Below are positions 1 through 64,000 of a stretch of DNA of 64,000 nucleotides, piece after piece (positions within the stretch are counted from its first letter, which is position 1; the number at the start of each line of letters is the position of its first letter). This stretch comes from Clostridia bacterium. Lineage in GTDB: Bacteria > Bacillota > Clostridia > Christensenellales > Borkfalkiaceae. The translations under genes were made by a program, and so were the position numbers. The notes beneath the pieces were generated by a model that had not been told where the DNA came from, ran no database searches, and saw only the letters and a list, made by a program, of their open reading frames with translations. The stretch is taken from assembly GCA_017456055.1 (NCBI GenBank), contig JAFTKC010000008.1:1-64000 (forward strand), read 5' to 3'.

Positions 1-137
1 GTCGTCGACAAAAGGTGGACACCCACCTTTTGCTACCCAGGCGTGATAGCAAGGCAAAGCCTTGCGGAGCGAATCCCTTGCGGCGCGCCAATAAAAAGAG
101 GATATGCAAAAGAGCATATCCTCTTTTATTGTTGTAA
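1..137. repeat. Copy 1 of a duplicated ~140-bp intergenic repeat
   Basis: The first 80 bases recur identically at 200-279, and the following ~57 bases recur with a few changes. The unit holds three hairpins: AAAAGGTGG/CCACCTTTT with a 4-nt loop, GCAAGGC/GCCTTGC with a 3-nt loop, and a terminator-like stem at 93-130 (AAGAGGATATGC/GCATATCCTCTT followed by TTTATT). No coding potential is visible. The two copies are separated by ~62 bp. The left edge may continue outside the window. It could be a dispersed intergenic repeat or a local duplication of a transcript end. Confidence 0.85.
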
Positions 138-199
138 AAATGGAAGGGGATTCGAACGGGTAGGAATCGACGACTTAAAAAAAAGGAGTTTTTGAGATA

Positions 200-339
200 G
201 TCGTCGACAAAAGGTGGACACCCACCTTTTGCTACCCAGGCGTGATAGCAAGGCAAAGCCTTGCGGAGCGAATCCCTTGGCTAGCGCGCCAATAAAAAGA
301 GGATATGCAAAAAAACATATCCTCTTTTATTGTTGTAAA
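200..339. repeat. Copy 2 of the duplicated intergenic repeat
   Basis: Bases 200-279 are identical to 1-80. The distal part (280-339) differs by a small insertion (GCTAGCGCGCC against CGGCGCGCC) and by changes in the terminator loop that shorten the stem to GGATATG/CATATCC. The conserved hairpins and diverged loop suggest the structure matters or that the duplication is recent. Confidence 0.85.
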
Positions 340-495
340 CTACGTCTTGCGCTGATAAAATGCAAAAAGTTAAAGCAAGCGTGTGAGACTTTAACTTTCG
401 ACAAAATTTGACAAAATTATACAAAATAATAAATTTTTTTTACAAAAAAATTGAATAAATTGGTTGGACGACCTAAATATTTTGTTATAATACAA
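340..495. other. AT-rich non-coding stretch with a 10-bp inverted repeat
   Basis: A perfect inverted repeat AAAGTTAAAG (366-375) / CTTTAACTTT (389-398) has a 13-nt loop and no U-tract after it. The rest (400-480) is very AT-rich, with no ORF, tRNA or clear promoter. It lies downstream of the minus-strand XRE gene and may contribute to its 3' end. Confidence 0.5.
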
Positions 496-942
496 TTAGA
501 GTCTGTAGTCACTTCTACCTAAAAGATAGTCTGGAGAGACCTTAAAGTATTTTGTTATCATATCTAAAATTTCAAGTGTTGGCAAATATCCTTTAGAGAG
601 CCAACGAGAAATATTGCTTTTATCAAAAAAGCAATCTTGACTAACTTTATAATGTGAAACTCCTTTTTCTTCACAAAGTTTTTCAAATCTTTCTTGAAAA
701 GTTGTATTTGATGACTCGATATAGTCGTTTTTATCCGTTCTTCCTAATAGGTAGTCTATTGAAACCTTAAAATAATCTGCCATTTTAATAAGTGTTGAGG
801 TAGTTGGGATAATTCCATAAACAATAGCGTTTGATAAAGAGCGATAGTCAAAATTGCCGACCTTTGCTAATTCAACTTTCTTTAGGTCGATTTCGTCTAC
901 TAGTTCATTTATACGTTTTTGGAACTCTGTTGAAATTGGCAT
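496..942 (-). CDS. Tandem XRE-family helix-turn-helix regulator
   Basis: The 148-aa protein has two XRE/Cro-C1 helix-turn-helix units, about residues 7-70 and 83-147. Each ends in the same signature, a YFKVS-x-DYLLGR-type helix, so the protein is an internal duplication. It has no membrane segment or ligand domain and is a cytosolic DNA-binding protein. AGGAG precedes the ATG. A perfect palindrome (951-965) overlaps this ribosome site and could be an autoregulatory operator. It is divergent from an unrecognised gene at 1064, which is its most likely target besides itself. The target is inference from position only. Confidence 0.85.
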   Translation of the reverse strand: MPISTEFQKRINELVDEIDLKKVELAKVGNFDYRSLSNAIVYGIIPTTSTLIKMADYFKVSIDYLLGRTDKNDYIESSNTTFQERFEKLCEEKGVSHYKVSQDCFFDKSNISRWLSKGYLPTLEILDMITKYFKVSPDYLLGRSDYRL

Positions 943-950
943 AAAACACT

Positions 951-965
951 CCTATACAATATAGG
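951..965. promoter_or_regulatory. Palindrome, candidate XRE operator
   Basis: CCTATA-CAA-TATAGG is a perfect 6-bp inverted repeat lying immediately upstream of the XRE start codon and covering its Shine-Dalgarno site. Further TATA-rich half-sites follow at about 990-1005. Operator function is inferred from symmetry and position. Confidence 0.45.
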
Positions 966-1063
966 TGCTCAATTGTATTTGAACATCTATATATAGTATA
1001 GGATTAAATTTAACTTGTATTAGGTGGCGTATAACCATTGAGAGAAATAAAAAGGGAGAACTT

Positions 1064-1792
1064 ATGAAAATTTTGACGAAAAATTGGGCTGAAAAGCAAG
1101 AACAATTGAGGGTAATTCACTGGTTAAAGGAATACTGCGAGCAAAAAGAATCCTACGAAGATATCAAATCTAAGAGCAGGGACAACTTCTTTCACACGAT
1201 AGCAGTAGACGTAAAATTGTCAAAGGCTGTCCTAAAAGAAAATATAGGAGACGAGTTATACCAAGCACAACTTGATAAAGATAAGTTGGCTTTGATGGCA
1301 TTGCCTAAAGAAATTTCTAGTAAGATTAAAAACATGAATACTCTTTTGCTAGGTTATGCTTGTAAAGATGACAAAGTTCTTTTAACTTCTTACGCTAAGC
1401 AACTATTAATAGAAGTTGAAAAATTAAGTGATGAGGCTAACCGAATTACTGAAATAGCAGAAGATTACTTACCAGAGGAAGTTGTTATTGACGACGTTGT
1501 TGGAGAATTGGTTTTTGAAGAATATTCAAAAGATAATGATTATTTTATCAAAATTGGTGGTTATGAAATCTGTATAGAAAATTATAGTATAATAGAACGT
1601 GAAAACTTTGTAATTAACGAATGGGAACAAGACAATCCATTAACCTTGTGGACGGCTCTTCACGCAGCCGAACTACATTATATTTCGGATAATTGTTATG
1701 AATTACATTTATTGTTAGTTGACGGAGATAAATACGCTAACGAAAAATATTGGTACTTTACATTAAAGGGAACGAATATTAAGTTTGTGTAA
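1064..1792 (+). CDS. Conserved-looking protein of unknown function
   Basis: This 242-aa soluble, acidic protein has no signal peptide or membrane segment. A strong ribosome site (AAAGGGAGAA) precedes the ATG. The N-terminal ~140 residues look helical and Lys/Glu-rich. The C-terminal ~90 residues look like an alpha/beta domain with many aromatic residues. The layout faintly recalls DUF4085-type proteins, but I cannot establish that. It is divergently paired with the XRE regulator at 496-942, an arrangement common for small regulated or immunity-like modules. No function is assigned. Confidence 0.6.
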   Translation: MKILTKNWAEKQEQLRVIHWLKEYCEQKESYEDIKSKSRDNFFHTIAVDVKLSKAVLKENIGDELYQAQLDKDKLALMALPKEISSKIKNMNTLLLGYACKDDKVLLTSYAKQLLIEVEKLSDEANRITEIAEDYLPEEVVIDDVVGELVFEEYSKDNDYFIKIGGYEICIENYSIIERENFVINEWEQDNPLTLWTALHAAELHYISDNCYELHLLLVDGDKYANEKYWYFTLKGTNIKFV

Positions 1793-1860
1793 TAGTAAAG
1801 TTTTAATATATTATCAAAATAAATACACCTCATTTTTATTAACTTTCATATAATACTTAT

Positions 1861-2709
1861 ATGAAAAATTTAGGCTATTATAACGGCGAATTTGACGAAA
1901 TAGAAAAGGTTAAAATTCCAATGAGTGATAGAGTTTGTTTCTTTGGCGATGGAGTATATGATGCAACGTATACTAAAAACTACAAAATCTTCGCCCTAGA
2001 CGAGCATGTAGACCGTTTTTTTAATAGTGCAAAACTTTTAGATATCAATATTTCCATATCAAAAGAAGAGTTAAAACTGCTCCTTAGTAATTTAGTAAAA
2101 AAAATGGATACAGATGAAAATTTTGTTTATTTTCAAGCGACTAGGTCAACTCAATCTGTTAGAGAGCACGTTTTTTCTAAAGAAGATAGGGCTAATATTT
2201 GGGTAAACGTTTATCATAAAAAGATTGCCGACCTAAATAAAAGGGTAAAACTCATCACCTTAGATGATACTAGATTTTTACATTGCAATATAAAAACGCT
2301 AAACCTTATTCCGTCGGTAATGGCGTCTAAAAACGCCAAAGACTTAGGATGCGACGAAGCGGTATTTCATAGAAATGGCAGAGTGACCGAATGTGCGCAT
2401 AGCAACGTTCATATTATAAAAGACGGAATATTAAAAACAGCCCCGACCGACAATTTAATACTACCAGGCATTGCAAGAGCGCATATAATAAGAGCGTGCA
2501 AAACCCTAAAAATTCCCGTTATAGAACGTCCCTTTTCTCTAGAGGAACTCTATTTTGCCGACGAAGTTATAATTTCATCGGCAGGTCAACTATGCCTTTC
2601 GGCAAGTGAAATAGATAAAGTAAAGGTGGGGGGAAGAGCGCAAGGTATATTTAAAACTCTTCAAGATTATTTACTTAACGAGTTTAACGAACAAACCAAA
2701 AAAGAGTAA
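1861..2709 (+). CDS. dat: D-amino-acid aminotransferase (class IV PLP enzyme)
   Basis: The 282-aa protein is a fold-type IV PLP transaminase and has the length of bacillar D-alanine aminotransferase. The PLP-binding lysine falls at K145 and the cofactor-ring glutamate at E177 (context GRVTECAHSN), the positions known for that enzyme. These enzymes interconvert D-alanine and D-glutamate with 2-oxo acids, supplying D-amino acids for peptidoglycan. A branched-chain or aminodeoxychorismate-lyase role is the alternative within the fold. TATAAT ends 6 nt before the ATG and there is no Shine-Dalgarno site, so the mRNA looks leaderless. Confidence 0.85.
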   Translation: MKNLGYYNGEFDEIEKVKIPMSDRVCFFGDGVYDATYTKNYKIFALDEHVDRFFNSAKLLDINISISKEELKLLLSNLVKKMDTDENFVYFQATRSTQSVREHVFSKEDRANIWVNVYHKKIADLNKRVKLITLDDTRFLHCNIKTLNLIPSVMASKNAKDLGCDEAVFHRNGRVTECAHSNVHIIKDGILKTAPTDNLILPGIARAHIIRACKTLKIPVIERPFSLEELYFADEVIISSAGQLCLSASEIDKVKVGGRAQGIFKTLQDYLLNEFNEQTKKE

Positions 2710-2717
2710 ATTTCTTA

Positions 2718-2746
2718 TTGACATTTGTTTTTTTTAGTCATATAAT
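2718..2746 (+). promoter_or_regulatory. Consensus sigma-A-type promoter
   Basis: TTGACA, a 17-bp T-rich spacer and TATAAT lie between dat and the isomerase-like gene. The predicted start is near 2753, followed by a leader with AGGAG before the ATG at 2776. Confidence 0.85.
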
Positions 2747-2775
2747 ACGATTGAACAATCGTATAGGAGAAGAAT

Positions 2776-3606
2776 ATGGCTAAATTTAGACTTGGCTCAA
2801 GTTTAGGTGCAATATCGTCGCTAGGGTTTAAGGACGGAAAATATAATTACGCAGTAAAAAAAGATTTAAAAGACAAACTAATTAGGGCAAGAGAACTCGG
2901 CTTTGATACGGTGGACGTAGACTTGTGTTCGACCTATAACCCATTTGACCTAGAGCAAATACTTGATGAAATTTTATTTTTAGTAAAGAGTTCAGGAGTA
3001 AAAGTAAACGCCTTTCATATGCCGTTCGGCGTGTCTTGGATGGATTTAACTTGTAATTATGAGAATGATAGACAAGAAATAATTAAGTGGATACTAAAGG
3101 TAATAGATAAAACGAGTGTAGTAGATCCATACGCGTTCGTTTTTCATCCAGGAACAACCAACTTTAGTGAAAGCGAGAGAGAGGCAGGATTTTCTCGCCT
3201 TTGTGATACGGCAACTACGTTAGCAAAAAACACCGACAAGGCAATTTGCATAGAAAACATGGTTCGTGGAAACTTGCTCAGTAGAACGGCGCATTTAGAA
3301 GAGTTAATAGAAAACACAGAGGGAGTAAAAATCGTACTAGATTTAAACCACTTGCTTTTAGACGACCAAGCGGAAACAATAAAAAAACTAGGTAAATCTA
3401 TAGCGACCTTGCATGTTTCCGATTGTGATTTAATAAAAGAAAAGCACGAACTTCCAGGTCTTGGCAAAATAGATTGGAACAAGGTTTTGTCGGCGTTAGA
3501 AAGCGTGGGGTACGAAGGGGTATTTAACTATGAAGTTTTAGAAAAATACTCGTTAGATGAGATAAAAGAAAATTATGAAAATCTTCTAAAAGCATACGCT
3601 GAGTAA
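2776..3606 (+). CDS. Sugar phosphate isomerase/epimerase-like TIM-barrel protein
   Basis: The 276-aa protein resembles the xylose isomerase-like / AP endonuclease family 2 TIM barrel. Visible family features are an N-terminal strand, HMPFG (~81) and FHPGT (~121) strands, CIENM (~157), DLNHLL (~188), HVSD (~213) and the closing PGLGKIDW loop with FNYEVLEK. The scattered His, Glu and Asp residues at strand ends match the family's metal-site positions. The substrate cannot be told from sequence. It has its own consensus promoter and a terminator, so it is probably monocistronic. No carbohydrate operon adjoins it. Confidence 0.8.
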   Translation: MAKFRLGSSLGAISSLGFKDGKYNYAVKKDLKDKLIRARELGFDTVDVDLCSTYNPFDLEQILDEILFLVKSSGVKVNAFHMPFGVSWMDLTCNYENDRQEIIKWILKVIDKTSVVDPYAFVFHPGTTNFSESEREAGFSRLCDTATTLAKNTDKAICIENMVRGNLLSRTAHLEELIENTEGVKIVLDLNHLLLDDQAETIKKLGKSIATLHVSDCDLIKEKHELPGLGKIDWNKVLSALESVGYEGVFNYEVLEKYSLDEIKENYENLLKAYAE

Positions 3607-3628
3607 ATAGTAAGAAATTTAAAAATAA

Positions 3629-3656
3629 AAAAAGCCATCAAACTTGATGGCTTTTT
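3629..3656 (+). terminator. Rho-independent terminator
   Basis: AAGCCATCAA / TTGATGGCTT is a 10-bp perfect stem with a 2-nt nominal loop, followed by TTT, 23 bases after the isomerase-like gene. Confidence 0.9.
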
Positions 3657-3678
3657 ATGCGTTTTCATCTTTTTTCTA

Positions 3679-3706
3679 TTGACTTTTTTTCCTTTCGTGC
3701 TAAAAT
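3679..3706 (+). promoter_or_regulatory. Promoter of the phosphoesterase operon
   Basis: TTGACT, a 16-bp spacer and TAAAAT, followed by a ~22-nt leader with AAAGGGAG before the ATG at 3736. It probably drives 3736-6596. Confidence 0.75.
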
Positions 3707-3735
3707 ATTATTAAGATTTTAAAAGGGAGTAAAAT

Positions 3736-4962
3736 ATGGAGCAAAAACCGCTACTTAAAATAGGAATCTTAGGGGACACACATTGTGGAATAGTAGAAAA
3801 AGGCAACCCTTCGTACGACTTTTATACAAAGTCTAGCGAAAATCTTAAAATTTCTCTAGAATACTTGAGTTCTAGCGGCGTAGAAGTAGTCACGTTCGTA
3901 GGCGACCTTATAGATATGGCAAAGAAAAAGCACGCAAACCACTTCCATAAGATAATAGATAGGGCGTTTGCGGGTAAGAAGACCAAAATGGTTTACACTA
4001 TAGGAAACCACGAATTTTGGACGGACGCTCCGTGTTTTGCGCTTCCAATTGATAAAGCCACCGAATTTTTTAAAGAGCATACGGGGCAAGAAGCAAATAG
4101 TCATCAAAAAATAAATGGATATCACTTTATAACACTAGCGCCAGATACGGATAATCTAAGTTATAAAAATAACGTTGCGTGGCTAAGAAGAGAGTTAAAG
4201 AAAGCCGTAAAAGATAGTGATGGTAAACCGATATTTTTACTCACGCACGGCAGAAGTATGGACGACGATCATCCATCCGTAAGACAAAACCCAAAATTTA
4301 GGCACGATAATAGATTTGCATCTAAAGAGATGTATGCGGAACTAAAAAACTATCCAAACGTAATTAACTTGATGGGACACACGCACGCATCTATATTAGA
4401 AGAAGATAGCATACTCCAAAACACCTTTACTACGATAGACTGTGGGTGTACGGCGTATAGCACTCCACCACACCCATATAAGGGCGAATTATCTTTCGTT
4501 CCTATGGGGCTAGTTGCAGAAGTATATTTAGACAAAGTAATTTTTAGAAGAATTCGCTTTACGGACGGAGTGGAAGTTAAATCGCCTTGGACGATAGATT
4601 TGCCAATAAATCCTAACGAATTTAGATATAAAAAGGATAGATTTTTAGGCCCTAAGCCAATCGTGTTCAAAGATAAGGAAGTAAAGGTGGAAAAGGTTGA
4701 CGGCGAAAACTATTTAACCTTTTTTAACGCAAGTGGCGAAGATTATATCGAAGGCTACCTAGTAGAAATCACCGATAGTAAAGGGCAAAAGGTAGTAGAA
4801 GAGAGAATTTTAAACTTTTACTTAGACGGGCTTGATAAAATAGAAGATAAGAAAAAGGTAAAACTAAATCTCGAAAAGGGAAAATATAGAGTAAAAATCA
4901 CGGGAAAATATTCTTATTCAGCGCATATTGGCGAGAGTTTAGAAAGCGATATAGAAGTATAA
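3736..4962 (+). CDS. Calcineurin-like metallophosphoesterase
   Basis: The 408-aa protein carries the full metallophosphoesterase signature: D14-T-H16, G56-D57-L-I-D60, G90-N-H-E93, a THGR histidine near 170 and GHTH near 213. These residues bind two metals and hydrolyse phosphoester or cyclic nucleotide bonds. The catalytic half covers about residues 1-250. The last ~150 residues form a beta-rich domain that may shape substrate choice. There is no signal peptide, so it is cytosolic. It heads an operon with a membrane protein, rsmD and coaD. The substrate is unknown. Confidence 0.85.
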   Translation: MEQKPLLKIGILGDTHCGIVEKGNPSYDFYTKSSENLKISLEYLSSSGVEVVTFVGDLIDMAKKKHANHFHKIIDRAFAGKKTKMVYTIGNHEFWTDAPCFALPIDKATEFFKEHTGQEANSHQKINGYHFITLAPDTDNLSYKNNVAWLRRELKKAVKDSDGKPIFLLTHGRSMDDDHPSVRQNPKFRHDNRFASKEMYAELKNYPNVINLMGHTHASILEEDSILQNTFTTIDCGCTAYSTPPHPYKGELSFVPMGLVAEVYLDKVIFRRIRFTDGVEVKSPWTIDLPINPNEFRYKKDRFLGPKPIVFKDKEVKVEKVDGENYLTFFNASGEDYIEGYLVEITDSKGQKVVEERILNFYLDGLDKIEDKKKVKLNLEKGKYRVKITGKYSYSAHIGESLESDIEV

Positions 4963-4974
4963 AAGGAAGACGTA

Positions 4975-5565
4975 ATGAAATATTTTTTAAGATTAACAAT
5001 AGCACCGATAGTATATTTTTTAAGCACGGCGTTTATAGTAATAGGCGTGCAAGCCTTTCCAACGCTTAGCACTGCAATAAGAATTATACTAAACTCACTA
5101 TTTATAGGGCTTTATGTCGTATGTGTATTCGTGGTTATGAGAAAGGAAGGAGAACTTGCATTTGATAAACTGCTTTTAAACGACCTATCTAGGCGTAAAC
5201 TATTAGAAACTGGTGAAGACGTTGAGATTAAAACTACCGAAGAGTACAGACCGTATAAGGGCTTTATAGTAGGTTTAATTTGCGTTATTCCGTTAATAAT
5301 CTTAGTTATATTGCATTTAATAGTTAGAGTGCCGGGTGAAATTAGCGATATGGGAGTGTACGCAGAAATGTTCTACTCGCCTATATATTCATTTTTTGGG
5401 CATTATAAAAATGCGACTGAGAGTAGTTTGTATTGGGGTTTACTAATAACCTTAGTTTTTTTACCGACTTCACTCGGTGTTCCGTATATTGTTGGAGCAA
5501 TGAAAAGGAGAAAACAAGACCAAAAAATTGCAGAAACGGATAGAAAAATTCACGGAGATAGATAG
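4975..5565 (+). CDS. Membrane protein of unknown function
   Basis: The 196-aa protein has about four hydrophobic segments (near residues 9-28, 34-55, 94-115, 152-172) and charged loops and tail. The segment order suggests two helical hairpins around a ~40-residue cytosolic loop. I recognise no family. It lies 12 bp after the phosphoesterase gene, and its TAG stop shares one base with the GTG start of rsmD, so it is translationally coupled within this operon. Confidence 0.75.
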   Translation: MKYFLRLTIAPIVYFLSTAFIVIGVQAFPTLSTAIRIILNSLFIGLYVVCVFVVMRKEGELAFDKLLLNDLSRRKLLETGEDVEIKTTEEYRPYKGFIVGLICVIPLIILVILHLIVRVPGEISDMGVYAEMFYSPIYSFFGHYKNATESSLYWGLLITLVFLPTSLGVPYIVGAMKRRKQDQKIAETDRKIHGDR

Positions 5566-6098
5566 TGAGAGTAATTGCGGGCTTATATAAAGGTAGAAAA
5601 CTCGCCGAGTTTAAGGGGTTTGACGTCCGTCCTACTTCGGATATGGCGAGGGAAAGCCTATTTAACGTCTTAAATTTTAGAGTTCAAGACAGTGTTTTTT
5701 TAGACGCTTTTTCGGGAACGGGTGCAGTTGGAATAGAAGCCCTATCTCGTGGGGCAAGAAAGGTAGTATTTAACGACTACTCTAAAGAGAGTATTAAAAT
5801 AATAAAGGAAAATCTAGCAAAAATATCAAACCCAAGTAATGTCGAAATAAAAAACGGCGACGCTATTAACTTAATGAAAGTTAGAAAGGGGGAATTTGAT
5901 ATAGTATTTTTAGATCCACCATATAACTCTTCTAACGTAAAAGAAATATTAGAAAGCGCAAGAGAGAGTATAAAGGAAGACGGAATTATTATTTTTGAAG
6001 ACCAAAAGCCGTATTTAGATGAAATTTACGGCTTAGAAATCTACGACCAAAGAAGATACGGAAAAGCGTACTTTTCATTTTTTAGGAGAAAGCAATAG
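5565..6098 (+). CDS. rsmD: 16S rRNA (guanine(966)-N2)-methyltransferase
   Basis: The 177-aa protein is a Rossmann SAM-dependent methyltransferase that modifies G966 of 16S rRNA during 30S assembly. It begins MRVIAG-x-YKGRKL, has the SAM motif I DAFSGTGAVGIEAL near residue 46 and the catalytic DPPY near 119. Length and start match the family. GTG is the start codon and overlaps the previous stop by one base. The rsmD-coaD pair is conserved across bacteria (ylbH-ylbI in Bacillus), which supports both calls. Confidence 0.95.
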   Translation: MRVIAGLYKGRKLAEFKGFDVRPTSDMARESLFNVLNFRVQDSVFLDAFSGTGAVGIEALSRGARKVVFNDYSKESIKIIKENLAKISNPSNVEIKNGDAINLMKVRKGEFDIVFLDPPYNSSNVKEILESARESIKEDGIIIFEDQKPYLDEIYGLEIYDQRRYGKAYFSFFRRKQ

Positions 6099-6596
6099 AT
6101 GAACGTTTGTCTTTTTGCCGGCACTTTTGACCCTATAACCGTAGGGCATACAAAAATGATAGAAAAACTACTAAATAAATATGATAAAGTAGTGGTGGCG
6201 ATTGGTGTAAACCCATTAAAAACGCCAACCTTTTCGTTAGAAGAAAGACTATCGTTTATAAAAAAGGCATTTGAGAATACAAGTAGGGTGGAAGTAGATA
6301 GTTATACTTCGCTAACCGTAGAATATATGCAAAAAAAGGGCATTAAGGTTTTAGTTCGTGGAATAAGAAACGACGTGGATATGCGCTTTGAAAAGGAAAA
6401 TGAGAACAAGAGTAAAACTATTTACCCCGAACTTATCACCGAATATATTCTTGCAGATGCAGAGTCTAAAAGCGTAAGTTCAACTGAAGTTAGAAAGGCG
6501 ATAGAAAACGGACAAGACTATAAAAATCTCGTGCCGAAAGAAAGTTATTTATTAATAGAAAAAGCAGCTAAAAACTTAAAAGAAAATAAAGGCTAA
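6099..6596 (+). CDS. coaD: Phosphopantetheine adenylyltransferase
   Basis: The 165-aa enzyme joins ATP to 4'-phosphopantetheine to make dephospho-CoA, the penultimate step of CoA synthesis. The nucleotidyltransferase motif GTFDPIT-x-GH is at residues 8-17 and the RGIRND substrate loop near 86. The downstream SVSSTEVR block corresponds to the ISSS-type nucleotide-binding motif. It starts immediately after the rsmD stop and overlaps the convergent ylbJ by 21 bp at the 3' ends, with no obvious terminator between them. Confidence 0.95.
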   Translation: MNVCLFAGTFDPITVGHTKMIEKLLNKYDKVVVAIGVNPLKTPTFSLEERLSFIKKAFENTSRVEVDSYTSLTVEYMQKKGIKVLVRGIRNDVDMRFEKENENKSKTIYPELITEYILADAESKSVSSTEVRKAIENGQDYKNLVPKESYLLIEKAAKNLKENKG

Positions 6597-7547
6597 AATT
6601 AAGCCGTAAACTAAATTTATAATCGCAACCATTATTTTAGATAGAATAAAGGGTGCGATTTTTATTTTTGCTCTTTTTAGGTAAACTACCGACTGCAAGA
6701 TAATAGAAAGCCCACTAAATCCACACAAAAAACAAGAGAGAACAAATGAGAGTCTGTTTGTTCCTAAAGAAGATAAAAATTTCATACCCTTGCCGTTTTC
6801 AAAGAGTGCAAAAACTATTGCAAGACTAACATTTTGGTCTTTAAATATTGCAGTTAAAATGTTAATTGGCAAATTGAGTAGCCCTAGGGAATATAAAATT
6901 TCAGTTAGTATGTAAAATAGGGTTATAATAGCGCCGACAAAAAGGGTAGAGTTAACAGCCCCCGTTATTCCGTCGAACAAAATCTCGTCGGTTTTTTTAG
7001 CCGAAAAACTAGTTAAAAGAGTAGGTTTATCTTTTTTATAAAAGGAAAAAATTATACCGATAGTAATAGAAGATAAAAGGTGGCATAAAAATAACACTGC
7101 TCCAAAAATAACGCTTTCAAACATAATAGCCCCTACCGTCGAGATTAAATAGGCAGGGGAAGACGTGGAACACAAAACCGAGCCACGCTCTGCTTCAACG
7201 CTAGAAATTAGTCGAGAATTTTTGAAATCTGCGATAAGGCTTGCCCCTATAGGATATCCTGCGATTAAACTCATAAAGTAAGCGTATCCGCAAGCGCCGT
7301 TAACCTTAAATAGTCTAGAAGATATAGGCGAAAAAAGTTTAGAAAGTTTTCCCACCCCTTTAAGTAAAGATAATATAGTCACTAAAAAAAAGTAAGGAAA
7401 AAGGGAGGGAAGTAGAAAGTAAAAATACATTTTAATTCCGTCTATAGTAAAGGCAGAAAAGTCTTTATTTACGGCTAAAATCGTCATAAATAAAAGGGCG
7501 ATTAAAACGGGGAATAAGTCTTTATTTTTCTTTATAATATTTATCAT
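6576..7547 (-). CDS. ylbJ: Sporulation integral membrane protein YlbJ
   Basis: The 323-aa polytopic membrane protein has about eight hydrophobic segments and the nucleoside-recognition/gate-type signature GYPIGASLIADF near residue 95. In Bacillus, YlbJ is a SigE-controlled mother-cell protein needed for spore cortex formation. Its position next to coaD mirrors the Bacillus order, although here it is convergent. TATAAT ends 6 nt upstream of the ATG with no Shine-Dalgarno site and no good -35, compatible with a leaderless mRNA or a non-SigA promoter. It is the one sporulation-linked gene in the window. Confidence 0.85.
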   Translation of the reverse strand: MINIIKKNKDLFPVLIALLFMTILAVNKDFSAFTIDGIKMYFYFLLPSLFPYFFLVTILSLLKGVGKLSKLFSPISSRLFKVNGACGYAYFMSLIAGYPIGASLIADFKNSRLISSVEAERGSVLCSTSSPAYLISTVGAIMFESVIFGAVLFLCHLLSSITIGIIFSFYKKDKPTLLTSFSAKKTDEILFDGITGAVNSTLFVGAIITLFYILTEILYSLGLLNLPINILTAIFKDQNVSLAIVFALFENGKGMKFLSSLGTNRLSFVLSCFLCGFSGLSIILQSVVYLKRAKIKIAPFILSKIMVAIINLVYGLILAFIFF

Positions 7548-7566
7548 ATAATTATTATATTTGGGC

Positions 7567-7595
7567 TTGAAAAAAAATATATGATATGTTAAAAT
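7567..7595 (+). promoter_or_regulatory. rarA promoter giving a probable leaderless mRNA
   Basis: TTGAAA, a 17-bp spacer and TAAAAT. The -10 ends at 7595 and the ATG is at 7602, so the expected +1 is the A of the start codon. No Shine-Dalgarno site is present. Confidence 0.75.
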
Positions 7596-7601
7596 ATTAC
7601 T

Positions 7602-8909
7602 ATGGATTTATTTGATTTATCTAACCAAAAAAACAAGAATATTCCACTAGCGGAAAGAATGAGAGCGAGAAATTTAAGCGAGTACGTAGGGCAAAAGCAC
7701 GTAGTTAGCGAAAACTCTCTTCTTCGCAGGGCAATAAAAATGGACAACTTAGGAAGTTGTATATTTTGGGGACCTCCAGGTAGTGGTAAAACTACCCTAG
7801 CAAACGTTATAGCAAACAGCACGTCGGGGCTATTTGTTAAATTAAACGCCGTTTCAAGTGGGGTTAGCGACGTTAAAAAGGTGGTGGAAGATGCCGTCAC
7901 CAATCTTAAATTATACGGAAAAAAGACCTATTTACTACTTGACGAGTGTCATCGCTTTAATAAAACGCAAAGTGATAGTTTGCTTCCGTCGATAGAAAAA
8001 GGGGATATTATATTTATCGGTTCGACAACCGAAAATCCCTACGCTTCAATGACGCCTGCTATCGTTTCAAGATGCAGAGTTTTTGAACTTAAAAGATTAA
8101 CTGAAGAAGAAATTTTAACGGCGCTAAAAAAGGCTTTAACCGATAAAGAAAGGGGTTTAGGCAATTACGACGTAAAGATAGACGAAGATGCGCTAAACCA
8201 TATAGCAATCACTTCGGCAGGCGATTTAAGAGTTGCCTTTAACGCATTAGAAATGGCAACCTTAACTACTAATCCTAGTAAGGACGGAGTTATTCATATA
8301 ACGTTAAAAGACGCAGAGGAATCAATTCAACAAAAAGCCCTATCTTACGACGAGCAAATGTATTACGATATGCTCTCAGCGTTTTGTAAAAGTCTTAGGG
8401 GGAGCGATGCAAACGCCGCCCTATACTATATGCAAAGGCTTATTAAAGGTGGGTGCGATCCCTTGCTTATTTTAAGAAGAGTTATAGCGCACGCATCGGA
8501 AGACGTGGGTATGGCAGACCCTATGGCAATGGTAGTTGCTACAAACGCCTTGGTTGCGTTTAAGAATATGGGATTACCTGAGGGATTGTTGCCATTAAGC
8601 CAAGCGATAATTTACGTTTGTGAAGCGGAAAAATCCAACTCGGTGGTAGTTGCTATGGACTTAGCGGGAGAAGATGCAACTAAGGTTAAAGACGATAACG
8701 TTCCACCTTGGGTAAAGAACGCCGTATACGGCAGTGAAAAGGATAAAGAACTTGCAGGGCAATATAAATACCCACACAACTACGGTGGATACGTAGAGCA
8801 ACAATATCTTCCCGATAGTCTAAAAGATAGAGTTTATTATACTCCGTCTGATAACGGTTATGAAAAAACCGTAAAAGAAATAAGAAAGAAAAAGGGCAAA
8901 AAGCAATAA
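7602..8909 (+). CDS. rarA: Replication-associated recombination protein A (AAA+ ATPase)
   Basis: The 435-aa clamp-loader-like AAA+ ATPase acts at stalled forks (MgsA/RarA family). Walker A GPPGSGKT is at 57-64 and Walker B LLLDECHRF at 111-119, followed by a sensor STTENPYASM and the C-terminal tetramerisation region ending with the family's KYPHNYGGYV-x-QQYLP block. Length matches the family. It is probably translated from a leaderless transcript, and its TAA stop shares a base with the ATG of sdaA. Confidence 0.93.
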   Translation: MDLFDLSNQKNKNIPLAERMRARNLSEYVGQKHVVSENSLLRRAIKMDNLGSCIFWGPPGSGKTTLANVIANSTSGLFVKLNAVSSGVSDVKKVVEDAVTNLKLYGKKTYLLLDECHRFNKTQSDSLLPSIEKGDIIFIGSTTENPYASMTPAIVSRCRVFELKRLTEEEILTALKKALTDKERGLGNYDVKIDEDALNHIAITSAGDLRVAFNALEMATLTTNPSKDGVIHITLKDAEESIQQKALSYDEQMYYDMLSAFCKSLRGSDANAALYYMQRLIKGGCDPLLILRRVIAHASEDVGMADPMAMVVATNALVAFKNMGLPEGLLPLSQAIIYVCEAEKSNSVVVAMDLAGEDATKVKDDNVPPWVKNAVYGSEKDKELAGQYKYPHNYGGYVEQQYLPDSLKDRVYYTPSDNGYEKTVKEIRKKKGKKQ

Positions 8910-10099
8910 TGCAATCTTTAAGAGAACTTTATAAAATAGGAATAGGTCCATCAAGTTCACACACCATAGGGCCTGAAAAAATCGCTAAATATATAAAAGA
9001 AAAATATCCTAACCATGACTACAAGGTTATTTTGTACGGCTCATTATCGGCTACGGGAAAAGGACACGGTACGGACAAGGTTATAAGAAAGGTTTTGGGC
9101 GATAGTGTAGAGATAGAATTTAACTCAAATGAAAAGAACCTACCTCACCCCAACACACTAGACGTTTTGATTATTGACGACGGAAAAAACGTAAAAACTA
9201 TTAGAGCGACCAGTGTAGGTGGTGGAAGTATAAATATTCAAGGCGAAAAATTTAGCGAGCCTGAAAGCGTTTATAAACTTTCAAAATTTAATGATATTAA
9301 AAATTATATTCTAGGAAAAAATAAAAGACTTTACGATTACGTTTACGAAGTAGAGCCGAATATCAAAGAGTATCTTAAGACCGTTTGGGAAGTTATGAAG
9401 GAGTCTGTAGAGCGAGGGCTTAAAAAAGAGGGAATACTTCCAGGTGGGTTAAGAGTTAGTAAAAAAGCAAAATATATATATGAAAGCGACGATATTTTCG
9501 TTAGAGATTCATTGCTTAGAAATAAATTAACTTGCGCATACGCGCTTGCTGTTGCAGAAGAAAACGCAGATAATGGAAAGATTGTCACTGCGCCAACTTG
9601 TGGGGCGGCGGGCGTTCTTCCGGCAGTTCTATACTATGCATATAAAAACGAACACGTTTTAGAAGAAACCATTATCAATGCGTTAGCGACGGCGGGGCTT
9701 ATTGGTAATTTAGTAAAGAAAAACGCTTCAATTAGCGGTGCGGAGTGTGGTTGCCAAGCCGAAATAGGTACGGCATGTTCTATGGCGGCAGGTGCAATAG
9801 CCGAAATATATAATCTTTCAGTAGACCAAATAGAGTGCGCAGCCGAAGTTGCAATGGAGCATAATCTCGGGCTTACTTGCGACCCTGTTTTAGGGCTCGT
9901 TCAAGTGCCGTGTATAGAGCGAAATACTATGGCGGCAATGCGCGCGTTCGACTCTTTTTGCGTTGCGTATTATCTTGCGCCAATGCGTAAAATTCCGTTT
10001 GACGTGATAGTTAAAACCATGTACGAAACGGGAAAAGATTTAAACAATAAATATTTAGAAACCGCTCGTGGTGGTATCGCAAAAAACTATAATTTATAA
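8909..10099 (+). CDS. sdaA: L-serine ammonia-lyase, single-chain iron-sulfur type
   Basis: The 396-aa enzyme deaminates L-serine to pyruvate and ammonia using a 4Fe-4S cluster. The N-terminal part (1-~130) has the beta-subunit signature GIGPSSSHTIGP. The C-terminal part has TAPTCGAAGVLPAV and ECGCQAEIGTACSMAAG, and the cysteines around 232, 272-284 and 330-340 are candidate cluster ligands. In many Bacillota these are two subunits (SdaAA/SdaAB). Here they form one chain with beta preceding alpha, as in the enterobacterial type. It overlaps rarA by one base and precedes tex by 12 bp. Confidence 0.92.
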   Translation: MQSLRELYKIGIGPSSSHTIGPEKIAKYIKEKYPNHDYKVILYGSLSATGKGHGTDKVIRKVLGDSVEIEFNSNEKNLPHPNTLDVLIIDDGKNVKTIRATSVGGGSINIQGEKFSEPESVYKLSKFNDIKNYILGKNKRLYDYVYEVEPNIKEYLKTVWEVMKESVERGLKKEGILPGGLRVSKKAKYIYESDDIFVRDSLLRNKLTCAYALAVAEENADNGKIVTAPTCGAAGVLPAVLYYAYKNEHVLEETIINALATAGLIGNLVKKNASISGAECGCQAEIGTACSMAAGAIAEIYNLSVDQIECAAEVAMEHNLGLTCDPVLGLVQVPCIERNTMAAMRAFDSFCVAYYLAPMRKIPFDVIVKTMYETGKDLNNKYLETARGGIAKNYNL

Positions 10100-10111
10100 A
10101 GGACTAAAAAA

Positions 10112-12385
10112 ATGGACTATTCAATTAAACTAGCAACGCAATTTAATCTTCGCGTTAACCACGCGGAAAACATAATTAACTTAATCGACGAAGGCAATAC
10201 TATTCCATTTATTGCAAGATATCGTAAGGAAATGACCGGCGCTTGCGACGACCAAGTGTTAAGAGAATTTGAGATTAGGCTTAAGTATTTAAGAAATCTC
10301 GATAAGAGAAAACAAGAAGTTGTAGACTCTATCACCGAGCAGGGCAAGATGACGGATGATATAACCATTTCTCTCGCTAAAGCCGAAACTATGACAGAAG
10401 TTGAAGATATATATCGCCCGTATAAGCAAAAGAGAAAAACAAGGGCAAGCGTGGCTATAGAAAAGGGACTTATGCCACTTGCAGAAGTAATTTTAGAGCA
10501 AAAGGATATCGACTTAGATAAAATTACGCTTGAATATATTGATGCTGAAAAGGGAGTAGAAGATAAAGCCCAAGCCCTAGCGGGAGCAAACGATATAATT
10601 GCCGAAAAGATTTCTAACGACGCCGAACTTAGAAAGGTTTTAAGAAAGGAATTGTTTAATAAGGGCGAAATAACTTGTAAACTTTTAGAAAATGAAAACT
10701 CTAAGACGTATGACCAATACGGAGAATATAGCGAAAAGGCTGATAAAATTCCGTCGCATAGAATTTTAGCGGTAAATCGTGGCGAAAAGGAAGACTGCTT
10801 AAAGGTTAGCGTAATCGTGCCTGAAGATAGCCTAACAGACGTTATTAAGGCGCAATACGTAAAGGGTGATAACGAGTGTTCAAAAATAGTCGAACTTGCC
10901 GTTATCGACGCGTATTCAAGACTTATTTTCCCATCTATCGAGAGAGAAATAAGAAATCAACTAACCGATACTGCTAACGAACAAGCAATAAAAATGTTTG
11001 AAGTAAATCTTCGTCCATTACTACTTCAACCACCACTAAAGGGAAAGACCATTTTAGGTTTAGACCCTGCGTATAGAACGGGTTGTAAGATAGCAGTAAT
11101 CAACGCTGAGGGAGCAGTTTTAGATACTGCCGTAATTTTCCCAACGCCACCACAAAATAGAATAGAAGAAGCCGAACAAATTTTAATAAAACTAATAAAT
11201 AAACATAAAGTAGACGTAATTTCTATTGGAAACGGAACGGCAAGTAAAGAATCGGAGATATTTATAGCAAACCTAATTAAAAAGGTGGAAAGACCACTTT
11301 CCTACGCTGTGGTAAACGAAGCGGGCGCTTCCGTTTATAGCGCAAGTAAACTAGGGGCAGAAGAATTTCCAGATTTCGAGCCTGCGCAAAGGTCTGCCGT
11401 GTCTATTGCCAGAAGACTTTTAGATCCACTAGCCGAACTTATTAAAATTGACGTTAAGTCGATAGGCGTTGGTCAATATCAACACGACATGCCTGAAAGT
11501 AGGTTAGAAGAAGCGCTAGGCGGTGTAGTAGAAGATTGCGTAAATAGCGTTGGCGTAGACCTTAATACAGCGTCTGTTAGTTTACTTTCTTACGTTGCAG
11601 GCTTAAATACGGGCATAGCAAAGAATATCGTAGAATATAGAAACGAAAAGCCTTTTAAGACGAGAAAAGAACTCTTAAAGGTCAAGAAACTCGGCGAAAA
11701 AGCATTTGAACAATGCGCAGGGTTTTTGCGCATTACCGACGGATTTGTGCTAGATAATACGGCAGTGCACCCAGAATCGTACGAATCGGTTGAAAAACTA
11801 CTAAAGATAGTAGGTTATTCTCTTGATGACGTTGCAAATGGCAAGATTGGTGATTTAAGAGAAAAAATTTCTTCAATCGGGTGGGAAGAAGTTGCTAAAA
11901 AGTGTGAAATAGGCGAGCCTACTTTACGTGATATAGTGGGAGAACTTCTAAAACCTGGTAGAGATATTCGTGATAGTTTGCCAAAGCCAATATTAAGAAG
12001 CGATTTAATGGATTTAACCGACCTAAAGGAAGGAATGGAGATAATCGGTACGGTTAGAAACGTAATAGATTTCGGCGTATTCGTGGATATTGGCGTACAC
12101 CAAGACGGACTAGTGCATATCTCTCAAATTTCCGACAACTACATTAAGCATCCGTCAGACGTTCTTAAAGTTGGCGACGTGGTTAAGGTAAAGGTAATCG
12201 GAGTAGACGTAAACAAAAAGAAAATTTCTCTAACTATGAAAACGGCTGAACTTCCACACGGCATAGCAGTCGGCAACCAAAAGACTGATAGAGAGAGAAA
12301 GGAAGGCAGAAGAATAGCCCAAAAGAAAAAAGAGCAAAGCGACGAAGACGTTTTAGCAATGCTTTATAAAAAATTTGGCAGATAA
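10112..12385 (+). CDS. tex: Tex-family RNA-binding transcription accessory protein
   Basis: The 757-aa protein has the Tex domain order: an N-terminal helical region (IPFIARYRKEMTGACDD near 30), a YqgF/RNase H-like domain with GLDPAYRTGCK near 320, tandem helix-hairpin-helix motifs (VGVDLNTAS..., ~485-560), and a C-terminal S1 domain (GTVRNVIDFGVFVDIG near 650). It is a cytosolic nucleic-acid-binding protein affecting transcription. Length is typical. It is the last gene of rarA-sdaA-tex and is followed by a strong terminator. Confidence 0.93.
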   Translation: MDYSIKLATQFNLRVNHAENIINLIDEGNTIPFIARYRKEMTGACDDQVLREFEIRLKYLRNLDKRKQEVVDSITEQGKMTDDITISLAKAETMTEVEDIYRPYKQKRKTRASVAIEKGLMPLAEVILEQKDIDLDKITLEYIDAEKGVEDKAQALAGANDIIAEKISNDAELRKVLRKELFNKGEITCKLLENENSKTYDQYGEYSEKADKIPSHRILAVNRGEKEDCLKVSVIVPEDSLTDVIKAQYVKGDNECSKIVELAVIDAYSRLIFPSIEREIRNQLTDTANEQAIKMFEVNLRPLLLQPPLKGKTILGLDPAYRTGCKIAVINAEGAVLDTAVIFPTPPQNRIEEAEQILIKLINKHKVDVISIGNGTASKESEIFIANLIKKVERPLSYAVVNEAGASVYSASKLGAEEFPDFEPAQRSAVSIARRLLDPLAELIKIDVKSIGVGQYQHDMPESRLEEALGGVVEDCVNSVGVDLNTASVSLLSYVAGLNTGIAKNIVEYRNEKPFKTRKELLKVKKLGEKAFEQCAGFLRITDGFVLDNTAVHPESYESVEKLLKIVGYSLDDVANGKIGDLREKISSIGWEEVAKKCEIGEPTLRDIVGELLKPGRDIRDSLPKPILRSDLMDLTDLKEGMEIIGTVRNVIDFGVFVDIGVHQDGLVHISQISDNYIKHPSDVLKVGDVVKVKVIGVDVNKKKISLTMKTAELPHGIAVGNQKTDRERKEGRRIAQKKKEQSDEDVLAMLYKKFGR

Positions 12386-12415
12386 AAGATAAACTTATTA
12401 AAAAGAATAAAAAAG

Positions 12416-12446
12416 AAAAACCTATCGAAAAAATCGATAGGTTTTT
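12416..12446. terminator. Bidirectional terminator between tex and the acyltransferase gene
   Basis: AAAAACCTATCGA / TCGATAGGTTTTT is a 13-bp stem with a 5-nt A loop. The flanking A and T runs make it usable on both strands for the convergent genes. Confidence 0.9.
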
Positions 12447-12474
12447 CTATTGGTAAGTTTTATAGGTTAGAGCA

Positions 12475-13182
12475 TTATTCTGCTTCAACGTATGCTAACT
12501 TGTTGCAGTTGTTAACTAAAAATTCCGCCATTTCGTCTCTAGAAGTATAGAGCGCTTTTAGTTCACTATATAAAATTGGTTTATCAAAAACGTACTCTTT
12601 TTTATCTTTTTTGTAGTAGCAAGTATAAATAGGCACGTCAATTCCTTGTTTTTCGCACTCTTTTGCTAAAAGAACGAATCCAGCAAAAAAGCCTTTTAGT
12701 TGCTTATAGTATCCACCGTCGGATTTTTCGGGGAAAATAACTATATTTTCGCCCTTTTTAATAGCGTCAATACTCTCTTTAATCGTAGTTTTAAATCTAG
12801 AATCCTTATAGGTGGAAATCAAATTTAAGCCTTTATAAAAAAGAAGAGTAAGTGGACTTGCAAGAAGACAAAATAGCCTTGCCAAGAATAAATTCCAATG
12901 TTTTTTCTCGTGATAGTAAACTCTAGTTTGGTATTTATATAATCTTCTTAGCCCCGAATTCATCTCTGCCGTACCCCAAAATCTAATAGGGAAGTCGCAG
13001 TAAATTTCCAAACTCATAGGAGCGTCCGTTCCCTCGTGGTTAGACAAGAGAATACTCGAAGTAGAGGGCTTTTCGCCGAGATAGATAAATTTTGGCTCTT
13101 TATATTTAATTTTCATAACGGTTTTCATACCGCGATACCAAAGTTTGCGTTTTTGCTTAAATTTTTTCTCTTTAGTTTTCAT
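12475..13182 (-). CDS. PlsC-like lysophospholipid acyltransferase, divergent type
   Basis: The 235-aa protein resembles the 1-acylglycerol-3-phosphate acyltransferase superfamily. A SNH motif sits at 47-49, and FPEKSDGGY (~150) is where family members have FPEGTRS. The canonical HX4D is one residue short here (H49-EGT-D53), and the Gly of FPEG is Lys, so it belongs to a divergent branch or uses another acceptor. Two weakly hydrophobic segments could sit on the membrane. TAAAAT ends 6 nt before the ATG with no ribosome site, so it is probably leaderless. It is transcribed alone. Confidence 0.7.
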   Translation of the reverse strand: MKTKEKKFKQKRKLWYRGMKTVMKIKYKEPKFIYLGEKPSTSSILLSNHEGTDAPMSLEIYCDFPIRFWGTAEMNSGLRRLYKYQTRVYYHEKKHWNLFLARLFCLLASPLTLLFYKGLNLISTYKDSRFKTTIKESIDAIKKGENIVIFPEKSDGGYYKQLKGFFAGFVLLAKECEKQGIDVPIYTCYYKKDKKEYVFDKPILYSELKALYTSRDEMAEFLVNNCNKLAYVEAE

Positions 13183-13295
13183 AATTTAATTTTACAACTA
13201 ACTAAAAAAATATAAAAGAGAAAGCATTTTTGTTATTCTACTTTTGCGTGAGAATTAAAAAATTTATTCTACCACAGAGAGAATTGCAAATTTTA

Positions 13296-13324
13296 TTGAC
13301 TTTTTTGAGAAAAATTTATACAAT
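13296..13324 (+). promoter_or_regulatory. Promoter of the XRE-membrane gene, probable leaderless start
   Basis: TTGACT, a 17-bp spacer and TACAAT. The -10 ends 6 nt before the ATG at 13331 and there is no Shine-Dalgarno site. Confidence 0.75.
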
Positions 13325-13330
13325 TGAAGT

Positions 13331-13990
13331 ATGAAAAGCGTGTTAGAGAGGATTCCTGAAAATTTAATAAAATTAAGAAAGCAAAACAATCTAACTCAAA
13401 TAGATCTTGCGCAAAAGATAAATTATTCGGACAAGGCAATATCACGTTGGGAGAAGGGCGAAGTATCACCAAGTGTAGAAATTTTAGAAAAACTAGCCCT
13501 AGTTTACGACGTGCCTATTTCGTATTTTTTTGAAGAGCATTTAGATAGTGAGCAAAAAAGGATAAACGAGAAGAGGCGCAATCTACATATAAGTATAATG
13601 TTTTCCATAGTTTTAATCGTATGGACGGTTGCCGTGCTAGGTTTTTTCTTTGTAAATAATTTAATTGGAAAATATTATTGGCAAATATTTATGTGGGCTT
13701 TCCCTGTGACAGCGTACGTTATAAAATGGTGTTTTAACAACTATTTTAGCGGGAAATTATCCATACTTTTATCGTCAGTTTGTTGTTGGTTAACGGTTAT
13801 ATCAATTTACGTGCAGTTTTTAAGTCTAAACTTATGGCAGATATTTCTTTTTGGAATACCCGTGCAACTAACGATAATTTTAGTAAGTTTTTTGCATAAG
13901 GTAAATAAACCAAAGCAAAAGAGCAGTAAAACGGCAGAAAAGATTGAAAAACTTTTCTACTCAAGGAAAAATAGATATGGAAAAGGCTAG
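13331..13990 (+). CDS. XRE regulator with C-terminal membrane helices
   Basis: The 219-aa protein has an XRE helix-turn-helix at about residues 10-67 (LRKQNNLTQIDLAQKI, then AISRWEKG) followed by four hydrophobic segments (about 88-108, 113-131, 137-157, 163-185) and a basic tail. It is a membrane-tethered DNA-binding protein, a layout seen in several Bacillota. The signal it senses is unknown. It overlaps the deacetylase gene by 14 bp, so the two are translationally coupled. Confidence 0.85.
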   Translation: MKSVLERIPENLIKLRKQNNLTQIDLAQKINYSDKAISRWEKGEVSPSVEILEKLALVYDVPISYFFEEHLDSEQKRINEKRRNLHISIMFSIVLIVWTVAVLGFFFVNNLIGKYYWQIFMWAFPVTAYVIKWCFNNYFSGKLSILLSSVCCWLTVISIYVQFLSLNLWQIFLFGIPVQLTIILVSFLHKVNKPKQKSSKTAEKIEKLFYSRKNRYGKG

Positions 13991-14741
13991 AATAAGTATA
14001 TCTATCGACGACGGAAAGAAAAATTTTTTATCCGTTGCCGACAAACTTATAAAATTAAATATTCCAGCAACCTTAAATATTGTTCCAGGCGCAATTGATA
14101 AAAGCAAAAAAGTAGAGGTTGAAACTTTTTCTAAAGAAGAATTAGTAGATTTATATAAGACGGGTATTTTTGAGATAGCAAATCACTCAAATCTTCACAC
14201 TAATTTAGAAGAAGATATAATAGAGGGGAGAAGAAAGCTCGTAGAGTGGCTAAATTTAGATAAAAACGCCCCTTTAGGTTTTGCGTCGCCAGGCTCTGAG
14301 ATTAAGATTAAAAAGGCTTTAGAGAGCGAAAAAAGGCTTCGTGAGATGGGTGTGCTATATTTAAGAACGCACGACGAAGGGGGCAAAGAAGAATATAAAA
14401 GGCTAGACGAACTCTATAACAAAACTAAAAACCCCGAGTATTACGTAAAAAAAGAAAGCAATGCTTTCTATTCTAAAGGAGATTTTGCAATATCTAGTTT
14501 AGTGGCGTATAAGGGGGTAAACGATTTAGAAGAGATACTTCTTTTAACCGACCATGCAGTTAAAGAAAAAAAGGGCTTAACTATAATGTTTCATAACTTT
14601 GCAAAGCCTAATGAAGAGTTGTATTCTAACGTGTGGACGTTTGGTTCGGATAGATTTTATAAGTTTATCGAGTATATCGATAATTATCGTCAGCAAGGCA
14701 AGTTAGATATATTAACTTCTAAAGACGGACTAGAGAGATAA
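13977..14741 (+). CDS. NodB-type polysaccharide deacetylase family protein
   Basis: I chose the ATG at 13977 because AAGGA lies 9 nt upstream. A longer in-frame start at 13944 lacks this site. The 254-aa protein has the deacetylase signature: the SIDDG strand with D11/D12 and the H70-SNL-H74 metal histidines, plus a late MFHNF histidine. The family removes N- or O-acetyl groups from glycans with a metal ion. No signal peptide or membrane helix is visible, so it should be cytosolic, which is unusual for peptidoglycan or exopolysaccharide substrates. The substrate is unknown. Coupling to the membrane XRE protein suggests shared control. Confidence 0.8.
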   Translation: MEKARISISIDDGKKNFLSVADKLIKLNIPATLNIVPGAIDKSKKVEVETFSKEELVDLYKTGIFEIANHSNLHTNLEEDIIEGRRKLVEWLNLDKNAPLGFASPGSEIKIKKALESEKRLREMGVLYLRTHDEGGKEEYKRLDELYNKTKNPEYYVKKESNAFYSKGDFAISSLVAYKGVNDLEEILLLTDHAVKEKKGLTIMFHNFAKPNEELYSNVWTFGSDRFYKFIEYIDNYRQQGKLDILTSKDGLER

Positions 14742-14764
14742 AATACAATTAAAAATAAGAAAAA

Positions 14765-14788
14765 AAGCCTACCACTTGGTAGGCCTTT
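14765..14788. terminator. Terminator shared by convergent genes
   Basis: GCCTACC / GGTAGGC stem with an ACTT loop flanked by A-rich and T-containing sequence, between the deacetylase and the TrkA/RyR gene. Confidence 0.8.
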
Positions 14789-14800
14789 CAATTTTAAATT

Positions 14801-16597
14801 TTATTTACTTCCAACTTTTCTATCCTTTAACTTATCTTCATCTGAAAGTTGGTCGAAGAAGACTAAGTTGTGGTGAACTTTAGCAAGGTCGTTTCTCTTT
14901 TCTCCGTGAACGAATCCTTCGGAGCGCATATAAGCATTCCAACGTTTGTGTTCTAATAGTTCAATCGTAGAGATGTCTTCTTCGGTCAACTCGTCTTCTT
15001 TTTTGTCAGCGCCTTTAATTCCCAAAAGGATTCTCGCTTTCATGTGAATTGCAGAAGCGGTTGAAGAGCGATAGTTATAATCGTATCTCCAAAAGTCTTC
15101 TTCTTTTCCGTACTTTAAGTGTCTACTAAGAGCGTCTTGTTCTAATTCGGAGTCGATAATAACCTTTTCGGAATAGGTAGTTTTAATATCGCCGATACAA
15201 TTGATTTTGTACTCTTGACCTCTAGGGTTAGTTGCTCTCTCTATATACGCCTTTTGTTCGCTATCGTAAACTACGGTGTTGATGACTGGAGAAAGGTTAT
15301 ATCTTTCAAACAAGGTTCTAACCTTAACGGCGCAGGATATATTCGAAGCGTCGCTACCACTACTAATGAAAACGAAAGTAGCGTCTTTAATAGCCTTAAT
15401 TTTCTCGTCGAATTCCTTAGTGGTGTAGTCTATGCCAGAGTGAATTATAATGCTATATTCCGATTCACCCTCAACTGAAACTCCGTTATAACGCTTGTCC
15501 ATAAGTTCAGGACAAGAAGAACTGAATTTAGATTCAGCCTTTTCATCTTCATCAAAGGCGTTAATTTTTATTTCGTATCCGTCCATTTGACAGAACCAAG
15601 TAAGCGCTTTAACAAGAGTAGAGCCGTAATTACCTAAACCGATTACGACGGCGGAAATCATTTTCTTATTCGAATCGGGAATAGGTCTTGCCGAACGGAA
15701 TATCTCCTCGCCTCTTTCGTAGAGGGTGCGGTAGATTAAAGATTGAGCGTAATTTATCTTTCTAACTTTAATTTTGCTATCCACGGCGTTGCTTAAAACT
15801 AAGTCGCCTTGAGCGGTGCGAGAGAAAAGATAAATTTCGGTGTTATCTCTAGTCTTATATAGTTCGTTTAGTTGAGAGAAAATTTTAATATTTTCGCCTT
15901 CGACTTCGTTTAGGATAAAGAAGTAAATTTCACTATTTTTACTATGGAATCCCCAATTTATGTGAGTGATGTCCTTTTTGAAACTGATTGCGCCAATAGC
16001 GTTAATTTGTTCAAAAAGTTTATGTTCTTTATCGTCGTCAAACTTATAGATGTCGGTAAAAACGATAAGCGCTTTCTTATGGTTTTTAGCAATATCGGTT
16101 GCTAAGGCTACCGAGTAATCGTTTAGATACGAGAAAACGTAAACGTCTTTTCTATAAGCAAAAACGTATTTAGCGTAAGAGATGACGTTTTTGAAAAACG
16201 AGAGTATAAAACCGAAAGTTAATATTGGCGCCGTCACGTAAATCAAGGCAGTGTAAACTGGATAAGCGTGATAGATAAAACCTTCTAGATTAGCAGTTGA
16301 TTCTCTAATCATTTCAAAGTCACTATCAATTATAAAAAGCCTTATGGTATTATGAATTGATAGTAGCGCCGTCTTTACGATTCTAAATACTGGGGAAGCC
16401 GTTTCTTCAAAGAAGTCGAAGTATACCGGTATAAAAATTATAAGTCCCGCCAAGAAAACTCCCGCCATTAAATAATTTAAGGGGTTAAACGATTTTATTC
16501 GTCCATCTTTATTTTTAGTTTTTGATTTTACCAAAATCCAGCATAGTATTGATAAGATAACGAATACTGAAAGGCAAAAACAAATTGTCCAAATCAT
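14801..16597 (-). CDS. Membrane protein with two Rossmann/RCK-like domains and a C-terminal RyR domain
   Basis: The 598-aa protein has three clear hydrophobic segments (about 1-23, 40-63, 112-137), then a Rossmann-like region (150-290). A second Rossmann domain carries the dinucleotide motif G320-L-G-N-Y-G325 (to ~470). Next come a conserved-looking DFWRYDYNYRSS segment (~501) and a C-terminal RyR domain (about 545-594: LEHKRWNAYM, then AKVHHNLVFFDQL and EDKLKDR). TrkA/RCK domains gate ion channels by binding nucleotides. RyR repeats in bacteria have been proposed to sense nucleotide-derived ligands. It follows the TIR gene by 10 bp with its own AGGAAG site, so the two are almost certainly co-expressed. 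Ligand and ion are unknown. Confidence 0.8.
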   Translation of the reverse strand: MIWTICFCLSVFVILSILCWILVKSKTKNKDGRIKSFNPLNYLMAGVFLAGLIIFIPVYFDFFEETASPVFRIVKTALLSIHNTIRLFIIDSDFEMIRESTANLEGFIYHAYPVYTALIYVTAPILTFGFILSFFKNVISYAKYVFAYRKDVYVFSYLNDYSVALATDIAKNHKKALIVFTDIYKFDDDKEHKLFEQINAIGAISFKKDITHINWGFHSKNSEIYFFILNEVEGENIKIFSQLNELYKTRDNTEIYLFSRTAQGDLVLSNAVDSKIKVRKINYAQSLIYRTLYERGEEIFRSARPIPDSNKKMISAVVIGLGNYGSTLVKALTWFCQMDGYEIKINAFDEDEKAESKFSSSCPELMDKRYNGVSVEGESEYSIIIHSGIDYTTKEFDEKIKAIKDATFVFISSGSDASNISCAVKVRTLFERYNLSPVINTVVYDSEQKAYIERATNPRGQEYKINCIGDIKTTYSEKVIIDSELEQDALSRHLKYGKEEDFWRYDYNYRSSTASAIHMKARILLGIKGADKKEDELTEEDISTIELLEHKRWNAYMRSEGFVHGEKRNDLAKVHHNLVFFDQLSDEDKLKDRKVGSK

Positions 16598-16607
16598 AAT
16601 AAACTTC

Positions 16608-18188
16608 CTATTGCTCTACGTGTTTAATATTTTTTCTCTTGCAGTAGTTTGAAGCAGCCGAGTGTTTACCGCAAATAACGGTCACGTCTTCACAGCCGTT
16701 TAAGATACCCCAACCGAAATCTTTAACAGAGTCGGGGATAACCAAAGTTTTAAGTCCCGTACAACCTCTAAAAGCCGTATCGTCGATTCTAACGATAGAG
16801 TCTGGTAGAATCATTTCTTCTAGAGAAGTACATCTATAGAAAGCGCCTTCGCCGATTTCGTATACGCTATCAGGAATTTTAATAGACTTAAGTTTATTAC
16901 ATTCGCAGAAAGCCCAGTCGCTTATTACCGTCACGCTATCGGGGATAACGTATTCTTCTTTATCCGTGCAAGCAGGGAAGCATATAAGGGTAGATTTACT
17001 CTTATTGAATAAAATATCTTCAACCGACTTAAAGTATTTGCTCTTTGATTCAACGTTGATAGAAGTAAGTTTACTACAACTTCTAAACGGGCTCATACCA
17101 ATACTGGTGACTGAAGCGGGAATAGTAATCGTAGATAAATTAGTACAATCTTTGAAAGTGTTTTTACCGATTTTGGTAAGATTTTTAGAAAGATTTATTT
17201 CTTCTAAACCGATACAGCCGTTAAATACCATATCGTCGATTTTGGTCACGCTATCAGGAATATCGATTTTCTTAATTCTAATACAATCGGCAAGAGAACT
17301 TTCACCTAAGATAGTTAATTTTGAAGGCAAGGTAATACTTTCTAAGGCCTTACAACTGTTAAACACACCACCATAAATTTCCGCCATTCCCGATGGGAGT
17401 GAAACAGAACATAGGTTAGAGCAGTTTTCAAATGCTCTTTCGCCGATTTCAATGTCAGGGTTGGTGACGATTAATTCTTTTAAGTTGATGCAGTCTCTAA
17501 AAGCGCTTTCGCCAACTTGCTTAATTGTTGACGGAAGGTTTATAGAAGTTAAATTTTTACAACCTCTAAACGCTTCGTTGCCTATAGACTTAACGTTGTC
17601 GCCAATTATAATAGTTTCAAGTTTTTCGCAATTCTTAAACGCAGATGGACCAACTGAAACGACGTCGTCTGGAATCTTAATGATAGGACTTCCGTCTTTA
17701 CATTTAACCAAAACGCCGTTTTCCACGTTGAGAGCACGCATTGTTTCGATTGGAAGACTTGAAATAAGTTTAGCGATATATTTATCTGAGTTGATAACTT
17801 CACTCTTAACGTGTTGAAGATTGTCTAAAATCATTGAGATTGCAGGTGGAACGTGAACGTCTTCTTCCAAGTAGATAGGATAGATACGTTTTTCATACTT
17901 AAACGCTGTGATAATTTCCATACCGCAGTACTTTGATTGAAGTGACGATTTGGAAATAAATAGTAAAATTGCAGCGCTATGTTCAATTTTAGTGCGTAAT
18001 TCTTCTCTAAAATCGTCGCCGATTTCCATAGTATCGTCGTACCACATACGGAATTTTTCTTTGTCAATTTTCCTTAAGACGTCGTTAACTATTTTGGCGT
18101 CTCTATGAGAATAACTGACGAAAAGGTAGGGTTCTGGACCCTCGTAAGAGTCGATAGTGATTTTGCTAAAGGTGGTTTTTTCTTCCAT
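16608..18188 (-). CDS. TIR domain fused to BspA-type leucine-rich repeats
   Basis: The 526-aa protein has an N-terminal TIR domain (about 18-125: LFVSYSHRD, MWYDDTMEIGDDF, LLFISKSSLQSKYCGMEI). E91 in the SKYCGMEI helix aligns with the catalytic Glu of NAD-cleaving TIR domains. From about 150 to 520 it consists of ~23-residue LRR_5/BspA repeats (AF-x-NC-x-L-x-x-I-x-LP pattern). There is no signal peptide or membrane segment, so the repeats should be cytosolic, unlike usual secreted BspA proteins. An AAAGGAG site precedes the ATG. The architecture suggests a sensor (LRR) and NADase or adaptor (TIR). The neighbouring RyR-domain membrane protein may be its partner. Confidence 0.85.
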   Translation of the reverse strand: MEEKTTFSKITIDSYEGPEPYLFVSYSHRDAKIVNDVLRKIDKEKFRMWYDDTMEIGDDFREELRTKIEHSAAILLFISKSSLQSKYCGMEIITAFKYEKRIYPIYLEEDVHVPPAISMILDNLQHVKSEVINSDKYIAKLISSLPIETMRALNVENGVLVKCKDGSPIIKIPDDVVSVGPSAFKNCEKLETIIIGDNVKSIGNEAFRGCKNLTSINLPSTIKQVGESAFRDCINLKELIVTNPDIEIGERAFENCSNLCSVSLPSGMAEIYGGVFNSCKALESITLPSKLTILGESSLADCIRIKKIDIPDSVTKIDDMVFNGCIGLEEINLSKNLTKIGKNTFKDCTNLSTITIPASVTSIGMSPFRSCSKLTSINVESKSKYFKSVEDILFNKSKSTLICFPACTDKEEYVIPDSVTVISDWAFCECNKLKSIKIPDSVYEIGEGAFYRCTSLEEMILPDSIVRIDDTAFRGCTGLKTLVIPDSVKDFGWGILNGCEDVTVICGKHSAASNYCKRKNIKHVEQ

Positions 18189-18224
18189 AAAACTTCTCCT
18201 TTGGTTAATTTGCTATATCTGATT

Positions 18225-18264
18225 ACAAAAAGTTAACCTTTTGCATTTAGCAAAAGATTTAACT
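18225..18264 (-). terminator. Hairpin between the transporter and TIR genes, terminator or attenuator
   Basis: Read on the minus strand: AGTTAA, two unpaired bases, CTTTTGC, a 5-nt loop, GCAAAAG, one base, TTAACT, then TTTTG. It lies in the 85-bp gap and could end the transporter mRNA or modulate read-through into the TIR-RyR pair. No convincing separate promoter is visible in the remaining ~36 bp. Confidence 0.7.
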
Positions 18265-18273
18265 TCTTATAGA

Positions 18274-19575
18274 TTATACTATTACGAAAAGTATCGCTAA
18301 GTTCACTACGAGCGACGGAATAGAAATCATTGCACCGTATTTTATGAACTGGACGAAACTTAATTTTACGTTGTGATTTTTAAGTAATGACGACCACATA
18401 ATTCCCGCCAAAGCGCCGATTGGAGTTAAAAGTGCGCCGAGGTTTGAGCCGACGATAGTTGCATAAATCGCACCCGTTGCGGCAGTGCCGGTAAGTCCTT
18501 CCATGATAGGGCAGAACAAAACGCTCATAGGGATATTGTTTATTAAGTTTGCCGCTAAGTAGGAAACAACGCCGTATTTTAGTACCGAGTGATTTGAGCC
18601 TAGCAATTCGCCGATTTTCTCGGTTATTCCTTGATTCTTGAAGGCTAAAACCATTATAAACATTGATAGTACGAAAGGAATTAGTTGCCAAGGAGCACGC
18701 TTTAAACAAGCCGTAAGTTCTTTAGGACGACTCTTCTTTATAGCCGAGAATATTAATACGAAAAGGAATAGCGATATTGCCGATATGAAAGAAACAGTCC
18801 ACATTTCAATATTAAAGTAAGGTCCTATCGCTAAGATTATCGTACAAACGGATAGGTGAACTAAGCCGATAACTAAAAGTGGTTTGTTTTCAATTTTCAC
18901 ATCCTCAATTTCTGCTTCTGCAGGTTTTTTAAGGTCTTTTCTAAAGATTAAGTAAAGAATAACAAAAGAAATGATCGCAGATGCCAAAGTAGGCAATATC
19001 ATAACCTTAAAGTAATCAAAGAAGTTAATTCCATAAGCCGTTGCAATGTAAATATTGGTTGGATTTCCTATAATGAGCGTCATACTCATCGTGTTAGCCG
19101 CAATAAATTCGCCTATCAAGTAAGGGATAGGGTTGATTTTAGCATTTTTACAAAAGTAGCAAATAAATGGGGTAAAGGTCAAAACGATTATGTCGTTTGA
19201 GGTGAACACCGTTAAAACTGAAACCACTACGTATAAAATGACGAATAGTTTCATTTGGCTACTTTTTGCTTTCTTTAGAGAAAGGTTGGCTAAATATCTA
19301 AAGAAGCCAACTTCGTCCAAAAAGATGGACAAAATGGTCATTGAAATAAACAAAACTAAGATTTTAAGTGGGTTAACGGCGGTATTTGCAGTTAGCGTTT
19401 CCCATAAATAACCTAAGTCCACAAAGCCAAAAGCGATTACTAAAATCGCGCCGATAAGAACTATTACCCAATAAGAATCGAGCGATATTTTACCGAACTT
19501 AAATTGAGGCTTAAATAGAACGCATAAAATCATGGTTAAACAAGTTAGTGCTACTATTATTATGCAAGGAATCAT
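18274..19575 (-). CDS. ArsB/SLC13-superfamily ion transporter
   Basis: I chose the ATG at 19575, with GGAG 7 nt upstream. A TTG further up would include the ribosome site. The 433-aa protein has about 11-12 hydrophobic segments and the two inverted ion-transporter repeats: SNDIIVLTFTPF with IGNPTNI in the first half, and NNIPMS with GSNLGALLTPIGALAG in the second. These are hallmarks of the ArsB/NhaD/CitM/SLC13 superfamily, which moves anions or Na+/H+. Substrate cannot be told, and no ars regulator or arsenate reductase is nearby. It lies upstream of the TIR-RyR genes on the same strand, separated by a hairpin. Confidence 0.85.
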   Translation of the reverse strand: MIPCIIIVALTCLTMILCVLFKPQFKFGKISLDSYWVIVLIGAILVIAFGFVDLGYLWETLTANTAVNPLKILVLFISMTILSIFLDEVGFFRYLANLSLKKAKSSQMKLFVILYVVVSVLTVFTSNDIIVLTFTPFICYFCKNAKINPIPYLIGEFIAANTMSMTLIIGNPTNIYIATAYGINFFDYFKVMILPTLASAIISFVILYLIFRKDLKKPAEAEIEDVKIENKPLLVIGLVHLSVCTIILAIGPYFNIEMWTVSFISAISLFLFVLIFSAIKKSRPKELTACLKRAPWQLIPFVLSMFIMVLAFKNQGITEKIGELLGSNHSVLKYGVVSYLAANLINNIPMSVLFCPIMEGLTGTAATGAIYATIVGSNLGALLTPIGALAGIMWSSLLKNHNVKLSFVQFIKYGAMISIPSLVVNLAILFVIV

Positions 19576-19688
19576 AACTTTCTCCAAAATAAATATTTAA
19601 ACAATATATATGATAACATAAAATAATTCCTAATTCAACAATTTTAAACTAATTTCAATAAAATGTCCACGCAAAAAAGTTAAAAATG

Positions 19689-19717
19689 TTGAAAATAGTT
19701 GTTTTATATGTTATAAT
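19689..19717 (+). promoter_or_regulatory. Promoter upstream of the Dabb gene
   Basis: TTGAAA, a 17-bp spacer and TATAAT, then a short leader with CGAGGA before the ATG at 19747. The divergent transporter promoter probably lies at about 19595-19650 (TTGAAT-17-TATCAT on the minus strand). Confidence 0.75.
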
Positions 19718-19746
19718 CAATAATAGTAAACGTTCGAGGAAAAATT

Positions 19747-20031
19747 ATGATTAAACACGTGGTATGTTTTAAACTTAAAGAAGGAGAAGACGTAGATTTT
19801 GCAGCAAACCTTCTACTCAGTATGAAAGGCAATGTAAGTGAAATTATAGATATAGAAGTAGGAAAGGACTTTTTGCATAGCCAAAGGTCTTACGATATTA
19901 TTCTAATCGTCACCTTAAAAGATAAATACGCATTAGAAAGTTATCAAAAAAACCAATATCATAGTGAAGTCGTTAAAACTCACATGCATAAAGTAAGAGA
20001 AAGTTCGGTGGCAGTAGATTACGAGTTTTAA
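19747..20031 (+). CDS. Dabb (stress-responsive alpha/beta-barrel) domain protein
   Basis: The 94-aa protein is a single Dabb ferredoxin-like barrel. It starts MIKHVVCFKL, with the family's small strand-helix units and an H-SEVV-x-x-H segment near the end. Such proteins usually dimerise. Some are enzymes, and many bacterial members have no assigned reaction. It is cytosolic and of typical length. It precedes the DUF1538 gene by 50 bp and may share its transcript. Confidence 0.88.
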   Translation: MIKHVVCFKLKEGEDVDFAANLLLSMKGNVSEIIDIEVGKDFLHSQRSYDIILIVTLKDKYALESYQKNQYHSEVVKTHMHKVRESSVAVDYEF

Positions 20032-20081
20032 TTCTACGAAAAGAGGTAATAATAGTTAAATAATTTTTAGTAGAGAGAAAG

Positions 20082-21617
20082 TTGAAACAAAAAAGAGTTA
20101 AAGGGCTATACGTCGATAAAAATATAGTTTGGGCAAAAATAAAAGAAGCGTTCACTTCAGTTTTGCCTATTTCTCTTATAGTTTTTTTACTTTGCGTGAC
20201 CATCGTTCCAGCAGAAAGTGGGCGATTGCTCTCCTTTTTAATCGGCGCAATGTTGTCAACTATTGGAATAGGTTTATTTACGCTAGGAGCAGATACTTCA
20301 ATGACGCCTATTGGAGAATACGTAGGTAAAACGATAATAAACACTAAAAAATTGTGGATTATACTTCCCGCATTTTTCTTCGTGGGAATATTTATAACAA
20401 TTTCCGAGCCTGACCTTGCCGTTTTAGCCGAGCAACTTTCTAATTCTATTGGACATTGGCTACTTATCATTACTATCGGCGTGGGCGTCGGGGTGCTTTT
20501 GGTGGTGGCTATTTTAAGAATAGTGCTTAGAATTAGGTTTAACGTGATTTTAATCGTGCTTTACGTTTTAACGTTTGCCCTTTCTTTCTACGCTCCAAAA
20601 CAAATCGTACCGTTGGCGTTTGATTCGGGTGGAGTGACGACAGGGCCTATGAGCGTTCCCTTTATCATTGCAATCGGTACTGGTGTTGCGATGATGAGAA
20701 CGGATAAAAATGCTAGCAACGATAGTTTCGGTTTAACGGCTTTATGCTCGATTGGACCTATACTTTCTGTTATGATTTTGGGTATAATTTTAAAGCCACA
20801 AATTACTACGGTGGCTGATTCTATAATAATTCCAGAAACGGCAAGGGGCGTGGTTGGCGACTTCGTTAAGGCTCTTCCAAAGTATTTAAAAGAAGTTGGA
20901 ATCGCTCTTCTTCCTATGGTGTGTTTCTTTTTTATTACAAGAATTTTTGGAACGAGAATTAGTAGAAGCGCACTCATTAAGATTTTCGTGGGTGTAGCCT
21001 ATACTTACGTGGGATTAGTATTATTTTTAACGGGTGTAAACTGTGGGTTTGCGCCAATGGGCAACTTTATAGGAAAAGCTATTGCGGGAAGCGAATATCA
21101 ACTAATCATTATTCCAATAGGTATAATAATAGGTTTCTTCGTTGTGGCGGCTGAGCCTGCCGTTCACGTTTTAACCAATCAGGTTTACGAAATTACCTCG
21201 GGTATGATTCCTAAAAAAGCACTTTTATATAGCCTTATGATAGGTACGGCAGTATCTTGTGGGCTTGCAATGCTTAGAATAGTTTTGGGCGTGGATTTAA
21301 TGTATTTTTTAATTCCAGGTTATCTAATTGCGTTGGTTTTAACCTTTTTCGTTCCCGAAATATTTACGGCGATTGCGTTTGACTCGGGTGGCGTTGCTTC
21401 AGGGGCGATGACTTCTGGCTTTTTACTTCCGTTAGCACTAGGTGTAAACGTGGCAGTTGGAGGAAGCGCAGAATCGGGTTTCGGTTTGGTGGCGCTAGTT
21501 GCAATGACTCCACTTATTACCATACAAATACTCGGTTTAATATTTAGAATAAAGTTAAAGAGAGTAAAGGCGAAGAGCACGCAAGACAACCAATTAAAAG
21601 AACAAATTATAGATTAG
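20082..21617 (+). CDS. Tandem-DUF1538 membrane transporter
   Basis: The 511-aa polytopic membrane protein has two homologous halves. Each contains an AFDSGGV-(T/A)-(T/S)-G motif (near residues 180 and 430) followed by a glycine-rich helix and an (S/E)-x-FGL-x-AL segment, which is the DUF1538 repeat. Two-gene DUF1538 proteins have been described as Na+(K+)/H+ antiporters (UmpA/UmpB), and here both halves are on one chain. The start is TTG, since no ATG precedes the first membrane helix. The neighbouring double PII protein probably regulates it. The ion is inferred, not shown. Confidence 0.8.
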   Translation: MKQKRVKGLYVDKNIVWAKIKEAFTSVLPISLIVFLLCVTIVPAESGRLLSFLIGAMLSTIGIGLFTLGADTSMTPIGEYVGKTIINTKKLWIILPAFFFVGIFITISEPDLAVLAEQLSNSIGHWLLIITIGVGVGVLLVVAILRIVLRIRFNVILIVLYVLTFALSFYAPKQIVPLAFDSGGVTTGPMSVPFIIAIGTGVAMMRTDKNASNDSFGLTALCSIGPILSVMILGIILKPQITTVADSIIIPETARGVVGDFVKALPKYLKEVGIALLPMVCFFFITRIFGTRISRSALIKIFVGVAYTYVGLVLFLTGVNCGFAPMGNFIGKAIAGSEYQLIIIPIGIIIGFFVVAAEPAVHVLTNQVYEITSGMIPKKALLYSLMIGTAVSCGLAMLRIVLGVDLMYFLIPGYLIALVLTFFVPEIFTAIAFDSGGVASGAMTSGFLLPLALGVNVAVGGSAESGFGLVALVAMTPLITIQILGLIFRIKLKRVKAKSTQDNQLKEQIID

Positions 21618-21626
21618 GAGAAGGAT

Positions 21627-22298
21627 ATGCAAGGTGTTAAATATTTAGTAATAATAACTCACAGAGAGTTTTCTGAGCACTGCATAAAATCTTTAAAACA
21701 AATAGGCGCGAAGTCGGTTATCTCAAAACTTTGCAAGGGAACGGCTACGGACGAACTATTAAACTTTTTAGATTTGGAAAAAACTGAAAAGATTATGATA
21801 GAGACTATGGTGTACGATTATCAAGTTGAACAAATAAAAAACACTCTAGTTAAAGAACTCAAGTTCAACTCTTCGGGCAACGGAATAGCAATGGTGTTGC
21901 CGGTTGACGGGTTGGGTGGAAACTTTGCAAGAAATTATTTTTTAGAGCAGGAAGAGAGTAAAAAGGAGATTGAGAGAATGGACCAAAGTAAATTCGTTTT
22001 AATATTAACTATATGTAATAATGGTTATAGCGACGTGGTGATGGACGCTGCGAGAGAAGCGGGCGCTACGGGTGGAACGGTTTCAAGGGCTCAAGGAACG
22101 GGCGCTGAACTCGCTAAGTTTTTCGGCGTGACCATAAGCGAAGAAAAGGAAATGGTTTATATTGCCTCAAAGAGAGAAAATAGGGATAAAATAATGTACG
22201 CTATTATGGAAAAAGCGGGAAAAGATTCGCCTGCTTTCGGCGTAGTTTTTGCGCTACCAGTTGAAAAGATTTTGGGCGTGGCAAGTTTGGAAGACTAA
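21627..22298 (+). CDS. Double PII-like signalling protein
   Basis: The 223-aa protein contains two PII-like ferredoxin folds, about 4-105 and 115-222. The second has a T-loop-like stretch GGTVSRAQGTGAEL followed by FFGV-x-ISEEKEMVYI, as in PII proteins. The first is more diverged, with a shortened loop. PII proteins bind adenine nucleotides and 2-oxoglutarate and gate transporters. It lies 9 bp after the DUF1538 gene with AGGAGAAGG before its ATG, so it most likely controls that transporter. A single-chain double PII is less common than the homotrimer. Confidence 0.8.
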   Translation: MQGVKYLVIITHREFSEHCIKSLKQIGAKSVISKLCKGTATDELLNFLDLEKTEKIMIETMVYDYQVEQIKNTLVKELKFNSSGNGIAMVLPVDGLGGNFARNYFLEQEESKKEIERMDQSKFVLILTICNNGYSDVVMDAAREAGATGGTVSRAQGTGAELAKFFGVTISEEKEMVYIASKRENRDKIMYAIMEKAGKDSPAFGVVFALPVEKILGVASLED

Positions 22299-22300
22299 AG

Positions 22301-22756
22301 ATGACGGAAAATAATCAAAATTACCTTTCTCAACTTGAAAAATTCGGCGTGATATCCTTTGTTCCTAAAGGGAATAGCATGTATCCCACCCTAAAAAACA
22401 TGGGGCAATCGGTTTGCATTAAGAAAAAGGATAAAAGGCTAGAAAAGTTTGACGTTGGATTTTACGTTAGAGAAAACGGAACTTTCGTTCTACATAGAGT
22501 GCTTGAAGTTTTAGAAGACGGGTACGTTATGTGCGGAGATAGTCAATTTTATTTAGAAAAGGTAGAAGAAGAAAAGATTGTTGGCTATTTAACTCACTAT
22601 TACAAGGGTAAAAACCTAGTTGAAGTAGATGAAAAGCACAAGAAAAAAATCGCCAAGTTCTACAAAAGAAAAACTCGTAGAAAGATAAGGGTAAAAAGTT
22701 ATTTATTCTTGCAGAGAGTAAAGAATAAACTAAAGAGAATTTTTAATAAGGTATAA
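22301..22756 (+). CDS. S24/S26 (signal peptidase-like) family protein without membrane anchor
   Basis: The 151-aa protein contains the peptidase S24/S26 fold: KGNSMYPTL with nucleophile-like S26, and a downstream VLHRV with H65 where bacterial signal peptidase I has Lys. A Ser-His pair is the SipW/archaeal/eukaryotic type. The GYVMCGDSQ strand follows. No membrane helix is visible and the C-terminal ~40 residues are extremely Lys/Arg-rich, perhaps binding nucleic acid or the membrane face. The substrate is unknown. It is 2 bp from both neighbours' coding ends and thus in their operon. Confidence 0.75.
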   Translation: MTENNQNYLSQLEKFGVISFVPKGNSMYPTLKNMGQSVCIKKKDKRLEKFDVGFYVRENGTFVLHRVLEVLEDGYVMCGDSQFYLEKVEEEKIVGYLTHYYKGKNLVEVDEKHKKKIAKFYKRKTRRKIRVKSYLFLQRVKNKLKRIFNKV

Positions 22757-22758
22757 TA

Positions 22759-24015
22759 ATGTATTTAGAAAATCTTTGTAAACAAACAAAAAACGCTTGC
22801 GGAAGTCTTTATATGACAGAAACGAGTGTAATTGATAAAACGCTAAGAGAAATAGCAAAAAAACTAGTTGAAAATGTCGAATACATAAAAGAGCAAAACG
22901 GCATAGACCTTAAAAGTGCTAGAGATAAGGGCATGACGGAAGCCTTTATAGATAGATTAACGCTATCTAATAAGGTTATATCTTCTATGGCTGAGGGCTT
23001 AATACAAGTTGCAAACCTTTCTTCTCCCGTTGGAAAAAAGGAATATGAGTATAATAATATCGAACAGGGTATAGAAATAGAAAAGATTTTCGTGCCGTTT
23101 GGAGTTGTGGGTATGATTTACGAATCTCGCCCCAACGTGACGATAGATGCGTTTGCGCTTTGCTTTAAGACTAAGAACGCCGTAATCTTAAAAGGTGGTA
23201 GCGACGGACTTTATTCAAACAAAGCGCTAGTTGAGATAATTAAGAGCGTACTTAAAGAAAACGGCATTGACGAAAACGCCGTTAACCTTGTGGAAGATAC
23301 TTCTAGAGAAACTACCGTTAAACTTATGAAAATGGATAAGTATTTAGATTTGCTTATTCCAAGGGGAAGTAAAAAACTTATTCAATCGGTGACTGAAAAC
23401 GCTACCGTTCCCACCATTGAGACGGGAGCGGGCAACTGCCACGTTTACGTAGACGTTTACGCAGATATTGAAAAGGCCGTTAAGGTAATTTATAACGCAA
23501 AAACACAAAGATACGGCGTTTGCAACGCCTGTGAATCGCTAGTAATTCATAAAGATATTCTAGAAAAAGTTTTGCCAAAGATTGCCGATAGTTTTTTAGA
23601 AAAGAAAATAGAAATTAGAGCAGACGAGAGAGCATATCAAGTTATTAAGGATTACCCATATCTAAAAAAGGCTACGGAAGATGACTTTTACGCTGAGTAC
23701 GACGATGCTATAATTTCAGTTAAGACGGTAGATTGTATTTGCGTTGCGATAGACCATATAAACGAGCACTCAACTAAGCACTCCGAAAGTATTATAACTG
23801 AAGATAACGATAGAGCGGAAAAATTTATTAACTTAATAGATTCTTCAGCCGTTTATCATAACGCGTCCACAAGATTTTCAGATGGATTCGTGTTCGGGCT
23901 TGGCGCAGAGATAGGAATATCTACCCAAAAACTTCACGCAAGAGGCCCTATGGGGCTAAACGCACTAGTGACTACTAAATACGTAGTAAAAGGTGACGGA
24001 GCAGTTAGAAAATAA
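22759..24015 (+). CDS. proA: Glutamate-5-semialdehyde dehydrogenase
   Basis: The 418-aa NADPH-dependent enzyme reduces gamma-glutamyl phosphate to glutamate semialdehyde in proline synthesis. It is an aldehyde-dehydrogenase fold with FGVVGMIYESRPNVT near 113, ILKGGSD near 141, IPRGSKKL near 208 and the catalytic Cys in RYGVCNACE near 253-257, all typical of ProA. Length is standard. proB is not adjacent and must be elsewhere if the pathway is complete. It closes the operon before a strong terminator. Confidence 0.95.
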   Translation: MYLENLCKQTKNACGSLYMTETSVIDKTLREIAKKLVENVEYIKEQNGIDLKSARDKGMTEAFIDRLTLSNKVISSMAEGLIQVANLSSPVGKKEYEYNNIEQGIEIEKIFVPFGVVGMIYESRPNVTIDAFALCFKTKNAVILKGGSDGLYSNKALVEIIKSVLKENGIDENAVNLVEDTSRETTVKLMKMDKYLDLLIPRGSKKLIQSVTENATVPTIETGAGNCHVYVDVYADIEKAVKVIYNAKTQRYGVCNACESLVIHKDILEKVLPKIADSFLEKKIEIRADERAYQVIKDYPYLKKATEDDFYAEYDDAIISVKTVDCICVAIDHINEHSTKHSESIITEDNDRAEKFINLIDSSAVYHNASTRFSDGFVFGLGAEIGISTQKLHARGPMGLNALVTTKYVVKGDGAVRK

Positions 24016-24024
24016 TTAAAAATA

Positions 24025-24056
24025 AAAGACTCAAGCGATTGCTTGAGTCTTTTTTT
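24025..24056. terminator. Terminator downstream of proA
   Basis: GACTCAAGC / GCTTGAGTC 9-bp stem, GATT loop, seven T residues. The A-rich left side lets it also serve the convergent XRE gene. Confidence 0.93.
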
Positions 24057-24058
24057 AT

Positions 24059-24277
24059 CTAAATTTTTTTATCTTTATCAATTCCTAAAATATAATCGGC
24101 ACTAACCTCATAGAATTTACATAGAGTGAGTAAATGGCGAATAGGCATTTCGTTGGCGCCACGCTCATAACGTGCGTACATCGTTTGAGAAGTCCCTAAA
24201 ACGTCAGCAATCTGCTGCTGAGTTAAATCGCGATCTTCTCGCAAATCCCTTATTCTTTTTACATAAATAAAATCCAT
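24059..24277 (-). CDS. Small XRE-family regulator
   Basis: The protein is about 72 aa, a single helix-turn-helix unit (RIRDLREDRDLTQQQIADVL, then TMYARYERGANEMP) ending in YEVSADYILG. I place the start at the ATG 24277. A GTG at 24286 in the same frame is possible, and GAGG lies 12 nt from the ATG. It is divergent from the SipW/TasA-type operon. In Bacillus the XRE protein SinR represses tapA-sipW-tasA, so an analogous role is a reasonable inference. It has no SinI-like partner in the window. Confidence 0.85.
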   Translation of the reverse strand: MDFIYVKRIRDLREDRDLTQQQIADVLGTSQTMYARYERGANEMPIRHLLTLCKFYEVSADYILGIDKDKKI

Positions 24278-24286
24278 ATACAACAC

Positions 24287-24647
24287 TTACCTCAATTATA
24301 TTATACCCGTTAAATTTTAGGGCTGGAAAATTTAGTAAAAAAATTTATTAAAACGACTTAAAAACATTTGACATTAGTAAAAATGTTTACTATAATTTAT
24401 TTGCTTTTTTACTTCGTCTCTAGAAAACGATTAGGAAAATTGATCTAGAAATGCGAGATTAAAAGTTTAAAAAAAGTTAATAAACGGCTAACAAAACGGC
24501 GTTGGGGGAAATTTTTGGTTTTACACCGTTCAAACCTCGTAAATTTTGCGGGGGGGGGGGCGATTGTTGGGAATAAAAAAGAGTAGAGTGCTAACGGCGT
24601 TATTTTTATTTTTTTTAGTGGAAAACGCCTAAAATTGAGGGTAAAAA
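24287..24647 (+). promoter_or_regulatory. Divergent control region and long leader of the matrix-type operon
   Basis: This gap of about 360 bp holds a consensus promoter (24368-24396), an operator-like palindrome and a ~245-nt leader. The leader contains GTTGGGGG at about 24500 and a run of eleven G at 24550-24560, and two copies of AACGGCGTT near 24496 and 24593. No ORF or known riboswitch is recognisable. GAGG precedes the GTG start at 24648. Confidence 0.6.
24368..24396 (+). promoter_or_regulatory. Promoter with palindrome in the spacer (candidate XRE operator)
   Basis: TTGACA, a 17-bp spacer and TATAAT, a perfect consensus. The palindrome AGTAAA-AATG-TTTACT (24376-24391) fills the spacer and touches the -10, so a bound repressor would block RNA polymerase. 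The small divergent XRE protein is the obvious candidate, by position. Confidence 0.8.
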
Positions 24648-25187
24648 GTGGAAAGTGGACTTACAAAAAAACAAAAAGTTATAAAAATAACGCTTATAAC
24701 CACGTCGATTGTTTTAAGTGTTTTGGCGTTAATACTATCTTACTACACGATATTTGTAAATAACAAAGATAGCGTAAAAATTAACCTAAACGACGGGGTT
24801 AAAATTTTTAACGAAGAGTGGATAGAGTTAGAGCCTGGCTATTCAGTAGAAAGAGAGTTTTTTATAAAGAACGAGGGAACTCAAAAGGTTTACTATAAAG
24901 TTTATATAGAAAATCTTTCGGGAACTTTAGTTGAAGCCACAAACGTGACGATTTCTAGTGGAGATATTATATTGTTTAGTGGAGCGGTCACGGAATTAGC
25001 AAAAGATAATGCACAATCACTAGATAGTGAACTTAACGTTAACGAAAAAAGGATTCTTAAAATTAAGTTTAGTCTATCTGAAAAGGTTGGAAACGTTAAG
25101 TCGAACGGAAAGTTGAAGTTTGACATTTGCGCAATGGCAACTAAAGCCGATAACAACCCCGACCGAATATTTTCTAAAGGTGAATAG
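24648..25187 (+). CDS. Membrane-anchored protein of the matrix-type operon
   Basis: The 179-aa protein has one N-terminal hydrophobic helix (about 14-37) after a basic start, followed by an extracytoplasmic beta-rich domain with a Thr/Ser/Asn-rich strand pattern. The position before sipW and tasA-like genes recalls TapA, but the sequence similarity I can see is only general (a TasA-like beta domain: WIELEPGYSVEREFFIKNEG). The start is GTG, with GAGG upstream. Its TAG stop shares a base with the GTG start of sipW, so the two are coupled. Confidence 0.7.
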   Translation: MESGLTKKQKVIKITLITTSIVLSVLALILSYYTIFVNNKDSVKINLNDGVKIFNEEWIELEPGYSVEREFFIKNEGTQKVYYKVYIENLSGTLVEATNVTISSGDIILFSGAVTELAKDNAQSLDSELNVNEKRILKIKFSLSEKVGNVKSNGKLKFDICAMATKADNNPDRIFSKGE

Positions 25188-25765
25188 TGAAAAATATTGA
25201 CGTAAAAAAAGCGTTAAAAATAACAAAATACGTTGTTGAGTGGGTAGTGATCGTATTGGCGGTTATGGCATCGGTATTAGCGATAATATCCATTAACGCT
25301 TCTAAGGTAAAAGGACAATCTATTTTTGGATATAAACTCTACGTGGTGACTAGCGATTCAATGTCAAAAACCGACTTTGATGCAGGTGACGTTATTATTT
25401 CCAAATCAGTAGACGTTAATACCATAAAAGAGGGAGATATAATAACTTTCGTTTCTAACGCGATAGAAAGTTATGGCAAGATTTTAACTCACAAGGTAAG
25501 AAGAGTGACGATGGACGTAAACGGCAATAGAGCCTTTGAGACCTACGGCACTACTACGGGGAAGAGCGACACGGCGCTTGCTACTGAAATCGTTGGAAAA
25601 TACGTGGGAAAAATCTCAAACGTAGGCAACGTTTTGGCTTTTTTGAAAACGCCAACGGGTTATATACTTTGCGTATTCACGCCAATTTCGATAGTGATAA
25701 TCTTTCAGGCTGTAAACACCTTTAAACTTGCCAAAGAGACTGAGGAAAAAGAAGATAATAAATAA
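25187..25765 (+). CDS. sipW: SipW-type signal peptidase I
   Basis: The 192-aa membrane signal peptidase is of the ER/archaeal-like type, with a Ser-His catalytic pair: S58 in VVTSDSM and H102 in LTHKV. Membrane segments are at about 15-37 and 158-178. SipW-type enzymes process TasA-like matrix proteins, and the next gene carries exactly such a signal. The start is GTG, overlapping the previous stop, with AAGGTG as ribosome site. The C-terminal tail is acidic (KETEEKEDNK). Confidence 0.9.
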   Translation: MKNIDVKKALKITKYVVEWVVIVLAVMASVLAIISINASKVKGQSIFGYKLYVVTSDSMSKTDFDAGDVIISKSVDVNTIKEGDIITFVSNAIESYGKILTHKVRRVTMDVNGNRAFETYGTTTGKSDTALATEIVGKYVGKISNVGNVLAFLKTPTGYILCVFTPISIVIIFQAVNTFKLAKETEEKEDNK

Positions 25766-25810
25766 TGCGGGTATCCGCAAGTTAGTTAGAACATATAGGA
25801 GGACATAAAA

Positions 25811-27622
25811 ATGACTAACAAAAAAACTGTAAGAGGAGCATTGGTAGTAAGCATTATCGCTTTAATCACTTGTATTTCAATGCTTTTCGGAACTACTGCC
25901 GCTTGGTTTACCGACTCAGTGTCGAACACCAATAACATTATTAAATCAGGCAACGTAGACGTAGAACTCTGGCACACTCACGGATCTGATAGCGAATACG
26001 GCTTCGGCTACGTAGAAAACGTTGGCACTGAAGTTGACGGAACTACCAAATTATTCGCAAATGCAGACGGCGAACAAATTTTATGGGAACCGGGCGCTAG
26101 CGTAATGGAAACTTTCCGTATTGAAAACGTTGGCTCACTCGCTCTCAAGTATGAATTTAGAATTAAGCCTATTGCTAGAACCTACACTGAAGACGGAAAG
26201 GCTTTAACCGATATTATTAAACTTCAAGCAATTGAACTTGGTTATTTTGATAACGGTGTACCTTATCTTGTTGACGGCGGACTAAACGAACAAGTTGTAT
26301 TTGGCGACGGATACGTTATTAAAGGCTCACTTCTTGCAAATGAAAAAGTAGATTACAATATTTCTCTCGATTGGGAGGCTTCAGCAAACGATAACGACTA
26401 TAACGTTAAAGACGGCTTGTCTTTAATTCTCGGTATTGAACTCGTTGCAACTCAATATAGTAGTGAAGTTGACGGCTTCGGTAAGGGCTTTGACGACAGC
26501 GCTGAATATCCTTCAGTTTCTAACGAAGTGGCAATTCCTGCTAATAGAGATGAAGTGACTAGCGATATTACCCTTGAAACTGAGGGTGAAAAGGCCGTTA
26601 AAGTAGAAATTCCTAGTAATTTAGCAAAGGCTTTACCTGCTGACGTTGAAAGCGTATCACTCGTTCACTCTGAACCTGTTATTGACCAAGCAAATAATAC
26701 CGTCACGATTAACGCTATCGAACTCGTTGACCAAGACGGAAATATTATTGACTTAAAGGCTTTGGCTACTGGCGAAATGATAAAGGTGACTTTACCTAAG
26801 CAAGAAGTTATTGCTGAAGGTATGCCTGTTGTTATTAAACACGACGGCGAAATTGCCGCTTATACGGAAGTTAAAGACGGCGGTATTATCAAATACGAAG
26901 TAGAACATTTATGCGAAGTAGTAGTTTCACTTAGAACGGCTTCAGTTAAAGATAGCGCAGAACTTGCTACTGCTATTGCAGATGGCGAAACTATAATCAA
27001 CCTTGCAGCAGGTACTTATAAGATGACTTCTGTTGCGCAAGGCAAAACTTTAACCCTTATAGGTGCTGGTACTGATAATACTATTATTGAAGTTGTTCCT
27101 GCTGGTCAAGGTGAAGCGGGTGGTCAACTAGATTATAGTTTTGATGGATCTAACGTGACCTTTAATAACTTAACTATCAAAACCAATAGCCAACTTTACG
27201 CAGGTTTTGCTAGATTAAGTGGTACTTATAATAACTGCGTAATTCAAAACACCTATAACTTAGGAACGGGCAACAGCGTATTTAATAATTGTACTTTTAA
27301 CATTACTAACGAATATCTACGTGTAGGCGGTGCTTATTCAGCACAATTTATCGGTTGTACCTTTAATACCGACGGAAGAGCAATTCTTGTTTATCAAGAT
27401 GGAACGAGCGTTGCGCAAACCGTTTTAGTAAAGGATTGCACCTTTAACGCTACCGCAGCCGCTGAAACTTGGAATGGTCTTCACGTTTCTGCTGTTTCTA
27501 TCGACGGAACTAATGGAACTTACAGCGTGACTCTAGAAGGAAACAACGTTGTTGACGATGATTTCAATGGTTTATGGCAAATTAAAGCGGGCGAAGCAAA
27601 CGTGACGGTTATTGAAAAGTAA
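25811..27622 (+). CDS. SipW-dependent TasA-like surface protein with beta-helix C-terminus
   Basis: The 603-aa protein begins with a SipW-type signal (hydrophobic stretch about 12-32 ending GTTAAWFTDS, then N-x-I-x-SGNVDVEL). A CalY/TasA-like beta domain follows to ~225, then linker beta domains (~240-380). A C-terminal right-handed beta-helix-like region (~390-600) has repeated NCxFN/GCTFN turns. It is predicted to be exported and to form matrix or adhesive surface material. AGGAGG precedes the ATG. Codon choice looks more uniform (GAA, GCT, ACT), as in dnaK, suggesting high expression. No sortase motif is present at the C-terminus. Confidence 0.85.
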   Translation: MTNKKTVRGALVVSIIALITCISMLFGTTAAWFTDSVSNTNNIIKSGNVDVELWHTHGSDSEYGFGYVENVGTEVDGTTKLFANADGEQILWEPGASVMETFRIENVGSLALKYEFRIKPIARTYTEDGKALTDIIKLQAIELGYFDNGVPYLVDGGLNEQVVFGDGYVIKGSLLANEKVDYNISLDWEASANDNDYNVKDGLSLILGIELVATQYSSEVDGFGKGFDDSAEYPSVSNEVAIPANRDEVTSDITLETEGEKAVKVEIPSNLAKALPADVESVSLVHSEPVIDQANNTVTINAIELVDQDGNIIDLKALATGEMIKVTLPKQEVIAEGMPVVIKHDGEIAAYTEVKDGGIIKYEVEHLCEVVVSLRTASVKDSAELATAIADGETIINLAAGTYKMTSVAQGKTLTLIGAGTDNTIIEVVPAGQGEAGGQLDYSFDGSNVTFNNLTIKTNSQLYAGFARLSGTYNNCVIQNTYNLGTGNSVFNNCTFNITNEYLRVGGAYSAQFIGCTFNTDGRAILVYQDGTSVAQTVLVKDCTFNATAAAETWNGLHVSAVSIDGTNGTYSVTLEGNNVVDDDFNGLWQIKAGEANVTVIEK

Positions 27623-27708
27623 TTTTACTAAAGAAAAAGACTGTAGCGATTACACTGTTTTCATACCCCTACATATCTTATGTTTACAGAAGCGATGCAG
27701 TTTTTGAC

Positions 27709-27737
27709 GGCGAGAAGATTTTTCTTCTCGCCTTTTT
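27709..27737. terminator. Terminator of the matrix-type operon
   Basis: GGCGAGAAGA / TCTTCTCGCC 10-bp stem, TTTT loop, five T residues. It lies ~87 nt after the tasA-like stop and also overlaps the end of the small convergent ORF at 27736. Confidence 0.93.
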
Positions 27738-27921
27738 ATTTTAAATCATACTTATCTAAAAGGTCAAGGTATCGATATACTGAGTGGTGGCGAATTGGCC
27801 TAACGTATGGGGGAGTGCTAAATATTAAATTAAAGGCAAATCTAGAGTCTTTTGACCTTTCAATTTTTATTAGTTCTCCCTTTTTTATACGCTTTTTTAT
27901 TAGATTATGATATGGGTACAT
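27736..27921 (-). CDS. Small conserved protein of unknown function
   Basis: The 61-aa basic protein begins MYPYHNLIKKRIKKGEL and contains FSTPPYVRPIRHHSVYRYLDLL. I recognise this pattern (YPYHN-x-IKxRI-x-x-GEL, then PxxRPIRxHRYxEY) as a small family common in clostridia with no known function. This copy has lost some residues in the middle relative to the longer form. No clear Shine-Dalgarno site precedes the ATG. The codons are AT-rich. The recognition is from memory and needs a search. Confidence 0.55.
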   Translation of the reverse strand: MYPYHNLIKKRIKKGELIKIERSKDSRFAFNLIFSTPPYVRPIRHHSVYRYLDLLDKYDLK

Positions 27922-28008
27922 ATTACTAATATCTTTAGAAAATATCTAACTATTCGCTATTCCTTGAAAAAAAGATAAAAAAATTTTTTAAAAAGTGGCT
28001 TAATAGTA

Positions 28009-28037
28009 TTGACAATTGTTTTATTATGGTGTACAAT
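28009..28037 (+). promoter_or_regulatory. Heat-shock operon promoter
   Basis: TTGACA, a 17-bp spacer and TACAAT, 11 bp upstream of the CIRCE element, so transcription begins just before or within CIRCE. Confidence 0.9.
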
Positions 28038-28047
28038 TTAGTAAAAT

Positions 28048-28074
28048 TTAGCACTCAAACCTTGCGAGTGCTAA
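28048..28074 (+). promoter_or_regulatory. CIRCE operator (HrcA binding site)
   Basis: TTAGCACTC, 9 bp, GAGTGCTAA: a perfect match to the CIRCE consensus. HrcA encoded just downstream binds it to repress the operon at normal temperature. Confidence 0.98.
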
Positions 28075-28105
28075 CAAACTTAGGCGAAAAGTGCCAGAGG
28101 TAAAA

Positions 28106-29134
28106 ATGAAACTTTCAGACAGAAAGAAAAAGATTTTACAATACGTGGTTGACGACTATATAAATTCGGCTCAGCCGGTATCTAGTAAAAGTATAACCGA
28201 AAAGTATATGCCAGACATTAGTTCGGCTACCGTTAGGAGCGAACTTGCAGGGCTTGAAGAACTTGGCTACCTTAATCAACCGCACTCGTCGGCGGGTAGA
28301 GTTCCGTCGATAGAAGCCTATAAACTGTACGTGACTGAACTTATGGATAAGGGCAAGTTAACTTCTAAAGAGTTAAACTTTATTAAAGAGGCGTTTAGAG
28401 ATAGGGCGGATAATTTAGAAACAGTAGTTCAAAATACCGTTAAGGTTATAAGCGAACTAACCGATTTAACGTCGGTTGCAGTCACTTCTCATAGCGACAA
28501 GGAAAAAATTCTTAAAATCGATATATTTAAATATAAGCCGACCAAAGCGCTACTTTTAGTGGTGACGGAAAGCACTCTTATTAGAGATAAATTTATCGAT
28601 ATTCCTGAAAATATGAGCGACGAACAACTTCTTGACGCAGGCAGGATGATTTCTAATCTATTCGTAGGCAAAACCTTTAACGAAATAGTTAACCTTGAGA
28701 GCGCTATTACCGAAGAATTTTCTGCGTACAAAGAAATCTTTGAAAGAGTTATGACGGCTATCGAAGAATACTTTGAAAAAGACAACGTTAAAGTGGTCGT
28801 TGACGGAGAGGGAAAAATTCTTAATCACACCGAGTATAATAACGACGGGGAAAAGGTGAAAAACTTCCTTTCGGTTGTCACGAGTAAAGATAGAATTTGC
28901 GAACTATTAAACCAAGAGGAACAAGGTATTGAAATCAATATCAAAATCGGTGGGGACGATAAAAAAGATTTACCCGAAGATTGTTCTATGGTGACGGCAA
29001 CTTACTCTGCAGGTGGCGTAAGGCTCGGCAGTTATGGAGTAATCGGGCCACTTAGAATGGATTATCAAAAGGTCGTTTCCGTGCTTGAGGGCGTTGGTAA
29101 AATTCTAGAAGATATTTTGAACGAAAACAAATAG
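28106..29134 (+). CDS. hrcA: Heat-inducible transcription repressor HrcA
   Basis: I chose the ATG at 28106 with AGAGG 5 nt upstream. A GTG at 28091 precedes this site. The 342-aa repressor has a winged helix (about 1-80: MKLSDRKKKILQYVVDDYI, then SSATVRSEL) and the HrcA dimerisation and GAF-like core, ending in GVIGPLRMDYQKV. It binds CIRCE, and its folding depends on chaperonin. It opens the operon hrcA-grpE-dnaK-dnaJ-prmA-mtaB, a classic Bacillota order. groESL is not in this window. Confidence 0.96.
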   Translation: MKLSDRKKKILQYVVDDYINSAQPVSSKSITEKYMPDISSATVRSELAGLEELGYLNQPHSSAGRVPSIEAYKLYVTELMDKGKLTSKELNFIKEAFRDRADNLETVVQNTVKVISELTDLTSVAVTSHSDKEKILKIDIFKYKPTKALLLVVTESTLIRDKFIDIPENMSDEQLLDAGRMISNLFVGKTFNEIVNLESAITEEFSAYKEIFERVMTAIEEYFEKDNVKVVVDGEGKILNHTEYNNDGEKVKNFLSVVTSKDRICELLNQEEQGIEINIKIGGDDKKDLPEDCSMVTATYSAGGVRLGSYGVIGPLRMDYQKVVSVLEGVGKILEDILNENK

Positions 29135-29144
29135 AGGATATATA

Positions 29145-29645
29145 ATGAAAGACGAAAAGAAAACTGAACAAAAGGTGGAAGAAATTCTCGAACAAGCCCA
29201 AGAAAATAATGAAATAGAAAAACTTCAGGCTCAAGTAGAAGATTACAAAAACAAGTGGATGAGAAGTGTTGCAGAGTTCGACAACTACAAGAAAAGAAAC
29301 GCTAAAATGTGGCAAGAAGCCTTTAACGAAGGTATTTCAAGCGTGATACTTAAAATACTTCCCGTTGGCGACAATCTCGATTGGGCGCTCTCAATAGGGC
29401 TTGACGAAAAGACGCAAGAGGGCATTAAAAACATTAAGAAAAAATACGACGAAACCTTAAAGAGTATGGATATCGAAGAGATAAATCCTTTAGGGCTAGA
29501 GTTCGACCCCAATACTTCCGAAGCCGTTATGATGGTTGATGGAGAAGAGGGTGAAGAAAGTGGAGTGGTTAAGCAAGTTCTTCAAAAGGGCTATAAAATT
29601 AAAGAAAAAGTAATTAGATACGCAAAAGTTAGCGTAATTAAATAA
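29145..29645 (+). CDS. grpE: GrpE nucleotide exchange factor
   Basis: The 166-aa protein has an N-terminal coiled-coil (about 1-65, rich in Glu, Gln and Lys), the RSVAEFDNYKKRN dimer helix, and the C-terminal beta domain ending VVKQVLQKGYKIKEKVIRYAKV. GrpE releases ADP from DnaK in the cytosol. The ATG is preceded by GAGG. It lies 10 bp after hrcA and 31 bp before dnaK. Confidence 0.96.
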   Translation: MKDEKKTEQKVEEILEQAQENNEIEKLQAQVEDYKNKWMRSVAEFDNYKKRNAKMWQEAFNEGISSVILKILPVGDNLDWALSIGLDEKTQEGIKNIKKKYDETLKSMDIEEINPLGLEFDPNTSEAVMMVDGEEGEESGVVKQVLQKGYKIKEKVIRYAKVSVIK

Positions 29646-29676
29646 GAAAACATTCAAAAAGGGAGATATATAAATT

Positions 29677-31476
29677 ATGAAAACTATAGGTATTGACTTA
29701 GGAACTACAAACTCATGCGTAGCCGTTATGGAAAACGGCGAGCCAGTTGTTATTGCAAACGCCGAGGGCTCTAGAACTACCCCGTCGGTAGTAGCCTTCC
29801 AAAAAGACGGAAGTAGACTTGTTGGTCAAGTAGCAAAGCGTCAAGCAGTTGCTAACGCAGATAGAACGGTTTCTTCAATTAAAAGACACATGGGCGAAAA
29901 TTACAAGGTGGATATTGACGGAAAAGGATATACTCCACAAGAAATTTCCGCAATGATTTTATCAAAACTTAAAAAAGACGCTGAAAGTTATCTTGGCGGT
30001 ACGGTCACCGATGCGGTTATCACTTGCCCGGCATACTTTTCAGATAGCCAAAGACAAGCAACTAAAGACGCAGGTAAAATCGCGGGCTTAAACGTTTTAA
30101 GAATTATCAACGAGCCTACCGCTGCCGCTCTTTCTTACGGCTTAGATAAGGAAGGCAAAACCCAAAAGGTTATTATTTACGACCTCGGTGGTGGTACGTT
30201 CGACGTTTCTATTATGGAAATCGGCGACGGCGTGTTTGAAGTTTTAGCAACTAACGGAAACTGTAAGTTGGGTGGCGACGACTTCGATAATAAGATTATT
30301 GAATATCTAGTTAGCGAATTCAAAATTAAAGAGGGCATTGACCTTTCTAAAGATAAACTCGCTATGCAAAGATTAAAGGAAATGGCTGAAAAGGCTAAAA
30401 TTGAACTTTCTGGCATGACTACTACCAACATCAATATTCCTTTCATCACGGCAGACGCAACCGGTCCTAAGCACTTAGACGTTGACTTAACTCGTCAAAA
30501 ATTCGACGCTTTAACTAGAGATTTAGTTGAACAAACTATCACCCCTCTAAAGAAGGCTATGGAAGACGCTAAACTTTCTTACTCTGATATTGATAAGGTT
30601 GTGTTAGTTGGTGGTTCTACTAGAATCCCTGCAGTTATCGACGAAGTTAGAAAGGTGACTGGCAAAGAGCCATTTAAGGGCATTAACCCAGACGAGTGCG
30701 TTGCTATAGGCGCTGCTATTCAAGGTGGCGTATTGTCGGGCGAAGTTAAAGACGTATTGCTTTTAGACGTCACTCCACTATCACTAGGTATTGAAACCTT
30801 AGGTGGCGTTTGCACTAAGTTAATCGAAAGAAATACCACTATCCCTGTTAAGAAGTCTCAAATCTTCTCAACGGCTGCAGATAATCAAACTCAAGTGGAT
30901 ATTCACATTTTACAAGGTGAAAGAGAATTCGCAAAAGACAATAAGACTTTAGGTAGATTTGAACTCACCGGTATTGCTCCTGCTCCTAGAGGTATTCCTC
31001 AAATCGAAGTCACCTTTGATATCGACGCTAACGGCATAGTTAACGTTTCTGCAAAGGATATGGGCACGGGCAAATCTCAAAACGTGACTATTACTTCTTC
31101 AACAAACCTTTCAGACGCCGATATTGAAAAGGCTATCAACGAGGCTAAACAATTTGAAGAGGAAGATAAAAAACGTAAGGAATCGGTTGATTCAAGAAAT
31201 AAATTGGACGGTATGATTTTCACGGTTGAAAAGTCAATGAAAGACTTAAACGATAAACTTACCGAAGAAGACAAGGCTAAACTTGAAGAAGAATTAAAAA
31301 CTGCAAAAGCAGAATTAGAAACCAACGATAAAGAAAAGATGGACGCTGCTTTTGAAAAATTATCTTCTGCATCTCAAGAAGTTTTCGCTAAGATTTATCA
31401 ACAAGCGCAACAAGAAAACCCTAACGGGGCTCAAGGCGCAGGGGACAACGGTGGAGATACCGAATTTCATCAATAA
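29677..31476 (+). CDS. dnaK: Chaperone DnaK (Hsp70)
   Basis: The 599-aa protein starts [17 protein letters not shown] and has the phosphate motifs [11 protein letters not shown] (~168) and [10 protein letters not shown] (~310), an interdomain linker [11 protein letters not shown] (~358), a substrate-binding beta domain and a C-terminal helical lid ending in a Gly/Asn-rich tail. It lacks the insertion in the nucleotide-binding domain found in Gram-negative DnaK, as expected for Bacillota. Codon use is biased, consistent with high expression. An inverted repeat follows it before dnaJ. Confidence 0.98.
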
Positions 31477-31490
31477 TAAGTAAGAAAACG

Positions 31491-31520
31491 ACTGAAAGGC
31501 AAAAAAGTTTGCCTTTCAGT
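31491..31520 (+). promoter_or_regulatory. 13-bp inverted repeat between dnaK and dnaJ
   Basis: ACTGAAAGGCAAA / TTTGCCTTTCAGT with a 4-nt loop and no strong U-tract after it (TTGTG). Such a hairpin could stabilise the upstream grpE-dnaK mRNA or partly terminate, lowering dnaJ expression. Confidence 0.7.
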
Positions 31521-31541
31521 TTGTGCTAAAAAAGGATTAGT

Positions 31542-32681
31542 ATGGCAAAAGATTACTATAAGATTTTGGGCGTTGATAAAAATGCTAGTCAAGACGACAT
31601 AAAAAAGGCGTATAGAAAACTTGCTCGTCAATATCACCCAGACCTTCACCCAGGCGACAACGCCGCTGCCGAAAAATTTAAAGAAATAAACGAGGCTAAC
31701 GAAGTTTTATCCGACGAAAAAAAGCGTAAAAATTACGATAATTTCGGCGATCCTAACGGCGCTGGATTCGGCGGTGCTGGAGCAGGCGCAGGCGGATTTG
31801 GTGGATTCGGCGGTTTTGAAGACATTTTCGGCGATATTTTCGGGGGCTTTGGTGGTAGAAGCCAAAGAGCGCAAACTAAAACTAAAGGGGATGACGTGAC
31901 CGTTGAAGTGACACTTTCCTTTTTAGACGCCGCAAAGGGTTGTAGAAGAGAAATCGTTTACACTAGAGACGAGCCTTGTTCAAGTTGTTCTGGAATTGGG
32001 GCAAAAAACAGCTCGGCTTATAAAACTTGCGATAAATGTGGTGGTACGGGACAAGTTCAGTACACCACTAGCAACGGATTTTTCCGCCAAGTAAACGTTA
32101 GAGTTTGCGACGAGTGTAAGGGAACGGGTAAAAAGATTATCGAAAAATGCCCCGATTGCAACGGAAAAGGCTACAATAGAGTAAGTACAAAGGTGACTAT
32201 CGATATCCCAGCAGGCGCTGATACCGGCAGTTATATGAGAAAAATCGGCTTCGGTCAAGCGAGTAGAAACGGCGGTCCTGCAGGCGACCTTATTATCGTA
32301 TTTAAGGTGGAGGGCAGTAAACTCTTTAGAAGAAAGAATTTTGACCTTTACGTGACCGTGCCAATTTCTATTACCACGGCTGTTTTGGGTGGAAAAGTTA
32401 AAATTCCACTTATCGACGATACTTTAGAGTATACTATCCCCGATGGAACGCAAAGTGGAAAGATTTTCTTCGTGCGTGGCAAGGGTATTAAGACTAATAG
32501 GGGTACGGGTGACCTTTATATAGAGGTAATCGTTGAAATTCCAACTAAAATTTCAAGAGAACAAAAGAAGATTTTGGAGTCGCTAGAAAAAGAAACGGAT
32601 ATTTCTAAGACTTCTAAAATGAGAGAATATAGAGAAAATATGGAAAAAATGTACGGCGAAAACCCGTACCAAAAAAAGTAA
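31542..32681 (+). CDS. dnaJ: Co-chaperone DnaJ (Hsp40)
   Basis: The 379-aa protein has a J domain (1-70, HPD motif in YHPDLHPGD), a Gly/Phe-rich linker (~73-105), four zinc-binding CXXCXGXG motifs ([32 protein letters not shown]; ~145-215) and the C-terminal substrate-binding domains. It delivers clients to DnaK and stimulates its ATPase. Its stop is followed by the prmA ATG after one base, with little ribosome site, implying coupled translation. Confidence 0.97.
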
Positions 32682-32682
32682 A

Positions 32683-33606
32683 ATGAATTTTTTAGAACTA
32701 TCTATTTCAACCACTCACGAGGGTAGTGAACTCGTTTGCGATTTGTTATCTAACTATAGTCAAGAAGGCGTTTCGGTCAGCGACGTTTGCGACGTAATCG
32801 ACCTAGAAAAAAGTGGAAAAACTTGGGACTATTTAGAGGATGGCGTTAAAAGTCTAAGCGAAGAGGTAATCGTTAAAGGGTATATTTCCGTTGGTGATGA
32901 AAGCACTCTAAGGGAGATTAAAAATTGCCTTAGTTCATTAAAGGAAAACTGTCCTTTTGACCTTGGCTCTCTAGAGATAAATACTCAAGTTATCGACGGC
33001 GATAAGTGGCGAGAAGAGTGGAAGAAAAACTTTAATATTATTAGATTTAATAAAATCGTGATAGTTCCCGGCTGGATGGAATACGAGAAAAAAGAGGACG
33101 AGATAACCATAATTTTAGATTCTAATATGGCGTTTGGGACGGGGGAGCACGAAACTACTTCAATGTGCCTAGAATATTTAGAAAAGTACGTTAAAAAAAG
33201 CGACGTAGTTTTAGACGTAGGCTCGGGTAGTGGTATACTTGGTATTTGCGCTAGTAAACTTGGCGCTAAAGAAGTTATTATGACTGATATCGACGAGTGC
33301 GCAACCGAAGCAAGCGAGCATAACGCAAAAATTAACGGCGTTAAAAACGCTAAGATTTTACTAAAGAATTTGCTTGACGATAACACCGTTAAAGGCGACG
33401 TTATCGTGTGCAATATTATGGCTGAAGTTTTAATTTCATTTGCTAGTGGAATTGCTAATAATCTTAAAAAAGACGGAATAATTATACTAAGTGGCATTTT
33501 AGTTGACCGACTAGATAAGGTTAAAAATGCTTACCTTGAGAACGGATTTAAGTTCGTTGAACAAAAAATTAAGGGCGAGTGGTCGGCGCTCGTTTTAAGC
33601 CGTTAA
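32683..33606 (+). CDS. prmA: Ribosomal protein L11 methyltransferase
   Basis: The 307-aa SAM-dependent methyltransferase trimethylates L11. It has an N-terminal substrate-recognition domain (1-~55) followed by a Rossmann core with MAFGTGEHETTSMCLEYL (~150), the SAM motif DVGSGSGILGICASKLGA (~180) and CNIMAEVL (~246, in place of NILA). Placement after dnaJ matches Bacillus yqeT. No separate promoter is seen. Confidence 0.93.
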   Translation: MNFLELSISTTHEGSELVCDLLSNYSQEGVSVSDVCDVIDLEKSGKTWDYLEDGVKSLSEEVIVKGYISVGDESTLREIKNCLSSLKENCPFDLGSLEINTQVIDGDKWREEWKKNFNIIRFNKIVIVPGWMEYEKKEDEITIILDSNMAFGTGEHETTSMCLEYLEKYVKKSDVVLDVGSGSGILGICASKLGAKEVIMTDIDECATEASEHNAKINGVKNAKILLKNLLDDNTVKGDVIVCNIMAEVLISFASGIANNLKKDGIIILSGILVDRLDKVKNAYLENGFKFVEQKIKGEWSALVLSR

Positions 33607-33609
33607 ATT

Positions 33610-34842
33610 ATGAGAAAAGCAGTAGTTTTTACCCTAGGGTGCAAGGTTAACGAGTGTGAATCTGATTCGCTTATAACGGGACTAAAAGAAAGGGGATATG
33701 AAGTTAGTGATAAACTAGAAAAGGCAGACCTTTATATAGTAAACACTTGCGCAGTCACCTTAGAAGCCGAAAAAAAGAGTAGACAGACGGCGAGTAGAAT
33801 TAAAAAACTTAATCCCGACGCTAAGATTATTTTTACGGGTTGCGCTTGTCAAAATAACTCTAAGTCGTTCGTAGAAAAAAGCCAAAACGCTTTGGTGACG
33901 GGGGTTTTTAATAAAACTAAAATACTTTCTATGCTAGACGATATTGGAGAAAAACTAAGCGAAGAAAGTAAAGAGTTTGAAGAACTTTTACCAGTTAGCG
34001 TTTTGCGTACTAGGGGATATATAAAAGTTCAAGACGGATGCAATAATTTTTGCTCTTATTGTATAATTCCTTACCTTAGGGGAAGGAGTCGCAGTAGAAA
34101 CCCTGAGAGTATATTACAAGAGATAAACTCTATAGGCTCTTACGAAGTAATTATAAACGGAATAAACCTATCATCTTATAACTTCGACGGCTGTGATTTT
34201 GCCGAATTAATCGGCAAATTAAGTAGCGTTAAAAAGAGAATAAGACTAGGCTCTCTAGAAGTTAGAGTAATAGACGATAGACTTTTAGAAAACTTAAAAA
34301 ATCTATATGATTTTGCACCGCATTTTCATCTTTCCTTGCAGTCGGGCTCAAACCAAGTGCTAAAATCAATGAATAGAAAATACACTCGTGAAGAGTTTAT
34401 TGAAAAGGTTAATTTAATTAGAAAATATTTCCCAAACGCTGGGATAACTACTGATATTATCGCTGGCTTTCCAACCGAAACGGAAAGAAATTTTTTAGAT
34501 ACTTTAGATTTAATCAGTAAAGTAAAATTTAGCGATATTCACGCATTTTGTTTCAGCGCAAGAAAGGGTACTGTCGCCTATAAAATGAAAGACCTATCTC
34601 CAGAAATTAAGAAAGATAGGTTAAATAGACTTCTAGAAAAGAAAGAAGAGTGCAAGAAAGATTTTATTGAAAAAAATATAGGCAAAGAGTTGGAGTTTAT
34701 TCCCGAAGAGCAAAAAGACGGATATACCGTGGGATATTCTGGCAACTATTTAAGAATTTACGTAAAGGGAATTATCAAGGGTGAAAAAATAAAAGTTAAA
34801 GTAATTTCGCCCTATGGTGACGGCGCGTTAGCGCAAATATAA
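33610..34842 (+). CDS. mtaB: tRNA t6A37 methylthiotransferase MtaB
   Basis: The 410-aa radical-SAM enzyme converts t6A37 to ms2t6A37 in tRNAs. It has the N-terminal UPF0004 domain with cluster cysteines (TLGCKVNECES, NTCAVT, TGCACQ), the radical-SAM CXXXCXXC in CNNFCSYCIIPYLRGRSRSR (~140) and a C-terminal TRAM-like domain (345-410). In Bacillus, rsmE (yqeU) lies between prmA and mtaB, but here it is absent. There is no clear ribosome site, and the gap to prmA is 3 bp. Confidence 0.94.
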   Translation: MRKAVVFTLGCKVNECESDSLITGLKERGYEVSDKLEKADLYIVNTCAVTLEAEKKSRQTASRIKKLNPDAKIIFTGCACQNNSKSFVEKSQNALVTGVFNKTKILSMLDDIGEKLSEESKEFEELLPVSVLRTRGYIKVQDGCNNFCSYCIIPYLRGRSRSRNPESILQEINSIGSYEVIINGINLSSYNFDGCDFAELIGKLSSVKKRIRLGSLEVRVIDDRLLENLKNLYDFAPHFHLSLQSGSNQVLKSMNRKYTREEFIEKVNLIRKYFPNAGITTDIIAGFPTETERNFLDTLDLISKVKFSDIHAFCFSARKGTVAYKMKDLSPEIKKDRLNRLLEKKEECKKDFIEKNIGKELEFIPEEQKDGYTVGYSGNYLRIYVKGIIKGEKIKVKVISPYGDGALAQI

Positions 34843-34854
34843 AGGAGAAAAATT

Positions 34855-35199
34855 ATGGATAATAACTGCTTGTTTTGTAAAATTATTAAGGGTGAAATCC
34901 CTGCGACTAAAATGTATGAAGACGACGATATGATTATAATTAAAGATATCGAGCCTAAGGCTAAAAATCACTTCTTGTGTATTCCAAAAAGCCACTTTAA
35001 ACTCCTTGTTGAAATGGATGAAAAGCAAGCCGAAATGGTTAAAAAATGCCTTAAAAAAATTCCTACTTTAGAAAAAGAGTTGGGGTTAGAAAACGGATAT
35101 AGACTAGTTATTAATCAAGGCGACGACGCAGGACAAACGGTATTTCACCTACATATTCACATTTTGTCAGGGCAAAAAATGGGCTGGCAACCAGCGTAA
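34855..35199 (+). CDS. HIT-family (HinT-like) nucleotide hydrolase
   Basis: The 114-aa protein is of the Hint branch of histidine-triad proteins: DNNCLFCKIIKGEIPA start, LVINQGDDAGQTVFHLHIHILSG with the H-x-H-x-H triad near residue 100, and a C-terminal GWQPA. It hydrolyses purine nucleoside phosphoramidates such as AMP-lysine in the cytosol. AAAGGAG precedes the ATG, and a terminator follows, closing the long heat-shock operon. Confidence 0.93.
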   Translation: MDNNCLFCKIIKGEIPATKMYEDDDMIIIKDIEPKAKNHFLCIPKSHFKLLVEMDEKQAEMVKKCLKKIPTLEKELGLENGYRLVINQGDDAGQTVFHLHIHILSGQKMGWQPA

Positions 35200-35220
35200 A
35201 TATTTTATAAAAGCAAAAGA

Positions 35221-35253
35221 AAAAATCCTTTGAAAAATTCAAAGGATTTTTTA
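35221..35253. terminator. Terminator between the HIT gene and gtrA
   Basis: AAAATCCTTTGAA / TTCAAAGGATTTT 13-bp stem, AAA loop, flanked by A and T runs, so it works for both convergent genes. Confidence 0.92.
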
Positions 35254-35271
35254 TCTTTTATTTTAGTTGTT

Positions 35272-35718
35272 TTACACTTTATTTTGTTCTTTAGTTTCCT
35301 TACTCTTAACGTTTGTGTCAAGCGAATTTTTGAATACGAAAAATCTTTGGTATAAAAACTCGGTGACAAAATTTATAAGCATGGTTATTGCTTGGATAAG
35401 AATTTCGTTCCAACCTAAAGTCTTTACTAAGTACATATCTCCAAGATGAATTGAAAGGGGAGCGAAAACTAGATAGTAGGCAAAAGTCTTAGCCATTGCT
35501 ATTGGAACGTTTGACGCCGACTTAAAAGTAAATTTTCTATTAAAGGTAAAGTTCCAAAGCACCGATAAAACGACTGCGATATAAGATTTAAGCACGTAGT
35601 CCCAATTGGTAAGTAGGTCCATTAAAGCAAACGAGCCGATTTGAATTATTCCTGCACTTGCCGAGAATAATAAAAATTTTATTGCCCTAATAATTTCTTT
35701 TTTGTCAATTTTTTTCAT
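35272..35718 (-). CDS. GtrA-family membrane protein
   Basis: The 148-aa protein has four predicted helices (about 10-32, 38-58, 78-100, 108-128) and the GtrA-type patterns SVLWNFTFNRKFTF and VTEFLYQRFFVFK. GtrA proteins are proposed to flip or help transfer lipid-linked sugars for cell-surface glycans. The sequence near FNRKFTFK is a good family match. GGAGA precedes the ATG. It lies beside dxs and upstream of surface-polysaccharide genes on the other strand. Confidence 0.88.
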   Translation of the reverse strand: MKKIDKKEIIRAIKFLLFSASAGIIQIGSFALMDLLTNWDYVLKSYIAVVLSVLWNFTFNRKFTFKSASNVPIAMAKTFAYYLVFAPLSIHLGDMYLVKTLGWNEILIQAITMLINFVTEFLYQRFFVFKNSLDTNVKSKETKEQNKV

Positions 35719-35848
35719 AAAGTCTTCTCCAAGTTAAACTAGATTTTCATTTTACTAGGAAAAGTTCGATATGTCAAGAAAAAGAAGCAAATTCTTTTTT
35801 TATCACCAAAAAGGCGCTAAAAAGGGGGTTTTCTCAATTGACATGCTA

Positions 35849-35877
35849 TTGACAAGGCATATCTTTTGTGATAAAAT
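35849..35877 (+). promoter_or_regulatory. dxs promoter
   Basis: TTGACA, a 17-bp spacer and TAAAAT. A second TTGACA lies 11 bp upstream at 35838. A ~25-nt leader precedes the dxs ATG. It probably drives dxs, the CapD-type gene, both Wzz-like genes and fhs. Confidence 0.85.
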
Positions 35878-35907
35878 ATGCTAGTATAAGTTTAAAATAG
35901 GTTAGGT

Positions 35908-37713
35908 ATGCCGTTATTAGATAATATATATACTTCATGTGATATAAAAAAATTAGATATAAAAGAATTGGAGATTCTTGCCAGTGAAATTAGAGAGGAA
36001 ATCATTTCCGTCACTAGTAAAAATGGGGGGCACTTATCTTCCAATCTTGGCATCGTTGAAACGACTTTGGCTCTTCACTACGTCTTTTCTTTTCCCGAAG
36101 ATAAGTTGGTGTTTGACGTTGGGCATCAATGCTATACCCATAAAATTCTATCAGAGAGAAAAGATAAGTTTTCTTCGATTAGAAAAGAAGATGGGCTTTC
36201 TGGTTTTCCAGATGCAGAAGAGAGTGAGTACGACGCTTTTTCTACGGGACATGCGGGGACTTCGGTGTCGGCGGCGCTCGGTCTTTGTTCGGCAAGAGAT
36301 AGGTTAAAACAAGACCATTTTGTTTTGAACGTTGTAGGCGACGGCTCGTTCGTTAACGGCTTAAATCTAGAAGCCCTATTTTCTTCTACGGATAAGCCTA
36401 GAAAATATATCCTACTTCTCAACGATAACGGAATGTCCATATCAAAAAATAAAAATGGATTTTATAGATTCATCTCAAAGGGAACTATAAACAAGGGCTA
36501 CGTTAGAAGCAAGAGAGTTATAAAAAAGATCTTCGGCAATTCCTTTATCTCAAGGTGGCTTATGGGCTTTAGAGATTTTATTAAAAGGACCTTTAATAGA
36601 AGAAACCACTTTGAACAATTCGGCTTTAAATACGTGGAAATCCCCGAAGGCAACGATATTAAAAAACTCGTTAAAACTTTTCAAAAAGTAAAAAGTCTTT
36701 CGCAAAGTAAGGCTGTATTTATTCACCTACACACCTTAAAGGGAAAGGGATTTAAACAGGCGGAAGAGCACGCAGATTACTATCACGGCGTTTCTAGTCA
36801 AGAAAAGGCTAAAGGACAAAGTTTCAGTAAGGCGCTCGGCGAAAAAATTAACGCTCTCATAGAAAAAGAGGATAAAATCACGGCAATTACTGCGGGTATG
36901 AAGGACGGAACGGGGTTAGAAATAGTTGAAAAAGTTCACCCGAAAAACTTCTTAGACGTAGGTATTGCAGAAGAATATGCAGTCACACTCTCGGCGGGTA
37001 TGGCTAAGGGTGGGCTCAAACCCATAGTTTGTATATACTCGACCTTTCTTCAAAGGGCGTATGACGAAATTTTGCACGACGTGTGTTTACAAAAATTACC
37101 AGTGATTTTTATGCTTGATAGGGCAGGGCTAGTTGGTGAAGATGGAAAGACTCATCAAGGAGTTTTCGATTTATCTTACCTATTACATATTCCAAATTTA
37201 ACCGTACTCGCGCCTTCTTCGATTGAAGAGTTGGAATTAGCGCTAGATTATGCGTTAGAGTTAAACTCGCCCGTAGCCATAAGATATCCTAAAACGGAAA
37301 CGGAAAACGTTTTTCAAAGTAAAGGCGAAATTTCTAAATGGCAAACGATTAAAGAGGGTAAAGACGCTATAATTTTAGCAGTAGGACCTAGAATGCTAGA
37401 TTTAGCAAATCAGGTTAGTGCTGAATTGAAAGGCGTGGGAGTAGTTAACGCTAGAATTATTAAGCCTTTAGACCTTGAGTTTTTAAGTAAAATAGATGAC
37501 CAAACGATAATTACATTGGAAGAAAATAGCGTTATCGGGGGCTTTGGCGCTTTAGTTAACGGCTATTTTTCGGACAAGAAAAACAAAGTTTATAACTTTG
37601 GCGTTAAAGATGAATTCGTGTCGCACGGCACGATAAAAAATCAAATGACTCGCAATGATTTGACAAAGGAGAAAATAATAAATTACGTGAAAAATAAAGT
37701 GACTTTAGAATAA
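35908..37713 (+). CDS. dxs: 1-deoxy-D-xylulose-5-phosphate synthase
   Basis: The 601-aa TPP enzyme condenses pyruvate and glyceraldehyde-3-phosphate, the first step of the MEP isoprenoid pathway and also a source for thiamine and pyridoxal. Motifs include FDVGHQCYTHK (~70), the TPP motif VVGDGSFVNGLNLEAL (~144) with NDNGMSIS (~175), and DVGIAEEYAVTLSAGMA (~351) with the catalytic Glu. It is slightly shorter than the usual ~620 residues. It heads an operon-like series with surface-glycan genes 14 bp downstream, an unusual partner. Confidence 0.95.
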   Translation: MPLLDNIYTSCDIKKLDIKELEILASEIREEIISVTSKNGGHLSSNLGIVETTLALHYVFSFPEDKLVFDVGHQCYTHKILSERKDKFSSIRKEDGLSGFPDAEESEYDAFSTGHAGTSVSAALGLCSARDRLKQDHFVLNVVGDGSFVNGLNLEALFSSTDKPRKYILLLNDNGMSISKNKNGFYRFISKGTINKGYVRSKRVIKKIFGNSFISRWLMGFRDFIKRTFNRRNHFEQFGFKYVEIPEGNDIKKLVKTFQKVKSLSQSKAVFIHLHTLKGKGFKQAEEHADYYHGVSSQEKAKGQSFSKALGEKINALIEKEDKITAITAGMKDGTGLEIVEKVHPKNFLDVGIAEEYAVTLSAGMAKGGLKPIVCIYSTFLQRAYDEILHDVCLQKLPVIFMLDRAGLVGEDGKTHQGVFDLSYLLHIPNLTVLAPSSIEELELALDYALELNSPVAIRYPKTETENVFQSKGEISKWQTIKEGKDAIILAVGPRMLDLANQVSAELKGVGVVNARIIKPLDLEFLSKIDDQTIITLEENSVIGGFGALVNGYFSDKKNKVYNFGVKDEFVSHGTIKNQMTRNDLTKEKIINYVKNKVTLE

Positions 37714-37727
37714 AGGGGGAAGTTGTT

Positions 37728-39560
37728 TTGTTTGTAAAAAGTTTAAAAATTGTAGTATCTGCCATTTTTGACGTGGTGTTCGTCATAGCCTCGCTATTTT
37801 TAGCGACTTTGATTACTAAAGAAAGTTTTTTAGATTTACTTTACGACTACTGGTATTTAATTCTAACGGCGGGACTTATATGCGTTGCAGTTAATAGCCT
37901 TTTTGGATTATATACTAAGGTGCTAAAGTTTATTAGTTTTGGCGATGGACTTTTGGTTGTTGCCTCGGCATTTTCTTTGGGCGTATATTTTTTGATACTT
38001 GGTTTTACGCTAGAACAAATATCTATAGGCTCGGCGGTGGTGTTTACCTTAATTTATACTTTCTTTCTTGGCATAAGTAGATTCGTTTATAGAATTTACG
38101 GCTACGTGGTGGCAATTAGACATCACTTGGGGGTTAAGAGAAAAAGCACGAGAGCAATTGTAATCGGCGCGGGAAGAGCAGCGGCTTTACTTATTAACGA
38201 AATGAAAACTTCGGATAAGTTAAACTACGAGCCCGTGTGCGTTCTTGACGACGACACTAGTAAAATCGGTAGAGAAATTAGTGGAGTTAAGGTCTTTGGC
38301 AAGATTGACGACGTTGATAAGGCTGTAAAGAGATATAACCCCAAAGAAATAGTAATTGCAATTCCTTCGCTACATAAAAAAGAGCTTCAAAGAATAATTA
38401 TGCTTTGCAAGGAAACTAAATGTAAGATTAAAAACGTGCCTGGACAATATCAATTCGTGACCGGACAAGTTTCCGTTTCAGACATTAAGGAAGTAAGTAT
38501 CACAGACCTTCTAGGAAGAGAGCAAGTGGAAACTAATCTCGACGAGGTTATGGGATATATTAGCGACAAAGTAGTTCTAGTGACTGGTGGCGGTGGATCT
38601 ATAGGTAGCGAACTTTGTAGGCAAATTGCCGCACACGAGCCAAAACAACTTATAATTTTAGACGTTTATGAAAATAACGCATACGAAATTGAACAAGAAT
38701 TAAAGAGAAAATATAAAGAAAAATTAAATCTAGTCACGCTAATAGCATCGGTTAGAGACACTTATAAGATTGAAACGGTGTTTGATAAGTATTGCCCACA
38801 AATAGTATTCCACGCGGCAGCACACAAGCACGTTCCACTAATGGAAACTAGCCCTAACGAGGCCGTTAAAAATAACGTTTTCGGCACGCTAAACGTGGCA
38901 GAGACGGCAGGTAAACACGGAACGGAAAGATTCATTTTAATCAGTACGGATAAGGCTGTTAACCCAACTAATATTATGGGCGCAACCAAGCGTATTTGCG
39001 AGATGATTATTCAATCTATAAACAAAAAATATCAAACGGAATACGTTGCCGTAAGATTTGGAAACGTTTTGGGTTCAAACGGCTCGGTAATTCCACTATT
39101 TACTAAACAAATTAGCGAAGGCGGTCCTGTCACTGTCACCCACAAAGATATAGTTAGATACTTTATGACTATTCCAGAAGCAGTTAGTCTAGTATTGCAA
39201 GCGGGGGCTTACGCTAAGGGTGGAGAAATATTCGTTTTAGATATGGGAGAGCCCGTTAGAATTTACGATTTAGCCGTTAATATGGTTAAACTTTCAGGAC
39301 TAGAGCCAAACAAGGATATCGATATAGTTGTCACGGGCTTAAGACCAGGCGAAAAACTTTACGAAGAAAGACTTATGGAAGAAGAAGGCTTAAAGAAAAC
39401 GGCTAACCAAATGATTTCTATAGGTAAACCTTTAGATATTGACGAGAAAAATTTATTCAGTAAACTTGATGAGTTAAAGACTGAGGCTTATAAGGAAACG
39501 GAAAAAATGAAGGAATTAGTTGCTGAACTTGTTCCAACCTACACGATTGATAAGCAGTAG
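37728..39560 (+). CDS. CapD/PglF-type UDP-sugar 4,6-dehydratase, membrane-anchored
   Basis: The 610-aa protein has four N-terminal membrane helices (about 10-120), a first Rossmann domain (AIVIGAGRAAALL near 143) and a second extended SDR domain with VLVTGGGGSIGSELCRQIA (~284). ISTDKAVNPTNIMGATKR (~406), the catalytic region where TDKA replaces the YxxxK tyrosine, marks the 4,6-dehydratase family that makes UDP-4-keto sugars for glycans. The start is TTG, 8 nt after AAGGGGGA. It is followed by two chain-length-type proteins but no glycosyltransferase. Confidence 0.9.
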   Translation: MFVKSLKIVVSAIFDVVFVIASLFLATLITKESFLDLLYDYWYLILTAGLICVAVNSLFGLYTKVLKFISFGDGLLVVASAFSLGVYFLILGFTLEQISIGSAVVFTLIYTFFLGISRFVYRIYGYVVAIRHHLGVKRKSTRAIVIGAGRAAALLINEMKTSDKLNYEPVCVLDDDTSKIGREISGVKVFGKIDDVDKAVKRYNPKEIVIAIPSLHKKELQRIIMLCKETKCKIKNVPGQYQFVTGQVSVSDIKEVSITDLLGREQVETNLDEVMGYISDKVVLVTGGGGSIGSELCRQIAAHEPKQLIILDVYENNAYEIEQELKRKYKEKLNLVTLIASVRDTYKIETVFDKYCPQIVFHAAAHKHVPLMETSPNEAVKNNVFGTLNVAETAGKHGTERFILISTDKAVNPTNIMGATKRICEMIIQSINKKYQTEYVAVRFGNVLGSNGSVIPLFTKQISEGGPVTVTHKDIVRYFMTIPEAVSLVLQAGAYAKGGEIFVLDMGEPVRIYDLAVNMVKLSGLEPNKDIDIVVTGLRPGEKLYEERLMEEEGLKKTANQMISIGKPLDIDEKNLFSKLDELKTEAYKETEKMKELVAELVPTYTIDKQ

Positions 39561-39580
39561 TTTTAGACGGGAGATTTAAA

Positions 39581-40432
39581 ATGAGTAATACTAACGTAAG
39601 TATGGCTGAAAGAAATATAATGAGTGAGATTTTATACAAAATAAAAGAAAATCTCATACTCGTTATCATAATACTTGCTTTGAGTTTATCTTCGGGGCTA
39701 GTGTACGTAAAAGCGCAAAAGCCCGTGTATACTGCAGGCGGGGACGTTAACTATATTGCAAAATATTTAGGCAAGGAAGACGACGTAAGAATTTCTATCG
39801 ATATAATGCGCGCGTACGTTGATAGTATGGTTGACCTTTGTACTACGGGCGTTGTTTTGGATAGAGCAGACTACTACTATGGAATTTATCTAAAAAGTGG
39901 ACTAACGCTAGATGATTTTATCGACAACGTTAAAAAGGGAACGTATGATAAAGACTATTATCCGTTTTCTATTATAGAGAGAGATTACTATACTAGCGAA
40001 ATGATAAGCGTAAGTTTGGTTGAATACGCAACAGAGTTAGATTCCTTTTTATTCCACGTCACTTGTACTACGAAAAGTGCTGAGAGTGCTAGGGATATGT
40101 TTAGAATTTTCGTTAACGCTGCCGACATTGAGGGAAGAGATTACTTCGACGGAGTTAAGAGTTATATTTACGAACTTGTTAACGATTCTAGCGACGTTAA
40201 GGTTAGTAAAGTTAATGCAACTATGAAAAACCTAATAATTTTTGGCGTTTTAGGGCTTGTAGTTGCCGTTGGTGTAGTATTTATTAAAACCCTTTTCGAC
40301 AACACTGCAAAAGATAAAAACGAACTTGAAAAAATTACGGGTATTGACGTTATTGCATATATAGAAAAGCAAGACGGAGAAAAGGATGTCAAAAGGAAAC
40401 GTGTCGTAGGAGGTGAGAAAAATGGAAAATAA
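39581..40432 (+). CDS. Wzz-like polysaccharide chain-length/export protein 1
   Basis: The 283-aa protein has two membrane helices (about 30-47 and 206-228) flanking an extracellular domain, the polysaccharide co-polymerase (Wzz/YveK) layout. The C-terminal cytosolic tail DNTAKDKNELEKITGIDVIAY is the family signature after the second helix. The usual tyrosine-kinase partner is missing. It overlaps the next, paralogous gene by 11 bp. Confidence 0.82.
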   Translation: MSNTNVSMAERNIMSEILYKIKENLILVIIILALSLSSGLVYVKAQKPVYTAGGDVNYIAKYLGKEDDVRISIDIMRAYVDSMVDLCTTGVVLDRADYYYGIYLKSGLTLDDFIDNVKKGTYDKDYYPFSIIERDYYTSEMISVSLVEYATELDSFLFHVTCTTKSAESARDMFRIFVNAADIEGRDYFDGVKSYIYELVNDSSDVKVSKVNATMKNLIIFGVLGLVVAVGVVFIKTLFDNTAKDKNELEKITGIDVIAYIEKQDGEKDVKRKRVVGGEKNGK

Positions 40433-41189
40433 CACCGAAAAAATCCAAGATTCTAAAGACCTTTCGATACTACTTATCTTATGGCGAAATATTACTGCTA
40501 TAATTATTGCGACCATTATTGGCTTAGGCGTAGGCGTTGGGGTTGCGCTACTTAAGGGCACGACTAGTTATACAGTCACAAAAAGAGTAATGTTCGTGGC
40601 TAAATATAGTGACGCGGGAAATACTGCAGGAAACGATATGGTGCTAGCAAAATTATATCTTCCTAACGCAGTAGATAAGATTGAATCGCCACTATTCATT
40701 CACGACGCAAACGAGATTTATAAAACCTATAATATTTATAATACGTCACAAGGCGCAACGCCGATATCTGCAAGCGCAGTTTATTCGTCGTTTGGTGATA
40801 AGAGTTTGATTTTTAGTATTTCTTATACCGACGTTTCGGCTGAAATTGCCGCTAATAAACTAAAAGCAGTTATAGTTAGCGCGCAAAACAACCTTAAAAA
40901 ACCAGAAGTGACGGTTGCTAAGGACGCTACTATTCGCGAAGTGGAAAATAGGGTGACTATTAAAAAGAACACCAATCACGCTAAATTTATATTGTTATTT
41001 ACCTTCTTGGGATTTGTAGTCGGCGTAGTTTCGGTTTTGGTTAAGAGAACTCTCGACAATACCGTTAAGGATAAGTTTGAACTTGAAGATATTACTGGAG
41101 TTCCTTTCCTTGCGGCTATCGAAGATTTACAAGAAGTAGAAAACAAGAAAAACAAAAAGAAAAAACATAAAGGAAAAGACAAAAAATGA
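40422..41189 (+). CDS. Wzz-like polysaccharide chain-length/export protein 2
   Basis: I chose the ATG at 40422 because AGGAGG lies 8 nt upstream, whereas a GTG at 40413 overlaps that site. The 255-aa paralogue of the preceding protein has helices at about 19-43 and 180-203 and the matching tail [22 protein letters not shown]. The C-terminus is strongly basic ([13 protein letters not shown]). Two different co-polymerases side by side may form a hetero-oligomer. Its TGA overlaps the fhs ATG (ATGA) and is the only UGA stop found in the window. Confidence 0.82.
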
Positions 41190-42853
41190 CAGACATTGAA
41201 ATTGCTCAAAGTTGTAAAATGAACGATATTATGGAAGTGGCAAAGTTAGCCGAAGTAGACGAAAAGTATATCGAAAGATACGGAAAGTACAAGGCTAAAA
41301 TTGACCTTTCATTACTTAAAGAAACCAAAAAGAAAGACGGAAAGTTAATATTGGTGACTGCTATTACCCCAACCCCTGCGGGCGAAGGTAAAACCACTAC
41401 CACTATCGGCTTAGCAGACGGTCTTAGAAGAATTGGTAAAAACGTGACCGTTGCTTTAAGAGAGCCTTCACTAGGGCCTGTTTTCGGCGTTAAAGGCGGC
41501 GCAGCAGGTGGTGGATACGCGCAAGTTGTTCCTATGGAAGATATTAACCTTCACTTTACGGGTGACTTCCACGCAATCGGCGCTGCAAATAACTTACTAG
41601 CAGCAATGCTCGATAACCATATTCAACAAGGAAACGCGCTCAATATCGACGTTAGAAAAATTACTTGGAAAAGATGCGTTGATATGAACGACCGTCAACT
41701 TCGCTTTATCGTTAACGGACTCGGTGGCAAGCCAAACGGCACGCCTAGAGAAGACGGATACGATATTACCGTTGCATCTGAAATTATGGCAGTTTTATGC
41801 CTTGCTAGTTCAATAACCGACTTAAAGGAAAGACTTTCTAGAATTATCGTGGGCTACACCTACGACGATAAGCCCGTGACTGCAGGTGAATTAAAGGCTG
41901 CAGGCGCTATGACGGCGCTTCTTAAAGACGCGTTAAAGCCAAACCTAGTTCAAACCTTAGAGGGAACTCCTGCGTTCGTTCACGGAGGACCTTTTGCAAA
42001 TATTGCGCACGGTTGCAACTCTATTATTGCAACCAGAATGGCTCTTAAGATGGGTGACTATGCCGTGACTGAGGCAGGTTTCGGCGCAGATTTAGGCGCA
42101 GAGAAGTTCTTAGATATAAAGTGTCGTATGGCAAATTTAACGCCAAGCGCAGTCGTTGTAGTTGCAACGGTTAGAGCGTTAAAAATGCACGGTGGTCTTG
42201 CTAAAACCGAACTTGGAACGGAAGATTTGGTTGCACTAGAAAAGGGTATTCCAAACTTATTAAGACACGTTCACAATATTAAAGAAGTTTATAAACTTCC
42301 TTGCGTAGTTGCAGTAAATAGATTCCCAACCGATACGGATAAGGAAATTGAATTTATCATAGCAAAATGCAAAGAACTCGGCGTAAATACCGTTCTTTCA
42401 ACCGTATGGGCTGAAGGCGGAAAGGGTGGCGAGGCTCTCGCTAAAGAAGTAGTTAGACTTTGCGAAGAAGAAAAGGGCGACTTTACCTTTAGTTATAGCG
42501 ACGATCAAAGTATCACCGAAAAAATTGAATCGGTTGTTAAAAAGGTATATGGTGGCGTAGGTATTAACGTAATGCCTGCCGCTAAAAAACAAATAGAAAC
42601 TCTAGAGAAATTAGGCTTTTCTAAGTGCCCCGTTTGTATTGCAAAAACGCAATATAGTTTCTCGGATAACCCAGCGCTACTCGGCGCTCCAGAGGGCTTT
42701 ACCGTCACTATTAAAAACGTTAAAGTTTCTGCAGGCGCAGGCTTTATCGTAGTGCTAACGGGCGATATTATGACTATGCCGGGACTTCCAAAAGTTCCCG
42801 CAGCCGAAAAAATCGACGTAGACGAAAACGGCAAAATCTCCGGACTATTCTAA
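41186..42853 (+). CDS. fhs: Formate-tetrahydrofolate ligase
   Basis: The 555-aa enzyme makes 10-formyl-THF from formate, THF and ATP. It carries the P-loop-like [14 protein letters not shown] (~63), the [21 protein letters not shown] signature (~95, first half quoted only in part) and [10 protein letters not shown] (~270). 10-formyl-THF feeds PurN and AICAR formyltransferase, both encoded in the purine operon 8-11 kb downstream, where a formate channel gene also sits. It overlaps the Wzz-like gene by 4 bp, an unexpected partner, and is followed by a terminator. Confidence 0.96.
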
Positions 42854-42880
42854 AAAGTAAAAAAGGAATTTTAAAAACAA

Positions 42881-42911
42881 AAAACGCAAGTATTTAACTT
42901 GCGTTTTTTTT
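42881..42911. terminator. Terminator downstream of fhs
   Basis: AAAACGCAAGT / ACTTGCGTTTT stem, 5-nt loop, eight T residues. It overlaps the end of the convergent XRE gene. Confidence 0.92.
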
Positions 42912-43116
42912 AGTAATCTTTTCTTCCAACCAAGTAATCTATTGGCATATCAAAAAAATCTGCAATTTTCCAAAGATTAGAAAGGGTTGGCTCTATATTA
43001 TCTTTTTCCCACTCGGAAACACACTGTTGGGAAACGCCAACGAATTCTGCAAGTTTTTGTTGACTCACCTTGTTTTCTTTTCTAAGTTTTATAAGGTTTT
43101 CACTAAACGTACTCAT
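42910..43116 (-). CDS. Small XRE-family regulator
   Basis: The 68-aa protein is one helix-turn-helix unit (LRKENKVSQQKLAEFVGVS, then CVSEWEKDNIEP) and ends FFDMPIDYLVGRKDY. It is divergent from a large surface lipoprotein, with two similar palindromes in the 88-bp gap that are candidate operators. TAAAAT ends 6 nt before its ATG and there is no Shine-Dalgarno site, so its transcript may be leaderless. Confidence 0.87.
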   Translation of the reverse strand: MSTFSENLIKLRKENKVSQQKLAEFVGVSQQCVSEWEKDNIEPTLSNLWKIADFFDMPIDYLVGRKDY

Positions 43117-43127
43117 ATTATTATTTT

Positions 43128-43170
43128 ACAATTATTATTGTAGAAATATTGACATTACAAGAATACTTGT
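43128..43170. promoter_or_regulatory. Paired palindromes, candidate XRE operators
   Basis: ACAAT-TATT-ATTGT (43128-43141) and ACAAG-AATA-CTTGT (43157-43170) share the form ACAA-x-4-x-TTGT, with centres 29 bp apart. The second sits inside the lipoprotein promoter spacer. Both lie between divergent XRE and lipoprotein genes. Confidence 0.55.
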
Positions 43171-43178
43171 GATATAAT
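43149..43178 (+). promoter_or_regulatory. Promoter of the BspA-type lipoprotein gene
   Basis: TTGACA, an 18-bp spacer containing a palindrome, and TATAAT. The leader carries GGAGG before the ATG at 43205. Confidence 0.8.
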
Positions 43179-43204
43179 TTTAAAAAACTTTTTTGGAGGA
43201 TTTT

Positions 43205-46200
43205 ATGAAAAAAAGATTTTCAACCCTTATGCTTGCACTTACGGCTATACTTATGTGTATTTTCGGGCTTTCGGCTTGTGAAGATGATGGAACGAGCGAC
43301 AACCCAAGTACGATAGTTGGTGGAGAAACAAATTGCGAGCACTTATGGGCTGATTGGACTGAGGAACAAGAAGCAACTTGTAAAACAACGGGACTTCAAA
43401 GTCGTATCTGTATGCTTTGTGAAGGAAGAGAAGAAAAGATTATAGAAAAAACCACACACAAATACAATTCGGAAAATGTTTGTGAATATTGTGGCGTAGA
43501 ACTTGCATATACTTCAGGTCTTGATTACGAAAGACTTGGTTACTCTTCTTCCAGTTATTACTATGAGGTCAAGGGAATTGGAACTGCAACAGAAACAGAT
43601 ATCGTTATTCCAGCACAACATGCGGGATATCCAGTTAAGTCTATTGCGTCAAAAGCGTTTTACGGTAATGATAGAATTACAAGTATATTTGCTCCTTCGA
43701 GCATTACGGAAGTTGGGACAAATGCATTTTATTATTGTGAAAAATTACACACTATAACACTTGAGGATGTAAATAAAATTGGTTCACAGTCTTTTAAGAA
43801 ATGTAGTAAATTAGAAAAAATATCAATAAAAAGTGCTGAAGAAATTGGCTCGGAAGCTTTTTCAGATTGTGTTAAATTAAAAAATATTGTATTGAGCGAA
43901 GAGAAAATGGTAATTGGCCAAAACGCATTCTTAAATACTGGATATTATAATGCAAGTGATAATTGGGAAAGTAAGGCATTATATATTGGAAAGCACTTGA
44001 TTAATGTCAAAGAAGATTATCCTAACAGTTCTTTTACTATAAAATCAGATACATTATCGGTGGCTGATTTTGCGTTTGAAAATGTGTCAGCGATAGAAAC
44101 CATCCAGTTTCCTGAAAATGAAATACTCATAGGTTCGAGGGCTTTTACTGGATGTGAAAATTGGAAAGAATTTGAAGTTAGAGAAAATATAGAATTGACT
44201 AATGGTTCGTTAAGCGAAACTTTTTTAACAAAGCTAATCGTTCCTATGAAATACGCCATAGATTCTGTGTCGGATAGCACGAGAAATGTTAATGTGGGTA
44301 TACCATTAACATTAAAAACCTTGATAATTACCAAAAGTGGTTATTCTTATGGTCCAGGTGAACTAGTTCAATTTGATTTTTCAAAATTTACGGAATTGGA
44401 ACATTTAGAGCATCCCATCGAAAATAATTATAATTATAATGGAGGTTATAAGCTAATAAATGCATATGCTGGGATGAAAAAGCTTAAATCGCTTACGATT
44501 CCTGGGGAAAGGAAAAAAATAGCTAGTGGTTATGGTGAAATTGCGTTTCATATAGGAGAATACTTTTCTACTAAAGCGTATGAAGGCAGTGTATCTGTTT
44601 CTGCAAGTTTAAATTATGAATCTTACACGTTTTATTTTCCAGCCACGCTAAAAGAAGTAACTATAGACGGTGGATACGTGAGGGCAGGCTTATTTAAAGG
44701 CTGTGATAATTTTGAAACCATATCAATCAAGAATTTGGCCAAAAGAGAAGATGATAACATTGGTTCGGATGCTTTTAGTAGGATAAAATGTAAAAATTTA
44801 ATACTTGATAAGTCTGTAAATTATATTGATTGTGTAGGAAAATATGATTACGAAATTGATCAACTGGCCGATGGAGTAGATAATTTATTTTACAATGGTA
44901 CAATGGAAGATTGGCTTTCAATGAAACGTGGTAGCCTATATAGTAGCCTATATATTGAAAGCGTTTACATTGACGGACAAAAAATAGAGGGGAAATTGAT
45001 TATTCCAAATGGAATAACCGAAATTCCCAAAAACGCTTTTAATGGTTTTGATAAAGTATCGAGTATAGAAATCCCAGATGATGTAACCAAAATAGGCATA
45101 GACGCATTCTATAATACTGCATTTTATAATGATGAAAGCAATTGGGAAAACGGGGTTTTATATTGTAATAAACATTTGATTGAATCAAAAGAAGATGATT
45201 GTGGTAATACTGGAATCAAAGAAGGAACATTAGTTATTGCCGATGAGGCGTTTAAGGGTAGTAAAAACTTATCAGCCGATTTGGTATTACCAAACAGCGT
45301 TGTAACAATAGGTGATCGTGCCTTTTCATCTGCAGATTTATCAAAAATTACAATAGGTGAAAAAGTAACATATATAGGTAACGAAGCTTTTGCCTCGTCT
45401 AAAATAACAGAAATAATCTACAATGCCGTTGATGCTAAAACAGCCATAGCCATGGGTATGTATAATTTAACGGATAACATTTTTGGTTATAGGATAAGTG
45501 ATGAAGTAAAAATAACAATAGGAAATAAAGTTAAAGCCTTGCCGACTGGGGTGTTTTCTAATTTAAATGCTAAAGAAATTGTTTTTGAAAAAGATTCAGT
45601 ATGTGAAAGCATTGGTGATTATTCATTTTATGAATGTACTTTGCTAAGCAACATAGAAATACCTACTAGCGTTGTTCGTATCGGAAACGCCGCGTTCAAG
45701 GGCTGTTCTTGTCTGACAAGTATAATAATACCGAATAGTGTGCAAACAATGGGAACTAGCGGGTTTGTTTTTGGTTCTTCTGTTAAAGAACGTGGGAATC
45801 AATTAACTGTGTATTGCGAAGCGGTGCAAAAACCTAATGGCTGGTGTGATTCTTGGAATGGAAGATGTTCAGTTGTATGGGATTGTAAAAATAATGATGT
45901 AGCAGAAGATGGTTATATTTATACCACTATTGATGGAATTATATATGGTTTAAAAGACGGTGCTGCAAGTGTGGTAGAGCAGCCGAAAAATATAATTACT
46001 GCCCATATCCCAACAAATGTTTGTTATAAAAATGAAAGTTATACAGTAACCAATATACAATATGGGGCCTTTTATGACTGTGTTAAATTACTAAGTGTTT
46101 CTATTCCAAAAACCATAACAAGTATTGAAGGAGATACATTTAGGTTTTGTAGGTCTTTAACAAGTGTAGAAATCCCCACTAGCGTGAAAAGTATAGGTAC

Positions 46201-46459
46201 ATATGCGTTTTATAGTTGTAGCGCTTTAACAAATATAGTAATTCCTGATAGTGTGACAAGTATAGGCGAATATGCATTCTCTTGGTGTAGTACATTGGCA
46301 AATATCGTAATTCCTAATAGTGTTACAACTATGGGAAGAGGTGTGTTTTATAAAAGCGAACTAATAACGATTTCTTGCGAGACAATAACAAAACCTGACG
46401 GATGGAATAGTGATTGGAATTCTTCTAATCGTCCAGTTGTTTGGGGGTATAAAGGATAG
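43205..46459 (+). CDS. Large BspA-type leucine-rich-repeat lipoprotein
   Basis: I chose the ATG at 43205 (GGAGG 5 nt upstream). A TTG at 43193 lies inside the ribosome site. The 1084-aa protein has a lipoprotein signal with lipobox LSAC and C25. Next is a Cys/His-rich segment (about 45-100, CEHLW, ATCKTTG, CMLC, CEYCG) and then ~25-residue LRR_5/BspA repeats to the C-terminus, the last ones nearly identical. It is exported and lipid-anchored, probably an adhesin or binding surface protein. The DNA looks more AT-rich, with more AAT, GAT and ATA codons than its neighbours, hinting at separate ancestry. Confidence 0.88.
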   Translation: MKKRFSTLMLALTAILMCIFGLSACEDDGTSDNPSTIVGGETNCEHLWADWTEEQEATCKTTGLQSRICMLCEGREEKIIEKTTHKYNSENVCEYCGVELAYTSGLDYERLGYSSSSYYYEVKGIGTATETDIVIPAQHAGYPVKSIASKAFYGNDRITSIFAPSSITEVGTNAFYYCEKLHTITLEDVNKIGSQSFKKCSKLEKISIKSAEEIGSEAFSDCVKLKNIVLSEEKMVIGQNAFLNTGYYNASDNWESKALYIGKHLINVKEDYPNSSFTIKSDTLSVADFAFENVSAIETIQFPENEILIGSRAFTGCENWKEFEVRENIELTNGSLSETFLTKLIVPMKYAIDSVSDSTRNVNVGIPLTLKTLIITKSGYSYGPGELVQFDFSKFTELEHLEHPIENNYNYNGGYKLINAYAGMKKLKSLTIPGERKKIASGYGEIAFHIGEYFSTKAYEGSVSVSASLNYESYTFYFPATLKEVTIDGGYVRAGLFKGCDNFETISIKNLAKREDDNIGSDAFSRIKCKNLILDKSVNYIDCVGKYDYEIDQLADGVDNLFYNGTMEDWLSMKRGSLYSSLYIESVYIDGQKIEGKLIIPNGITEIPKNAFNGFDKVSSIEIPDDVTKIGIDAFYNTAFYNDESNWENGVLYCNKHLIESKEDDCGNTGIKEGTLVIADEAFKGSKNLSADLVLPNSVVTIGDRAFSSADLSKITIGEKVTYIGNEAFASSKITEIIYNAVDAKTAIAMGMYNLTDNIFGYRISDEVKITIGNKVKALPTGVFSNLNAKEIVFEKDSVCESIGDYSFYECTLLSNIEIPTSVVRIGNAAFKGCSCLTSIIIPNSVQTMGTSGFVFGSSVKERGNQLTVYCEAVQKPNGWCDSWNGRCSVVWDCKNNDVAEDGYIYTTIDGIIYGLKDGAASVVEQPKNIITAHIPTNVCYKNESYTVTNIQYGAFYDCVKLLSVSIPKTITSIEGDTFRFCRSLTSVEIPTSVKSIGTYAFYSCSALTNIVIPDSVTSIGEYAFSWCSTLANIVIPNSVTTMGRGVFYKSELITISCETITKPDGWNSDWNSSNRPVVWGYKG

Positions 46460-46465
46460 TAAAGT

Positions 46466-46496
46466 AAAAAGAGCGAGATTAAATCTCGCTCTTTTT
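46466..46496 (+). terminator. Terminator of the lipoprotein gene
   Basis: AAAAAGAGCGAGAT / ATCTCGCTCTTTTT 14-bp stem with a 3-nt loop, 7 bp after the stop codon. Confidence 0.93.
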
Positions 46497-46504
46497 AGTT
46501 ATAT

Positions 46505-46588
46505 TTTCACTTGGTGAAAGTTTTATTTTTCTCTACGAAAAAAGTGATATTTTATCCTTTGGATAAAGCGATATTTTGCTAAAGCAAA
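46505..46588. repeat. Tandem array of four mini-hairpins
   Basis: Four short stem-loops in a row: TTTCAC/GTGAAA (46505-46519), TTTTTC/GAAAAA (46526-46542), TTTATCC/GGATAAA (46551-46567) and TTTGCT/AGCAAA (46575-46588). The last two are introduced by GTGATATT and GCGATATT. Stem sequences differ while the spacing and linker are kept, as in a dispersed intergenic repeat. They lie in the 347-bp gap before the purine operon; the rest of the gap holds the terminator, promoter and riboswitch. Confidence 0.7.
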
Positions 46589-46626
46589 GTTAAGGTGTAA
46601 ATATAATTTTATTCGGTTATAATTCG

Positions 46627-46655
46627 TTGACAAAATTTTGGGAATTTGGTAAAAT
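46627..46655 (+). promoter_or_regulatory. Purine operon promoter
   Basis: TTGACA, a 17-bp spacer and TAAAAT. The predicted start is near 46662, about 10 nt before the riboswitch. Confidence 0.88.
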
Positions 46656-46671
46656 ATTTTTGTAAATTAAA

Positions 46672-46750
46672 TCTCTCGTGACTGACGGGAAAAGTAGGGT
46701 ACTACAAGGGAGCGGGAGGAGATTTTTTGCCGACCGTCTGGGCGACTCTT
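46672..46750 (+). promoter_or_regulatory. ZTP (pfl-motif) riboswitch
   Basis: The sequence has the conserved ZTP-riboswitch parts in order: TGACTGACGGG in the first paired region, AAGGGAGCGGG, and the highly conserved GCCGACCGTCTGGGC at about 46729-46743, where CCGTC can form the pseudoknot with GACGG. The motif senses ZTP/ZMP, signals of 10-formyl-THF shortage, and turns on purine and one-carbon genes. It lies directly upstream of purE, a classic location. Confidence 0.93.
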
Positions 46751-46787
46751 ATTCTGCTTTTTGCAGTATAAAAGCGCCCTTTTTTAT
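46740..46787 (+). terminator. Riboswitch expression-platform terminator
   Basis: GGGCG ... CGCCC stem with an inner hairpin (TTCTGC/GCAGTA) and TTTTTTATTTT after it. The 5' side overlaps the conserved CTGGGCG of the ZTP aptamer, so ligand binding would prevent termination. Confidence 0.88.
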
Positions 46788-46806
46788 TTTATTCAAGGAG
46801 ATAATT

Positions 46807-47301
46807 ATGAAAAAAGTTGCAATTATTATGGGTAGTGATAGCGATTTACCTATTTTAGAAAAAACGATGGCAGTCCTAAAAGACTTTGGCGTTCCTTTTG
46901 AAACTCACGTTTATTCTGCGCACAGAACTCCAAACGAGGCTATCGAATTTGCTAAAAATGCAAAAAATAACGGATTTGGCGTTATGATTTGCGCTGCTGG
47001 TATGGCGGCGCACCTTGCAGGCGTTATTGCTGCTAACACCACTCTTCCCGTAATTGGGATACCTTGCAAGTCTTCGGTTTTAGACGGCATGGACGCGCTT
47101 TTAGCAACCGTTCAAATGCCTTCTGGAATCCCCGTTGCTACCGTTGCTATTAACGGCGGGGCTAACGCAGGTATTTTGGCCACCCAAATTTTAGCGCTTG
47201 CAGATAAAGAATTAGAAGAAAAACTTGCCTTAAAGAGAGAAAGCGACAAGGCAAAAGTTTTAGAAAAAGATAAAAAAATCAGTCTTGAATACAAGGCTTA
47301 A
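46807..47301 (+). CDS. purE: N5-carboxyaminoimidazole ribonucleotide mutase
   Basis: I chose the ATG at 46807 with AAGGAG upstream. A longer frame reaching back to 46678 is only riboswitch sequence. The 164-aa PurE has MGSDSDLPI (6-14), SAHRTP (~38) and QMPSGIPVATVAINGGANAG. It looks like class I, which normally needs PurK, but no purK is in this operon. It either uses CO2/AIR directly or purK is elsewhere. It is the first gene behind the ZTP riboswitch. Confidence 0.95.
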   Translation: MKKVAIIMGSDSDLPILEKTMAVLKDFGVPFETHVYSAHRTPNEAIEFAKNAKNNGFGVMICAAGMAAHLAGVIAANTTLPVIGIPCKSSVLDGMDALLATVQMPSGIPVATVAINGGANAGILATQILALADKELEEKLALKRESDKAKVLEKDKKISLEYKA

Positions 47302-47313
47302 GGAGATAAAATT

Positions 47314-48000
47314 ATGAAAAAAGTTTACACGGGAAAGACTAAAGACGTTTTCGCATTAGACAACGGCAACTATTTATTAAAGTTCAAAGACGACTGCACT
47401 GGTAAAGACGGCGTGTTCGATCCAGGTGAAAATTCAGTTGGTTTAACTATCGACGGAGTTGGCGACGTTAATCTTCGTATGTCAATTTATTTCTTTGAAA
47501 AGGTTAACGCTGCAGGCATTAAAACCCAATTCGTTAGCGCAGATTTAACTAATACTACTATGGAAGTTTTACCTGCTAAAGTATTCGGCAAGGGTTTAGA
47601 AGTTATTTGTAGACTTAAAGCCGTTGGAAGTTTTTTTAGAAGATATAACGACTATATCGAAGAGGGGGCAGACCTTCCTTATTACGTTGAAACTACCTTT
47701 AAGAACGACGAAAAGGGCGACCCACTTGTCACTAAAGACGGCTTAGTTGATTTAGGCGTTATGAGTGATTCTCAATACGAAGACGTTAAGGAAATGACTC
47801 AAAAAATTACCAAAATCGTCGCTGACGACCTAAAGGCTAAGGGTTTAGATTTATACGATATTAAATTTGAGTTTGGCTACGACAAAGACGGAAAGGTTAT
47901 GCTTATAGACGAAATTTCTTCGGGAAATATGCGCGTTTATAAGGACGGCAAGTACGTTGACCCAATGACTTTATCAAAATTGTTTTTTGAAAAAAACTAA
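47314..48000 (+). CDS. purC: SAICAR synthetase
   Basis: The 228-aa ATP-dependent ligase joins CAIR and aspartate. It has the YTGKTKDVF start in place of the usual [21 protein letters not shown] in place of the family's VRNxxAGS region, and [25 protein letters not shown] with the EISSG nearer the form EISPD. The N-terminal and core motifs diverge from Bacillus PurC but remain recognisable, and position between purE and purF supports the call. Confidence 0.9.
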
Positions 48001-48022
48001 ACTTTAATTCTTAGGAGATTAT

Positions 48023-49453
48023 ATGGGCGGATTTTTTGGCGTTGTAAGAAAAAAGAAGGACGTTTTGCTAGACGTTTTTCTTGGAACGGACTATCACTCG
48101 CACCTTGGCACTAAAAGTGGTGGACTTGCCGCTTGTGACCAAGAACTTGGCTTGCAAAGAAAAATTCATAATTTAAACAACGCGCCATTTAGAACTAAGT
48201 TCGAAAATATTTTTGAATCTATGAAAGGCTCTTCTGCAATCGGCTGTATTAACGATTCAGACCCTCAGCCCTTACTCGTTCACTCAAGATTAGGAAAGTA
48301 CGCTATCATTTTCGTTGGCGTTATCAATAATAAGGATCAACTTGTAGAAGAGTATATAAAAGAGCGTGGTGGTCAGTTCGGCGGTCAGTCGGGCGGGGGT
48401 GTTAACGGCACGGAACTAATTGCCGCTTTCATAAATCAAAAAGATAATTTCGTGGACGGAATTACCTACGTTCAAAGTAAAATTAAGGGAACTGCCACTA
48501 TCGTTATATTAAAAGACGACCAAAAGATTATTCTTGCAAGAGATAGATTAGGTAGACTTCCTATTCACGTTGGTAAAAGCAAAGAGGGTATGGCGTTTTC
48601 GTTTGAATCTTTTGCTTATCAAAAACTCGGCTATAACGACGAGTATGAATTAGGGCCTTCGGAAATAATTGAACTTGACGGCGACGGGTATCAAGTGCTT
48701 AAAAAAGCAACTGAAAAGATGTGCATATGTTCTTTCCTTTGGAGTTATTACGGATATCCAACTTCCACCTACGAAGGTAAAAACGTAGAAGAAATGCGCT
48801 ACCAAAACGGCGTAAATCTTTACGAAAAAGACTTAAATAATGGTGAAGTTCCTAAGATTGACTGCGTGGCAGGTGTCCCCGATTCTGGCACTCCTCACGC
48901 TATCGGCTACGCAATGAGAAGTGGCATTAGGTTCGCTAGACCTTTTATTAAATACACGCCTACTTGGAGCAGAAGTTTTATGCCTTCTTCTCAAAAAGAA
49001 AGAAAAAAGGTGGCTAAACTTAAACTTGTTCCCGTAAACGAACTAATTAAGGGTAAAGAATTATTGTTCGTTGACGACTCTATAGTTCGCGGAACGCAAA
49101 TTAGAGAAACGGTGGAATTTCTTCACGAGCACGGCGCAAAGAGCGTACACGTTCGCTCGGCTTGTCCACCCATTATGTATGGGTGTAAATATCTAAATTT
49201 CTCTCGTCAAACGAGCGATATGGATTTAATTACACACGCAACTATCGTTGAACTTGAGGGTGAAGAGGGGCTTAAATACTTAGACGAGTATGCAGACTCT
49301 ACCACCGAAAGACATAAAAATATGAAAGAAGCAATTAGAAAAAAACTCGGTCTTGCTTCGCTTGAGTTTCAATCAATCGACGGATTGGTTAAGGCAATCG
49401 GCATAGATAAGTGCAAACTTTGTACTTATTGTTGGGAAGGCAAGGAGGAATAA
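48023..49453 (+). CDS. purF: Amidophosphoribosyltransferase-like protein lacking the N-terminal catalytic Cys
   Basis: The 476-aa protein has an Ntn-type glutaminase-like N-terminal half and a phosphoribosyltransferase half with the PRPP loop LLFVDDSIVRGT (~350), and C-terminal cysteines CKLCTYC that may hold an iron-sulfur cluster as in Bacillus PurF. In normal PurF the mature protein begins with the nucleophile in CGIFG. Here the start reads MGGFFGVV, with Gly at that position and no upstream propeptide with Cys. It may use ammonia or a partner glutaminase, or be regulatory. Position in the operon fits the first committed purine step. Confidence 0.88.
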   Translation: MGGFFGVVRKKKDVLLDVFLGTDYHSHLGTKSGGLAACDQELGLQRKIHNLNNAPFRTKFENIFESMKGSSAIGCINDSDPQPLLVHSRLGKYAIIFVGVINNKDQLVEEYIKERGGQFGGQSGGGVNGTELIAAFINQKDNFVDGITYVQSKIKGTATIVILKDDQKIILARDRLGRLPIHVGKSKEGMAFSFESFAYQKLGYNDEYELGPSEIIELDGDGYQVLKKATEKMCICSFLWSYYGYPTSTYEGKNVEEMRYQNGVNLYEKDLNNGEVPKIDCVAGVPDSGTPHAIGYAMRSGIRFARPFIKYTPTWSRSFMPSSQKERKKVAKLKLVPVNELIKGKELLFVDDSIVRGTQIRETVEFLHEHGAKSVHVRSACPPIMYGCKYLNFSRQTSDMDLITHATIVELEGEEGLKYLDEYADSTTERHKNMKEAIRKKLGLASLEFQSIDGLVKAIGIDKCKLCTYCWEGKEE

Positions 49454-49462
49454 GGAGATATT

Positions 49463-50503
49463 ATGAAAAATTCTAAATCAGACGTATACGCAAGTGCAGG
49501 CGTTGATATTACTGCAGGTTATAAGTCGGTAGAACTTATGAAAGAACACGTTAAACGCACCATGATTAAAGGCGTTTGTTCAGACGTTGGTGGATTTGGC
49601 GGTCTTTTTGAACTTGACCTTGAGGGCATAAGTAAGCCCGTTTTAGTTAGTGGAACGGACGGCGTTGGAACTAAACTTAAACTTGCCTTTTTAATGGATA
49701 AGCACGACACGGTTGGTATTGACTGCGTTGCTATGTGCGTTAACGATATTATTTGTTCGGGCGCAAAACCACTTATCTTTTTAGATTATATTGCTTGTGG
49801 AAAGAACTTCCCCGAAAAAATTGCAGATATAGTTAAGGGCGTTGCTGAAGGCTGTGTTCAAGCAGGCTGTGCGCTTATCGGTGGCGAAACTGCCGAGATG
49901 CCAGGTTTTTACCCTATAGATGAATACGATTTAGCAGGTTATTCAACTGGTGTAGTTGACAAGGCTAAAATCATTGACAACAAGACTATGCAAGAGGGCG
50001 ACGTTATTATTGCCCTTGCGTCTAGTGGCGTTCACTCAAACGGCTTTTCGCTTGTTAGAAAAGTGTTCGACGTAGAAAACGCAGACATTAAGAGCCCCGT
50101 TGAAGAACTCGGTGGAAAATCAATTGGCGAAACCCTTTTAACCCCAACTAAAATTTACGTTAAGTCGGTGTTAAAACTCTTAGAAGAAGTTAAAGTTAAA
50201 GGAATTTCTCACATCACTGGCGGTGGATTCTACGAAAATATTCCAAGAAGTATTCCAGACGGACTTTGCGCAGAAGTCGTAAGAGATAAGGTTAGAGTAC
50301 TTCCAATCTTCAATCTTCTCGCTAAAAAGGGAAATATTTGCGAAAGAGATATGTTTAACACCTTCAATATGGGTGTTGGTATGAGTATCGTTGTCGCAAA
50401 AGAAGACGAGAAGAGAGCATTAGAAATTTTAACTTCTTGTGGCGAAGACGCTTACGTAATTGGTAAAATTATTAAATCGGAAGAAAAAATAATTATAAAA
50501 TAA
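49463..50503 (+). CDS. purM: Phosphoribosylformylglycinamidine cyclo-ligase (AIR synthetase)
   Basis: The 346-aa PurM closes the imidazole ring. It has [19 protein letters not shown] at the N-terminus, [15 protein letters not shown] (~63), [17 protein letters not shown] (~92), [11 protein letters not shown] (~144) and [13 protein letters not shown] (~245), all diagnostic. GGAGA precedes the ATG, 9 bp after purF. Confidence 0.97.
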
Positions 50504-50516
50504 TTTAAGGAAACAA

Positions 50517-51152
50517 ATGAAGAGAGTTTTATCAAAAATCTTAAGTGGTATTTTAGCAGGGATACTTATTTCAATCGGTGGAACTATATGCTTAGCCCTA
50601 CTTGGCTATGACAAGGTAGTTGGCGCAATACTTTTTACCGTAGCGCTTTCAACCATTTGTTATAAAGGGTACGCGCTTTTTACCGGCAAGGTTGGATATA
50701 TCGTGGAAAGCCACGCTAAAGACGATTTTGAAACGCTATTTTTGTGCTTGCTAGGTAATTTAATCGGCGCTGTGGCTTTTGGGTATATGATTGGCTTTGC
50801 TATGCCATCTCTAAGGGAAGTGGCTTTCGTTGCTTGCTCTAATAGGCTAGATAACACCATTTTGCAAGCGCTAATTAAGGGTATTCTTTGTGGAATACTT
50901 ATGTACGTAGCCGTTTCAGTGTTTAGAGAAAATAATAAAAACGTTTTGGGTATTATGCTTGCAATTCCCACTTTTATTCTAGCAGGATTTGAGCACTCGA
51001 TTGCTGATATGTTCTACTTTGCATGTGGCAATTTAGTTAGCCTAGACGCATTTATCTTTTTAGTTGTAGTAATTATTGGAAACGCTATCGGAGGTATGCT
51101 CTTGCCGTTAATTCAAAAGGGAATTAAAGCCCTTGCCCCAAAGGAAAATTAG
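50517..51152 (+). CDS. Formate/nitrite transporter (FNT) family channel
   Basis: The 211-aa membrane protein has about six hydrophobic segments and FNT-family features: GYDKVVGAILFTVALSTICYKG region (~30-52), GNLIGAVAFG (~78), and near the C-terminus PTFILAGFEHSIADMFYFACG (positions ~145-165), where FocA-type channels have GFEHSVANM. It is shorter than typical FNTs (~260-280). FNT pentamers pass formate or related small anions. In a purine operon next to two formyl-transfer enzymes it most likely moves formate. That substrate is inferred. Confidence 0.8.
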   Translation: MKRVLSKILSGILAGILISIGGTICLALLGYDKVVGAILFTVALSTICYKGYALFTGKVGYIVESHAKDDFETLFLCLLGNLIGAVAFGYMIGFAMPSLREVAFVACSNRLDNTILQALIKGILCGILMYVAVSVFRENNKNVLGIMLAIPTFILAGFEHSIADMFYFACGNLVSLDAFIFLVVVIIGNAIGGMLLPLIQKGIKALAPKEN

Positions 51153-51159
51153 GTGAAGT

Positions 51160-51771
51160 ATGAAAAATAAAGTTAAGATTGCCGTGCTCGTTTCGGGTGG
51201 GGGAACTAATCTTCAAGCGCTTATAGACGCCGTTAATAAGGGAATTATAAAAAACGGTGAGATAAGTGTTGTAATTTCAAATAATTCTAGCGCCTTTGCA
51301 CTAGAGAGAGCAAAAAATAACGGCATAGAAGGTTTAACCATACTAAAAAAAGACTTTGCCGACCAACTTGCTTTTGAACAAAAGATAAAAGACGTTATCA
51401 AGGAAAGGGGAGTAGAGTTAATCGTTTTGGCAGGTTTTATGTCAATATTAAGCGAGAACTTTACGAGAGAATTTAGTAATCGCATAATAAACGTTCACCC
51501 CTCGCTTATTCCGTCTTTTTGTGGTAAAGGCTATTACGGACTTAAAGTTCACGAAGAAGCGCTAAAAAAGGGCGTAAAGGTGACGGGGGCTACCGTTCAC
51601 TTCGTTAACGAAATTCCTGACGGCGGTGAAATTATTATGCAAAAGGCCGTTAAGGTGAGAGATAACGATACCCCTGAAATCTTGCAAAGAAGAGTTATGG
51701 AACAAGCAGAGTGGAAAATTCTTCCACAATCGGTAGAAAAAATTTGCAAAAAAATCATAAAGGAAAAATAG
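51160..51771 (+). CDS. purN: Phosphoribosylglycinamide formyltransferase
   Basis: The 203-aa enzyme formylates GAR with 10-formyl-THF. Motifs: VLVSGGGTNLQALIDAV (~8, PRPP/GAR loop), VLAGFMSILS (~89), INVHPSLIPSFCGKGYYG (~108; the catalytic Asn-His-Asp set includes H in NVHPSL), TGATVHFVNEIPDGG (~140) with the Asp. Length is typical. AGGTGAAG precedes the ATG. It follows the FNT gene by 7 bp. Confidence 0.96.
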   Translation: MKNKVKIAVLVSGGGTNLQALIDAVNKGIIKNGEISVVISNNSSAFALERAKNNGIEGLTILKKDFADQLAFEQKIKDVIKERGVELIVLAGFMSILSENFTREFSNRIINVHPSLIPSFCGKGYYGLKVHEEALKKGVKVTGATVHFVNEIPDGGEIIMQKAVKVRDNDTPEILQRRVMEQAEWKILPQSVEKICKKIIKEK

Positions 51772-51773
51772 AT

Positions 51774-52493
51774 ATGAATATTTACAAACTCAACGACATT
51801 TACGAACTCATTAACGGAAATTCCTACGTTGGTAGGGGAATCGTTATTGGAAAAACCAAGGACGGCTCTAAAGCCGTTGCCGCTTACTTTATTATGGGTA
51901 GAAGCGCTAATAGTAGAAACCGTGTTTTCACTTATAAAAACGACACTCTATACACCGAGCCTTTCGACGCAAGTAAGGTTGAAGACCCAAGTTTAATCAT
52001 TTATAGAGCAGTTAGACAACTAGACAACAAACTAATCGTCACTAACGGCGATCAAACGGATACTATCTACGACGGATTAAAGGAAGGAAAATCTTTTGAC
52101 CTAGCACTTTCTAGTCGTGAGTTTGAGCCAGACGCTCCAAACCTAACCCCTAGAATTAGTGGACTTCTTGAGTTCGGCGAAGACGATTTTACCTATAAAA
52201 TGAGTATTCTAAAGAGTGCAGACGAATTGGGAACGGCTTGCAATCGCTACGGATTCCATTATTCAGCGCTAAATGGACTAGGACATTTTATTCACACTTA
52301 CGTTTGCGACGGAAATCCTATTCCTACTTTCCAAGGTGAGCCTGAAAGAGTGGAAATTTTAGACGATATCGACGAGTTTACAAATAAACTTTGGTCGGCT
52401 CTTGACGAAAATAATAAAATTTCACTATTCGTTAGATACGTTGATTTAAAAACTAAAAAAGCAGACGACAGAATTATAAATAAAAACAAATAA
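51774..52493 (+). CDS. purO: IMP cyclohydrolase, PurO type
   Basis: I chose the ATG at 51774 with AAAGGAAA upstream and 2 bp after the purN stop. A longer frame from 51711 lies inside purN. The 239-aa protein matches the IMP cyclohydrolase family first known from archaea: YVGRGIVIGKTKDGSKAVAA and FIMGRSANSRNRVF near the N-terminus (the GRS-x-x-SR motif). It closes FAICAR to IMP. The following gene provides only the formyltransferase half of PurH, so the last two steps are split between two proteins. Confidence 0.87.
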   Translation: MNIYKLNDIYELINGNSYVGRGIVIGKTKDGSKAVAAYFIMGRSANSRNRVFTYKNDTLYTEPFDASKVEDPSLIIYRAVRQLDNKLIVTNGDQTDTIYDGLKEGKSFDLALSSREFEPDAPNLTPRISGLLEFGEDDFTYKMSILKSADELGTACNRYGFHYSALNGLGHFIHTYVCDGNPIPTFQGEPERVEILDDIDEFTNKLWSALDENNKISLFVRYVDLKTKKADDRIINKNK

Positions 52494-52512
52494 ATTACGG
52501 GAAGAGAGAATT

Positions 52513-53697
52513 ATGAAAGAATTTGAATTAAAGTACGGATGCAACCCCAATCAAAAACCATCTAAGATTTTTATGAAAGACGGAAGTGAACTTCCAATTA
52601 AAATCTTAAACGGAAGACCTGGCTATATTAACTTTTTAGACGCTTTTAATAGTTGGCAATTAGTTAAGGAATTAAAAGCGGCTTGTGGATTACCTGCAGC
52701 AACTTCGTTTAAGCACGTTAGTCCTACTTCTGCGGCAGTTGGTCTTCCTCTTGACGAGAAATTAAAAAAGGCTTGTTTTGTGGACGACGTAAAGGGGCTT
52801 GACGATTCTCCAATCGCTTGCGCTTACGCAAGGGCTAGAGGCACGGATAGAATGTGTTCTTTCGGTGATTGGGTGGCTTTATCAGACGTTTGCGACGAGA
52901 TTACCGCTAGTATGATTAAAAGAGAAGTTTCAGACGGCGTTATCGCTCCAGGCTACACTGAAAAGGCTTTAGAAATTCTTAAAACTAAGAGAAACGGCAA
53001 TTATAATATCGTTGAAATTGACGAAAATTATATTCCTTTTGAAAAGGAAACTAAAGACGTTTTCGGTATCACCTTTGAACAAGGTAGAAATAACTTCAAA
53101 ATTGATAAGGAATTATTAACTGATATCGTGACCGAAAATAAAGAACTTCCCGAAAGTGCTAAAATAGACTTAATAATCGCACTTATCACCTTAAAGTATA
53201 CTCAATCAAATTCCGTTTGCTTTGCTTATAAAGGTCAAGCAATCGGCGTTGGAGCTGGTCAACAATCGAGAATCCATTGTACTCGCTTAGCAGGTTCTAA
53301 GGCAGACACTTGGTTCTTGCGTCAACACGACAAGGTGTTAAATCTTCCATTTAAAGACACTATCGGTAGACCTGATAGAGATAACGTTATAGACGGATAT
53401 ATAAACAAAAACGAAGAGGACGTTTGCGCAGAGGGAGTATGGCAAAAATACTTCACTTCTCGCCCTGAACCTTTAACTGACGAAGAGGCAAAGGCTTATC
53501 TTGCAACTATTGACGGCGTTTCGCTAGGCTCTGACGCTTTCTTCCCATTCTTTGACAATATCGATAGAGCAAAGAAGAGTGGCGTAAAATATATCGCTGA
53601 ACCTGGTGGCTCTGTTAGAGACGATTTAGTAATCGAGCGTTGCAATAAATACGGTATGGTTATGGCGTTTACTAAGATGAGATTATTCCACCACTAA
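52513..53697 (+). CDS. AICAR formyltransferase, stand-alone
   Basis: The 394-aa protein corresponds to the formyltransferase half of PurH: LKYGCNPNQKP start, the catalytic K67-H68 in TSFKHVSPTSAAVG, KGLDDSPIACAYARARGTDRM, GVGAGQQSRIHCTRLAG (~247) and DAFFPFFDNID (~347). It lacks the N-terminal MGS-like cyclohydrolase domain of bifunctional PurH, and PurO upstream supplies that step. Stand-alone forms occur in clostridia. It uses 10-formyl-THF made by Fhs. Confidence 0.93.
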   Translation: MKEFELKYGCNPNQKPSKIFMKDGSELPIKILNGRPGYINFLDAFNSWQLVKELKAACGLPAATSFKHVSPTSAAVGLPLDEKLKKACFVDDVKGLDDSPIACAYARARGTDRMCSFGDWVALSDVCDEITASMIKREVSDGVIAPGYTEKALEILKTKRNGNYNIVEIDENYIPFEKETKDVFGITFEQGRNNFKIDKELLTDIVTENKELPESAKIDLIIALITLKYTQSNSVCFAYKGQAIGVGAGQQSRIHCTRLAGSKADTWFLRQHDKVLNLPFKDTIGRPDRDNVIDGYINKNEEDVCAEGVWQKYFTSRPEPLTDEEAKAYLATIDGVSLGSDAFFPFFDNIDRAKKSGVKYIAEPGGSVRDDLVIERCNKYGMVMAFTKMRLFHH

Positions 53698-53719
53698 TAT
53701 TTAATTTAAGAGAGATAAA

Positions 53720-54988
53720 ATGAAAGTTTTGGTTGTAGGTAGTGGTGGCAGAGAACACGCTATCATTAAAAAGATTAAAGAAAATAAAAAAGTAGAAACT
53801 ATTTACGCTCTTCCTGGAAACGGGGGTATGGAAAAGGACGCTACTTGCGTAAATATCGGCGCTACTGAACTTGATAAAATAGTTGAATTTGCCGTAAATA
53901 ATAAAATCGACTATGCAGTAGTTGCGCCGGACGATCCTTTAGTTTTAGGGCTTGTTGACCTTTTAGAAGAAAAGGGCATTTCTTGTTTTGGACCGAGAAA
54001 GAACGCCGCAATTATTGAAGGCAGTAAGGTTTTTTCTAAGAACTTAATGAAAAAATATAATATTCCAACTGCTGAGTACGAGGTTTTCGACGACTATGAA
54101 AAAGCAAAAGAATATCTAAAAACAGCGCCTATTCCAACCGTTATTAAGGCTGACGGTTTGGCTCTTGGAAAGGGAGTGTTAATTTGCTTGACTAGAGAAG
54201 AGGCGCTCGACGGACTTAAATCTATAATGTTAGATAAAGCCTTTGGAAAGTCTGGAGATAACGTGGTTATCGAAGAGTTTTTAGAAGGTCCTGAAGTTTC
54301 AGTTTTAGCGTTCACCGACGGAAAGACGTTAGCGCCAATGGTTTCTTCTATGGACCATAAGAGAATTGGCGATAACGATACTGGCTTAAACACGGGTGGT
54401 ATGGGCACGGTTGCTCCTAACCCTTACTACACTGAAGATATAGCAAAAGAGTGTATGGAAAAAATCTTTATTCCAACTATCGACGCTATGAATAAGGAAA
54501 ACAGAACTTTTAAGGGGTGCTTGTACTTTGGTTTAATGCTTACTAAAAAAGGACCAAAAGTTATAGAATATAACTGCCGTTTCGGTGACCCTGAAACGCA
54601 GGTTGTGTTGCCACTTCTTAAAACCGATTTACTAGACGTTATGATGGCGACGAGTAATGGTGAACTTGATAAAATTAACGTAGAATTTTTATCTAAACAC
54701 GCTTGTTGCGTTATTATGGCAAGCAAGGGCTATCCAACTTCTTATAAAAAGGGCTTTGAAATTGAAATTCCTTTAGACGTAGAAGAGAGAACTTTTATTG
54801 CAGGCGCAAAACTAGAGGACGGAGTGCTTAAGACTTCGGGGGGAAGAGTGCTTGGAATAACTAATATTGCAGATAGTTTAACTGAGGCTATAGAAAAATC
54901 GTATAAAGACGTTGATAGAGTGACTTTCGAGGGCGCAACATTTAGAAAAGATATAGGACAAAAGGCATTAAGGGCAGGAGGCAAATAA
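53720..54988 (+). CDS. purD: Phosphoribosylamine-glycine ligase
   Basis: The 422-aa ATP-grasp enzyme makes GAR from phosphoribosylamine and glycine. Motifs: VLVVGSGGREHAI at the N-terminus, CFGPRKNAAIIEGSKVFSK (~91), IKADGLALGKGV (~146), EGPEVSVLAFTDG (~197), NTGGMGTVAPNPYY (~224) and EYNCRFGDPETQVVLP (~284). Standard length. Its TAA shares a base with the purL ATG. Confidence 0.96.
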   Translation: MKVLVVGSGGREHAIIKKIKENKKVETIYALPGNGGMEKDATCVNIGATELDKIVEFAVNNKIDYAVVAPDDPLVLGLVDLLEEKGISCFGPRKNAAIIEGSKVFSKNLMKKYNIPTAEYEVFDDYEKAKEYLKTAPIPTVIKADGLALGKGVLICLTREEALDGLKSIMLDKAFGKSGDNVVIEEFLEGPEVSVLAFTDGKTLAPMVSSMDHKRIGDNDTGLNTGGMGTVAPNPYYTEDIAKECMEKIFIPTIDAMNKENRTFKGCLYFGLMLTKKGPKVIEYNCRFGDPETQVVLPLLKTDLLDVMMATSNGELDKINVEFLSKHACCVIMASKGYPTSYKKGFEIEIPLDVEERTFIAGAKLEDGVLKTSGGRVLGITNIADSLTEAIEKSYKDVDRVTFEGATFRKDIGQKALRAGGK

Positions 54989-57900
54989 TGGTATACAGAG
55001 TATTCGTGGAAAAAAAGCAAGGCTTTACGCACGAGGCGGACGGATTATATAACGACGTAGTTGGTCTACTTAAGATTACTAATCTTCAAAAAGTTAGGGT
55101 GTTTAATAGATACGACGTTGAAAATATTGATAAAAACTTATTTGAATATGCAAAGACGGCTGTTTTTTCAGAGCCTCAATTAGACGACGTTTATAGAGAA
55201 CTTTGTTTAGACGGCGCTCTATCTTTTGCTGTGGAATATTTACCCGGTCAGTTTGACCAAAGGGCAGATAGCGCTTCGCAATGTATTCAAATCATTTCAC
55301 AAGGTGATAGACCTACCATTAAAACGGCAAAGATTTATGCTTTCTACGGAATTAATGAAAAAGATTTAGACGCTATTAAAAAATACGTAATCAATCCCGT
55401 TGAAGCGAGAGAAGCTAGCATGGAACTTCCTAAAACTCTAGCCTTAGATTACGAAGTTCCTGAAGAAGTAAAAATCATCGACGGGTTTATCGACCTTGAT
55501 AAATTAGGCTTAGAAGAATTTATTAAGTCTTACGGCTTGGCTATGGATTTAGGCGATATTACTTTCTGCCAAGAATATTTTAAGACGGAAAAGAGAAATC
55601 CAACCATAACCGAAATCAAAATGATTGACACCTATTGGTCGGACCATTGCCGTCACACAACCTTCTTAACTATTATCGATAACGTTTCTTTTGAAGATAA
55701 ACTTTTACAAGAAACTTATGACGAATATATTAAAACTAGAAAAGAACTAAATAGAACTAAGCCTATTTGCTTAATGGACTTAGCGACTATTGCCGTTAAG
55801 CATTTAAGAAAAAACGGCAAGTTAGACAAATTAGACGAGTCGGAAGAAATTAACGCTTGTACGGTTAAAATTGAGGTGGAAGTTGACGGAAAGAAAGAGC
55901 CTTGGCTACTTTTATTCAAAAACGAAACGCACAATCACCCAACCGAAATCGAGCCTTTTGGCGGTGCTGCAACTTGTATCGGTGGGGCTATTAGAGACCC
56001 ACTTTCAGGTAGAAGCTACGTTTATGCGGCAATGCGTGTGACGGGTGCTGGCGACCCAACTGTTGACGTTAATAAGACTATAAAGGGCAAACTTCCACAA
56101 AGAAAAATCGTCACTACCGCTGCTCAAGGATACTCTTCTTACGGCAACCAAATTGGTCTTGCTACGGGTATGGTAGACGAAATTTACCACAGTGGCTACG
56201 TTGCTAAGAGAATGGAAATCGGCGCGGTTATTGCTGCAACTCCTAGTGAAAACGTTAGAAGAGAACGCCCTGCTCCAGGCGACGTAGTTATTTTGCTCGG
56301 TGGCTCAACGGGTAGAGACGGATGTGGTGGTGCTACGGGCTCATCTAAGTCGCATACAACCGAATCTTTAACTACTTGTGGGGCAGAAGTTCAAAAGGGA
56401 AATGCTCCAGAAGAGAGAAAACTTCAAAGATTATTTAGAAATAAAAAGGCATCTCAAATGATTAAAAGATGCAACGACTTCGGCGCAGGTGGCGTATCCG
56501 TTGCTATCGGCGAACTTGCCGACGGACTTGATATCGACCTAAACGCAGTTCCTAAAAAGTACGAGGGACTTGACGGAACGGAACTTGCAATCTCCGAATC
56601 TCAAGAGAGAATGGCTGTCGTAGTAGAGAAAAAAGATGAAAAAGAGTTTATCGCTCTTGCGCAAACGGAAAATCTTCAAGCCTGCCGTGTGGCAGTCGTT
56701 AAGGAAGAGCCTAGACTTACTATGACTTGGAACGGCAAAAAAATTGTCGATATTAGTAGAGAATTTTTAAATTCTAACGGCGCTGAAAAGCACGTGGATG
56801 CTAAAGCACAAAAAATAGAAAACTTTGATAAAGAGATTCCTGAAAACTTTGAAAAGGGCTATGCTCAATTAGTTGGTGACCTTAACGTATGCTCAAAGAG
56901 AGGACTTTCTGAAAGATTTGACTCTACTATCGGCGCTAACACCGTGCTTATGCCTTTTGGTGGAAAAAATCAAAAGACTCCTATTCAAGCAATGGTGCAT
57001 AAAATTTCAGTTGAAAAGGGACACACAGACGATTGTTCGCTTATGAGTTGGGGATACAATCCTTTTATTACCGAAAAGAGTCCTTTCCACGGCGCTTACT
57101 ACGCTGTAATTGAATCGGTATGTAAACTTATCGCAACAGGCGCTGATTTTAAGGACGTGTACTTAACTTTCCAAGAGTATTTTGAAAGAGTTAATAAAGA
57201 TGAAAAGAAATGGGGTAAACCACTTTCTGCTCTTCTCGGTGCGTTTAAGGCGCAAATGGAATTAAATATCGGCTCTATCGGTGGGAAAGATTCTATGAGT
57301 GGAACTTTTGAAAATATTTGCGTTCCACCAACTTTAGTTTCTTTTGCTGTCACTACTGCAAAAGTAAAAGATATTATCTCTCCAGAATTTAAGAAGGTAA
57401 ATAGCAAGGTTTACTTGTTAACGCCAAAATTCAATGAAAATAAATTGCCAGAAACTAGCAGTTTATTAGAGTTATTTGGCAAAATGGATAAACTCAATAA
57501 GTCGGGTAAAATATTATCTGCATACACTCCAACCTACGGTGGTGTTGCCGAAGCAATTTACAAAATGGCAATCGGCAACGGAATAGGTTTTAAGTTTGGC
57601 GACGGCTTATCTTTAGAAGATATTTTCTCTTACAACTACGCTTCGTTCATAGTTGAAACGGATGAAGAGTTAGACGGAATATTACTCGGTCAAACCACTG
57701 AGAATTTTGCTTTAACGTATAAGGGAAGTGAATTAAAAATTGATACACTTTCTAAAATTTACGAAGATAAGTTAGAAGGAGTTTACCCTTGCAATATCGA
57801 CGTAAAGAAAGAAAAGGTGGAAAATATTAGTTTCTATGCAAAAGAACATCAATTTTCAACCTTAAAAGTAGCAAGACCTAAGGTTTTAATTCCTGCTTTC

Positions 57901-58671
57901 CCTGGTACTAACTGCGAATACGATAGCGCAAAGGCAGTAGAGAGTGCAGGGGCAGAGGCTAAAATCGTAGTAATTAAAAACTTAAATTCATCAATGCTAA
58001 CCGATAGTATAGAAGAGTTTAGCAAAGAGTTAAAGACTTCGCAAATGATATTTATCCCCGGTGGTTTCTCTGGTGGAGACGAGCCTGACGGAAGTGGTAA
58101 ATTTATAACGGCGTTCTTTAGAAATGCAGTTATAAAAGACGGAGTTAGCGACCTTTTAGATAATCGTGACGGATTGATGTGTGGTATTTGCAACGGATTC
58201 CAAGCGCTTATTAAATTGGGCTTAGTGCCGTTTGGTAAAATTATCGATACCGATGAAAATTGCCCAACCTTAACCTTTAATACCATTGCTCGCCACCAAT
58301 CTAAGATTGTTCAAACGAGAATTGCTTCTAATAAGTCGCCTTGGCTTATGGATATGGAAGTTGGCTCTATCGTCAACGTGCCTATCTCTCACGGCGAGGG
58401 AAGATTTATTTGCCCTGAGCCATTGCTTTTAGAACTTATTAAAAACGGACAGGTTGCAACCCAATACGTTGACCTTTCGGGAAATGCCACTATGGATATT
58501 CAATATAACCCTAACGGCTCAACGCTTGCAATCGAGGGTATTACTTCTCTTGACGGAAGAGTATTCGGCAAGATGGGACACGCCGAAAGATATGCAAACG
58601 GCTTGTATAAAAACGTTTACGGAGACTACGATATTAAGATGTTTAAGTCGGCAGTTAAATACTTTAAGTAA
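54988..58671 (+). CDS. purL: Phosphoribosylformylglycinamidine synthase, single chain
   Basis: The 1227-aa FGAM synthase combines a PurS-like N-terminal domain (~1-80), two PurM-like ATP-binding halves (SDHCRHTTF ~215; NETHNHPTEIEPFGGAATCIGG region ~311; DDCSLMSWGYNP later) and a C-terminal class I glutaminase (VLIPAFPGTNCE ~970, nucleophile Cys in MCGICNGFQAL ~1063, SHGEGRF ~1132). Bacillus splits this into purS-purQ-purL. The fused chain matches the clostridial/enterobacterial large form. It ends the purine operon; purB and purA are not present here. Confidence 0.95.
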   Translation: MVYRVFVEKKQGFTHEADGLYNDVVGLLKITNLQKVRVFNRYDVENIDKNLFEYAKTAVFSEPQLDDVYRELCLDGALSFAVEYLPGQFDQRADSASQCIQIISQGDRPTIKTAKIYAFYGINEKDLDAIKKYVINPVEAREASMELPKTLALDYEVPEEVKIIDGFIDLDKLGLEEFIKSYGLAMDLGDITFCQEYFKTEKRNPTITEIKMIDTYWSDHCRHTTFLTIIDNVSFEDKLLQETYDEYIKTRKELNRTKPICLMDLATIAVKHLRKNGKLDKLDESEEINACTVKIEVEVDGKKEPWLLLFKNETHNHPTEIEPFGGAATCIGGAIRDPLSGRSYVYAAMRVTGAGDPTVDVNKTIKGKLPQRKIVTTAAQGYSSYGNQIGLATGMVDEIYHSGYVAKRMEIGAVIAATPSENVRRERPAPGDVVILLGGSTGRDGCGGATGSSKSHTTESLTTCGAEVQKGNAPEERKLQRLFRNKKASQMIKRCNDFGAGGVSVAIGELADGLDIDLNAVPKKYEGLDGTELAISESQERMAVVVEKKDEKEFIALAQTENLQACRVAVVKEEPRLTMTWNGKKIVDISREFLNSNGAEKHVDAKAQKIENFDKEIPENFEKGYAQLVGDLNVCSKRGLSERFDSTIGANTVLMPFGGKNQKTPIQAMVHKISVEKGHTDDCSLMSWGYNPFITEKSPFHGAYYAVIESVCKLIATGADFKDVYLTFQEYFERVNKDEKKWGKPLSALLGAFKAQMELNIGSIGGKDSMSGTFENICVPPTLVSFAVTTAKVKDIISPEFKKVNSKVYLLTPKFNENKLPETSSLLELFGKMDKLNKSGKILSAYTPTYGGVAEAIYKMAIGNGIGFKFGDGLSLEDIFSYNYASFIVETDEELDGILLGQTTENFALTYKGSELKIDTLSKIYEDKLEGVYPCNIDVKKEKVENISFYAKEHQFSTLKVARPKVLIPAFPGTNCEYDSAKAVESAGAEAKIVVIKNLNSSMLTDSIEEFSKELKTSQMIFIPGGFSGGDEPDGSGKFITAFFRNAVIKDGVSDLLDNRDGLMCGICNGFQALIKLGLVPFGKIIDTDENCPTLTFNTIARHQSKIVQTRIASNKSPWLMDMEVGSIVNVPISHGEGRFICPEPLLLELIKNGQVATQYVDLSGNATMDIQYNPNGSTLAIEGITSLDGRVFGKMGHAERYANGLYKNVYGDYDIKMFKSAVKYFK

Positions 58672-58675
58672 AAAT

Positions 58676-58712
58676 AAAACACTCTATTCAAATTTGAATA
58701 GAGTGTTTTTAT
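58676..58712. terminator. Terminator of the purine operon
   Basis: AAAACACTCTATTCAAA / TTTGAATAGAGTGTTTT is a perfect 34-bp palindrome followed by T-rich sequence. It also serves the convergent transporter gene. Confidence 0.93.
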
Positions 58713-58723
58713 TTTATGTTTTT

Positions 58724-60238
58724 TTACTTTTCTAATTGTTCTTCAACCGAGTTGTCGCCCGTTTCTTTATTTTTGAAGAAAATGAAGTATAGGGCAATCA
58801 TTATTGCTATAATAATTAGAGCAGTAATTACGATTGGTAAATAATCTAAACCTTTTGCTCCAAACTCTATAAATTTACCTCTAACGCCCATTACTTCAAC
58901 GAAAACCATTAAGAGTGGGGTGATGTACTTAACCATAACGGCAAAGATTTTGCCAAACTTTCCTAAGCCGATGCCTTCTTCTTGCAAAGACTTTAAGGTC
59001 TTAAACGGGTTAGCGCTAGGTTTTTTCTCAATAAACCAACCAACCGTTAAACAAGCGCCAATAGCACCTAACGGCATCAAAACGGTGTTAGAAATTTCAT
59101 CTAAAAAGGTTAGTAAATCATAGCCGAAAATTGTTATTTTTCCGTCAAACGCACCGCCTACAGACCAAGCGACTGGTATTGAAATAATAAAGCAAATTAA
59201 AGACATAACTAGGGTGACTTTCTTTCTATTTTTTCTAAACTTTTGGGTTATAAATTGAACGGAAACTTCTAATATCGAGATAACCGAAGTTAGAGCTGCG
59301 ATAACTACCATAGCAAAGAATAGGAAAGAAACAATTTGTCCAACACTTCCCATTTTTTCAAAGATTTGTGGAATAATAACGTAAATTAAGCCAACGCCTT
59401 GCGCAGACTTTAGGCTTTCTGGTTGAAGAGCGCCGATAGCCGAGAAAATTGCAAGACCTGCTATAAACGCAACTAGCGTATCGAATAAACAAATCATAAA
59501 GGTTGCGTTGCCGATTTTAATTTCTTTTCCCGTATAAGAGCCGTAGGCAACTAGCGTTCCCATACCTATTGATAGGGAGAAGAAGGCTTGTCCCATAGCG
59601 GCAACTACGCCACTAAAACCTAGTTCAGCAAAGTTTGGCTTTAGATAGTATACTAAACCGTCTTTAACTCCGTCCCCTAAAAATAAGCAAAAGATAGCGA
59701 TAAACACTAAGATTATAAATAGGGTGGGCATAAGCACTTTAGAAGATTTTTCTACGCCGTCTTTAATTCCTGCCATTATGATTATAGAAGCCATAACCAT
59801 AAAAACTAGAGTGAAGAAAACGGGCTCGTAAACGTTAGAAGAAAAACTTCCAAAAGAAACGGCGTTGTTTGCCGACGCTATCGATTGAAAGGAGTTTACG
59901 GTAAATCTTAAAGTCCAGCCACCTAAAACCGAATAATAACATATAATAATAGTTGGAACGAGAACTGCGATTAGACCCAAAAATCCTAGATTCTTATTGG
60001 CTTTTTTATACGAAGAAACTGCGTTTGCTTGCGCGCGTTTTCCAATAAAAATTTCGGAAATCATTGCAATTGAGCCGATTACTATTACGCAAAGTATATA
60101 AACTAGTACGAAAGCAGCGCCACCGTTAGCGCTTACTTTATATGGGAAAGCCCAAAGGTTGCCTAGCCCTACTGCGCTTCCCGCAGCGGCTAAGATAAAA
60201 CCGATGGAACTGCCAAATCCGTGTTTCTTGTTTTCCAT
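58724..60238 (-). CDS. Neurotransmitter:sodium symporter (NSS) family transporter
   Basis: The 504-aa membrane protein has about 12 helices. The LeuT-fold first helix is visible as FGSSIGFILAAAGSAVGLGNLWAFPY near the N-terminus (residues ~7-33), with sodium-site residues in AVGLGN. The family imports amino acids with Na+. The substrate is unknown. Its own promoter (TTGACT-17-TATAAT on the minus strand, 60267-60295) and AAGGAG indicate single-gene transcription. The C-terminal tail is acidic and Lys-poor at the end. Confidence 0.92.
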   Translation of the reverse strand: MENKKHGFGSSIGFILAAAGSAVGLGNLWAFPYKVSANGGAAFVLVYILCVIVIGSIAMISEIFIGKRAQANAVSSYKKANKNLGFLGLIAVLVPTIIICYYSVLGGWTLRFTVNSFQSIASANNAVSFGSFSSNVYEPVFFTLVFMVMASIIIMAGIKDGVEKSSKVLMPTLFIILVFIAIFCLFLGDGVKDGLVYYLKPNFAELGFSGVVAAMGQAFFSLSIGMGTLVAYGSYTGKEIKIGNATFMICLFDTLVAFIAGLAIFSAIGALQPESLKSAQGVGLIYVIIPQIFEKMGSVGQIVSFLFFAMVVIAALTSVISILEVSVQFITQKFRKNRKKVTLVMSLICFIISIPVAWSVGGAFDGKITIFGYDLLTFLDEISNTVLMPLGAIGACLTVGWFIEKKPSANPFKTLKSLQEEGIGLGKFGKIFAVMVKYITPLLMVFVEVMGVRGKFIEFGAKGLDYLPIVITALIIIAIMIALYFIFFKNKETGDNSVEEQLEK

Positions 60239-60266
60239 AATATCTCCTTAAAATTAGATCTTGTCT

Positions 60267-60295
60267 ATTATATTATTGTTTTGGTAAAAAGTCAA
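60267..60295 (-). promoter_or_regulatory. Promoter of the NSS transporter gene
   Basis: Minus-strand TTGACT, 17-bp spacer, TATAAT, followed by a leader with AAGGAG before the ATG at 60238. Confidence 0.83.
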
Positions 60296-60313
60296 TTTGA
60301 TAATTATTCTTTT

Positions 60314-61057
60314 TTAGAATTTATCGATTTCACTTTCGAATTTATCGAAGAGATTGTATCTATCGGGGTGGGTGAGAGCAGTGAAAATCATCTCTCTTAT
60401 ATTTTTAACGTCCGTACCGATTTGAGAAATTACTTCTTTTGCGTACTCTCTTTTAGTTTGTTTGTTTGCAGGGCATTTACTTTCGACTATGGGAAGTTCT
60501 TTTGAATAAGCCGTAATCAACGGCTCTTCTATCATTACCATAGGTCTTATTAACACTAAGCCCGTTCTATCTAAATAACTTTTTGGAGCAAAAGTAGAGA
60601 GCCTTCCCTCATAGAATAGCGACAATATAAAGGTGTCGATTAAATCGTCTGCGTGGTGACCGATTGCCACCTTGTTGCATCCGTTTTTAACGGCTACGTC
60701 GTATAGAGCGCCCTTTCTCATTTTTGAACATAGTGAGCAAGGGTTAGTTTCCTTTCTTAAGTCAAAAACTATTTCGCCTATATCGGTTTTTTCCACAACG
60801 TATAAAACCCCTAACTCGTCGCAAAGTTTTTGAATAGGTGAAAAGTCCATAGGGTTTTCTTTAAAATTTAGGTCGATGGAAATTGCCACTAAATCGAATT
60901 TATACGGCGCAAATTTCTTAAACTCTGTGAGAAGTTTAAGCAAGGTCACGCTATCTTTTCCCCCCGAAATACCTACGGCAATTTTATCTCCGTCTTTTAT
61001 CATTTTGTATTTTTCTACGCCCTTTCGCATAACTGAGAGCAATCTTTGAAGTGACAT
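60314..61057 (-). CDS. TtcA-like tRNA 2-thiocytidine / PP-loop thiolation protein
   Basis: The 247-aa PP-loop ATPase has SGGKDS at 31-36, C107-SL-C110 and GHHADDLIDT (~140), the TtcA/TtuA-like pattern in which cysteines hold an iron-sulfur cluster. A third Cys lies in ESKCPANK (~202). TtcA thiolates C32 of some tRNAs; close relatives act on other tRNA positions. AGGGG precedes the ATG. It is divergent from the small-multidrug-export-like gene. Confidence 0.87.
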   Translation of the reverse strand: MSLQRLLSVMRKGVEKYKMIKDGDKIAVGISGGKDSVTLLKLLTEFKKFAPYKFDLVAISIDLNFKENPMDFSPIQKLCDELGVLYVVEKTDIGEIVFDLRKETNPCSLCSKMRKGALYDVAVKNGCNKVAIGHHADDLIDTFILSLFYEGRLSTFAPKSYLDRTGLVLIRPMVMIEEPLITAYSKELPIVESKCPANKQTKREYAKEVISQIGTDVKNIREMIFTALTHPDRYNLFDKFESEIDKF

Positions 61058-61089
61058 TTTTAACCCCTAAAACAATAGTTTATAATCGT

Positions 61090-61118
61090 TTGCAATTTTT
61101 TCTCATATAGTTTATAAT
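61090..61118 (+). promoter_or_regulatory. Promoter of the 61156-63574 operon
   Basis: TTGCAA, a 17-bp spacer and TATAAT. A ~30-nt leader follows with TAGGGTAGGG before the ATG at 61156. Confidence 0.78.
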
Positions 61119-61155
61119 AAATTTATAAAAAAATCAAATCAATTAGGGTAGGGAA

Positions 61156-61779
61156 ATGACTGAATTTATTTCTAATTTAATAGGCAACGAATATTGGGCG
61201 ACGATAGTTATGTCGTTAGTTCCGTTAATAGAGTTAAAAGGGGGAATAGTTTACGCGCAAAGTGCAGGTATAAACGAATTTTTATCCCTTCTTTTAGCGT
61301 GGATTGGCTCAACAATCGTGTTTATTCCAATTTTTTGGTTGTTGCGTCCCATCTTAAATTTGCTTAAGAAAATAAAATTCATAGATAAACTAGCCTTAAA
61401 GTTAGAGGGCTATTTTGAGAAAAAATCTAGTGAAGCGCTCGAAAAAGAACAAAGTAAACACAAAAAACAAAGGAGCGTTGATTTTATAAAAGCCTTAAGC
61501 GTTTTTATTTTTGTCGCAATACCTCTTCCTATGACGGGGGTGTGGACGGGAACTGCTATCGCAGTATTTTTAAACCTAAAATTTAAAAAATCCATCTTGC
61601 CAATCACGCTCGGCAATTTAGTTGCGGGACTTCTTATTTTGTTGTTGTCGGTGATATGCAAGGCGATAAATATAAATCTCGATTACGTTTTATACGGCTT
61701 GTTTATTTTGGCTGTGATTTTATTCTTCGTATTTTTATTTAAAGTAATTTTAACTAAAGAAAAAAAGACTGAGAATTAA
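61156..61779 (+). CDS. Small multidrug export (PF06695-type) membrane protein
   Basis: The 207-aa protein has about five hydrophobic segments. The family signature is visible as PLIELKGGIVYAQSAG near residue 23 and the PLPMTGVWTGTAIAVFL segment near 122, with a charged cytosolic loop of ~45 residues (FEKKSSEALEKEQSKHK) between. The family name comes from limited data and the substrate is unknown; related proteins include polyprenyl-phosphate flippase-like membrane proteins. It is first of an operon with the patatin and lipoprotein genes. Confidence 0.8.
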   Translation: MTEFISNLIGNEYWATIVMSLVPLIELKGGIVYAQSAGINEFLSLLLAWIGSTIVFIPIFWLLRPILNLLKKIKFIDKLALKLEGYFEKKSSEALEKEQSKHKKQRSVDFIKALSVFIFVAIPLPMTGVWTGTAIAVFLNLKFKKSILPITLGNLVAGLLILLLSVICKAININLDYVLYGLFILAVILFFVFLFKVILTKEKKTEN

Positions 61780-61791
61780 ATTTGGTGTAAA

Positions 61792-62601
61792 ATGGGTATT
61801 TTTTCTTGGCTTTTTAATTTGAAGAAGAAAAAACAGAATATTAAACTTGGATTAGCGTTGGGTTCTGGTGGAGCAAAAGGTTTTGCCGAACTTGGCGCTC
61901 TTTACGCGTTTGAGCAAAACAATATCGAATTCGATATAATTGCAGGCACTTCTATCGGTAGTATTATCGGCGCTTTTTATGCTAACGGATATTCTTCAAC
62001 CGATATTTTAGAACTTCTTAAGAGAGTGGACGTGAATCAAATTAAAAGTTTCTTTATGATTAAAATGGACACTTCGGGGCTCTTTAACGTTATTGAAAGA
62101 AATTTGGGTGCTCTTGATATTGAAGAGTTAAAAAAACCATTTAGAGCAATAGCAACTCACCTAGAGAGTGGTGAAGAAAAGGTTATAGATAAGGGCAGTG
62201 TTGCTAATGCTCTTTGTGCTTCAAGTAGTTATCCGCCTTTTTTTAAGCCGGCTATTATCGACGGCGAAAAATATATAGACGGCGCTTTTACTAATTCCGT
62301 TCCAGCAGACGTTTGTAAAAATTTGGGGGCTGATTACGTGGTGGGAATCGACCTTTCTACCCACGAAAATAAAGGTAGTTTTTTAGATAGAATTTTTCCG
62401 TCGTATAAATCTAAAATCGAAAAACCTTGGGAAAAGGGGTACGAGTTTAGCGACGTTATGCTCAATATGGATCTAAAAGATTATTCGGCTCTATCTTTTT
62501 CACAAGCAGAGGCTATGTATGAGATAGGCTACAAAAAAGCCATTGAACTTATGCCTCAAATAAAAGAGGATATTAAAAAACTAAAAAAAGGCAAGAGGTA
62601 A
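61792..62601 (+). CDS. Patatin-like phospholipase (RssA/YchK type)
   Basis: The 269-aa protein has the patatin catalytic features: oxyanion-hole GSGGAKG at 24-30, nucleophile S54 in GTSIGS, and D163 in the DGA motif. The Ser-Asp dyad hydrolyses lipid acyl esters. It is cytosolic or membrane-associated, with the N-terminal MGIFSWLFNLKKKKQ a plausible membrane-binding amphipathic start. Length fits bacterial RssA-like proteins. The next ATG follows after one base. Confidence 0.9.
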   Translation: MGIFSWLFNLKKKKQNIKLGLALGSGGAKGFAELGALYAFEQNNIEFDIIAGTSIGSIIGAFYANGYSSTDILELLKRVDVNQIKSFFMIKMDTSGLFNVIERNLGALDIEELKKPFRAIATHLESGEEKVIDKGSVANALCASSSYPPFFKPAIIDGEKYIDGAFTNSVPADVCKNLGADYVVGIDLSTHENKGSFLDRIFPSYKSKIEKPWEKGYEFSDVMLNMDLKDYSALSFSQAEAMYEIGYKKAIELMPQIKEDIKKLKKGKR

Positions 62602-62602
62602 A

Positions 62603-63574
62603 ATGCTTTTTACTTACAAAAGAAAAATTTTAGCATTGGTACTAGCGCTCTTGCTCGCCTTAGTCTTTATTACTGCTTGCACGGGAACTTTCGCTAAAGG
62701 TGATCAAGAAAAACTAACCGTGAATTTTATAGACGTTGGTTTTGGCGACGCAACTTTGATTTCTTTACCCGACGGCAAGACTATGCTAATTGATACGGGC
62801 GCTAACACTTCTTCTAATAAGGATAAAGTTAGTGAAACAGTTGAAAAATATACCAAAAGGATAGATTATCTCGTACTTACTAATCTAAATAACGAACATA
62901 TTTCAAATGCGATAAATATTGTTGAAACGTTTGAAATAGATAAAGCCTTTCTTCCGTACGTCGCCGATAAAACGCCTTTTATAACCTTTAAAAATATTTA
63001 CGACGCTCTATTAGAACGGGAAGTTGCTATTCAATATAGCAAGAGTTTTACCGATCTTTCTACCCTAGATTATACGTTGGTGTTTCTATCACCAAACGCA
63101 AGTGGGGTGGATGGCGATTATAATAAGTTTAATTACTCCGAGATTAAAACTCAAAGTTTAATAAATAATCTTTCACCAATAATTTATCTGGAATTTTGTG
63201 GAGTTAAATTTGTATTTTCAAGTGATTCCGAAATTAGTCAAGAAAACTGGGTTGTGGAAAGTTATAAAGGTGGTCTTTACGACACGTTTGGACAAAATGG
63301 ACATGCGCTTTCTCTTGAAGATATAGATTTTTACAAGTTGTCTAACCATGGTGGCGACGTTGGTAATTCAAGTGAGTTTTTAAGTTTGTTAAAGCCTAAA
63401 AACGCAATTATTTCGGTAGGCGGGGCAAATAATTTAGGTTATCCCTCGACTAGCGTTCTTACGTCGTTAACTAGCGTAAACCCAGACCATAAACTTTACA
63501 GAACGGATATGGATAAAACGGTGAGAGTAGAAGTCAATAACTTCGGTAAGTACCAAATTTATAAGGGAGAATAA
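62603..63574 (+). CDS. Metallo-beta-lactamase-fold lipoprotein (ComEC C-domain-like) with degenerate metal site
   Basis: The 323-aa protein has a lipoprotein signal (helix 8-24, lipobox ITAC, C26) and a ComEC/Rec2-like metallo-beta-lactamase fold: LTVNFIDVGFGDATLI start, MLIDTGAN and a late KLSNHGGDVGNSS. The HxHxDH metal motif reads T93-N94-L-N96-N-E98-H99, so three of four ligands are altered and SDSE replaces the GD strand. It is probably non-catalytic or uses another chemistry. AGAGG precedes the ATG. It is extracytoplasmic if the signal is used. Confidence 0.8.
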   Translation: MLFTYKRKILALVLALLLALVFITACTGTFAKGDQEKLTVNFIDVGFGDATLISLPDGKTMLIDTGANTSSNKDKVSETVEKYTKRIDYLVLTNLNNEHISNAINIVETFEIDKAFLPYVADKTPFITFKNIYDALLEREVAIQYSKSFTDLSTLDYTLVFLSPNASGVDGDYNKFNYSEIKTQSLINNLSPIIYLEFCGVKFVFSSDSEISQENWVVESYKGGLYDTFGQNGHALSLEDIDFYKLSNHGGDVGNSSEFLSLLKPKNAIISVGGANNLGYPSTSVLTSLTSVNPDHKLYRTDMDKTVRVEVNNFGKYQIYKGE

Positions 63575-63575
63575 A

Positions 63576-64000
63576 GTGGATTTCAATTTAGAAAATATAA
63601 AAAAAGAATATAGTAATTGCGACTGTGGGCAGAAGCACGTTCTCAATATTAAAGACGTGGTAATTGAGAGTGGAATTACTTCTCAAGTGGGTGAAATTCT
63701 TAAAAAGAACGGATTTAAGAGTAAACTTTTATTCGTTGCTGATAAAAACACTTTAGGCGCAAGCATTGGAATTCTAGAAAGCCTAAAAGACTTTTCCTTA
63801 ACTAAAAAAATTTACGTTGACCTTAGAGAAGCCACGATAAGTGAATCTAAAGTTATTATGGAATTACTTAAGGATAACGACGGGGTTATTGCCGTTGGTA
63901 CGGGTTCTATTCACGATATATGTAGATATGCTTCGGCAAAACTAAGTAAGCCTTTGTGCCTTTTTGCAACTGCGCCTAGTATGGACGGATTTGCGTCTTA
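63576..64000 (+). CDS. Glycerol-1-phosphate dehydrogenase-like protein (5' part only)
   Basis: An open frame starts at GTG 63576 (GGGAGA upstream, right after the previous stop) and runs off the window after 141 codons. The translation has the AraM/EgsA-type pattern: DCGQKHVLNIKDVVI, LLFVADKNT, GTGSIHDICRYAS and CLFATAPSMDGFAS. This NAD(P)-dependent family reduces dihydroxyacetone phosphate to sn-glycerol-1-phosphate. Bacillus AraM is the best-known bacterial member. The rest of the gene is beyond 64000. Confidence 0.88.
   Translation, partial: MDFNLENIKKEYSNCDCGQKHVLNIKDVVIESGITSQVGEILKKNGFKSKLLFVADKNTLGASIGILESLKDFSLTKKIYVDLREATISESKVIMELLKDNDGVIAVGTGSIHDICRYASAKLSKPLCLFATAPSMDGFAS

Follow-up and report, generated by a model that had tools for sequence, protein, structure and literature searches.

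A clostridial operon encoding a transporter, a TIR-LRR protein and a channel-like RyR-domain protein suggests a TIR-based membrane signalling circuit

Organisation of the locus

The locus lies in a stretch of 64,000 nucleotides of contig JAFTKC010000008.1 (Clostridia bacterium, assembly GCA_017456055.1), the whole of which is referred to here as the window. It is an operon of three genes in a row on the minus strand, in which an ArsB/CitMHS-type transporter comes first, followed by a TIR-LRR protein (T) and a membrane protein with a C-terminal RyR domain (M), and at whose end stands a terminator-like hairpin (Table 1). The initial annotation had described T and M as a pair of genes 10 bp apart. 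Both genes, their extents and their adjacency are borne out, but the unit is larger than a pair, the upstream transporter on the same strand having been missed. Read from the sequence, the transporter begins at an ATG (19575) preceded by a GGAG ribosome-binding site, in place of the TTG start listed at 19587.

Table 1. Features of the operon and of the proteins it encodes, in window coordinates
Feature	Position	Strand	Basis
Promoter-like TTGAAT-17-TATCAT ahead of the transporter, the second hexamer preceded by TG	19610..19638	-	consensus match only
ArsB/CitMHS-type (ion transporter superfamily) membrane transporter	18274..19575	-	CitMHS E 4.1e-47, ArsB E 6.2e-36
Weaker hairpin between transporter and T	18235..18259	-	10 pairs, 3 G-C, then AACTTTTTGT
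T, TIR-LRR protein, 526 aa	16608..18188	-	TIR_2 E 1.2e-17, LRR_5 E 1.6e-83, family alignment
TIR domain of T, residues 20-127	17808..18131	-	Pfam, plant TIR alignment, family alignment
E91, putative catalytic glutamate of the TIR domain	17916..17918	-	in KYCGMEI
BspA-type LRR region of T, about residues 170-505	16674..17681	-	LRR_5
M, channel-like membrane protein of 598 aa with a tandem RCK unit, ending in a RyR domain	14801..16597	-	profile, model, structure matches
Membrane region of M, helices 2-26, 39-62, 69-88, 94-100, 107-146	16160..16594	-	model, hydropathy
RCK-like Rossmann domain 1 of M, residues about 150-305	15683..16150	-	model; match to CASTOR, KtrA/TrkA, GsuK gating rings
RCK-like Rossmann domain 2 of M, residues about 312-485, GxGxxG (G320, G322, G325), D349	15143..15664	-	family alignment, model, structure matches
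RyR domain of M, residues about 539-596	14810..14983	-	Pfam, family profile, model
RyR ligand residues H550, W553, H575, D592	14822..14950	-	spacing 0/3/25/42
Intrinsic-terminator-like hairpin directly behind M	14762..14789	-	12 pairs, then T-rich tail

The promoter-like site ahead of the transporter belongs to a class with 19 members in the stretch scanned against 15.6 in shuffled sequence, and the weaker hairpin between the transporter and T is a possible attenuation point. Signs of recent insertion were sought: the GC content of the operon equals that of its neighbours, and no empty site was found from the neighbouring gene at 20082-21617 in 14 genus-mate loci. No left-hand synteny was seen within the 1.5 kb flanks of 14 genus-mate loci. 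A plasmid-borne origin was rejected as no plasmid match was obtained. A phage-borne origin was likewise set aside: the one match in a phage collection, MT835673 (38%), is an UNVERIFIED, unannotated record whose open reading frames read as ordinary cellular genes, and judged by its sequence it looks like a mislabelled bacterial contig and was treated as one.

The TIR-LRR protein

T carries a TIR domain (TIR_2 match over residues 23-127) fused to leucine-rich repeats of the BspA type (LRR_5), just as had been annotated. The glutamate that the initial annotation proposed as an intact NADase residue, E91, aligns by sequence with the Glu of SSWCLDEL in the plant TIR protein AT1G72930 (PDB 3jrn), which we take to be the catalytic Glu of TIR NADases, and it is invariant in 11 of 11 aligned family sequences, the T of the window included. 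E91 thus probably occupies the catalytic position of TIR NADases, as far as a sequence alignment can place it. A Pfam scan of T found no NB-ARC/STAND ATPase.

The repeats are conserved among relatives to the same degree as the TIR domain, and a fast-evolving phage sensor is therefore not favoured. Between this genome and that of a genus mate, identity reaches 83% in T, compared with 77% in a 240-residue segment of the housekeeping protein Tex, 69% in the transporter and 53-54% in M; together with the conservation of the repeats, the standing of T relative to Tex is unlike what would be expected of an arms-race sensor. As a side observation, a query with the LRR half matches 200 of 201 genomes of the family, reflecting a common BspA repeat, and at one locus (L068) a longer antisense open reading frame overlies T.

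The membrane protein M

An AlphaFold model of M (mean pLDDT 94.3, pTM 0.86) contains both of the nucleotide-binding-like Rossmann domains that had been annotated, together with the C-terminal helices. The description of M as a three-helix membrane protein holds for its strong hydrophobic segments (residues 1-27, 37-65 and 114-139), but the model adds a helix at 69-88 between the second and the third; helices 39-62, 69-88 and 107-146 are candidate pore helices. The label "TrkA-like" agrees with a sub-threshold Pfam TrkA_N match of M alone (E 0.003), but the structure matches describe M better as a tandem-RCK, channel-like protein. The best structural matches of the model are to CASTOR/DMI1, KtrA/TrkA, GsuK and Slo1/BK; GsuK and Slo1 align over nearly the full length (rmsd 6-11), and the predicted fold is that of a tandem RCK gating ring. 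A TVGYG-like K+ filter was found neither in residues 62-112 of M, inspected by eye, nor in the family consensus, so that conduction by M is putative.

Outside the RyR domain, the family profile of M matched no PDB sequence convincingly. Sequence homology to the CASTOR-like channel encoded nearby was considered and is not supported (hhalign probability 0.2%), the structural matches to the CASTOR class notwithstanding. M has no PADLOC match, and its best NCBIfam match is at chance level (E 0.042).

The C-terminal RyR domain named in the initial annotation is confirmed by the family profile of M, which matches the solved RyR domains 6uhi (E 1.2e-13) and 3nrt (E 4.1e-6). The Pfam RyR model scores 20.1 bits on the M of the window alone (E 7.9e-4), below its cut-off of 27.4, and 31.5 bits on a relative (L115), above it. 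According to PMC13232231, residues H75, W78, H100 and D117 of RyDEP contact 3'cADPR, H75 and D117 being catalytic, and H550, W553, H575 and D592 of M are spaced identically to these four. They are kept in 53, 56, 56 and 56, respectively, of the 56 rows that reach this region in an alignment of 58. The family profile and the conserved His, Trp, His and Asp together place M among RyR-domain proteins (PF02026, the R12 repeat sequence plus its ligand residues), and as the features of T and M are kept in relatives, a chance origin is untenable.

Distribution and gene neighbourhoods

M was found in 13 of 201 genomes of the family and T in 9 of 396 genomes. The T candidates within the family (G121, G150, G172, G026 and G045) gave matches far above the rest and were checked at their loci. 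The proposed recurrence of a TIR-RyR pairing is borne out for the link between TIR genes and M. The most constant neighbour of T itself is the transporter, which adjoins it in 19 of the 20 T loci examined, including genomes without a detected M; in the order-wide sample, M adjoins T at no more than 2 of 9 loci. M co-occurs in 7 of the 9 T genomes of that sample, T is missing from 20 of 27 M genomes, and T occurs without a detected M in G150, G474 and G337, the last being 79% complete.

In at least 11 of 48 genomes a TIR_2 gene lies less than 1 kb from M, where chance would give 0.17, the same-contig counts being lower bounds. As a control, TrkA_C genes lie within 1 kb of a listed TIR gene in 1 of 48 genomes (tables read by eye). 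Among the matches listed, no TIR_2 gene falls within 5 kb of M at 29 of 48 loci, some of the contigs being short. The neighbours of M include NLR-like TIR-NB-ARC proteins at some loci and TIR proteins of other kinds, and across loci M has further neighbours besides TIR genes. The survey of M neighbours skipped 4 of 57 loci, where M was not among the non-overlapping open reading frames, and the Pfam scan covered 86 of 114 neighbouring proteins, giant reading frames and some outer, small or doubtful ones being left aside. The association reaches beyond M: among 8 genomes of a phylum-wide sample that carry a RyR gene, 4 also have one encoding a TIR protein within the short segment examined, and at L152 a free-standing RyR gene adjoins a TIR gene.

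On a tree of M built by a quick method, TIR adjacency changes 16 times against a shuffled mean of 18.7, a value as low being reached in 44 of 500 shuffles, and is thus hardly clustered. The TIR labels on this tree come from Pfam scans, the same-contig search or, for L131, similarity judged by eye, and the label "none" also covers contigs that break off close to M.

Relation to known systems

The initial annotation had held that the pair is not Thoeris, and this conclusion was upheld. No ThsA-type effector, whether SIR2-SLOG, TM-macro or caspase-like, was found by Pfam, NCBIfam and PADLOC among the operon proteins and 2-3 neighbours, and membership of the operon in Thoeris was rejected on that ground. 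By homology, T nevertheless resembles the ThsB-like TIR synthases of Thoeris (TIR_2, invariant E91, ThsB_TIR at E 1.8e-5, and PADLOC ThsB models at best E 2.1e-7). Run on five proteins (T, M, the transporter and two downstream genes), PADLOC gave TIR-type matches for T only; the downstream HTH gene drew generic regulator matches. Like Thoeris, the operon places the gene of a TIR enzyme next to that of a candidate effector, one of whose domains could read ADP-ribose-type signals. It differs in the fusion of the TIR domain to BspA-type repeats, in the presence of a transporter in the unit and in the candidate effector itself, a tandem-RCK RyR membrane protein.

T joins TIR and LRR in one protein, as do plant TIR-NB-LRR and bacterial TIR-STAND proteins, and related M loci encode TIR-NB-ARC proteins; T differs from these in its lack of a detected NB-ARC/STAND ATPase and in the BspA type of its repeats. 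M is predicted to have membrane helices that lead into tandem RCK Rossmann domains, an arrangement shared with CASTOR/DMI1, GsuK, Slo1/BK, KtrAB and TrkHA; unlike these RCK-gated channels and transporters, it has an additional RyR domain and, to the eye, no recognisable K+ selectivity filter. The comparison with animal cADPR-ryanodine receptor signalling rests on the proposed class of R12 ligand and on a channel-like protein bearing an R12-type domain. The body of M, however, matches RCK-type channels and not the pore of animal RyR, and its signal is putative.

Burroughs et al. reportedly proposed links between prokaryotic RyR domains and nucleotides in 2015. No system of TIR plus RyR-RCK is described in the titles and abstract openings listed in searches of an open-access collection, though the preprint by Yirmiya (2025) may contain a RyR effector; a word search of the available text of PMC9503650 and PMC13092281 returned no mention of RyR. 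M shares with RyDEP and the phage RyR-domain proteins of PMC13232231 the PF02026 family, the four ligand residues and their spacing. RyDEP, however, is a small protein with which phage counter defence, as a glycosidase or sponge, whereas M is a chromosomal membrane protein with its RyR domain at the C-terminus, encoded beside a TIR gene.

Functional interpretation

These features may together form a TIR-based membrane signalling circuit, a reading to which we give an even chance. T would be a cytosolic enzyme whose repeats detect some conserved ligand or partner, perhaps the state of the transporter encoded alongside. Once triggered, the TIR domain would, by means of E91, make an ADP-ribose-type signal from NAD+. 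The RyR domain of M would read this signal, and the tandem RCK unit of M would then alter ion flux through its membrane helices, with anti-phage arrest or a stress response as the presumed outcome. Several results speak against this reading: the M loci with no TIR_2 gene listed nearby and the other neighbours of M, the infrequent adjacency of T and M, the genomes with T but no detected M, the conservation of the repeats and of T as a whole, the lack of a recognisable K+ filter, the sub-threshold Pfam RyR score of the M of the window, the few PADLOC matches and a GC content no different from that of the neighbours. A more specific form of the proposal is held somewhat more tentatively, at rather less than even chances: M would be a bacterial ligand-gated ion channel, and its RyR domain would be the receptor of a cyclic ADP-ribose isomer made by TIR. 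The TIR-LRR protein, the transporter and the RyR-RCK channel would then make up a complete prokaryotic cADPR-to-RyR circuit, the same channel being reused by many TIR sensors, including NLR-like TIR-NB-ARC proteins.

The same chemistry might instead serve stress adaptation. The constancy of the transporter beside T, even where M was not detected, could mean that these two form the core of a system for physiological ion or anion homeostasis, in which the repeats sense the transported ion or a conserved host component and M is an optional partner in ion flux. The strong conservation of the LRR, a T as conserved as the piece of Tex, and the chromosomal setting all point the same way. The patchy spread of M and T speaks against this account, and the company that M keeps with NLR-like TIR-NB-ARC and other TIR proteins fits defence better; homeostasis in place of immunity is accordingly held to be possible but rather unlikely.

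M could also act as an off-switch, its RyR domain being a membrane-tethered glycosidase or sponge that destroys or buffers the TIR signal in the manner of RyDEP while the transporter or another protein serves as effector. Both catalytic residues of RyDEP are matched, by H550 and D592; yet 6 of 8 tested phage homologues bound 2'/3'cADPR without cleaving it despite high sequence conservation, as reported in PMC13232231. A scavenger would need neither a tandem RCK unit nor membrane helices, and M is frequently found without T, all of which makes this role improbable. Least probable of all, and by our estimate very much so, is adjacency without a shared signal, whereby T would be a suicide NADase and M would sense NAD(H), ATP or ADP through its RCK unit while its RyR domain binds an ordinary adenine nucleotide. 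Going by their titles, the RCK/KTN structures matched do carry nucleotides (NAD+ in 1lss, ADP in 4gx1, ATP-gamma-S in 4j9v), and RyR R12 domains bind adenine ligands too (PMC13232231). RyR domains, however, occur near TIR genes in unrelated architectures, the free-standing RyR gene among them, which suggests a shared TIR product.

Significance

Direct action of cyclic ADP-ribose on ryanodine receptors has been disputed for decades. Studies of cADPR acting directly on these receptors are called for in PMC13232231. M is a small bacterial RyR protein that combines all four ligand residues with a channel-like tandem-RCK body and is encoded beside a TIR gene, and would offer a minimal system of signal, receptor and ion flux. 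If the proposed circuit is correct, a membrane-conductance effector would join the repertoire of TIR signalling, and the repeated neighbourhood of RyR and TIR genes would be explained. The operon thus suggests a bacterial version of cyclic-ADP-ribose-to-RyR signalling.

Organisation of the gene unit

The initial annotation described a TIR-LRR gene (T) and, 10 bp away, the gene of a membrane protein with two Rossmann-type domains and a C-terminal RyR domain (M), and both are present in that arrangement on the minus strand; we describe M as channel-like, with a tandem RCK unit. T is immediately preceded, in the same orientation, by an ArsB/CitMHS transporter gene, whose frame is opened by a TTG at 19587, while an ATG at 19575, preceded by GGAG, is the likely start. 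Promoter-like sites are no commoner in the stretch than chance predicts (19 against 15.6 in shuffles, sd 3.7). Terminator-like sites number 11 against 3.0 (sd 1.7), and a second, weaker hairpin sits between transporter and T. Because both flanking genes are on the opposite strand, and given these sites and the same-strand order, transporter, T and M are most simply read as one transcription unit. Two neighbouring genes at 20082-22298, which we read as probably encoding a DUF1538-type membrane protein and a P-II-like protein, stay together in all 14 genus-mate loci examined.

Features of the unit and of loci in other genomes (L-numbers)
Feature	Location	Strand	Details
T, TIR-LRR	16608-18188	-	526 aa
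M	14801-16597	-	598 aa
Promoter-like site, extended -10	19638-19610	-	sequence scan
Terminator-like hairpin after M	14789-14762	-	12 pairs; sequence scan
RyR protein, then TIR-LRR_5 gene	L156		
RyR protein with apparent membrane segment, then TIR gene	L160		
Lone RyR gene adjoining TIR-beta-helix gene	L152		
TIR gene ~1 kb from RyR	L151		one ORF between
RyR protein, then DUF4062 gene	L154:1-3148		
M homologue, then TIR-NB-ARC/NACHT	L130:4059-9911		Pfam AAA_16 2.2e-9, NACHT 4.2e-5, TIR_2 2.1e-4 (below Pfam cut-off)
M homologue, then TIR-NB-ARC	L126:5288-10999		Pfam NB-ARC 1e-6, TIR_2 6.2e-4 (below Pfam cut-off)
M homologue, then TIR-NB-ARC/NACHT-type protein	L131:1-5779		by similarity
Second channel-like protein beside or near M	L021:10698-12815, L035:7903-10050, L056:7827-10043, L057:7805-9901		~700 aa
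Free-standing RyR protein directly downstream of M	L049:7807-8088		93 aa; RyR E 7.3e-37

The TIR-LRR protein

T matches TIR_2 (E 1.2e-17) and BspA-type LRR_5 (E 1.6e-83). The glutamate proposed as its NADase residue is residue 91; in sequence alignment with TIR domains of solved structure it coincides with the Glu that AT1G72930 (3jrn) has in SSWCLDEL, the catalytic position of TIR NADases, and it is invariant across 11 aligned family sequences, the window's among them. Identity to the genus-mate L019 is 83% in the LRR and 89% in the TIR domain, and to six further loci (L021, L031, L032, L045, L060, L061) 53–56% and 47–53%, respectively. The LRR is thus conserved to the same degree as the TIR domain, and it probably recognises something conserved. 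The small window genome (G000, 1.39 Mb) has four more TIR_2 genes, on contigs C24, C11 (two) and C26.

Association of M with TIR genes

With M as query, 48 M loci were retrieved from genomes of the GTDB collection, and these genomes were searched whole for M and TIR_2 (183 TIR_2 matches in total). Among the matches listed, the distance between TIR_2 and M is at most 1, 3 and 5 kb in at least 11, 15 and 19 of the 48 genomes, against 0.17, 0.50 and 0.82 expected under uniform placement, so that the suggested TIR-RyR pairing does recur elsewhere. As a control, TrkA_C genes were taken from this set of genomes, 47 of which gave one to five matches; by eye, these genes are close to TIR among the matches listed in one of 48 within 1 kb and two within 3 kb. 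TIR_2 is also the commonest family (15) among the 86 operon-like M neighbours scanned with Pfam, out of 114, followed by LRR types, CitMHS (6) and AAA (5), with RyR found in 3. When TIR adjacency is mapped by parsimony on a tree of 68 M sequences, it requires 16 changes, 11 of which starred branches make unavoidable, and is nearly as dispersed as labels that were shuffled (mean 18.7); the pairing has therefore been remade or lost many times.

Directly after M in L126, L130 and L131 come large TIR-NB-ARC/NACHT proteins (~1125–1242 aa), which resemble plant NLRs in architecture, so that candidate NLR-like sensors stand paired with the RyR membrane protein. In profile comparison the ~700-aa channel-like neighbours match CASTOR and DMI1 weakly (E 0.003–0.012), and they share a conserved LDAGC stretch. 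A giant protein of about 1500–1960 aa with apparent membrane segments is often upstream of M (L021:10-5886, L034, L043, L055, L057, L061), that of L021 weakly matching a transglutaminase core (E 0.006). Long M-like proteins (1083–1146 aa; L123:4283-7723, L134:4536-7787) carry an extra C-terminal part beyond the RyR-like region, and the gene at L076:8239-9576, three ORFs further downstream than the M homologue of that locus, is a CAP12/Pycsar-type TIR gene (E 7.8e-10). The UNVERIFIED record MT835673 (L150), labelled "Bacteriophage sp.", holds an M homologue of 38% identity, and looks like a bacterial chromosome contig rather than a phage.

RyR genes beyond the M family

A search of 348 genomes of the phylum, made without a background count for TIR proximity, found RyR genes at 10 places in 8 genomes, with TIR_2 confirmed nearby in 4 of the 8 (stretches of ~1.5 kb each side). 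The genome of L160 holds a second RyR gene (L157) on the other side of the same TIR gene, 3.6 kb off. DUF4062, seen at L154, has lately been reported to be a TIR-like NADase family (PMC13174449). At L153 and L155, TrkA_N-RyR proteins with an apparent membrane segment constitute an RyR membrane family other than M; the neighbouring protein has a VGVTGHRPGG stretch and, in L153, a sub-threshold Pfam match to DUF4231, with a counterpart in L155. No TIR was seen within the ~1.5 kb fetched on each side at L153, L155, L158 and L159.

What travels with T

Twenty distinct T loci were compared: the window, G121, G150, G172, G026 and G045 from the family sample, six reached through the M search (L021, L031, L032, L045, L060, L061) and eight from the order sample, where T was called at 236 bits or more (next match 124). 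The transporter adjoins T in 19 of the 20, G026 being the exception, and M in nine, seven of which came from the M search. In the order sample T occurs in 9 and M in 27 of 396 genomes; M stands beside T in only two of the nine T genomes but somewhere in the genome in seven. The P value for this co-occurrence is 1.0e-7 (1.2e-6 minus the window genome; 1.6e-5 for the five T genomes whose M copies are matched into the RyR part), values that ignore shared descent, apart from the count on genera (2.9e-4). T and transporter therefore form the core; M works with them in cis or, provided that its co-occurrence with T is meaningful, in trans.

Mechanism and biological role

The most economical reading, given about an even chance of being right, is a predicted signalling chain in which M, through its RyR domain, would bind an ADP-ribose-type signal made by the TIR domain of T, and the RCK unit would pass binding on to the membrane helices, like ligand-driven RCK rings. 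The LRR may monitor the transporter, or the transporter may be a second output.

Such a unit could serve either defence or homeostasis, with neither preferred. Defence would suit the NLR-like relatives among the partners of M, the part that phage RyR proteins play against Thoeris, and the patchy presence of M (13 of 201 family genomes). The slow change of T speaks against it: identity to the genus-mate counterpart is 83% for T, 77% for 240 residues of the housekeeping protein Tex, 69% for the transporter and 53–54% for M. Nor did the five proteins scanned with PADLOC give other defence-type matches, an HTH gene matching generic regulators. The unit was rightly set apart from Thoeris, since none of that system's effector types was found within the operon with Pfam, NCBIfam or PADLOC; M itself has no PADLOC match and one NCBIfam match, at chance level only.

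A link between RyR and TIR domains in prokaryotes is an older idea. The present analysis adds the constant partnership of this TIR-LRR protein with the transporter, the modelled tandem-RCK, channel-like fold of M with its complete ligand-residue set, and the association statistics.
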